Source of the DNA: Tissierellia bacterium
GTDB lineage: Bacteria > Bacillota > Clostridia > Tissierellales > Tissierellaceae
DNA: 33,287 bases
Direction: 5' to 3'
Assembly: GCA_012728125.1 (NCBI GenBank)
Contig: JAAYFT010000207.1
Location: forward strand, 1 to 33,287
Both the position numbers and the translations under genes were made by a program. Positions 1 through 33,287 of the stretch are shown here, piece after piece. How positions within the stretch are numbered: position 1 is the first letter of the stretch; each line of letters starts with the position of its first letter. A model generated the notes under the pieces. The model saw only the letters and a program-made list of their open reading frames with translations. It did not search any database and was not told the origin of the DNA.

Positions 1-809
1 GAATTAAAGCAATGGTTGAGGTTGCACCATCAAAGAAAAATGTTGTTGTTTTTGATACTGCATTCCATCAAACAATGCCAAACTATAACTATTTATATGC
101 AATAGACTATAAATATTATACAGAAAACAAAATTAGAAGATATGGATTCCATGGAACTTCTCATAAATACGTATCCTTAAGAGCTGCTGAATTACTAGGT
201 AGAGATATTAAGGATTTAAATATCGTAACTTGCCATTTAGGAAACGGTGCCAGTGTATGTGCAGTTCAAGGTGGTAAATCAATAGATACTAGTATGGGAT
301 TCACTCCATTAGAAGGGTTAGCGATGGGAACTAGATCAGGAGATATTGACCCAGCTATTATTCCTTTCATAATGGACAAAGAAGGAATTACATTTGAAGA
401 AGTAAATGAAATGTTAAATAAAAAGTCTGGAGTTCTTGGAATTTCAGGAATTAGTAGTGATTTTAGAGATTTAGAGGAAGCAGCAGAAAATGGTGACAAA
501 AGAGCTCAATTAGCTATAGATGTATTCGTAAATAGGGTTAAAAAATATGTTGGTGCCTATGCAGCTACAATGTGTGGTTTAGATGCTTTAGTATTTACTG
601 CTGGAATTGGTGAAAACTCTAGCTTCATTAGAGAAAAAATCTGTGAAGGATTAGAATGTCTAAATATTAGAATTGACCCAGAACTAAATAAAGTTAGGGG
701 AGTAGAGGCTCAAGTTAACAAAGATTTAACTTCTGCTGCTATATTTGTTATCCCTACTAATGAGGAATTAATGATAGCAAGAGATACTTTAGAATTAGTA
801 TCTAAATAA
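1..809 (+). CDS. ackA: Acetate kinase, C-terminal part (5' end outside window)
   Basis: Acetate kinase interconverts acetyl phosphate plus ADP with acetate plus ATP, making ATP during fermentation in the cytoplasm. The reading frame is already open at base 1 (codons for I-K-A precede the ATG at 12), so the ATG at 12 is internal and roughly the first third of the ~400-residue enzyme is missing. Visible family signatures are [22 protein letters not shown], the phosphate-binding stretch [20 protein letters not shown], and the adenine-binding region [10 protein letters not shown] near the C-terminus. It ends with [13 protein letters not shown], typical of the family end. Whether pta lies upstream cannot be seen. 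No convincing terminator follows it; a promoter for the next genes starts only about 10 bases after the stop codon. The family call is very secure. Confidence 0.97.
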
Positions 810-819
810 TATTATTGTC

Positions 820-849
820 TTGACAAATAGATGCCTCCTTATATATAAT
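820..849 (+). promoter_or_regulatory. Sigma-A promoter for DUF177-rpmF
   Basis: A perfect TTGACA (820-825) and a perfect TATAAT (844-849) are separated by 18 bases in the short gap after ackA. Transcription would begin near 856, about 20 bases before the DUF177 start codon, leaving a short leader with only the ribosome binding site. This is seen directly; activity is inferred. Confidence 0.8.
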
Positions 850-877
850 AATCTTTGTTAGTTTAGAGGTGAAAATA

Positions 878-1399
878 ATGAAAATTGACTTATCAAGTTT
901 TCTTGATAATGGCAACGAAATCTTGTATTTTGATGAAAAAATTGATCTAAAGGACTTGGATCTAAATAAGAAAAATGGTATAACCATTGTAAGCCCTATT
1001 GAATATAAAGGTGAAATCTTTAGGGCAGATGGAGAGAAACTAATAAATATTAGAATCTCATATAAGTATAAAGAAATCTGCCATAGATGTTTACAGCCAA
1101 CTACTAAGAACGTTGAAACTGCTTTATCTGGAAAACTTGTTGAAGGAAAGAAAGTAGAAGAAGAAGGGGAAGAAGGTTATGATGAGTTAATCTACTATGA
1201 AGATGATATATTGGACCTCAAAGAATATATTATCAATCAAGTCATACTTTCTTTACCAATGAAGACCTTATGCAAAGAGGATTGCAAAGGGCTTTGTCCA
1301 AAATGTGGAGCAGATTTAAATAGATCCAAGTGTGATTGTATCCATGAAAATATTGATCCAAGGCTTGAAAAATTAAAGGAATTTTTGCCTAAGAGTTAA
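878..1399 (+). CDS. yceD: DUF177 / YceD family protein
   Basis: This 173-residue protein belongs to the DUF177 (YceD) family, almost always encoded directly before rpmF and linked in other bacteria to 23S rRNA maturation and accumulation. Family signs are the CHRCLQPT motif in the middle, the acidic stretch after it, and a C-terminal cysteine cluster (CKEDCKGLCPKCGADL followed by another cysteine) that could bind a metal. The track start (GTG 869) sits inside the ribosome binding site GAGGTGA; the ATG at 878 has proper spacing and is preferred. It is transcribed from the consensus promoter just upstream and is followed after 13 bases by rpmF, so the two form a small operon ended by a terminator. 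The biochemical role in this organism is inferred from the family. Confidence 0.9.
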   Translation: MKIDLSSFLDNGNEILYFDEKIDLKDLDLNKKNGITIVSPIEYKGEIFRADGEKLINIRISYKYKEICHRCLQPTTKNVETALSGKLVEGKKVEEEGEEGYDELIYYEDDILDLKEYIINQVILSLPMKTLCKEDCKGLCPKCGADLNRSKCDCIHENIDPRLEKLKEFLPKS

Positions 1400-1412
1400 G
1401 GAGGTGTTTATA

Positions 1413-1592
1413 ATGGCAGTACCAAAAAGAAAAACAGGTAAGGCTAGAAGAGACAAAAGAAGAGCTTCTTCTTATAGACTAAATAAAGCCACAGTTGTTG
1501 AATGTCCACAATGTCATGAACCTAAATTACCACATAGGATTTGTAGATCATGTGGCTATTATAAGAACAGAGAAGTTATTTCAGTAGAATAA
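1413..1592 (+). CDS. rpmF: 50S ribosomal protein L32
   Basis: L32 is a small zinc-ribbon protein of the large ribosomal subunit. The 59-residue product starts with the characteristic MAVPKRKTGKARRDKRRAS and carries the four-cysteine zinc site C31-x2-C34 and C44-x2-C47. The AAGGAGG ribosome binding site at about 1398-1404 fits the ATG at 1413; the track's GTG at 1404 overlaps that site and is rejected. It is co-transcribed with DUF177. A structured region and an intrinsic terminator follow before plsX. Confidence 0.98.
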   Translation: MAVPKRKTGKARRDKRRASSYRLNKATVVECPQCHEPKLPHRICRSCGYYKNREVISVE

Positions 1593-1604
1593 TGTTAATT
1601 CTTT

Positions 1605-1658
1605 TAGGAATATACAACACTCATTAAAGACCTTAAGATAATGAGTACAACTTTCCTA
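1605..1658 (+). other. Nested inverted repeat (possible structured RNA) after rpmF
   Basis: Downstream of the rpmF stop, TAGGAA (1605-1610) pairs with TTCCTA (1653-1658), enclosing a second stem ACTCATT (1619-1625) with AATGAGT (1640-1646). The two stems are separated by internal loops of 8 and 6 bases, and the apical loop is 14 bases. It lies between rpmF and the terminator, so it would be in the rpmF 3' untranslated region. No known RNA family was recognised. Confidence 0.4.
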
Positions 1659-1666
1659 TAGACAAT

Positions 1667-1695
1667 AAAAAGATAGTGTAGCCACTATCTTTTTT
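1667..1695 (+). terminator. Intrinsic terminator after rpmF
   Basis: AGATAGTG (1671-1678) pairs perfectly with CACTATCT (1683-1690), extended by AAAA/TTTT, with a TAGC loop and a run of T's at 1691-1695. It ends the DUF177-rpmF transcript before the plsX promoter. Confidence 0.88.
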
Positions 1696-1704
1696 AATTT
1701 TATA

Positions 1705-1733
1705 TTGCAATTTAACAATCCCTAATATATATT
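1705..1733 (+). promoter_or_regulatory. Probable sigma-A promoter for plsX-acpP
   Basis: TTGCAA (1705-1710) and TATATT (1728-1733) are 17 bases apart, directly after the rpmF terminator and about 40 bases upstream of the plsX start. No FapR operator-like palindrome was recognised around it. The AT-rich background lowers certainty. Confidence 0.5.
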
Positions 1734-1771
1734 AAATATCAGTAGTAGAAATTCTAAGGATGGAGGTCAAT

Positions 1772-2773
1772 ATGAAAATAATTGTAGATGCCATGGGTGG
1801 AGATTTAGGCCCATTGGAAATGGTGAAGGGCAGTATTGATGCCGTTAATGAATTTGGTATTGATATTATATTTGTTGGAAATGAGGAAATAATAAAAAAT
1901 GAATTAAAAAAATACACTTATGCCGAAGAGAAGGTTGAAATCCTTAATGCTGATGATATAATAACTAATGATGAAGATCCTAGCTTGGCCATTAGAAGAA
2001 AGAAAAACTCATCCATGGTTGTAGCTACTAAGGCTTTATCCTCTGGATTAGGTGATGGATATATTTCAGCTGGTAGTACAGGTGCTTTATTGGCTTCAGG
2101 TATTTTTATTGTTAAAAGAATAGAAGGAATACATAGGTCTCCCTTATCAGTTTTATATCCTACATTAAAGGGATTTTCACTATTATTAGATGCTGGTGCA
2201 AATGTAGATTGTAAACCCGAATACTTATATCAATTTGCTTTAATGGGTTCCATATATATGGAAAAGGTTATGGGTAAAAGTAATCCTACAATTGGGTTAT
2301 TAAATATAGGAACAGAAAAAGGAAAAGGTAATATACTATCTAAGGATAGCTATACTATTTTAGAACAGTCAAATTTAAACTTTGTAGGCAACGTAGAAGG
2401 AAGAGATTTGCCAACAGGTATTGCAGATGTTATAGTTACTGATGGATTTGCAGGAAATATAGCACTGAAACTAACTGAAGGCATGGCAATTTCAATTTTT
2501 TCACTTTTAAAAGAAGAATTAATGAAAAACACTCGGACAAAGCTAGGTGCAGCTTTGTTGAAACCAGAGTTAAAGAATTTGAAAAATAGAATGGATTACA
2601 GGGAATATGGAGGAGCACCCTTATTAGGGCTTAAAAAACCAGTAGTCAAAGCCCATGGAAGTTCTGATGCCTATGCTATAAAAAACGGGATCAATCAATT
2701 AATTAAATTTGTTGAAAATGATGTAATAAAAATAATTGAAGAAAATATTCATATAGAAAATAATAATGGCTAA
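1772..2773 (+). CDS. plsX: Phosphate acyltransferase PlsX
   Basis: PlsX converts acyl-ACP and phosphate to acyl phosphate, the donor used by PlsY in the first step of phosphatidic acid synthesis at the membrane. The 333-residue product begins [14 protein letters not shown], the conserved N-terminal motif, and contains the family segments [45 protein letters not shown] and YGGAPLLGL. Length is normal. The ATG at 1772 follows GGAGGTC at good spacing; the track start at 1760 overlaps this site. It is followed after 13 bases by acpP. In many Bacillota fapR precedes plsX and fabD/fabG follow it; none of these is here. Confidence 0.97.
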
Positions 2774-2786
2774 AGGAGGAATAAAA

Positions 2787-3029
2787 ATGGTTTTTAAAAA
2801 AGTTAGGGAAATAATAGCTACTCAATTTAACATTGATGAAGAAGATATAACAATGGATACTTCATTTAGGGATACCCTAAATGCTGATTCCTTAGACTTA
2901 GTTGAATTGGTTATGGCATTGGAAGATGAATTTGGATTGGAAATAGAAGATGAGGATATGGAAGGTATTAAGACTGTTGGTGATGCTATAAAATATATAA
3001 ATATAGCTTTAGGAGAAGATGAGGAATAA
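2787..3029 (+). CDS. acpP: Acyl carrier protein
   Basis: The 80-residue acidic protein carries growing fatty acyl chains on a 4'-phosphopantetheine arm attached to Ser35 in the motif [11 protein letters not shown]. The N-terminal helix, the DSLD motif and the [10 protein letters not shown] helix match AcpP along its full length. AAAGGAGGA (2773-2780) directs the ATG at 2787 rather than the track's 2766. It shares a transcript with plsX, which consumes acyl-ACP. A terminator hairpin starts at its stop codon. Confidence 0.97.
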
Positions 3030-3057
3030 TAATAGGGCTAAATAGCCCTATTATTTT
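3027..3057 (+). terminator. Intrinsic terminator after acpP
   Basis: The stem ATAATAGGGCTA pairs with TAGCCCTATTAT around an AA loop, followed by TTTT. The stem begins at the acpP stop codon. The T-run is short, so readthrough into rnc, which starts only 24 bases later and has no clear promoter of its own, is likely. Confidence 0.75.
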
Positions 3058-3080
3058 AACAATACTTGGAGGTTTTTTCT

Positions 3081-3800
3081 ATGAAAAAAACTAAAGAAAT
3101 CATATGGTTGGAACCCCTACAAGAAAATTTAAACTATAGATTTAAAAATATTGAATTGCTAGTAACTGCTTTAACTCATAGTTCCTATGCTAATGAAAAT
3201 AAATTAAAAGCTACGGACAGCAATGAAAGGTTGGAATTTTTAGGAGATTCCATTATAAATTTCATCGTCAGCCAATACCTATTTAATAAGTATCCAAATT
3301 ATCCAGAGGGGGAACTGACAAAAATAAGGGCTAAGGTCGTATGTGAGTCATCTTTAGCCTTTGCTGCAAGAAAAATAGAACTAGGCAAGTACCTATTATT
3401 AGGTAAGGGGGAAGAAGCTACTGGTGGTAGAGACAGGGATTCTATTTTAGCAGATGCCAGTGAAGCCTTGGTAGGTGCAATCTACATGGATAGTGATTTT
3501 GAAACAACAAATAAGTTGTTGTTAGAAAATTTTGAAGCGGATCTTGTATATGCTGTAGCAAGAGGAGTATTATTTATTGATTATAAAACTGAACTGCAGG
3601 AGAACCTCCAAAAAAAGACTAAATCAAAGATAGAGTACAAGGTAGTGAAAGAGGTTGGGCCTGATCATAATAAGATATTTTATATTGATGTATTAGTAGA
3701 TAATAAAGTAGTTGGTACAGGTTCTGGAAGGAATAAAAAAGAAGCAGAGCAGATGGCGGCAAAGGATGCTTTGTTGATTATGGGTGAAATAGATGAGTAG
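3081..3800 (+). CDS. rnc: Ribonuclease III
   Basis: RNase III cleaves double-stranded RNA in rRNA processing and mRNA decay. The 239-residue protein has the catalytic signature ERLEFLGDS at 49-57 (including E52 and D56) and the second acidic pair D125 and E128 in DASEALVGAIYMD, which bind the metal ions. A double-stranded RNA-binding domain fills roughly residues 165-235 (TELQENLQKKTK through GSGRNKKEAEQMAAKDAL). The ATG at 3081 lies after TTGGAGG; the track's TTG at 3066 is within that site. Its last codons overlap the next gene by 8 bases, indicating coupled translation. Confidence 0.97.
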   Translation: MKKTKEIIWLEPLQENLNYRFKNIELLVTALTHSSYANENKLKATDSNERLEFLGDSIINFIVSQYLFNKYPNYPEGELTKIRAKVVCESSLAFAARKIELGKYLLLGKGEEATGGRDRDSILADASEALVGAIYMDSDFETTNKLLLENFEADLVYAVARGVLFIDYKTELQENLQKKTKSKIEYKVVKEVGPDHNKIFYIDVLVDNKVVGTGSGRNKKEAEQMAAKDALLIMGEIDE

Positions 3801-4881
3801 GCATTATATAATTCCAATATTTGTTCCACATTTTGGATGTCCCCATGATTGTGTATTTTGTAATCAAAAAAGAATTACCGGCCTATCTACTAACGTAAGT
3901 CCAGTGGAAGTAGAGAAAATTATTGAAGAACATCTGGCCACTTTTAAGCCCGGTGCCTTTGTAGAGGTAGCTTTTTATGGTGGTAGCTTTACAGCCATAG
4001 ACTTAGACATTCAAAGCAAGCTACTGGAAATTCCTTACAGATACAAGAAAGCTGGGAAGATAGATAATATTAGGTTATCTACAAGGCCTGATGCTATTGA
4101 TGAAGTAATATTAGACAACTTGAAAAAATATTCAGTAGATACTATTGAACTAGGAGTACAGTCTTTAGATGATAAGGTATTATACGCAAGTGGAAGGGGA
4201 CATACTTCAGAAGATGTCTATAGGGCTGCTGAATTAATAAAAAGATTTGGATTCAACTTAGGCTTACAAATGATGGTAGGTTTGCCTGGGGATACTCTAG
4301 AGAAGGATTTATATACATGTAAAGAATTTATTAAACTAAGACCCTCTTGTGTGAGAGTTTATCCCACCTTAGTTATAAGGGATACCTTTTTGGAAAAGTT
4401 ATACTTAATGGAGAAATATAGACCAATTATCCTTGAAGAAGCTATAGATATATGTTCTTTACTCCTTATGCTGTTTAATTTTAACAATATAGAAGTTATT
4501 AGAATGGGGTTACAACCTACAGAGAATATTCAAATGGGTAAGGATGTCGTAGCAGGTCCATTTCATCCAGCCTTTAGACAATTGGTTGAATCAAATATTT
4601 TTAAATTGTTATTTGAATACTTCATTAAAAGCAAAAAAATATCTACAGAAAATAAGAAACTAATAGTAGAAGCCAATAATAAAAACATATCTGCAATAGC
4701 TGGACAAAAATCAAGCAATGTAAATTATTTTAAAGAGAAGTTTAAACTTAAAGACCTTAAAATATATCAAAAAGAAATAGATAGAAACTTCATCAATATT
4801 ATTATAGATGAGACTTTCTATGAAATGGACTTAAAATCGTTGATAGGATCATTTTTAAAGGACAAAAATATTATGGATTAA
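3793..4881 (+). CDS. Elp3-like radical SAM protein
   Basis: This is a radical S-adenosylmethionine enzyme of 362 residues. The 4Fe-4S binding motif CPHDCVFC gives Cys16, Cys20 and Cys23 (CX3CX2C), and the FYGGSFTAI segment matches the SAM-binding GGE-like motif. IELGVQSLDD, GHTSEDVYRA and LQMMVGLPGDT resemble the Elp3/COG1243 branch. The acetyltransferase domain of true Elp3 is absent: the ~120-residue C-terminal part is lysine- and asparagine-rich with no motif I recognise. The ATG at 3793 overlaps the end of rnc, so expression is coupled to it. Genes of this type sit between rnc and smc in several Clostridia. The substrate is unknown; tRNA modification would be a guess from Elp3 kinship. 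Confidence 0.85.
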   Translation: MSRHYIIPIFVPHFGCPHDCVFCNQKRITGLSTNVSPVEVEKIIEEHLATFKPGAFVEVAFYGGSFTAIDLDIQSKLLEIPYRYKKAGKIDNIRLSTRPDAIDEVILDNLKKYSVDTIELGVQSLDDKVLYASGRGHTSEDVYRAAELIKRFGFNLGLQMMVGLPGDTLEKDLYTCKEFIKLRPSCVRVYPTLVIRDTFLEKLYLMEKYRPIILEEAIDICSLLLMLFNFNNIEVIRMGLQPTENIQMGKDVVAGPFHPAFRQLVESNIFKLLFEYFIKSKKISTENKKLIVEANNKNISAIAGQKSSNVNYFKEKFKLKDLKIYQKEIDRNFINIIIDETFYEMDLKSLIGSFLKDKNIMD

Positions 4882-4912
4882 GGCCTGAAAATACTAACAA
4901 GAGGTGTTATAA

Positions 4913-7900
4913 TTGCGACTTAAAAAATTAGAGATACAGGGATTTAAGTCCTTTGCAGACAAGACTACTATTGAAATAATAGATGGAATTACAGCCATAG
5001 TAGGCCCCAATGGCAGTGGTAAAAGTAATATTGCTGATGCTATTAGGTGGGTACTAGGTGAACAAAGTGTAAAAAATCTCCGTGGAAATAAAATGGAAGA
5101 TGTAATTTTTGCTGGTACCAGCAAAAGAAAGGCCCTTGGATACTCTGAAGTTACTATAACCTTTGACAATAAAGAGGGAGTAATCCCACTGGATTATTCT
5201 GAAGTTGAAATTACCAGAAGGATGTTTAGATCTGGTGAATCAGAATACTATATAAATAAAAATTCCTGTAGGCTTAAAGATATACGTGAGATATTTATGG
5301 ATACCGGAGTTGGTAAAGATGGTTATTCCATTATTGGACAAGGCAGGATAGATGAAATACTTAGCAATAAGCCTGAAGATAGGAGAAATATATTTGAAGA
5401 GGCTGCAGGAATTGTAAAATACAAGACTAAGAAAGAGGAAGCGGAAAAAAAACTAGAAAAAACTCAAGGAAACCTGCTTCGAATAAAAGATATTATCTTT
5501 GAACTTACTAACCGATTGGACAACCTTGAAGTTGAGGCTAATAAAGCTAGTATTTTCACAGAACTATATAATAAACTGAAAAAATTAGAGATTAATATTT
5601 TTTTAAAAAACATAAGGGAAATAGATAGTCAAATTAAGAAAATCCTTGAGGAAAAAGGAGAACTTGAAAATAAACTGGCTGAAAGAGTAAAGGAGAAGCT
5701 AGAAATAGAGAGTAAGTTCAACATCCTAAAGGAACAAATTGAAGAACTAGACAAGTCCATTGAAAATTCAAGGAATAACAACTTAAATATTTCGAAAGAA
5801 TTAGAAAACAACCAAAATCAGCTGAAGATAATTGAAGAAAAGGAAAAATACTTTAATAGAGACTTAGAAAGACTTGTTGAAGAAAAATCTCTTCTAGAAA
5901 AGAAACTAAAGGAATATGAAGGATCAATATTAGAAATCCAAAAAGAAATTATTAAAACAAAAGAAGAACATGAAAAAATTCTCAATGAGTTTAAAAATAA
6001 GAGCATAGAGCTTGAAAGTAGTCAAAATAAGTTAAAAGAAATGGAAAAGGATATTGATGAAGAAAAAAATAATATGATAAGGCTGTATAATAACTCTTCA
6101 GATAAAAAATCTGAGCTAAATAGCATCATATCCTTTAATGAAAATGTAGAAAAGAGAATTGCCCAATTAAAAAAAGAGATTCAACTTATGGATGGGCGAA
6201 AAAAGGATAATTTAGATAAGCATAATGATTATACAAAAAATGAGCTTGAAATAAGTGCTGAATTATCTAATCTAAAAGAAAAGCTTAATAAGTTTAGGGA
6301 TGAAGAAATAAAACGTAACTATTCACTCAACTCAATTAACGAGATGATAAACAATGAAAATATTAAATTGCAGAGTAAATTATCAAGCCTAAAGATCCTT
6401 AAAAATATGGAAAATGACTATGAAGGTTATTTTAAAGGGGTAAAATCAGTACTTCAATTAAGCAAAGAAAATCCTAGTCTAAATAAAGGGTTAATTGGTA
6501 TAGTAGCTGATTTAATTAAAGTAGATGAAAAGTTTGAAAAGGCAATTGAAATATCTTTAGGGTCAAATATTCAAAATGTAGTCACTAAAACTGAGCAAGA
6601 TGCAAAGAAAATTATAGAATACTTAAGGGACAATAAATTAGGCAGAATAACATGTTTACCATTGAATGTAATCAAAGGTAATATTATACAACTTAATCCA
6701 AAAGATAAACAAGAGTTTAAAATTTATGGTTTAGGCTATGAACTAATAGAGTTTAAGAAAGAGTTTGACAATATATTCAAATTTTTATTAGGCAGAACAA
6801 TAATAATCGAAAATATGGATTATGGGATAAAATTTGCTAATAAGTATAATCATTCCTACAGAATTGTTACCTTATTAGGAGAAGTACTTAACCCTGGTGG
6901 CTCCATAACAGGTGGAAGCTTTGGAGATAGCGGTATTAGCATTATTAGCCGTAGAAGCAAAATTGAAAGACTAAGTAAAGAAGTTGAAGAGATAAAAAAC
7001 ATTCAAACAAAATTAGCAAAAGACAAAACAACACTCACGGAAAAATTAGTTAACTTAAGGAAAGAAATTTTAAATATTGAAGAAATGATAAAGGAAAAGG
7101 AATATAAGTTAATAGAAGTAAGGAATTTAAAGGAAAATAACAACCTTGAAATAGAAAGATTAGATAAGTCCATAGAAAAGTCAATTGGCGAAATAGAAAC
7201 TTTAAATGCTGAAGTTAAGGACTATAATGAAAGAATAAATAAGCTTTCCGACCTAATCAACGATTATGAAAAAGAAATCCAAATAAATAAAGAAAAAATA
7301 GCTAATTTAACATCCAGTTTCAATAAAGAAAAATTAGACATAGAAGAGAAATCAAAAGTGGTTACAGATTTAAAGATAAGTTTAAGTTCAATAGAGAATA
7401 AAATTATGAGCTTATATGAAAATGAAAAGAAAAAAAATATCGAAATAGAAGATAGCCTAATAGGTCTTAAAGAAAAAGAAGAAGCCATAATTACTAATTC
7501 TCAAAATATTGAAAGCATAAAAAGGGAAAGAGCTGATTTAATTAAAACTATTCAAGAATTAGAAGCTAGCGTTAAAGAAAGCAAAACTGAACTAGACAAC
7601 TTAATAATTGATAAGGACAAGATAATGAAAAGCTTTTACAATGAGCAAAATAGGCTAATTGAACTTAATGAATTGATTAGTAATATGGAAAAATCAATTA
7701 ATCAACAAGAAGTAAAATTAGCTAAGAGCAGTGTTCAATTAGAAAATTACCACAAAAAATTATATGATGATTATGATTTAACCTATGAGGAAGCATTAGA
7801 ATACGAAATAGATATTGAAAATATGAAAAATGCCCTAGTGGAAACAAGAAGACTTAAAGGTGAAATCAAAGAGCTAGGAAATGTAAATCTAGGAGCCATT

Positions 7901-8491
7901 GAAGAGTATAAAAATGTAAAATCAAGATTGGAATTTATCTTAAAACAGCAAAATGATTTGATTGATGCTAAGGAAAGCCTCAATCAGGTTATAAAAGATA
8001 TGGAGAATACAATGAGAAGTCAATTCTTAATGAACTTTAATGAGATCAACAAAAATTTTCAGGAGATTTTTAAAATACTTTTTAATGGCGGACATGCTGA
8101 ACTAATCTTAGAAGAAAAGGAAAACATATTAGAGGCAGGTATTGAAATAAATGCTCAACCTCCAGGTAAAAAACTTCAGAGCCTTTCATTATTGTCTGGT
8201 GGAGAAAAATCATTAACTGCAGTTGCATTACTATTTGCAATATTAAAACTAAAGCCCTCACCATTTTGCATTTTAGATGAAATTGATGCTGCCTTAGATG
8301 AAGCTAATATAAACAGGTATACAAGCTATTTGAAAAAGTTCCAAAAAGATACACAATTTGTAATTATAACCCATAGGAAAACTACCATGGAAATTGCAGA
8401 CGTATTATATGGGGTTGCCATGGAAGAGGAGGGTATATCTAAGATTATATCGGTTAAACTAAAAGATAATATGGATGAAATAGCAAGTTAG
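4913..8491 (+). CDS. smc: Chromosome partition protein SMC
   Basis: SMC dimers with ScpA and ScpB form the bacterial condensin that organises and segregates the chromosome. The 1192-residue protein shows the full architecture: N-terminal Walker A GPNGSGKSN (31-39), a long coiled coil, a hinge around 515-680 (including GLIGIVADLIKVDEKFEKA), a return coiled coil, and a C-terminal head with the signature LSGGEKSLTA (from 1094) and Walker B FCILDEIDAALDEAN (from about 1118). The start is TTG at 4913, 7 bases after GAGGTG. It lies 31 bases after the radical SAM gene and 10 bases before ftsY, in the usual rnc-smc-ftsY context. Several minus-strand ORFs in the track are shadows of its low-complexity coils. 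Confidence 0.98.
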   Translation: MRLKKLEIQGFKSFADKTTIEIIDGITAIVGPNGSGKSNIADAIRWVLGEQSVKNLRGNKMEDVIFAGTSKRKALGYSEVTITFDNKEGVIPLDYSEVEITRRMFRSGESEYYINKNSCRLKDIREIFMDTGVGKDGYSIIGQGRIDEILSNKPEDRRNIFEEAAGIVKYKTKKEEAEKKLEKTQGNLLRIKDIIFELTNRLDNLEVEANKASIFTELYNKLKKLEINIFLKNIREIDSQIKKILEEKGELENKLAERVKEKLEIESKFNILKEQIEELDKSIENSRNNNLNISKELENNQNQLKIIEEKEKYFNRDLERLVEEKSLLEKKLKEYEGSILEIQKEIIKTKEEHEKILNEFKNKSIELESSQNKLKEMEKDIDEEKNNMIRLYNNSSDKKSELNSIISFNENVEKRIAQLKKEIQLMDGRKKDNLDKHNDYTKNELEISAELSNLKEKLNKFRDEEIKRNYSLNSINEMINNENIKLQSKLSSLKILKNMENDYEGYFKGVKSVLQLSKENPSLNKGLIGIVADLIKVDEKFEKAIEISLGSNIQNVVTKTEQDAKKIIEYLRDNKLGRITCLPLNVIKGNIIQLNPKDKQEFKIYGLGYELIEFKKEFDNIFKFLLGRTIIIENMDYGIKFANKYNHSYRIVTLLGEVLNPGGSITGGSFGDSGISIISRRSKIERLSKEVEEIKNIQTKLAKDKTTLTEKLVNLRKEILNIEEMIKEKEYKLIEVRNLKENNNLEIERLDKSIEKSIGEIETLNAEVKDYNERINKLSDLINDYEKEIQINKEKIANLTSSFNKEKLDIEEKSKVVTDLKISLSSIENKIMSLYENEKKKNIEIEDSLIGLKEKEEAIITNSQNIESIKRERADLIKTIQELEASVKESKTELDNLIIDKDKIMKSFYNEQNRLIELNELISNMEKSINQQEVKLAKSSVQLENYHKKLYDDYDLTYEEALEYEIDIENMKNALVETRRLKGEIKELGNVNLGAIEEYKNVKSRLEFILKQQNDLIDAKESLNQVIKDMENTMRSQFLMNFNEINKNFQEIFKILFNGGHAELILEEKENILEAGIEINAQPPGKKLQSLSLLSGGEKSLTAVALLFAILKLKPSPFCILDEIDAALDEANINRYTSYLKKFQKDTQFVIITHRKTTMEIADVLYGVAMEEEGISKIISVKLKDNMDEIAS

Positions 8492-8501
8492 GGGGAGTTA
8501 A

Positions 8502-9686
8502 ATGTTTAAATGGTTTAAGAAAAAGCCTAAGAAAAAAGAAGAAATAATTGAAAGAGAAGAATTAATTGAGGAAGTGGAAGAAGTTGAAGAGCTTGAAGAA
8601 ATAGAAGAACTAGAAGAAGTAGAAAAAATAGAAGTGGAAGAAGAACTAGTAGAAGAAACTGAAGAAAGTGAAGAAGTAAGACTAGTAGAGCAAATAGGTG
8701 AAAGTTTAGATATAGAAGATGAAGTTGAAGAAGAAAAGGAAGAAGTAGTAGAAGAAAAAGCTCCCAAAAAACTCAGTTTGTTTGAAAAGTTAATGGGAGG
8801 ACTGACAAAAACCAGAAATGACATTTCAAATAAAATAGATGGTATATTAAAGTCATACAAAAAGATAGACGAGGAATTATTTGATGATTTAGAAGAAGTA
8901 CTTGTAACTGCCGATGTTGGTGTAAATACAACTATGACATTAATAGATAACTTAAGAGCTAGAGTTAAAGAGGAAAGGGTATCTGAACCTAATGAAGTTA
9001 AAGAATTGCTAAAGGACGAAATAAAAAAATTGATGGCAGAGTCAAAACTGAATAACAAGTTAAATGTGGAACCGTCTCCAGCTATTATTCTAGTAGTTGG
9101 TGTAAATGGAGTAGGAAAAACAACTACAATAGGAAAGCTTGCTCATCGCTTTAAAAATGAAGGCAAGAAAGTTTTAATTGCTGCAGGAGATACATTTAGG
9201 GCTGCTGCCATAGAACAACTAGAAGAATGGGGCAATAGAGCAGGAGTTGATGTTATATCCCATAGTGAAGGGGCAGACCCAGCAGCTGTTATTTTTGACG
9301 GAATACAGGCTGCCAAGGCAAGAAAAGCTGATATCCTTATTTGCGATACAGCAGGCAGGCTTCATAATAAATCCAACCTTATGAATGAATTAAATAAAAT
9401 ATTTAGGATTACAGAAAGGGAGTATAGTGAAGCCACTAAAGAAGTTTTGTTGGTACTAGATGCAACTACAGGTCAAAATGCAATGAATCAAGCTAAGGTC
9501 TTTAGCGAAGTTGCAAATATAACGGGTATAGCCTTAACTAAGCTTGATGGGACAGCAAAGGGAGGAGTTATTATAGCCCTTCAATCCGAATTAAAAATTC
9601 CTGTAAAATTAGTAGGAGTAGGAGAAGGAATTGAAGATTTACAGCCATTTATAGTGGAAGATTTTGTTGAGGCAATTATTAAATAA
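8502..9686 (+). CDS. ftsY: Signal recognition particle receptor FtsY
   Basis: FtsY is the membrane-associated GTPase that docks the Ffh-ribosome complex at the Sec translocon. The 394-residue protein has a glutamate-rich region at about 10-90, then a complete NG domain. GTPase motifs are G1 GVNGVGKTT (200-208), the DTFRAAA insert-box segment, G3 DTAGR, and G4 TKLDG followed by TAKGG; the C-terminal VGVGEGIEDLQPF is typical. The acidic N-terminal part is longer than in many Gram-positive FtsY proteins. The ATG follows GGGGGAG. It continues the smc operon and precedes ylxM-ffh, the partner gene. A hairpin with a T-run 33 bases after the stop probably ends some transcripts. Confidence 0.97.
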   Translation: MFKWFKKKPKKKEEIIEREELIEEVEEVEELEEIEELEEVEKIEVEEELVEETEESEEVRLVEQIGESLDIEDEVEEEKEEVVEEKAPKKLSLFEKLMGGLTKTRNDISNKIDGILKSYKKIDEELFDDLEEVLVTADVGVNTTMTLIDNLRARVKEERVSEPNEVKELLKDEIKKLMAESKLNNKLNVEPSPAIILVVGVNGVGKTTTIGKLAHRFKNEGKKVLIAAGDTFRAAAIEQLEEWGNRAGVDVISHSEGADPAAVIFDGIQAAKARKADILICDTAGRLHNKSNLMNELNKIFRITEREYSEATKEVLLVLDATTGQNAMNQAKVFSEVANITGIALTKLDGTAKGGVIIALQSELKIPVKLVGVGEGIEDLQPFIVEDFVEAIIK

Positions 9687-9690
9687 ACTG

Positions 9691-9719
9691 TTGACAAGTA
9701 GGAGACTTTATATTAAAAT
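9691..9719 (+). promoter_or_regulatory. Sigma-A promoter for ylxM-ffh
   Basis: A perfect TTGACA (9691-9696) and TAAAAT (9714-9719) are 17 bases apart, beginning 4 bases after the ftsY stop. Initiation would fall near 9726, within the left arm of the following terminator-like hairpin. The boxes are seen; the start point is inferred. Confidence 0.65.
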
Positions 9720-9758
9720 AATACCGTCAAGTAAAAGACTTGACAGTATTATTTTTTT
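9720..9758 (+). terminator. Terminator-like hairpin between ftsY and ylxM
   Basis: AATAC (9720-9724) pairs with GTATT (9746-9750) and GTCAAG (9726-9731) with CTTGAC (9739-9744), with one C/A mismatch between them, a 7-base loop, and seven T's at 9752-9758. It can end ftsY transcripts, or act as a leader attenuator for transcripts from the overlapping promoter. The ylxM ribosome binding site follows the T-run directly. Confidence 0.75.
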
Positions 9759-9767
9759 GGTGATATA

Positions 9768-10151
9768 ATGGTCGAGAAACTAGTAGAGGTTGGTATATTA
9801 TTTGATTTTTATGGAAAATTACTTAGTAAAAAGCAATTTCTAGCAATTGAACTCTATTATATTCATGATCTATCTTTAGCTGAAATCGGAGATGAGCTTG
9901 GAATTACTAGGCAAGGAGTTTACGATACTTTAAAAAGAGCTGAAGAGAAGCTCTATAAATATGAAAAAAACTTAAGGTTAGTAGAAAAATTCTATAATAG
10001 TCACGATGGTATAAGAAAAATTATAAACATTTCAGAAGAGATAATGGAAATAGCAGAGAAAAACAATATGGAAGACATCTATAGGAAGTCTTTTAAGATA
10101 AGTGAAATTAGCCAGAAAATATTAAATAACAGTAGGGAGGTGATGGATTAA
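9768..10151 (+). CDS. ylxM: YlxM / p13 family helix-turn-helix protein (UPF0122)
   Basis: YlxM family proteins are encoded with ffh in Gram-positive bacteria and modulate the signal recognition particle pathway. The 127-residue protein has a sigma-70 region-4-like helix-turn-helix at about residues 25-65: the KQFLAIELYYIHDLSLAEI segment, then GITRQGVYDTLKRAEEKL. The C-terminal half is helical and charged. A GGTGAT site precedes the ATG at 9768. Its stop overlaps the ffh start by one base (TAATG), indicating coupling. It resembles DNA-binding proteins, but whether it acts on DNA, RNA or Ffh directly here cannot be told from sequence. Confidence 0.93.
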   Translation: MVEKLVEVGILFDFYGKLLSKKQFLAIELYYIHDLSLAEIGDELGITRQGVYDTLKRAEEKLYKYEKNLRLVEKFYNSHDGIRKIINISEEIMEIAEKNNMEDIYRKSFKISEISQKILNNSREVMD

Positions 10152-11491
10152 TGGTCTTCGAATCCTTATCTGAAAAATTACAAAATGCCTTAGGCAAGTT
10201 AAGGGGAAAAGGTAAACTTTCAGAAAAAGATGTAGATATGGCCATGAGAGAAGTTAGACTCGCCTTATTGGAAGCAGACGTAAACTTTAAAGTAGTCAAG
10301 GACTTTGTAAAAAAAGTTAAGGAAAGAGCTATTGGTGCTGAAGTAATGGAAAGTCTAACGCCCGGTCAACAAGTTATCAAAATAGTCAATGATGAATTGA
10401 CTAAGCTAATGGGAGAAAAGGAAGCAAAAATAAATTTTTCACCAAGTCCTCCTACTGTAATTCTGATGTGTGGTTTACAAGGGGCAGGTAAGACAACTAC
10501 TTCTGGGAAATTAGCTTTTAACCTAAAGAAACAAAATAAAAGACCTTTGCTAGTTGCTTGTGATATATACAGACCTGCAGCTATTAAACAATTAGAAGTA
10601 GTTGGGGAAAAAGTTGGTGTCCCAGTTTATACCATGGGGAACAAGGTCAATCCTGTAGATATAGCTAAGGCGGCCTTAGAGCATGGGAAAAAACATGGCA
10701 ACGATGTAATTATTATAGACACAGCTGGTAGACTTCATATAGATGAAGAATTAATGGATGAGATAGAAAATATCTACTCTGCAGTGAAACCACAAGAAGT
10801 TCTCCTAGTCCTAGATGCCATGACTGGTCAAGATGCAGTAAACGTTGCAGAGTCATTTAATGAAAGGCTTGGCATTACAGGAGTTATACTTACCAAATTA
10901 GATGGTGATGCTAGGGGTGGTGCTGCTTTATCCCTTAGAGCAGTTACTAACAAGCCAATTAAGTTTGTGGGGATGGGAGAGAAATTGGATCAATTAGAAC
11001 CATTCCATCCAGACCGAATGGCTTCAAGAATACTTGGCATGGGTGATGTATTAAGTTTAATAGAAAAAGCTCAAGCTAATATAGATGCAAAAAAAGCCTT
11101 AGAACTAGAAAAGAAAATAAGAACTCAGCAATTCACTTTTGATGATTTTTTAGACCAGTTGGAGCAGATGAAATCCCTGGGGCCATTGGACCAGTTGCTT
11201 GGTATGATACCAGGAGTCAACTCAAAGGCATTGAAGGGATTAGATGTTAATGAGAAAGATATTAACAGAATACAAGCAATTATTCAATCCATGACAAAGA
11301 AAGAAAGAGAAAATCCAGATATTATAGATAGTAGTAGGAGAAAGAGAATTGCCAGAGGCAGTGGTACAACTGTCCAAGATGTAAACAAACTTCTAAAGCA
11401 GTTTAAGGAAACTAAAAAAATGATGAAGAAGTTTACAGATATGGAGAAAACCCTGAAGAAAAGAGGGAAATTTGGATTCCCCTTTTTCTAA
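10151..11491 (+). CDS. ffh: Signal recognition particle protein Ffh
   Basis: Ffh with its small RNA binds signal peptides on nascent membrane and secreted proteins and delivers them to FtsY. The 446-residue protein has the N domain, then G1 GLQGAGKTT (108-116), G3 DTAGRLH, G4 TKLDGDARGG, and GMGEKLDQLEPFHPDR at the end of the G domain. The M domain (about 300-446) holds the conserved RNA-binding segment SRRKRIARGSGTTVQDVNKL and ends KKRGKFGFPFF. GGGAGGTGAT precedes the ATG, which overlaps the ylxM stop. Length is normal. The SRP RNA gene is not in this window. Confidence 0.98.
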   Translation: MVFESLSEKLQNALGKLRGKGKLSEKDVDMAMREVRLALLEADVNFKVVKDFVKKVKERAIGAEVMESLTPGQQVIKIVNDELTKLMGEKEAKINFSPSPPTVILMCGLQGAGKTTTSGKLAFNLKKQNKRPLLVACDIYRPAAIKQLEVVGEKVGVPVYTMGNKVNPVDIAKAALEHGKKHGNDVIIIDTAGRLHIDEELMDEIENIYSAVKPQEVLLVLDAMTGQDAVNVAESFNERLGITGVILTKLDGDARGGAALSLRAVTNKPIKFVGMGEKLDQLEPFHPDRMASRILGMGDVLSLIEKAQANIDAKKALELEKKIRTQQFTFDDFLDQLEQMKSLGPLDQLLGMIPGVNSKALKGLDVNEKDINRIQAIIQSMTKKERENPDIIDSSRRKRIARGSGTTVQDVNKLLKQFKETKKMMKKFTDMEKTLKKRGKFGFPFF

Positions 11492-11522
11492 ATAGATATT
11501 AATTTTTATAGGAGGTGACAAG

Positions 11523-11780
11523 ATGGCAGTTAAAATTAGATTAAGAAGAATGGGAGCTAAGAAAAATCCTTTCTATAGAATAGTTGTTGCTGATTCTCGT
11601 GCTTCTAGAGATGGAAGATTTATCGAAGAAATTGGCTATTACAATCCATTAACAGAGCCTAAAACTGTTAAAATAGATAACGAAAAGGCTATTGAATGGA
11701 TAAAAAATGGAGCTAAACCAACTGATACTGTAGATAGATTATTTAGAGAAAGTGGTTTATACGAAAATAAAACAGAGTAA
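11523..11780 (+). CDS. rpsP: 30S ribosomal protein S16
   Basis: S16 is a small-subunit assembly protein. The 85-residue product starts [20 protein letters not shown], followed by [22 protein letters not shown], both diagnostic. TAGGAGGTGA precedes the ATG. It lies 31 bases after ffh and starts the rpsP-khpA-rimM-trmD-rplS group, conserved in order across Bacillota. Confidence 0.98.
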
Positions 11781-11804
11781 ATAAGTATCTAGGAGGTGCT
11801 AAAG

Positions 11805-12035
11805 ATGGGAGAATTAGTAGAATTCATTGCAAAATCACTTGTAGAAAACCCAGATAAGGTAGAGGTTAATGAAATTGAAGGAACTCAATCTGTAATTATA
11901 GAATTAAAAGTACATCCTGATGATATGGGAAAGGTTATTGGCAAGCAAGGAAGAATTGCTAAGGCCATTAGAACAGTAGTTAAGGCTGCTGCTATTAAGG
12001 ATAATAAAAGAGTAGTAGTAGAAATAATTCAATAA
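11805..12035 (+). CDS. khpA: KH-domain RNA-binding protein KhpA
   Basis: A 76-residue protein made of one type II KH domain, the family known as YlqC or KhpA. The RNA-binding GxxG loop is seen in MGKVIGKQGRIAKAIRTVV. In other Gram-positive bacteria KhpA pairs with KhpB (Jag/EloR) and influences cell elongation and small-RNA binding; that role is inferred here. AGGAGGTG (11791-11798) supports the ATG at 11805 rather than the track's overlapping GTG at 11796. It sits between rpsP and rimM as expected. Confidence 0.95.
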   Translation: MGELVEFIAKSLVENPDKVEVNEIEGTQSVIIELKVHPDDMGKVIGKQGRIAKAIRTVVKAAAIKDNKRVVVEIIQ

Positions 12036-12066
12036 TAAACTCTTATTAAAGAGAATAGGTGAAAAA

Positions 12067-12570
12067 ATGGATTATACTATTGTAGGAAAAATAATAAGTA
12101 GCCATGGAATCAAAGGAGAGGTCAAGGTATACCCCTTAACCGATAATCTTCATAGGTTTAGTGATTTAAAAACTGCATATATTGGAGAGAAGAAAATTAA
12201 AGTAGATATAGAAGCAGTTAGGTATCATAAGGACCTCGGAATCTTAAAATTTAGAGGTTTCGATGATATTAATGAAATACTACCTTTTAAAGATGACTAT
12301 ATTTACGTCAGTGATGAAGACAGGGTAGTTTTACCTGAAGATCATTATTTCATCTATGATCTATTGAATTGCAAAGTATACGATACTAGTTCAAACTATA
12401 TTGGCATCCTAGTTGATGTAATGCAAGGAGCCAGTAATGATGTATACGTAGTAAAGGATACTAATAAGGGGAAAGAGTATTTGATTCCCGCAGTCAAAGA
12501 ATTCATTATAGATGTTAATATTGAGGAAAAAAGTATTGTCATCGATCCAATTGAAGGAATGATTAAATGA
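12067..12570 (+). CDS. rimM: Ribosome maturation factor RimM
   Basis: RimM binds S19 and helps mature the 30S head. The 167-residue protein begins with the conserved [20 protein letters not shown] and contains the C-terminal PRC barrel ([15 protein letters not shown] onwards, then [13 protein letters not shown]). An AATAGGTGA site precedes the ATG. Its stop overlaps the trmD start (ATGA), so the two are translationally coupled. Confidence 0.97.
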
Positions 12571-13301
12571 AGATAGATATTTTAACACTTTTTCCTGATT
12601 TTTTTAATACTCTTTATAATTGGAGTATAATAGGTAGGGCTTATGAAGAAGGTATAATCCAAATTAATTGTATAAACATAAGAGATTTTTCTAAGGATAA
12701 ACATAAAAGAGTTGATGATTACCCCTTTGGTGGTGGGGCAGGTATGGTTATGAAGCCAGAACCTATTTATGATGCAATGCAAAGTGTAAAAGGTCCAAAT
12801 TCAAGGACAATATACCTATCACCCCAGGGAAAGGTATTTAATCAAGAATTAGCCAATGAACTCTCAAAAGAAGAACATATAATTCTATTATGTGGACATT
12901 ATGAAGGAATCGATAATAGGATTATAGAACATTATGTAGATGAAGAAATCTCCATTGGAGACTATGTTTTAACTGGAGGGGAAATACCAGCTATGGTAAT
13001 TATAGATGCTGTAACTAGGTTGTTACCAGGCGTACTTTCCTCTGAAGAATCCTTTACAGAAGAATCACATTTTTCTGGATTGCTGGAATATCCACAATAT
13101 ACCAGACCTAGAGAGTTTAATGGTTATAATGTCCCAGAAATTTTGTTATCAGGTCATCATGAAAAGATAAAAACTTGGAGAAAAATTGAATCTTTGAAAG
13201 CCACCCTTAAAAAAAGACCTGATTTACTTGAAAGGATAAACTTAACTAAAGAAGAGAAAGATATCTTATCTCAAATAATGGATTGTAGGTATGAAAAGTA
13301 A
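12567..13301 (+). CDS. trmD: tRNA (guanine-37-N1)-methyltransferase TrmD
   Basis: TrmD methylates G37 next to the anticodon, preventing frameshifting. The 244-residue protein shows the family start [13 protein letters not shown], the [17 protein letters not shown] motif, [12 protein letters not shown], and the SPOUT-knot S-adenosylmethionine pocket segment [15 protein letters not shown]. The C-terminal part includes [14 protein letters not shown] and LLSGHHEKI. It overlaps rimM by 4 bases. The promoter for rplS starts right after its stop. Confidence 0.98.
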
Positions 13302-13302
13302 G

Positions 13303-13331
13303 TTGTAAATAAAATTTTCTTATGCTATAAT
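13303..13331 (+). promoter_or_regulatory. Extended -10 sigma-A promoter for rplS
   Basis: TTGTAA (13303-13308) and a perfect TATAAT (13326-13331) are 17 bases apart, and TGC directly precedes the -10, giving an extended -10 element. It begins 2 bases after the trmD stop and allows rplS to be expressed apart from the upstream genes. Confidence 0.75.
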
Positions 13332-13339
13332 ACTTAAGG

Positions 13340-13398
13340 TATGCGAATAGGGATGGTCCTCTGCCTTTTGGCAAGAACATCTATGGAGAAGGGAGGTC
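13340..13398 (+). ncRNA. Probable L19 ribosomal protein leader
   Basis: The rplS 5' untranslated region contains a TGCC-TTTT-GGCA hairpin (13362-13373) inside a GATG/CATC outer stem (13352-13355 with 13378-13381), followed by the GGGAGG binding site. Position and nested structure fit the L19_leader type found in low-GC Gram-positive bacteria, thought to let excess L19 repress its own synthesis. Family membership is from memory of its location and form, not from a covariance search. Confidence 0.6.
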
Positions 13399-13405
13399 TA
13401 TGCAA

Positions 13406-13753
13406 ATGGATATAATTAAAATGTTAGAAGATGAGCAACTAAGAAATGATTTACCAGAATTTAATGTTGGTGATACTGTTCAAGTTCATTATAAAGTTAT
13501 AGAAGGTAATCGTGAAAGAATTCAAGTATTTGAAGGCACAGTAATTAAAATACAAGGTGGCGGGGTAAGAAAAACTTTTACAGTAAGAAGAATATCTTAT
13601 GGTGTAGGAGTTGAAAGAACTTTCCCAATTCATTCTCCAAGGATTGACAAATTAGTTGTTACTAGAAGAGGTAAGGTAAGAAGAGCTAGACTATATTATC
13701 TAAGAGACAGACAAGGTAAGTCTGCTAGAGTAAAAGAAAAGAGAAATTACTAA
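13406..13753 (+). CDS. rplS: 50S ribosomal protein L19
   Basis: L19 lies at the 30S-50S interface. The 115-residue product has the family blocks [51 protein letters not shown], and [26 protein letters not shown] (13391-13396) is only 3 bases from the first ATG (13400) but 9 from the ATG at 13406, which is preferred. It has its own promoter and a structured leader and is followed by a terminator. Confidence 0.97.
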
Positions 13754-13754
13754 T

Positions 13755-13785
13755 AAATTGGGACTTTATAGTCCCAATTTTATTT
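13755..13785 (+). terminator. Intrinsic terminator after rplS
   Basis: A perfect 10-base stem AAATTGGGAC (13755-13764) with GTCCCAATTT (13771-13780), loop TTTATA, then TATTT. It begins 2 bases after the rplS stop. The T-run is broken, so partial readthrough into rbgA is likely, since rbgA starts 15 bases later without a visible promoter. Confidence 0.8.
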
Positions 13786-13800
13786 AAGTAGGTGAAAATT

Positions 13801-14649
13801 ATGAATATAAATTGGTATCCAGGTCATATGAAGAAGACTAGAGAATCAATTGAAAAAAGTTTGACTCTAGTTGATATTGTATTTGAGCTTATAGATGCTA
13901 GAATACCTATAAGCAGTCGTAACCCCATAATAGATAATATTCTAGGCAACAAACCTAGGATAGTAATTTTAAATAAATCAGATTTAGCCAGTGAAGAAGG
14001 CAATAAGCTATGGGAAGAATATTTTTTCAAAAAAGGGTTAAAAGTTGTTTGTATCGATGCATTAAGTGGTAATGGTATAGATAGGCTAATAAGGCTTTCA
14101 AACCAACTATATGAAGAGAAAAAACAAAATTATGAAAAAAGAGGAGTAATAAGTAGACCTATTAGGGCCATGATATTAGGCATACCAAATGTGGGGAAGT
14201 CAACTTTAATTAATACCTTAGCTAAGAAAAAGAGTGCAAAAACAGGAAATAAACCTGGCATTACAAAGTCTAATCAATGGATAAAAACTAAATCTAACTT
14301 AGAGTTATTAGATACACCTGGAATTCTTTGGCCTAAGTTTGAAGATAAACAGGTTGGTTTAAACTTAGCTTTTACAGGTGCAATTAAGGATGAAATACTT
14401 GATAGGGAAACCTTGGCTCTTAAACTGATAGAAACCCTTGCCAAGAATTTTCCTAATCTTTTAAAAAGTCGATATAATGTTGAAATAATTGATAAAACAT
14501 ATTTGGAAATTATGGAGGAAATAGGCAGAAAGAGGGGCGCCCTAGTAAAGGGTGGAGAAATCGACTATAGCAAGGTAAGTAATATTGTTCTAGATGAGTT
14601 TAGAAAAGGTGTAATAGGAAGAATAACCCTAGAATATCCAGAAGAATAG
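13801..14649 (+). CDS. rbgA: Ribosome biogenesis GTPase RbgA (YlqF)
   Basis: RbgA is needed for a late step of 50S subunit assembly. The 282-residue protein shows the circularly permuted GTPase order: G4 NKSD (58-61) comes before G1 GIPNVGKST (127-135) and G3 DTPG. The N-terminal INWYPGHMKKT motif is diagnostic. The C-terminal domain (after about 190) is the RNA-binding part of the family. The ATG at 13801 follows AGGTGA; the track's GTG at 13792 is inside that site. It is followed 10 bases later by rnhB, as in Bacillus. Confidence 0.96.
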   Translation: MNINWYPGHMKKTRESIEKSLTLVDIVFELIDARIPISSRNPIIDNILGNKPRIVILNKSDLASEEGNKLWEEYFFKKGLKVVCIDALSGNGIDRLIRLSNQLYEEKKQNYEKRGVISRPIRAMILGIPNVGKSTLINTLAKKKSAKTGNKPGITKSNQWIKTKSNLELLDTPGILWPKFEDKQVGLNLAFTGAIKDEILDRETLALKLIETLAKNFPNLLKSRYNVEIIDKTYLEIMEEIGRKRGALVKGGEIDYSKVSNIVLDEFRKGVIGRITLEYPEE

Positions 14650-14659
14650 AAGGTGTATT

Positions 14660-15274
14660 ATGTTGCAAATAGATGAAAGAATTGCAAGTATGGGGTATGA
14701 ATATATTGCTTGTATAGATGAGGTTGGAAGAGGTTGTTTGGCAGGTGATGTAGTTGCCTGTGCTATTATATTGCCTAAGAATCTATTTATAGACGGTGTA
14801 AAAGACTCAAAGAAATTAAGTGAAAAAAAACGGGAAGAATTATATGAAAAAATCATATCAAATTGCATCGCATGGGGTATAGGTAGAGTAAGTTCTACTG
14901 TCATAGATGAGATAAATATCAAAGAAAGCACTAAACTAGCTATGAAATTAGCTGTGCAAAATTTAGAGGATAGTAAGGGTAACAGGATAGTTCCAGACTT
15001 TTTATTAATAGATGCTGAGAAAATAGATTTAGATATTCAACAAGAATCTATAATTAAAGGTGATGAAAAATCATTTGGTATTGCCTGTGCTTCAATAGTT
15101 GCTAAAGTTTATAGGGATAGATTGTGTATTCAATGGGATAAGGAGTATCCTGGATATAATTTAAAGAAACACAAGGGTTATGGTACTAAGGAACATAGGG
15201 AACTAATAAAAAGCCTAGGTCCCTCTCCAATTCATAGAAGAACTTTTTTAAAAAATATATTAAATAGTAAATAA
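14660..15274 (+). CDS. rnhB: Ribonuclease HII
   Basis: RNase HII cuts RNA in RNA-DNA hybrids and removes single ribonucleotides from DNA. The 204-residue protein carries the catalytic D20-E21 in IDEVGRG, a further aspartate in LLIDAEKID, and SIVAKVYRDRL plus YPGYNLKKHKGYGTKEH near the C-terminus. The usual GRGPLAGPVV motif reads GRGCLAGDVV here, two prolines being replaced, though catalytic residues are kept. GAAGGTG precedes the ATG. Four bases separate its stop from the next gene. Confidence 0.96.
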   Translation: MLQIDERIASMGYEYIACIDEVGRGCLAGDVVACAIILPKNLFIDGVKDSKKLSEKKREELYEKIISNCIAWGIGRVSSTVIDEINIKESTKLAMKLAVQNLEDSKGNRIVPDFLLIDAEKIDLDIQQESIIKGDEKSFGIACASIVAKVYRDRLCIQWDKEYPGYNLKKHKGYGTKEHRELIKSLGPSPIHRRTFLKNILNSK

Positions 15275-15278
15275 GGGA

Positions 15279-16715
15279 ATGATCCAATTGAGAATCGAAT
15301 CCACCTTATTAAATAATTTGCTACAAAAGAATAAAATAGACTTTTTAAAAGAAGGCTCTATTTTCAAAGCTAAAATAGTTGATATTAAGGACAGTATAAT
15401 AATAATCAATATTCCTGAATTTGGATTACTGGAAGCTAGTCTTGATGTTAAAAGTGAATTGGAAATAGGAGAACGGATTTTGTTTTTAGTCAAATCAATA
15501 AACAATAACAAAGTGTTTTTAAAGCCTTTAGTTAATACTCCTATAAACCAAAAAATTGATACTATAGAAAATCCAATAGCTAGGATTTTGACCGAATTAG
15601 GTATAGAAACGAATCAAATAACCATAAGCTTAATAGAGAATTTAATGGCAAATAACCTACCAATAAATAAGGACATAGTAAATGATGGTATAAAAATATT
15701 GGAAAAGCTAATCAAACTATTAAATATTAAAGATGGAGAATATATAGCTTTGTCTGAACCCAATATAGTTAAACAGAATAGGTCTGTAGACATAGATACA
15801 GTAGATATTAGGCATTTATTACTTATGGATAAGAATTTAGATAATAATATAAAAACTAACTTGAGCCATATTTTTGATAATGATTTAATGGATGACTTAG
15901 AAAATAATGTAGATGTAGATATAGATGATAGAGGAATCAATGATTTAACCCATAGAGTAAAGGATTATGTTAGAAATCATATAGATTTAGATGATGATGA
16001 AAGTTTGATAAAGATTACAGGCTTTCTTGTAAAGAATAATATAAAACCAAGCCTTAGAAATATAAAATATATCAATAAATTAGATACAGATCCTATGGAT
16101 TTCTTTAAGGATTTTCAAGAGATAATCCATTTAGCAAGGAATAACAATAATCATAAAATAAATGGCTTGCCTAGTGAAAAAACTGAAGGTACAAATGGGT
16201 TAAAAATAATTTCAAATAAGGAAGAAGATTTGAGTGAGATAATAAAAATAATAGATGAGCTAGCCAAAGATGGAGACAAGAACTTAGAAAGAATAAAAGA
16301 TGTAGAAAGCAAAATCGATTTTTTAAGGGAATTAAACAAGGAATTGAACTTCATGTTTTTCCCTATAGACATTGGTCTTAATGATAGGTTAAAGGGCCTG
16401 ATGTCCTTTATAAAGGAAAGGAAAAAAAGGGGAAAAGGAGATAAATTAAATATTTTTATAAACTTAAGCACTGAAAACTTAGGAAATATAAGGGTTCTTT
16501 GTACTTTACTTGGAGATTCTTTAAGTATTAAGATGACTGTAGGGAAAAAAGATTTAGAATTTTTTAAATCTACTGAAGAAAAGTTGGTTGAAAAAATATT
16601 AACAATAGGTTATAGTTTAAAGGGAATTGATTATATTACAGATGAAAAGATTTCTATGATTGATTCTAATACATTAAAATCAAGCTCTTCATATATATTA
16701 GACTTGAAAGTGTGA
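15279..16715 (+). CDS. FliK-like (hook-length control-like) protein, YlqG position
   Basis: A 478-residue protein that looks like a divergent flagellar hook-length control (FliK-type) protein. The N-terminal part (about 20-85) reads like the beta-rich FliK-like domain of Clostridia (GSIFKAKIVDIKDSIIIINI, then an RILFLVKSINNNKVFLKPL block). The middle is Asp/Asn-rich and low-complexity. The C-terminal ~100 residues (INLSTENLGNIRVLCTLLGD and following) resemble the FliK C-terminal fold. It occupies the place of ylqG in Bacillus, between rnhB and ylqH. The start is uncertain: ATG 15279 lies too close to AAGGGA, and TTG at 15288 has better spacing. No signal peptide is seen. Function is inferred from resemblance and from the FlhB-C-like neighbour. 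Confidence 0.65.
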   Translation: MIQLRIESTLLNNLLQKNKIDFLKEGSIFKAKIVDIKDSIIIINIPEFGLLEASLDVKSELEIGERILFLVKSINNNKVFLKPLVNTPINQKIDTIENPIARILTELGIETNQITISLIENLMANNLPINKDIVNDGIKILEKLIKLLNIKDGEYIALSEPNIVKQNRSVDIDTVDIRHLLLMDKNLDNNIKTNLSHIFDNDLMDDLENNVDVDIDDRGINDLTHRVKDYVRNHIDLDDDESLIKITGFLVKNNIKPSLRNIKYINKLDTDPMDFFKDFQEIIHLARNNNNHKINGLPSEKTEGTNGLKIISNKEEDLSEIIKIIDELAKDGDKNLERIKDVESKIDFLRELNKELNFMFFPIDIGLNDRLKGLMSFIKERKKRGKGDKLNIFINLSTENLGNIRVLCTLLGDSLSIKMTVGKKDLEFFKSTEEKLVEKILTIGYSLKGIDYITDEKISMIDSNTLKSSSSYILDLKV

Positions 16716-16719
16716 TATT

Positions 16720-17019
16720 ATGAAAAAGAATAATAGTTTTGAAAATAATGATTTAAAAAAGGCAGTTGCTTTAAGGTACAAGCCTGGAGATAATGCTCCT
16801 ACAGTAGTTGCCAAGGGTAAAGGTTTTGTAGCTGAAAGAATAATTGAAAAAGCTATTGAAGAAGAAATATATATACACCAAGATGAAGAGCTTGTTAACA
16901 ATCTATTAAATTTGGAAATCAGAGAAGAAATCCCTGAGAAACTTTACGAAGTTTTAGCGGAGATTATTTTTTATGTTTATGATTTAGACAGGCAAAGGGG
17001 TAAAGAACATGGCCAATAA
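16720..17019 (+). CDS. ylqH: Stand-alone FlhB C-terminal domain protein (YlqH-like)
   Basis: This 99-residue soluble protein matches only the cytoplasmic C-terminal part of the type III export gate FlhB, the part that switches export specificity after self-cleavage. AVALRYKPGDNAPTVVAKGK corresponds to the segment just after the NPTH cleavage site, and EEIPEKLYEVLAEIIFYVYDL to the C-terminal helix. The NPTH motif itself is absent (a short NDLKKAVAL lead-in replaces it), so no self-cleavage is expected. There are no membrane segments. It begins 4 bases after the FliK-like gene and overlaps yraN by 11 bases. It is the counterpart of Bacillus ylqH; its cellular function is unknown. Confidence 0.88.
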   Translation: MKKNNSFENNDLKKAVALRYKPGDNAPTVVAKGKGFVAERIIEKAIEEEIYIHQDEELVNNLLNLEIREEIPEKLYEVLAEIIFYVYDLDRQRGKEHGQ

Positions 17020-17362
17020 TCTAGAAAAGGGAACTAAGGGAGAACTAATTGCTAAATCTTATCTTTTATCAAAGGGATATAAGATTTTAACAACTAATTT
17101 CAGAAGAAAGCAAGGGGAAATAGATATTATAGCTTTAGATAAAGAGACATTAGTCTTCATAGAGGTAAAGACTAGATCAAGCGTAGATTTTGGATATGCT
17201 TATGAAGCAGTAAATAGAAAAAAACAATATAGGATAATTAAGTCTTCCTATATGTATATAAAAGAAAATAACTTGTACAACTATCAATTGAGATATGACA
17301 TAATAGAAATTTATTTGACAGAAAAGATAAGAGTAAACCATATTGAGAACGCTTTTTGTTGA
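17009..17362 (+). CDS. yraN: YraN family endonuclease-like protein (UPF0102)
   Basis: A 117-residue member of UPF0102, a family with the PD-(D/E)XK nuclease fold. The active-site-like residues are seen in GEIDIIA (Asp) and VFIEVKTRSS (Glu-x-Lys). The N-terminal GTKGELIAKSYLLSKGYKIL segment is conserved in the family. The ATG at 17009 overlaps the end of the ylqH-like gene and AGGGGTAAAG serves as ribosome binding site. It lies before comM and dprA, a common arrangement suggesting a role in DNA processing, but no activity is established for this protein. Confidence 0.92.
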   Translation: MANNLEKGTKGELIAKSYLLSKGYKILTTNFRRKQGEIDIIALDKETLVFIEVKTRSSVDFGYAYEAVNRKKQYRIIKSSYMYIKENNLYNYQLRYDIIEIYLTEKIRVNHIENAFC

Positions 17363-17432
17363 CAAAAGTTGGAAAATATAAGATTTTCACTATTGCCCAG
17401 GAATGAGATAAAATATATGAAAGGGGTATATC

Positions 17433-18962
17433 ATGTATTCTAATATCAAAACCTGTGTACTACATGGACTAAGTGGAAATATTATTGATGTGGAAACCGA
17501 TTTATCTAGAGGCTTACCAGTATTTAATATAGTTGGACTTCCTGACACTTCCATTAAAGAATCTAAGGAAAGAGTAAGGACGGCAATTAAGAATAGTGGA
17601 TATGAGTTTCCTCTAAGTAGGATTACCGTAAATTTAGCTCCCGCAAATTTAAAAAAGGAAGGTTCACAAATGGATTTAGCCATTGCTGTAGGAATATTAA
17701 AATCTTCCAACCTTATTCAAGACAAGGATTTACAGGATATTGTCTTTATTGGAGAGCTTTCCTTAGATGGTAAAATTAACCCCGTAGAAGGTGCCCTTCC
17801 TATGGTTATTTCTATGAGAGAGGCAGGTATAAGTAAGTGTATCATTCCTTTTCATAACAGGGAAGAATGTAGTGTAATAGAAGATGTAGAAATCATTCCA
17901 GTAAAATCACTAAACGAAGTCGTAGATTATCTCAATGGGGAATTAAACATTGATTCTTATATAAATGAAAATAGACATTTTCAAAATGAAGATCAGGAGT
18001 ATACAGTAGATTTTTCCGATATTAAGGGACAAGGAAGTTTAAAGAGAGCCTTAGAAGTAGCTGCAGCTGGCTCGCATAACATCCTAATTATTGGGCCACC
18101 TGGAGCTGGTAAAACAATGGCTGCTAGAAGGTTACCAACTATATTACCAAGACTTACCTTTGAAGAAGCTATAGAGGTTACAAAGATATATAGTATTGCG
18201 GGACTCTTGCCTTCAAACTCTCTAATAGAAGAAAGACCTTTCAGATCTCCCCACCATACAGCTTCTTCAGTTTCATTAATTGGAGGAGGAAGAATCCCAA
18301 AACCTGGTGAGGTTACGCTAGCACATAATGGGGTATTATTTTTAGATGAATTGCCTGAGTTTCCCAAATCAGTTTTGGAAGTTCTAAGGCAACCCTTAGA
18401 AGATGGTATGGTGACCATAGCTAGGGCTAATGGTACCATAACCTATCCCGCTAAATTTATGTTAGTTGCTAGTATGAATCCCTGTCCTTGTGGCTACTAT
18501 GGGGATCCTTTTCATGAGTGCACTTGCTCACAGGGAAGTATAGATAGATACTTGGGTAAGATTAGCAACCCATTATTGGATAGAATAGATATTCACATTG
18601 AAGTCCAGCCTGTAAAGTACAGTGATCTTACAGATAAAATGAAAGAAGAGAGCTCTGCAACTATTAGACAACGGGTTAATAAGGCTAGAGAAATTCAGAT
18701 TGAGAGATATAAAAACAAAAATATATTTAGCAATTCCCAAATATCCAATAGAGATATTAGAAGGTATTGCAAATTAACAAAAGAGGCAGAAGATATTCTA
18801 AATGTGTCCTATAACAAATATAAATTCAGCGCTAGGACTTATAATAAATTGTTAAAAGTGTCTAGAACTATAGCTGATCTAGATGGTGAAGAATTAATCC
18901 AAGACAAACATATATTAGAAGCCATAAGATATAGAACTCTGGATAATAAATATTGGGGGTAG
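17433..18962 (+). CDS. comM: ComM/YifB family Mg-chelatase-like AAA+ ATPase
   Basis: A 509-residue AAA+ protein of the YifB/ComM family, which in Gram-negative competent bacteria drives branch migration during transformation. The N-terminal domain (about 1-180) includes VGLPDTSIKESKERVRTAI and VNLAPANLKKEGS; the ATPase core has Walker A GPPGAGKT (221-228), Walker B LFLDELPEF, and MNPCPCGYYG with nearby cysteines; the C-terminal Mg-chelatase-like domain follows RYLGKISNPLLDRID. GAAAGGGG precedes the ATG. A weak promoter-like pair (TTCACT, 17 bases, TAAAAT at 17409) lies just upstream. It is 3 bases from dprA, giving a DNA-processing pair. The job in this organism is inferred. Confidence 0.93.
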   Translation: MYSNIKTCVLHGLSGNIIDVETDLSRGLPVFNIVGLPDTSIKESKERVRTAIKNSGYEFPLSRITVNLAPANLKKEGSQMDLAIAVGILKSSNLIQDKDLQDIVFIGELSLDGKINPVEGALPMVISMREAGISKCIIPFHNREECSVIEDVEIIPVKSLNEVVDYLNGELNIDSYINENRHFQNEDQEYTVDFSDIKGQGSLKRALEVAAAGSHNILIIGPPGAGKTMAARRLPTILPRLTFEEAIEVTKIYSIAGLLPSNSLIEERPFRSPHHTASSVSLIGGGRIPKPGEVTLAHNGVLFLDELPEFPKSVLEVLRQPLEDGMVTIARANGTITYPAKFMLVASMNPCPCGYYGDPFHECTCSQGSIDRYLGKISNPLLDRIDIHIEVQPVKYSDLTDKMKEESSATIRQRVNKAREIQIERYKNKNIFSNSQISNRDIRRYCKLTKEAEDILNVSYNKYKFSARTYNKLLKVSRTIADLDGEELIQDKHILEAIRYRTLDNKYWG

Positions 18963-18965
18963 AGT

Positions 18966-20060
18966 ATGAAAATCTCTGATAGAGAAATCTTAATTTGGCT
19001 AAACAGTATTGGAGTTAATAATAACAATATAAAAAAGATAATATCACATTTTGGAAATCTAACAGAATTATGGGAAGCAGATAATAAGGAAATATATCAT
19101 ATGGATGGATTAGTAGAAGAAGCGAAAGAGAAGATAACAAAAAATAGAAATATAGGTTATATTGAAAAACTATTTAATAGATTAGAGAAATTAAAAATTG
19201 ATACTATAACCATTTATGACGACAATTACCCAGCAAGTTTAAGGTATATATATGATAGTCCTAATGTTTTGTATATTAAAGGCGAAATTTTAGAAGAAGA
19301 TAGTCTATCGTTGGCAATAGTTGGCTCTAGAAAGGCTACTGCCTACGGGAAATGGGCTTGTGAAAAGTTTTCTAGGGAATTAGTAGACTTGGGAGTAACA
19401 ATAGTCAGCGGACTTGCAGCAGGCATAGATACAGTAGCCCACAAAACTGCAGTAAATAATGGTGGCAGAACTATTGGAGTTCTTGGTAATGGTATAGATA
19501 TAGTCTATCCTAAAAAGAACATATCTCTATTTGAAAAAATCGTAGAAAATGGTGCAGTTATTTCCGAATTTCCCTTAGGAACACCTCCCTTGCCATATAA
19601 TTTCCCTCAAAGAAATAGAATTATTAGTGGATTATCAATGGGTGTAATAGTAATTGAAGCTCAAGAAAAATCTGGCTCTTTAATTACAGCCCATCATGCA
19701 TTGGAACAAGGAAAAGAAGTTTTTGCATTACCAGGAAATATTAATAGTATATATAGCGGTGGAACAAATAAACTAATTAAAGATGGAGCAATACCACTTT
19801 TAGATATAGAAGCTATTATTGATGAGGTACATGAGCTTAGACTAAAACAAAGGTCTAATAAAGTAGTGAATATAGATTACTCTAACTTAAGTGAAACAGA
19901 AATAAAGGTAATAGAATTGCTTAAGGAAGCTCCCTTATATATTGATGTAATTGCATATAGAATAGGGGCTGATATATCTACAATTAATAGTGTTTTAACT
20001 ATTTTAGAATTAAAGGGAATAATTAAGGAATTACCAGGAAAATTATTTACTATCTGTTAA
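18966..20060 (+). CDS. dprA: DNA-processing protein DprA (Smf)
   Basis: DprA binds incoming single-stranded DNA and loads RecA in natural transformation; it is widespread also in non-competent bacteria. The 364-residue protein has an N-terminal helical (SAM-like) region, the Rossmann core with AIVGSRKATAYG (from about 117), VSGLAAGIDTVAHKTA, GVLGNGIDIVYP, SEFPLGTPPLPYNFPQRNRI and KSGSLITAHHALEQGKEV, and a C-terminal winged-helix (about 290-364). GGGGGTAGAG precedes the ATG. It comes after comM and before topA, the common Bacillota order. Confidence 0.96.
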   Translation: MKISDREILIWLNSIGVNNNNIKKIISHFGNLTELWEADNKEIYHMDGLVEEAKEKITKNRNIGYIEKLFNRLEKLKIDTITIYDDNYPASLRYIYDSPNVLYIKGEILEEDSLSLAIVGSRKATAYGKWACEKFSRELVDLGVTIVSGLAAGIDTVAHKTAVNNGGRTIGVLGNGIDIVYPKKNISLFEKIVENGAVISEFPLGTPPLPYNFPQRNRIISGLSMGVIVIEAQEKSGSLITAHHALEQGKEVFALPGNINSIYSGGTNKLIKDGAIPLLDIEAIIDEVHELRLKQRSNKVVNIDYSNLSETEIKVIELLKEAPLYIDVIAYRIGADISTINSVLTILELKGIIKELPGKLFTIC

Positions 20061-20082
20061 TTCACACTTGGAGGTGTATATT

Positions 20083-22167
20083 TTGCAAAAAAATTTAGTA
20101 ATAGTTGAGTCTCCAGCTAAAGCTAAAACAATAGAAAGATTCTTAGGCAAAAATTACAAGGTAGCTGCTACCATAGGACATGTTAGAGACCTACCAAAGA
20201 GTAGTCTAGGAATAGATATAGATAACGAATTTAAACCTAAGTACATTACCATTAGGGGAAAGGGACCAATTATACAAGAATTGAAAAAAGAAGCAAAGAA
20301 ATCCAAAAAAGTCTATCTTGCAACTGACCCAGACAGGGAAGGAGAGGCAATTTCTTGGCATTTAGCAAATATACTGGGAATTGATGATAAGGAAAAGGTT
20401 AGAGTTGAGTTCAATGAAATAACTAAGGATGCTATCTTAAATGCAATGAAAAGGCCAAGGTCAATTGATCAAAACCTTGTTGATGCTCAACAGGCTAGAA
20501 GGATATTAGATAGATTAGTTGGATATAAGATTAGTCCTCTTCTATGGAGAAAAATTAGGAAAGGTTTAAGTGCAGGTAGGGTACAATCTGTTGCTGTTAA
20601 ATTAATATGTGATAGAGAAGAGGAAATAAAGAATTTCAAACCAGAAGAGTATTGGAGTATAAAAGCAGAATTAAATAAAGATAAAGAAACTTTTATAGCA
20701 AATTTTTACGGGGAATATATAAAAGGGAAAGAAACGAAGATAGAATTAAAGAATAAAGAAGAAGTAGACAGGGTGTTAAATAATTTAGATCCTAATAATT
20801 TCTTTGTTGAAAGTGTTAAAAAAGGCAGTAAAAGAAGGAATCCCAATCCCCCATATACTACAAGTACACTACAACAGGATGCTTCAAAAAAACTAGGATT
20901 TAGTACTAAGAAGACCATGATGATTGCACAACAGTTATATGAAGGCATAAATATCAAAGGAGAAGGCTCTGTAGGATTAATAACCTATATAAGAACTGAT
21001 TCTACTAGGGTATCTCCAGAGGCAGTTAAAAATGCTGGAAAATTTATTGTTGATAAATATGGGAAAAAATATTTCAATGGTGGAAATTCCTATTTAAATA
21101 AATCAAAGAAAGATTCACAAGACGCCCACGAAGGAATTAGACCAACATCCATATCTAGAGAGCCAATCTTGATAAAAGATTCTTTAACTACTGACCAATA
21201 TAAACTATACAAATTGATATGGGAAAGGTTTATAAGCTCTCAGATGACTCAAGCTATCTTTGATACATTAACAGTTGGTATAAGGAGCAAAAACTTTATA
21301 TTTAAAGCTTCAGGTTCAAAATTAGTTTTTGACGGATTTCTAAAAATATATAACAGTGGAGACGATGATGATAAGGATAATAGAATGCCAAATCTAGAAG
21401 TGAATGATAAATTAAATGTAAAGGAGATTATACCTAATCAGCACTTTACTCAACCTCCTGCCAGATACACTGAAGCCTCGTTGATAAAGACATTAGAAGA
21501 GCTGGGCATAGGAAGACCTAGTACTTTTTCTCCTACAATTGCTACTATTCTGTCTAGAAATTATGTTACCCTAGAAAAACGATATTTTGTGCCTACGGAA
21601 CTAGGCATTTTAGTAAATGATTTATTAATAGAATATTTTAAAGATGTAATCAATGAAGAATTTACTGCAGAATTAGAAGAAGAATTGGATGAAATAGCTG
21701 AAGGTCAATTGTCATGGGTAGAAGTTGTTAAAGGATTCTATGATAATTTTTCACAAATTTTAGAAAAGGCCGAAGAAGAAATACAAGAAATAGTGATTGA
21801 GGATGAAGTTACTGATGTTATTTGTGAGAAATGTGGCAGAAATATGGTGGTGAAATTTGGAAGATTTGGTAAATTTTTGGCATGCCCAGGCTATCCTGAA
21901 TGCAAAAATACTAAACCAATCCTAGATGAATTAGATATTAAATGTCCAAACTGTGATGGAAACTTAGTAAAGAGAAGGACAAAAAACAGGAGAATTTTTT
22001 ATGGTTGTAATAACTATCCAAACTGTGATTTTGTTTCCTGGGATGAGCCAGTAAAAGAAAAATGCCCAAATTGTGGTAGCTTAATGACTAAAAAGAAAAA
22101 TAAGAAGGAAAATATCATTAAATGTACAAATGATGAATGTGGTTATTCACAAATCGAAAAAATATAA
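20083..22167 (+). CDS. topA: DNA topoisomerase I
   Basis: Topoisomerase I relaxes negative supercoils by cutting one DNA strand. The 694-residue protein starts with the Toprim domain (VIVESPAKAKTIERFLG, later TDPDREGEAISWHL), has the catalytic tyrosine Tyr302 in GLITYIRTDSTRVS, and IGRPSTFSPTIATIL. Three C-terminal four-cysteine zinc ribbons follow from about residue 581 (CEKCGRN, CPNCDGN and CPNCGSL start them). The start is TTG at 20083 with GGAGGTG (20070-20076) 6-7 bases before; the track's TTG at 20068 overlaps that site. It follows dprA by 22 bases. In Bacillus trmFO, xerC and hslVU come next; here codY follows directly. Confidence 0.97.
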   Translation: MQKNLVIVESPAKAKTIERFLGKNYKVAATIGHVRDLPKSSLGIDIDNEFKPKYITIRGKGPIIQELKKEAKKSKKVYLATDPDREGEAISWHLANILGIDDKEKVRVEFNEITKDAILNAMKRPRSIDQNLVDAQQARRILDRLVGYKISPLLWRKIRKGLSAGRVQSVAVKLICDREEEIKNFKPEEYWSIKAELNKDKETFIANFYGEYIKGKETKIELKNKEEVDRVLNNLDPNNFFVESVKKGSKRRNPNPPYTTSTLQQDASKKLGFSTKKTMMIAQQLYEGINIKGEGSVGLITYIRTDSTRVSPEAVKNAGKFIVDKYGKKYFNGGNSYLNKSKKDSQDAHEGIRPTSISREPILIKDSLTTDQYKLYKLIWERFISSQMTQAIFDTLTVGIRSKNFIFKASGSKLVFDGFLKIYNSGDDDDKDNRMPNLEVNDKLNVKEIIPNQHFTQPPARYTEASLIKTLEELGIGRPSTFSPTIATILSRNYVTLEKRYFVPTELGILVNDLLIEYFKDVINEEFTAELEEELDEIAEGQLSWVEVVKGFYDNFSQILEKAEEEIQEIVIEDEVTDVICEKCGRNMVVKFGRFGKFLACPGYPECKNTKPILDELDIKCPNCDGNLVKRRTKNRRIFYGCNNYPNCDFVSWDEPVKEKCPNCGSLMTKKKNKKENIIKCTNDECGYSQIEKI

Positions 22168-22199
22168 ATAATTAAAATATTCTGTACTTTTGTAAAAGT

Positions 22200-22227
22200 T
22201 TGTAGTAAAATTAATTATAGGGATAAT
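22200..22227 (+). promoter_or_regulatory. Possible sigma-A promoter for codY
   Basis: TTGTAG (22200-22205) and GATAAT (22222-22227), 16 bases apart, lie about 47 bases upstream of the codY start in the 106-base topA-codY gap. Spacing is slightly short and the region is AT-rich, so this is a candidate only. No terminator hairpin was seen after topA. Confidence 0.4.
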
Positions 22228-22273
22228 GAAGATAACAAAAAAATAGATATATTAACTTAAGGAGGAATTATTA

Positions 22274-23053
22274 ATGGAAACTTTATTACAAAAAACAAGG
22301 AGATTAAATAAAACTTTACAAAGCTATGGTTCTGAACCTGTTTCCTTTGCTGAATTGAGCAAAATACTAAGCCGTATCTTAAGTGCTAATGTTTATATTG
22401 CCAACACTAATGGTAAAGTATTAGGGTATGAGCTATTAGAAGGTTTTGAATGTGATATTATTCAATCTGAAATTGTAAAAGAAAAGAGATTCCCAAAGAA
22501 ATATAATGATGAACTATTGAAATACTCTGAAACCCATGAAAATTTAAAGGAAATTACTGAATGCGTATTTGATCAAGTGTCTCAATGTGACTACACAGAT
22601 AAAGTTTCTACTGTAATACCTATTAATAGTGGGGGTAGAAGGCTAGGTACTTTAGTATTAGCTCGTTTTGGTACTGAATTTACTGAAGATGACTTAGTAT
22701 TGGCAGAATATAGTGCAACTATAGTTGGTATGGAGATATTAAAAGCTAAGTCAGAAGAAATAGAAGAAGAAGCTAGAAAGAAATCAGTTGTTCAAATGGC
22801 TATAGGCACCTTATCCTACTCTGAATTAGAGGCTATGGAACATATATTTAGAGAGCTAGATGGAAATGAAGGCTTGTTAGTAGCTAGTAAAATAGCTGAT
22901 AGAGTGGGTATTACTCGTTCAGTAATAGTAAATGCTTTGAGAAAATTTGAGAGTGCAGGAGTTATTGAAACAAGATCTTTAGGAATGAAAGGTACCCATA
23001 TAAAGGTGTTAAATGACAAATTAATAGATGAACTTTTAAAAACAAAAGAATAG
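22274..23053 (+). CDS. codY: GTP-sensing pleiotropic repressor CodY
   Basis: CodY senses GTP and branched-chain amino acids and represses amino-acid, motility and stationary-phase genes when nutrients are plentiful. The 259-residue protein starts [16 protein letters not shown], has the GAF ligand-binding domain over about 1-155 (with [20 protein letters not shown]), a linker helix, and the DNA-binding winged helix at about 200-250 ([19 protein letters not shown], then [15 protein letters not shown]). AAGGAGGAAT precedes the ATG. It stands alone between topA and a strong terminator, immediately upstream of the flagellar operon, as in several Bacillota. That it controls this operon is inferred; a good CodY box was not found. 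Confidence 0.97.
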
Positions 23054-23078
23054 TTTTAGGCTATTCTTTTGTTTTTTA
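23038..23078 (+). terminator. Strong intrinsic terminator after codY
   Basis: A perfect 13-base stem AACAAAAGAATAG (23041-23053) with CTATTCTTTTGTT (23061-23073), loop TTTTAGG, then more T's. It starts inside the last cody codons and isolates the flagellar operon from codY transcription. Confidence 0.92.
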
Positions 23079-23273
23079 TAGGACTTTGGTAGGGGATTAA
23101 TATAATAGTATATTATATCCTTCCTTTTTATTGTTTTTTTAGATAAAATATTAAATAAATCGACAAATATAATTATTTTTTTTTTTTGACAATTATGAGA
23201 TTTTTATGGAAAAAGGGTATAAATTGTTGTAAAATATAGTATAATTAGATTTTTTATCTAAGGGGTGAGAATT
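23079..23273 (+). promoter_or_regulatory. flgB upstream region: T12 tract, -10 box and SD-adjacent hairpin
   Basis: This is the longest non-coding stretch. It is very AT-rich and holds a 12-base T run (23176-23187) merging into TTGACA (23186-23191), with no matching -10 at normal spacing. A perfect TATAAT (23240-23245) has no good -35. A small inverted repeat TTAGAT-TTTTT-ATCTAA (23245-23261) touches the AGGGGTGA ribosome binding site. No sigma-D type (TAAA / GCCGATAA) pair of correct spacing was found. A promoter for the flagellar operon must lie here, but its exact boxes are unsure. Confidence 0.5.
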
Positions 23274-23672
23274 GTGAGGGAAGTATTCAATAATATTGAA
23301 TTCTATAAAAAAGCCTTAGATGGATTAAGCTTAAGGAATACTGCTATTGCTCAGAACTTAGCCAACGCTAATACTCCTAACTATAAGAGAAAAATCGTAG
23401 TATTCGAAGACCAATTGAAAGCAGCCGCAGAAAAGAGAAGATTGTCTATGAAAACTACCCATGAAAAGCATATAGATAAAAGAAAAGTTAATTTTCAGCC
23501 AAAGGTATTGGAAGACAAGTCTCTTTCTAACCGAATTGATGGTAATAATGTTAATATTGATACTGAAGCAGCTGAACTAGCTAAAAATCAAATAATGTAC
23601 AATGCTATGATAAATCAGGTAATAGGTGAGTTTGAAAAGATAAAAAATGTTATTACTGAAGGGAGTAAATAA
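23274..23672 (+). CDS. flgB: Flagellar basal-body rod protein FlgB
   Basis: FlgB is a proximal rod subunit. The 132-residue protein has the rod-family motif LRNTAIAQNLANANTPNYKR near the N-terminus and a C-terminal helix with NQIMYNAMINQVIGEFEKIK. No signal peptide is expected, since rod proteins use the type III export route. The start GTG at 23274 follows AAGGGGTGA by 6-7 bases; the track's GTG at 23265 lies within that site. It is the first gene of the flagellar operon. Confidence 0.96.
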   Translation: MREVFNNIEFYKKALDGLSLRNTAIAQNLANANTPNYKRKIVVFEDQLKAAAEKRRLSMKTTHEKHIDKRKVNFQPKVLEDKSLSNRIDGNNVNIDTEAAELAKNQIMYNAMINQVIGEFEKIKNVITEGSK

Positions 23673-23674
23673 TT

Positions 23675-24115
23675 ATGAGCATTTTTAGTTCAATAAATAT
23701 ATCAACTACTGCTTTAACGGCAGAAAAAACAAGAATAGATATCATTGCTAAAAATATGGCAAATGCTAATACCACTAGGACTACTGGTGGTACACCTTAT
23801 AGAAGACAAATGGTAGTATTTGAAGAAGCTAAGCCTAATTCATTTAGTAAATATCTAGATAAACACTTAAGTAATATTAATGGACAAGGTGTGAAAATTA
23901 GCAGGATAGTAGAAGATGAATCTCCTTTTAAATTAGTCTATGAGCCAGGACACCCAGATGCTGATGAAAACGGATATGTAAGACTACCAAATGTAGATAT
24001 TATGAAGGAAATGGTGGATCTAATTAGTGCTCAAAGGGCTTATGATGCCAATATTACAGCTATTAATACTTCAAAATCTATGTTGATGAAGGCTCTCGAA
24101 ATTGGAAGGAGGTAG
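23675..24115 (+). CDS. flgC: Flagellar basal-body rod protein FlgC
   Basis: FlgC is a second proximal rod subunit. The 146-residue product has TALTAEKTRIDIIAKNMANA near the start, PYRRQMVVFEE in the middle, the GYVRLPNVDIMKEMVDLISA segment, and QRAYDANITAINTSKSMLMKA at the C-terminus, all diagnostic. It begins 2 bases after flgB, with GAAGGGAG inside the flgB end as ribosome binding site. Confidence 0.97.
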   Translation: MSIFSSINISTTALTAEKTRIDIIAKNMANANTTRTTGGTPYRRQMVVFEEAKPNSFSKYLDKHLSNINGQGVKISRIVEDESPFKLVYEPGHPDADENGYVRLPNVDIMKEMVDLISAQRAYDANITAINTSKSMLMKALEIGRR

Positions 24116-24120
24116 TCTAA

Positions 24121-24414
24121 TTGAATATTAATAGGATAAACGAATATAATAAACTTCTTAATGTAAATAGTGGCCATAAATATAAGGATGACAGTATAAA
24201 TTTTACTGATATTTTAAAAGATGCAATAGATAATGTAAATAAAATGCAGATAGAAAGTGATGAATATAAGAAAATGTTAGCTTTTGGTGAAGTGGACAAC
24301 CTTCACGAAGTTACTATAGCAAGTGAGAAGGCTAATATAGCATTGCAAATTACTATGAGCATTAGAAATAAAGTTGTAGAAGCTTACAAGGAAATTATGA
24401 GGATTCAAATATAG
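24121..24414 (+). CDS. fliE: Flagellar hook-basal body protein FliE
   Basis: FliE joins the MS ring to the rod. The 97-residue protein has the family C-terminal pattern VDNLHEVTIASEKANIALQ, followed by a RNKVVEAYKEIMRIQI ending. The N-terminal half is variable as usual. The start is TTG at 24121, preceded by GGAGGTAG in the end of flgC. Order flgB-flgC-fliE-fliF is typical. Confidence 0.95.
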   Translation: MNINRINEYNKLLNVNSGHKYKDDSINFTDILKDAIDNVNKMQIESDEYKKMLAFGEVDNLHEVTIASEKANIALQITMSIRNKVVEAYKEIMRIQI

Positions 24415-24439
24415 AAATAGATAGAGAAGAGGTGTAATA

Positions 24440-25957
24440 GTGCAGGAAACAATAAATAAATATACTGCTAAAATAATTGAATATTGGAGATCCCTAGAAA
24501 AGAAGAAAAAGATAGGCTTAATTGTGACTAGTATTTTTTCTTTTTTGGTTATAACTGCACTTATTATTACATTGACCAGAACGAAATATGAAGTCCTATA
24601 TAGTAATTTAAGCTTAAAGGATATGGGTCAAATAACATCAAAACTTGATGAAATGGGTGTTTCTTGGAAAAGCAGTGAAGATCAGAAGAGTATTTTAGTA
24701 CCAGCTGATATAAAAAACAGAGTAAAAATTGAGCTAGCTACCTATGGTTTACCTAAAGAAGGATATACATATATGGACGCATTTAACGATATGAGTTGGA
24801 CCATGACAGATTATGACAGGAGGCAGAGACTAAAAAAGGCAAAAGAAAGTGAACTAGCTTCCGTCATTTCTGAAATCGACGGTATACATAGTGCAGAAGT
24901 ATTTATAGATGAAAAGGATACAACAAATTTTATACTAAGTAGTGAAGAAAACAAAACTACTGCATCGGTTTTTATAGTAAAATCGGATAGTAGACAAATA
25001 TCAAACGATAAAGTTAATGCAATTAAGCATCTTGTGGCTGGCTCTGTAAATATGAATGCAGAAGATGTGAGAGTAATAGATGACGAGGGTAAATTGTTGG
25101 GAGAAGATAACCAAGACAGTCTAATAAACCAGGACTTATTTCTAGTAAAACATAGTCTAGAAAATAGGATAAACGAAGGGATTAAGAGGTTTTTAGAAAA
25201 TATAGTAGGTTATGGCAATGTAGATGTGATGTCTAGTGTTAAGATAAATATGGACAGTGAAAAAACCACAATATTGGAGTTTGCACCACCGATAGAGGGA
25301 AATGAAGAAGGATTGATTAGATCCATAGAAGAAGTGGAAGAGCATATGATAGGTGGTACCAGTGGAGGTGTCCCAGGTGTTGAGACTAATGTTGAAGATT
25401 ATCAAATGCTAGACGATACAACAAGCCGCTATGACAGGGTTAGTAGAATTATAAATAATGAATTAAATGAAATAAATAAGGAAATTAGTAAGGCACCAGG
25501 TCAAGTTGAAAGCGTTACTGTTGCAGTTCTAATTAATAGCGATGCATTAGTAGATGGTGAGATGACACCTGATAAGGAAAAGGAATTCGTGGATTTAATT
25601 TATGCAGCAACAGGGCTAGATACAAAGAACGTTCAAGTTAAAGCAGAAAGATTTAGTTCTAAAGTTATTGACAGAATAGTAGAAGAACCTTCAACAAACT
25701 GGCTTGCAATTGGAATAGCTGCACTAATATTACTTCTAGGATTAATAATACTTATTGTTTATATGAGAATTAGAGCTAAAAAAGCTGCTGAAGAAGAGTT
25801 ACAAAAATTAATGGAAGAAAAGAGTTCAATTGAATTAGAAGTTGCAGATTTAGACTTTGAATTTGAAGAATCGAAGATGAAAGCACAAATAGATAAATTT
25901 GTTGAAAAGAAACCAGAAGCAGCAGCACAACTGCTTAGAAACTGGCTGAATGAATAG
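24440..25957 (+). CDS. fliF: Flagellar MS-ring protein FliF
   Basis: FliF forms the MS ring in the cytoplasmic membrane, the base on which rotor and export gate assemble. The 505-residue protein has a first membrane helix at about 26-45, the ring-building domain with YEVLYSNLSLKDMGQITSKL and YMDAFNDMSWTMTDYDRRQR, and a second membrane helix at about 421-442. The cytoplasmic tail ends EKKPEAAAQLLRNWLNE, the FliG-binding motif. The start GTG at 24440 follows GAGGTG. The periplasmic loop holds the usual insert (about 280-320, with a GGTSGGVPG turn). Length is a little short of B. subtilis FliF. Confidence 0.97.
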   Translation: MQETINKYTAKIIEYWRSLEKKKKIGLIVTSIFSFLVITALIITLTRTKYEVLYSNLSLKDMGQITSKLDEMGVSWKSSEDQKSILVPADIKNRVKIELATYGLPKEGYTYMDAFNDMSWTMTDYDRRQRLKKAKESELASVISEIDGIHSAEVFIDEKDTTNFILSSEENKTTASVFIVKSDSRQISNDKVNAIKHLVAGSVNMNAEDVRVIDDEGKLLGEDNQDSLINQDLFLVKHSLENRINEGIKRFLENIVGYGNVDVMSSVKINMDSEKTTILEFAPPIEGNEEGLIRSIEEVEEHMIGGTSGGVPGVETNVEDYQMLDDTTSRYDRVSRIINNELNEINKEISKAPGQVESVTVAVLINSDALVDGEMTPDKEKEFVDLIYAATGLDTKNVQVKAERFSSKVIDRIVEEPSTNWLAIGIAALILLLGLIILIVYMRIRAKKAAEEELQKLMEEKSSIELEVADLDFEFEESKMKAQIDKFVEKKPEAAAQLLRNWLNE

Positions 25958-25968
25958 GAGCGATATAT

Positions 25969-26973
25969 ATGCAAAGAAGGCAGTTTACAGGAAAAGAAAA
26001 AGTTGCAATTTTGCTCATAGCTTTAGGACCTCAGAAATCTGCAGAGATCTTTAAGCACCTAAATGAAGAGGAAATTGAAGAATTGACTTTACAAATCGCT
26101 AATATGAGAATGGTTTCTCCTGAAGAAAAAAAGATGGTTATAGAGGAATTCTACCAGCTATGCCTGGCCCAAGAATACATATCTGAGGGAGGAATCAACT
26201 ATGCTAAGGAAGTTTTAGAGAGGGCATTAGGCTCTGATAAGGCCATGGACATAATTAGTAAGCTAACATCTTCCTTACATGTTAGACCATTTGAATTTAT
26301 TAGGAAAGCTGATCCCAATCAGCTTTTAAACTATATACAAAATGAGCACCCTCAAACAATAGCCTTAATATTATCATATCTATCTCCTTCGCAGGCAGCT
26401 CAAATTCTTTCTAGCTTACCCATAGAAAAACAATCTGATGTAACTAGAAGAATAGCTATTATGGATAGAACTTCACCTGATGTAATCAGGGAAATTGAAG
26501 CTATATTGGAGAGTAAGTTCTCAAACATCTTAACCCAAGACTATACAAGTACAGGTGGAATACAGGCTGTAGTAGATATATTAAACTCTGTAGATAGAGG
26601 AACAGAGAAACACATTATGGAAGAGTTAGATGCAAAAGATGCTGAATTAAGTGAAGAAATCAGAAGAAGGATGTTCGTATTCGAAGACATAATTATTTTG
26701 GACAATAGAAGTATTCAAAGGATTATTAGAGAAATCGATAATTCACAATGGGCAATTGCCCTTAAAGGAGCTAGTGAAGAAGTTAAGGAAGTCGTTTTCT
26801 CAAATATGTCTAAGCGTCTAGCTGAAATGATAAAAGAGGATATAGAATTTATGGGACCTGTACGAATACGTGATATTGAAGATGCTCAACAAAATATCGT
26901 CAATGTTATTAGAAAACTAGAAGAAGATGGCGAGATTATCACTCCAAGAGGAGGAGATGAGATTATTGTCTAA
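25969..26973 (+). CDS. fliG: Flagellar motor switch protein FliG
   Basis: FliG is the rotor protein that contacts the stator and sits on FliF. The 334-residue protein has the N-terminal FliF-binding domain (FTGKEKVAILLIALGPQKSA), the middle EHPQTIALILSYL motif, and the C-terminal torque domain with MFVFEDIIILDNRSIQRI and GPVRIRDIEDAQQNIVNVIR, including the charged residues used for torque. AATAGGAGCG precedes the ATG. Its 3' end overlaps fliH. Confidence 0.98.
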   Translation: MQRRQFTGKEKVAILLIALGPQKSAEIFKHLNEEEIEELTLQIANMRMVSPEEKKMVIEEFYQLCLAQEYISEGGINYAKEVLERALGSDKAMDIISKLTSSLHVRPFEFIRKADPNQLLNYIQNEHPQTIALILSYLSPSQAAQILSSLPIEKQSDVTRRIAIMDRTSPDVIREIEAILESKFSNILTQDYTSTGGIQAVVDILNSVDRGTEKHIMEELDAKDAELSEEIRRRMFVFEDIIILDNRSIQRIIREIDNSQWAIALKGASEEVKEVVFSNMSKRLAEMIKEDIEFMGPVRIRDIEDAQQNIVNVIRKLEEDGEIITPRGGDEIIV

Positions 26974-27733
26974 TGTTATAAAATCCTTTAGAGTAGTTGA
27001 AGTAGAATCAGTAGATCCTATAATTACTGATACTTCCGTAGATAATAAGGAGCTAGAAAAAATACTAGAAGATACTTTACTAAAGGCTAAGGAGGAATAT
27101 GAATCTATAATCCATGATGCAAAGGCTGAATCAAAAAAAATCATTGAAAATGCTGAAGTAAAATATGAAGAGATGATAAATGCTGCTTATACTAGGGCAA
27201 AAGAAATAATGGACCAATCTAAAGAAGAAGGCTATAAAGAAGGATATGAAAATGGATTTTCTGAAGGCTATGATAAAGGATACAAAGAAGGGAAAGAAAA
27301 ATCCAACATCTTAATTAACGAAGCTTTAGAAATTAAAACCCATTATTTAGAAAAAAGGAATTCTTTATTAAAAGAATTAGAAGAAGATATTATTGAACTA
27401 GTAGTATCAATTTATGAGAAGGTAATTAATAAAAGGACAGAAGAAGACAATGAATTAATTGTATCCTTAGTATTAAATGGTATAAAAAATCTAGACTTAA
27501 CCGATAAACTAACCATTATTTCCTCTAAGGAAGACTATGAAATATTAGAAATGGCAAGGCAGGAAATATTGGCAAAGTCTAGTTTTATTTCTGAATTGGA
27601 AATTAAATATGATATGTCGTTAGAAAAAGGAGATTGCATTTTAGAGACTTCTAAAGGAAGTATAGATGTAAGCATAAAAAATCAATTGGAAGAAGTAAAG
27701 GAGTTATTGACTTCAATATTAAATAATGAGTGA
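26966..27733 (+). CDS. fliH: Flagellar export ATPase regulator FliH
   Basis: FliH binds the FliI ATPase and holds it at the export gate. I chose TTG at 26966 (product M-S-N-V-I-K-S..., 255 residues), 9-11 bases after GAGGAGGAG; this overlaps the end of fliG by 8 bases. The track's start at 26927 lies well within fliG, and the ATG at 26957 is too near the binding site. The N-terminal part is a long coiled coil (about 25-85). A run of GxxxG repeats with aromatic spacers (EGYKEGYENGFSEGYDKGYK) follows at about 88-110, the hallmark of FliH. The C-terminal half (LEEDIIELVVSIYEKVINKR onward) is the globular FliI-binding domain. Its end overlaps fliI by 8 bases. Confidence 0.93.
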   Translation: MSNVIKSFRVVEVESVDPIITDTSVDNKELEKILEDTLLKAKEEYESIIHDAKAESKKIIENAEVKYEEMINAAYTRAKEIMDQSKEEGYKEGYENGFSEGYDKGYKEGKEKSNILINEALEIKTHYLEKRNSLLKELEEDIIELVVSIYEKVINKRTEEDNELIVSLVLNGIKNLDLTDKLTIISSKEDYEILEMARQEILAKSSFISELEIKYDMSLEKGDCILETSKGSIDVSIKNQLEEVKELLTSILNNE

Positions 27734-29063
27734 TAATATGGCAGAAAAAATAGATTTAAGAAAGTATATTAATGCAGTTAAAGAAAAAAGGTTTATGAAA
27801 TATACTGGGAAGATAACTAAGGTCACAGGTCTAACTATTGAATCTAATGGACCAATGGCTACAATAGGTGAATTATGCTATATTTATCCCCATAAAAGTA
27901 ATAATCCAGTTTTATCCGAAGTAGTAGGCTTTAAAGAAGATAAAATCCTACTTATGCCCTTAGGTGAAATGGAAGGAATAGCCAGTGGTAGTACTGTCGT
28001 AGGCAGTGGCAAAAGTCTTAGGGTAAATGTAGGTGAAGGATTAATTGGGAGAGTTGTAGATGGGTTAGGTAATCCCATTGATGGGTTAGGACCTATAAAA
28101 TCAGATAAGTATTATCCAGTCCAAAATTCGCCTCCTAGCCCACTAGAAAGAAAAGTAATAAGAGAACCCTTATCTGTTGGTGTAAAGGCTATAGATGGCT
28201 TATTAACCTTTGGAAAAGGACAAAGAGTTGGTATTTTTGCAGGCTCTGGAGTAGGAAAAAGTACCTTAATGGGTATGATTTCAAGAAACAGTACTGCAGA
28301 TGTTAATGTAATAGGGTTAATTGGTGAAAGAGGTAGGGAAGTCAGAGAGTTCATAGAAAATGACTTAAAGGAAGAGGGGTTAAAAAAATCCGTAGTCGTT
28401 GTGGCAACCTCAGACCAACCTGCTTTAATTAGAGTAAAAGGAGCATTAGTTACTACAGCAATAGCTGAATACTTTAGAGATCAAGGAAAGAATGTAATGC
28501 TTCTAATGGACTCATTAACTAGATTTGCTATGGCTCAAAGAGAAATTGGACTGGCCATAGGAGAACCACCTGTATCTAGGGGTTTTACTCCATCAGTTTT
28601 TGCCATGATGCCAAAACTATTAGAGAGGACTGGAACTTCTGATATAGGAACTATTACTGGTCTATATACAGTCTTAGTTGATGGTGATGATTTAACAGAG
28701 CCCGTTACAGATACAGCAAGAGGGATATTAGATGGTCATATTGTTCTATCTAGGAAACTAGCAAACTCTAATCACTATCCAGCCATTGATGTACTGGCTA
28801 GTGTTAGTAGGGTAATGCCAAATATAGTGACTGAAGAACATTTAGGACTATCAAATAATATCAAGGATTTAATGGCTGTATATAAAGAAGCAGAGGATTT
28901 AATAAATATTGGAGCATATAAAAAAGGCTCAAACAAGAAAATTGATACAGCTATTGATTTAATAGAAGATATAGAAGGTTTTTTGAGGCAGGACACTCAA
29001 GCATCACCCAGTTTTCAAGAAACCTTAAATACAATGAAAAACATTGTGGATAAAATAAAGTAA
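27726..29063 (+). CDS. fliI: Flagellum-specific ATPase FliI
   Basis: FliI is the type III export ATPase, related to the F1 beta subunit, which helps unfold and deliver flagellar subunits. The 445-residue protein contains GRVVDGLGNPIDG, Walker A AGSGVGKST (172-180), GLIGERGREVREFIE, Walker B VMLLMDSLTRFAMAQREIGL, and SRGFTPSVFAMMPKLLERTG. The C-terminal helical domain is complete. The ATG at 27726 overlaps the fliH stop; an in-frame ATG at 27738 with weak GAGTGA is an alternative. Confidence 0.98.
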   Translation: MSDNMAEKIDLRKYINAVKEKRFMKYTGKITKVTGLTIESNGPMATIGELCYIYPHKSNNPVLSEVVGFKEDKILLMPLGEMEGIASGSTVVGSGKSLRVNVGEGLIGRVVDGLGNPIDGLGPIKSDKYYPVQNSPPSPLERKVIREPLSVGVKAIDGLLTFGKGQRVGIFAGSGVGKSTLMGMISRNSTADVNVIGLIGERGREVREFIENDLKEEGLKKSVVVVATSDQPALIRVKGALVTTAIAEYFRDQGKNVMLLMDSLTRFAMAQREIGLAIGEPPVSRGFTPSVFAMMPKLLERTGTSDIGTITGLYTVLVDGDDLTEPVTDTARGILDGHIVLSRKLANSNHYPAIDVLASVSRVMPNIVTEEHLGLSNNIKDLMAVYKEAEDLINIGAYKKGSNKKIDTAIDLIEDIEGFLRQDTQASPSFQETLNTMKNIVDKIK

Positions 29064-29083
29064 CTCTCAGGAGGTGAGTTTCT

Positions 29084-29521
29084 TTGGCAAAATATAATTT
29101 TAAACTAGAAAAAGTATTGAACTATAAGGAAAAAGTGGAAGATCTTAAAAAGAATGAATTTGCAGAAAGTAGCCACAAGCTGAATATTGAAGAAGAAAAA
29201 CTACTATATTTTAATAATTATAAGGAAAGTCTACTTAATAAGAAAAGAGCAACTAATTCAGCAAGTATTGGCCAATACAAGCTATATTCCAGTTATATAG
29301 ATGATTTATCAAAAAAAATAAAAAATCAAAAAAAGGTAGTAGCAAATGCCAAAGAAGAATTTGACAAGGCAAAGGAAGAGTTACTTGTGGCTATGCAGGA
29401 AAGAAAATCTTTCGAAAAATTAAAGGAAATACAATATGAAGAATATTTACTAGACATGAAAAAAAGGGAAGAAAAATTAATTGACGGTATAGTAACCTAC
29501 AAAATAAATACCCGACAATAG
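29084..29521 (+). CDS. fliJ: Flagellar export chaperone FliJ
   Basis: FliJ is a small coiled-coil protein resembling the gamma subunit of F1-ATPase, working with FliI and FlhA. The 145-residue product begins AKYNFKLEKVLNYKEKVEDL, the typical FliJ start, and is helical and highly charged throughout with no membrane segment. The start is TTG at 29084 behind GGAGGTGAG. Gene order fliI-fliJ supports the call; primary sequence is weakly conserved in this family. Confidence 0.92.
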   Translation: MAKYNFKLEKVLNYKEKVEDLKKNEFAESSHKLNIEEEKLLYFNNYKESLLNKKRATNSASIGQYKLYSSYIDDLSKKIKNQKKVVANAKEEFDKAKEELLVAMQERKSFEKLKEIQYEEYLLDMKKREEKLIDGIVTYKINTRQ

Positions 29522-29532
29522 GGGGAAAGCTT

Positions 29533-30765
29533 ATGGATACAGCAAATACTAATGAAACTGAAAAGAGAGGACACAAATCAAGATTTATTATCATCTTGTT
29601 AATAGTTTTATTGTTGATACCCTTTGGAATCTTGGCTTTTCTATATAACAATAATCAAACATTTAAGAAAAATGCTAACGATATATTAACAAAAATGCCC
29701 GGTCCTGTAGGTAAGTATTTTGCCAATATTCCAACAGAAATGGAAAGGAATGAAAAAATCCAATATTTATCTAAATATTACTTAGAGTTAGATCCAAATT
29801 CTGCAGCAGAAAAAATCTATATAGTTAAGAAGGATGATGAAAAACTTTATATAGATCTAATAAAAAGCATGAATTCCATTTCAGTTACTAAAACCGAAGA
29901 AATAGTAAATAGGATTAGAAACATGGAATTAAGAAAAGACTTATTATTCTCAGTATATGAAGAAGTCCTTAAGGAAGAGGAGGAGAAACTTCTTTCAGAA
30001 GTATCTAGGTTTGAAAGTCAAGATATAATCCTATCTATAAGTGAAATCGAAAACAATTATAGTAATAGAGAATTTTTAAGAGTATTAGAAGAAGTAAATA
30101 TAAATACTCTGGGAGAAGTCCTGTACTACATAGATACTGATCTACGTGACTATATTTTAAGTAGTTTCAATCATAACAGAAGAAGCGATATTATTGGAAT
30201 TATTAATAAGAGATCTAATGAAGCCATAGAGTTGGAAGAGCTTGCAAAGGTATACGAAACTAAATCAGTGGAGCTTGCTATAGATCTATTAGGCAATACT
30301 GACTCCTATTCTATGGAAGAATTAGCTATTATATATAGCAATTTATCTATTTTAAAGTCTTCTAAAATATTATCAAATATAGAAGATGAGGGCTTTATAC
30401 AGGACTTATTTTCAAGTATTATCCGATACGAGGGTTTAATAAAATCCGAAGAAAATATAACTCAGAAAATCAGTAAAGGTATTGAGTTTTTCAAAGAATA
30501 CTATGAAAAAATTAATAACCTTGTCATGATCTATGACAAAATGACTCCTGAAAAAGTTGCAAAAATCGTTGAGAATATGGTGGGCAATACTAATGCTATA
30601 ACTGCCATTGAATTAGAAGCAGAAAACATACTGGAATTAACTGACAGGGATATTATTATAGATGTTCTATCAAAATTAAGAAAGCAAAACCAATCAAAGA
30701 TATTGGACCTATTAGAAACAGAAACTGCAACCCAGGTAACTAGGCTATTAGCAAGGCCAAATTAA
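29533..30765 (+). CDS. MotE/YlxF-like membrane protein with MgtE/FliG-like repeats
   Basis: A 410-residue protein at the position of ylxF (MotE family) between fliJ and fliK. It has a short cytoplasmic N-terminus, one membrane helix at about 18-38, and a long, mostly helical acidic part. Known MotE/YlxF proteins are about half this length, with a coiled coil and an MgtE N-terminal-like domain. Here several related helical units are seen: EELAKVYETKSVELA (about 235), EELAIIYSNLSILKS (262) and NNLVMIYDKMTPEKVAKIV (about 328), plus LGEVLYYIDTDLRDYIL, which resembles FliG middle/MgtE N modules. The C-terminus ends ETATQVTRLLARPN, as in YlxF. In other bacteria MotE helps MotC or stator function; that role is only inferred. 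The ATG follows AGGGGGAAAG. Confidence 0.7.
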   Translation: MDTANTNETEKRGHKSRFIIILLIVLLLIPFGILAFLYNNNQTFKKNANDILTKMPGPVGKYFANIPTEMERNEKIQYLSKYYLELDPNSAAEKIYIVKKDDEKLYIDLIKSMNSISVTKTEEIVNRIRNMELRKDLLFSVYEEVLKEEEEKLLSEVSRFESQDIILSISEIENNYSNREFLRVLEEVNINTLGEVLYYIDTDLRDYILSSFNHNRRSDIIGIINKRSNEAIELEELAKVYETKSVELAIDLLGNTDSYSMEELAIIYSNLSILKSSKILSNIEDEGFIQDLFSSIIRYEGLIKSEENITQKISKGIEFFKEYYEKINNLVMIYDKMTPEKVAKIVENMVGNTNAITAIELEAENILELTDRDIIIDVLSKLRKQNQSKILDLLETETATQVTRLLARPN

Positions 30766-30795
30766 TAAAGAATATTATAAGAAGGAGGTGAATTA

Positions 30796-32085
30796 ATGGA
30801 AGTCCTAGTACTAGATTTAGATTTTAATCCAAAACCTACAAAAAATCCTGTTAATAAAGATCTTAAGTCCAGTGAAAAAGACTTTTCATCAACGCTAAAG
30901 GCAGTTGAAGAAAGGAAGCAAAATAGACAAATCAAAATCTATGAAAATAAGGAAGAGTTAAAAGAAGCTTCTGCTAAGGATCTAACTCCAGTTGACGAAG
31001 AAGATGAAGTCAATAAAGAAAAGGTATTAGAGCAAGAAGAAGTAAAGACACCAATCATTTATGACAATATATTTAGAATAATAGATACAAGTGTTATAGA
31101 AGATGAAAGTTTAGTACCCTTAGAATTAGAAACAGCTCAGAAAATAGCTTCAGTTGAAAACCAAGGTTTTAACGAAGAAGATCCAATGAACATTCTCAAA
31201 GAAGAAGATTCAAAAATAGATATAGAGAAAAACCAAAGGATACTGAGGGAAGAAAACATAGAATTAGCAAATAATTTTATAGATATAGGGGAAAAAGAAA
31301 CTCCAGTGTCTAAATCTGAGAACTTACAATTAGATAGTAATATTCAGGCTACTTCAGTTAAATTTCAAGAAAAGGAAAATCCTTCAGTAGATGAGTTTGT
31401 TGATTCCAGTAATAATATAACAAATAACTATATACCTAGCGCCCAAAAAATGGGCAACAAACTTGATTCAGAAACACAAACCAAATCATACAATCCAGAA
31501 ATAGAGCTAGTTAATGAGGAAGGCTATGAACCATCAAATAAGGAAATAGATATAGAAGTAGATAGTCAAAATATATTTACCACAAACAAGGAGTTTATTG
31601 TTATAAAAGAAAATTCCTTAGAATTAGGAGAAACTGAAGTAGTTGATAAAAAGGACTTAATCCACCAGATTGTTGAAAAAGTAAAACTAGATTTCCAGAG
31701 CCCTAAAAATGAGATTAGGATTAAATTAAAGCCTGAAATACTTGGAGAAATGACCATGAAAATTGAAGTTGCAAAAGGAGCAATTACTGCTAAGATAATG
31801 GTTGAAAATCAAAAAACTAAGGAAATCATTGAAGGAAATATAATTCAACTGAAGGAGGAAATCAAAGATACTGGCCTTGAGATAAAAACCTTTGAAGTTT
31901 TTGTAGGTAAGGATGGAGATTTAGACAAGCACAGCTTTAATCATTTTAATTTCAATCAAAGTAACAGAAGAATAAGAATAAGGAGTTCAAATTCTAAGGC
32001 CAGTTTAAGCTACGATGATAAACTAACTGAAATTACCAATGAAGCTAGGCTCTACAAAGATGGAGGCTTAGATTTATTGGCTTAG
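30796..32085 (+). CDS. fliK: Flagellar hook-length control protein FliK
   Basis: FliK measures hook length and signals FlhB to switch export to filament proteins. The 429-residue protein has a long, acidic, low-complexity N-terminal ruler (about 1-285) and a C-terminal Flg_hook domain from about 290 with [20 protein letters not shown], followed by [17 protein letters not shown] and LGEM-type residues needed for the switch. The Asn/Ser/Arg-rich tail is variable. AAGGAGGTGAATTA precedes the ATG. The position between the MotE-like gene and flgD is standard. Confidence 0.93.
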
Positions 32086-32098
32086 AAAGGAGGCAATG

Positions 32099-32503
32099 AT
32101 GAGAGTTACTAACGAACAATTAGATTATATTTATAGGTTTGATGAAGAAAATAAAAATAAGGTTAAATCAACTAGTAATAACGATTTAGACAAGAATGCC
32201 TTTTTAAAACTATTAACTGTACAATTGTCAAATCAAGACCCTCTTAATCCTATAGAAGATAGGGAATTCATCGCTCAGCTAGCCCAATTTAGCTCATTGG
32301 AACAGATGCAAAACTTAAACGCTACAATCAACACTAAATCTGAAGAGCTATTAGGTTTTCTCGATGATATAAATTCAAATCAAATCGATGCCAATGTCGA
32401 AATTCTAAAAGAGCTAATCAGCATAAGAAAAGCCATAGAAGCATATGGAATCGAAAAGAGCACTTCAGAACACTCAGTAGATGAAGTAAATACAGGTGAA
32501 TAA
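32099..32503 (+). CDS. flgD: Flagellar hook capping protein FlgD
   Basis: FlgD is the scaffold cap for hook assembly. The 134-residue product has the N-terminal signature [18 protein letters not shown] followed by [18 protein letters not shown]. It lacks the C-terminal Ig-like domains of enterobacterial FlgD, as do other short Gram-positive FlgD proteins. AAAGGAGG (32087-32093) fits the second ATG (32099) better than the first (32096). It follows fliK by 13 bases. Confidence 0.95.
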
Positions 32504-32530
32504 GAGAAAAGTAGTTTTGGAGCTGATCAT

Positions 32531-32917
32531 ATGAAGAATATAAACAATAACTTGAATATAAAACGGCTAGAGAATCAATTAATCTCTACTTCTAAAGTGA
32601 AGAATAATATAAAGAGGGACAAGAACTTCGAGGAAATTTTAGAGAGTATTCAAAATAGAGACTCAGAGATTAAATTTTCAAAACATGCTGTTGAAAGATT
32701 AAGTAATAGAAATATGAACTTAAATTTAGAGGAGATAAAAAGACTAAAAAATGCCTTTCAAATGGCAGAAAGTAAAGGTGTAAAGGATGCTTTGATAATA
32801 ATGGATGATAAGGCATTCATTGCTAGCATCAATAATAAGGTCATAGTTACAACTATGAATAAGGAACAATTAAAAGACAATGTTTTTACTAATATTGATG
32901 GAGCAGTAATAATATAG
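32531..32917 (+). CDS. Conserved flagellar operon protein (TIGR02530-like)
   Basis: A 128-residue soluble protein of the small family found between flgD and flgE in many Bacillota. The core is IKFSKHAVERLSNRNMNLNL, then a predicted helix, SKGVKDALIIMDDKAFIASI and VIVTTMNKEQLKDNVFTNID, and it ends in GAVII. The N-terminal ~40 residues are variable and basic. There is no signal peptide or membrane segment. Its function is unknown; location suggests a role in hook assembly or export. The start ATG at 32531 has a poor ribosome binding site (TTTTGGAGCTGATC). Translation may depend on flgD readthrough, 27 bases upstream. Confidence 0.85.
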   Translation: MKNINNNLNIKRLENQLISTSKVKNNIKRDKNFEEILESIQNRDSEIKFSKHAVERLSNRNMNLNLEEIKRLKNAFQMAESKGVKDALIIMDDKAFIASINNKVIVTTMNKEQLKDNVFTNIDGAVII

Positions 32918-32945
32918 CCGGACCTTCTTAGGAGGCTAAATAGAC

Positions 32946-33068
32946 TTGAACGATAGAGAGTCTATGCTGCTCATGAAAGAGGAGGTAAGAAATATATATG
33001 ATGAGATCAATGTACTCAGCCGTATCTGGTCTGAGAATACATCAAGGCAAGATGGATGTTATTGGTAA
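32946..33068 (+). CDS. Possible small ORF (40 aa) overlapping the flgE start
   Basis: A TTG at 32946 lies 9 bases after TAGGAGG (32930-32936) in the 80-base gap before flgE and opens a 40-codon frame (M-N-D-R-E-S-M-L-L-M-K...) ending at TAA 33066-33068. Its last 70 bases overlap flgE in another frame. A good ribosome binding site without an obvious gene is the only support; the overlap region would be open by chance. A leader peptide for flgE is one possibility. Most likely not a stable protein. Confidence 0.2.
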   Translation: MNDRESMLLMKEEVRNIYDEINVLSRIWSENTSRQDGCYW

Positions 33069-33287
33069 CAATATAGCTAATGTAAATACGGTAGGATTTA
33101 AAAAGGGACAAGTTACCTTTCAAGAAGTTTTTAGCCAAGTAGTTAGAGGTGCGTCTGCTCCAACTGGAGGTAAAGGTGGTACAAATCCCCAGCAAGTTGG
33201 TATGGGAGTTGCTATGGGCTCTATAAATACTATTCATACCAAGGGACCTGGTCAAAGAACAGATAACCCAACAGACCTTATGATAGA
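32998..33287 (+). CDS. flgE: Flagellar hook protein FlgE, N-terminal part (3' end outside window)
   Basis: FlgE builds the hook. The frame is open from ATG 32998 (or the adjacent ATG 33001) to the window end, giving 96 residues. MYSAVSGLRIHQGKMDVIGN followed by NIANVNTVGFKKGQVTF is the rod/hook N-terminal motif, and ASAPTGGKGGTNPQQVGMGV is characteristic of FlgE. AGGAGGT at 32980-32986 is 11 bases upstream of the first ATG. Not in the ORF track because no stop codon is reached. FlgG-type rod proteins share the first part, but the flgD context and the GGTNPQQVG segment favour FlgE. Confidence 0.94.
   Translation, partial: MMRSMYSAVSGLRIHQGKMDVIGNNIANVNTVGFKKGQVTFQEVFSQVVRGASAPTGGKGGTNPQQVGMGVAMGSINTIHTKGPGQRTDNPTDLMI

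What the first reader, a model, noticed from the sequence alone, without database searches (positions are those of the whole stretch)
15279..17019. FliK-like / FlhB-C-like gene pair outside the flagellar operon
Seen: a 478-aa protein with FliK-like N- and C-terminal regions is followed 4 bases later by a 99-aa protein equal to only the FlhB cytoplasmic C-domain, lacking the NPTH cleavage site and membrane part. True FliK is encoded separately at 30796. Known: FliK and FlhB-C interact to switch export specificity, and Bacillus has ylqG-ylqH in the same place. Inference: an ancient paralogous 'ruler and switch' pair kept among RNA/DNA maintenance genes, either tuning flagellar export or reused for another purpose.
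Basis: partly seen in the sequence, partly recalled or inferred. Interest (0 to 1): 0.6.

Follow-up and report, generated by a model that had tools for sequence, protein, structure and literature searches.

The report
Second FliK–FlhB-like switch gene pair
Next to the flagellar genes lies a conserved two-gene unit encoding a second FliK-like protein and a free-floating copy of the FlhB switch domain; it is found in many bacterial phyla almost only alongside flagella, so it is probably an overlooked accessory of the switch that tells bacteria to stop building the hook and start the filament.

Summary
The pair is real. window:16720-17019 (99 aa) is a stand-alone FlhB cleaved C-domain (FlhX/YlqH type): no membrane part, NPTH in 0/88 relatives versus 31/31 FlhBs, substrate-docking pocket kept. 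window:15279-16715 (478 aa, YlqG type) has a FliK-type T3S4 switch domain at its C-terminus; the top PDB fold hit is the PscP switch domain. Its N-terminus is not FliK-like but a predicted OB/S1-like barrel shared by FlhX partners across phyla. Its last five residues match the FliK tail: 31/31 YlqG, 28/30 FliK, 11/544 other ORFs; those residues are proposed to flip the switch in Salmonella (PMC13344023). In 133 of 145 FlhX loci from several phyla such an ORF lies directly upstream, even where the pair sits elsewhere, for example by flagellins. FlhX forms one clade apart from FlhB (100/97). Among 150 genomes of the order, YlqG tracks FlhX, and 54 of the 56 genomes lacking FlhB lack FlhX. Best reading: an ancient, untested flagellar switch accessory. 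FlhX and an flhX-fliK neighbourhood were already reported; the partner's distinct architecture, tail and near-universal pairing appear new.

The parts
15279..16715 (+). YlqG-type FlhX partner (478 aa): predicted OB/S1-like barrel (residues ~28-83), helical middle, T3S4-type switch domain (~356-453), C-terminal tail LDLKV
15360..15527 (+). Region coding for the N-terminal barrel (residues ~28-83), not FliK-like, shared by FlhX partners of other phyla
   Evidence: strands E28-37, E40-45, E49-55, E66-75, E78-83
16344..16637 (+). Region coding for the T3S4/Flg_hook-type switch domain (residues ~356-453)
16698..16712 (+). C-terminal pentapeptide LDLKV, same pattern as the FliK C-terminus (window FliK ends LDLLA)
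16720..17019 (+). FlhX (YlqH/flhB_rel type), stand-alone FlhB cleaved C-domain, 99 aa, no NPTH, no membrane part; pocket residues A26, P27, A80, I83 equal Salmonella A286, P287, A341, L344
17009..17362 (+). yraN (UPF0102), start overlaps the end of flhX by 11 bases
14660..15274 (+). rnhB (ribonuclease HII), directly upstream
   Evidence: synteny
30796..32085 (+). True FliK of the flagellar operon, for comparison (not part of the pair)
   Evidence: PF02120, 61.4 bits

Best explanation
The two genes encode a dedicated accessory of the flagellar type III export switch. FlhX is a pre-cleaved, unanchored copy of the FlhB cleaved C-domain (FlhB_CCD) that keeps the substrate pocket. YlqG is a FliK-type switch domain with the FliK C-terminal tail, carried on a folded OB-like N-terminus in place of the secreted hook ruler. 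I propose that the YlqG switch domain and tail bind FlhX as FliK_C binds FlhB_CCD, and that the two work from the cytoplasm: FlhX can occupy the FlhB docking site when the original FlhB_CCD is missing or has been ejected, and YlqG holds, loads or strips it, so the pair sets or resets the early/late export state. Shown here: domains, tail, pocket, linkage, clade and co-occurrence with flagella. Inferred: binding, cytoplasmic location, and the reset or buffering role.
For: Adjacency in 133 of 145 FlhX loci with room upstream; six of the other twelve still have a FliK-like ORF with a different end. Adjacency kept when the pair is elsewhere in the genome. In the order, YlqG is found in all 58 FlhX+ genomes outside family f19, in 0 of 19 FlhB+ FlhX- genomes and in 0 of 54 genomes with neither; FlhX occurs in 75 of 94 FlhB+ genomes and 2 of 56 without FlhB (counted by hand). 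Those two, and three other genomes lacking an intact FlhB, have flagellar rod genes. Tail motif 31/31 YlqG, 28/30 FliK, 11/544 background. Pocket conserved: A286 77/88, P287 88/88, A341 83/88; this pocket docks early substrates (PMC9307174). FliK-dependent loss of FlhB_CCD flips the Salmonella switch, with the last five FliK residues proposed to act on it (PMC13344023). Precedent by title only: H. pylori HP1575 as a 'spare part' permitting export when FlhB_CC is deleted (Wand 2006, cited in PMC3040844). Genomic setting among flagellin, fliS, csrA and flgL in Thermodesulfobacteriota and as a second pair in clostridia.
Against: No experiment on YlqG was found in the held library. The chain model of the switch domain plus FlhX left tail and linker disordered (pLDDT below 50) and gave no supported contact. 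Nineteen FlhB+ genomes of the order lack FlhX and YlqG, so the pair is dispensable for having flagellar genes. Some FlhX copies have no FliK-like ORF upstream, three of them having rnhB there instead. One bacterial family (f55) has partners without the usual tail. Three Hydrogenothermaceae genomes show FlhX without FlhB. Fold hits for the window protein alone are weak (best E 0.022).
Confidence: 0.6

Rival explanations
1. Cytoplasmic decoy or buffer: FlhX, with its intact pocket, binds early substrates or the FliK tail in the cytosol and YlqG competes for it, so the pair sets the threshold of the switch without ever docking at the export gate.
For: Pocket and fold kept without membrane anchor; YlqG tail matches FliK, so both would compete for the same surfaces.
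Against: The H. pylori precedent (title only) points to substitution at the gate rather than sequestration. Nothing here separates the two.
Confidence: 0.2
2. Co-option for a non-flagellar role (nucleic acid or ribosome related), given the OB-like domain and the rnhB/yraN/rbgA neighbours.
For: Predicted OB/S1-like barrel; neighbours; three Hydrogenothermaceae genomes with FlhX but no FlhB, one of them also without FliF and rod hits.
Against: Almost complete absence of FlhX from genomes without FlhB; pair sits among flagellar genes in other phyla; pocket and tail of the flagellar switch are kept.
Confidence: 0.08
3. Vestigial or nearly neutral remnant of a past flagellar duplication, held in place by operon structure.
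For: Lost in several flagellated genera; YlqG is frameshifted in G043 and G140.
Against: Conserved pocket, tail and adjacency across many phyla, and retention of the pair at different genomic sites.
Confidence: 0.07
4. YlqG is simply a second, exported FliK ruler for a particular growth stage or filament type, with FlhX as its gate partner.
For: Same switch domain and tail as FliK; second pairs and DUF6240 proteins lie beside flagellins.
Against: N-terminus unrelated to FliK and predicted folded, with no FliK-like disordered ruler half.
Confidence: 0.05

Closest known systems
FlhX / YlqH / H. pylori HP1575 (TIGR00789 flhB_rel)
   Same: Stand-alone FlhB cleaved C-domain without membrane part; the window protein covers the whole TIGR00789 model (E 2.3e-26) and groups with other FlhX. 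FlhX is already tallied as a flagellar component in surveys (PMC10746217, PMC9321776).
   Different: Score 91.8 is below the NCBIfam cut-off 117.35. The almost constant FliK-like partner is not described in the passages read, apart from 'flhX-fliK' in Nitratiruptor.
FliK (PF02120 Flg_hook), including the window's own FliK at 30796
   Same: T3S4-type C-terminal domain and C-terminal pentapeptide
   Different: N-terminal half unrelated (E 0.6), predicted OB-like barrel; lower PF02120 scores; encoded with FlhX, not in the flgB-fliK operon
B. subtilis ylqG-ylqH
   Same: Same gene slot as recalled from general knowledge (rbgA/ylqF, rnhB, ylqG, ylqH)
   Different: Not compared directly here; no functional study found. 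A ylqG P457Q change appears in evolved swarm isolates (PMC11523185), without a tested effect.
Injectisome SctP/SctU pair (PscP-PscU, YscP-YscU)
   Same: Folds of both partners (PscP SS domain 5cuk; PscU/FlhB C-domains)
   Different: There SctU is the full membrane protein and SctP a secreted ruler; here both are extra copies beside an intact FlhB and FliK

Membership tests
FlhB (flagellar export switch protein) | N-terminal membrane domain | tested here: not met
   99 aa; only PF01312 261-335 matched
FlhB (flagellar export switch protein) | NPTH autocleavage site | tested here: not met
   NDLK in the window; NPTH in 0 of 88 FlhX, 31 of 31 FlhB
FlhB (flagellar export switch protein) | C-domain fold and substrate pocket A286/P287/A341/L344 | tested here: met
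   A, P, A, I at the equivalent places; fold hits 3b1s, 3b0z
FlhX / flhB_rel (stand-alone FlhB C-domain) | Separate clade from FlhB | tested here: met
   One side of a branch, 99/98 and 100/97
FlhX / flhB_rel (stand-alone FlhB C-domain) | TIGR00789 curated score | tested here: not met
   91.8 bits against 117.35, though the model is covered 2-82 of 84
FlhX / flhB_rel (stand-alone FlhB C-domain) | Can replace the FlhB cleaved domain (HP1575 precedent) | not testable with these tools
   Needs genetics; Wand 2006 known here only by title
FliK | Flg_hook domain over the Pfam cut-off | tested here: inconclusive
   Window protein 18.1 < 29.8 bits; orthologues in the same slot up to 38.1
FliK | T3S4 fold | tested here: met
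   Top PDB hit 5cuk PscP SS domain, prob 1.00 (E 0.022; E 0.017, rmsd 2.1)
FliK | FliK-type N-terminal ruler half | tested here: not met
   hhalign E 0.6 against FliK N-termini; barrel predicted
FliK | C-terminal switch pentapeptide | tested here: met
   LDLKV; 31/31 orthologues, 28/30 FliK
FliK | Secreted through the flagellar export gate | not testable with these tools
   Needs a secretion assay

The most novel reading that the evidence does not exclude
The pair is a resetting device for the 'irreversible' export switch: FlhX re-caps FlhB after FliK has ejected the original cleaved domain, and YlqG, a non-secreted FliK-like protein, loads or strips FlhX, letting cells return a finished or damaged basal body to early export.
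Probability: 0.2. Interest if true: 0.8.

Novelty: new variant of a known kind. Interest (0 to 1): 0.52.

Why it matters
How FliK and FlhB flip the export switch has been an open question for decades; a 2026 study argues that FliK ejects the FlhB cleaved domain irreversibly. Many flagellated bacteria, apparently including B. subtilis though (from general knowledge) not Salmonella or E. coli, encode a spare cleaved domain next to a second FliK-type switch protein. If it acts on the gate, the switch is buffered or reversible in much of the bacterial world, and the Salmonella picture is a reduced case. This can be tested in ordinary laboratory strains.

Tried and rejected
Sequence search of PDB with the YlqG profile: only helical designs and a weak bS1 match, uninformative. 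NCBIfam for YlqG: nothing. A read-through chain joining the YlqG C-domain and FlhX (stop codons read as Q, window stop as TGAT=Q; a modelling device, not a claim of readthrough): domains well predicted, but tail and linker below pLDDT 50 and pTM 0.56, so no interface claim. First genome-contig scan with a broad FlhX alignment failed for lack of conserved stretches; repeated with nine closer sequences. Weak PF01312 hits in G003 and G149 lie outside the C-domain and below the cut-off and were discarded. 'FlhX without flagella' was examined: G064, G114, G471, G172 and the planctomycete G556 all have flagellar rod proteins, so incomplete assembly is likelier; G552 (Sulfurihydrogenibium) has none of the tested families and stays unexplained. 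A nucleic-acid role from the neighbours was considered and rejected because of the flagellar distribution.

Full report
What is there. The window is G000:C137 of a 2.05 Mb flagellated genome in 233 contigs. Genes run in one direction: trmD, rplS, an rbgA/ylqF-type GTPase, rnhB, the 478-aa gene (ylqG type), the 99-aa gene (flhX), yraN, comM, dprA, topA, codY, then flgBC-fliE-fliF-fliG-fliH-fliI-fliJ, a 410-aa gene, fliK and flgD (ylqF, flgB and a few others named from order and size). The ylqG stop and the flhX start are 4 bases apart and flhX overlaps yraN by 11 bases.

FlhX. The 99-aa protein matches PF01312 only at 261-335 and covers TIGR00789. A full FlhB and FlhA lie on another contig. Of 88 FlhX sequences none has NPTH; all 31 FlhBs do. 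The pocket A286/P287/A341/L344 is A/P/A/I here and conserved in 77, 88, 83 and about 78 of 88; in Salmonella that pocket docks early substrates, and isoleucine at 344 works like wild type (PMC9307174). In trees FlhX from Bacillota, Thermodesulfobacteriota, Nitrospirota, Aquificota, Campylobacterota, Magnetococcales and others is one side of a branch against FlhB C-domains, mostly of the same genomes (100/97; 99/98 with FlhBs of the order alone). Only about 88 columns were available and the bootstraps had not fully settled.

The partner. PF02120 gives 18 bits for the window protein (below cut-off) but up to 38 bits for proteins in the same slot. Profile-profile of C-domains against true FliK: E 1.1e-5 (order), 1.4e-7 (other phyla), 9.9e-9 (first thirty named loci, mostly Lachnospiraceae); an RNase HII control gives 0.58. 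The model (mean pLDDT 72) shows an N-terminal barrel, a helical middle and a C-terminal alpha/beta domain; the best PDB match is the PscP specificity-switch domain, followed by weaker matches that include ribosomal S1-type and other OB-type entries. The family ends in a pentapeptide, hydrophobic-[DN]-hydrophobic-x-[AVI], present in 31/31 orthologues, 28/30 true FliKs (30/30 relaxed) and 11/544 other long ORFs. The 2026 Salmonella study proposes that the last five residues of FliK act on FlhB_CCD to eject it (PMC13344023).

Linkage. In the order, 31 orthologues were aligned from the same slot. In family f19, and in second copies in two genomes, flhX is elsewhere, yet a long protein whose C-domain matches YlqG (E 8.3e-7, 1.6e-7) ends overlapping it. 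Across the phylum 27 FlhX loci have a long upstream ORF, all but a few with the tail. In 80 named loci found by FlhX similarity alone, nearly all have it. Overall 133 of 145 loci with room have a tail-bearing ORF directly upstream, 115 of them overlapping or within 30 bases; six of the twelve exceptions have a FliK-like ORF with a different end (judged by eye), three have rnhB there. In Thermodesulfobacteriota the pair lies between flgL-csrA and flagellin-fliD (L174) or after fliS (L175) (names from sequence inspection).

Distribution. In 150 genomes of the order: 94 with FlhB, of which 75 have FlhX; 56 without FlhB, of which 2 have FlhX. YlqG occurs in exactly the 58 FlhX+ genomes outside f19 and in none of the 19 FlhB+ FlhX- genomes (counted by hand; a second match was taken as FlhX where the listing was cut, and two genomes matching only through the ~800-aa family were not counted as YlqG). 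Phylum-wide 328 of 399 genomes match the FlhX/FlhB profile, mostly with two matches. Of 18 genomes behind named loci 16 have both. In Hydrogenothermaceae most have both, a few have one or neither, and one genome has both genes decaying.

Mechanism. Shown: a free FlhB_CCD-like protein with an intact pocket; a partner with FliK switch domain and tail but another N-terminus; tight linkage; co-occurrence with flagella. Inferred: the partner binds FlhX, stays in the cytoplasm, and the pair sets or resets the early/late state by supplying, holding or removing a replacement cleaved domain. The H. pylori homologue HP1575 was reported, by title, to act as a spare part for FlhB_CC. The direct in-silico attempt at an interface was inconclusive.

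Novelty. FlhX is known and the flhX-fliK neighbourhood has been mentioned. No functional study of the partner was found in the held library, which lacks most subscription papers. New here as far as found: the partner is a distinct family (barrel, T3S4, tail), its near-universal pairing across phyla, and the match of its tail to the FliK switch residues.

Noticed in passing
L213:2718-5102 (G051), also G016:C9, G028:C4 and others: A third family of about 800-aa proteins (DUF6240 plus a Flg_hook-like domain, ending VDTRI) lies directly upstream of flagellin and a FliS-like gene, with no FlhX beside it.
   Followed up: partly
L047:1971-4234 and L071:1974-4291: Two relatives carry a second flhX with its own upstream FliK-like gene, just before a FliS-like gene and flagellin.
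   Followed up: partly
L075, L093, L096, L097 (mostly phylum family f55): FlhX partners here have the T3S4-like region but lack the conserved C-terminal pentapeptide.
   Followed up: no
G552, G572, G593, G578 (Hydrogenothermaceae): Three genomes have FlhX but no FlhB match; in G578 FlhB is broken by stops and only an FlhX fragment remains, which may be a snapshot of flagellar loss.
   Followed up: partly
L038 (G043) and G140:C7: ylqG is split by frameshifts in two genomes that otherwise have flagellar genes; sequencing error or real decay not resolved.
   Followed up: no
window 29533-30762: 410-aa gene between fliJ and fliK with weak MgtE_N and FliG_M matches at its C-terminus.
   Followed up: no
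B. subtilis ylqG (PMC11523185): A ylqG P457Q change is shared by several evolved clones of one swarm-evolution population; effect not tested.
   Followed up: no
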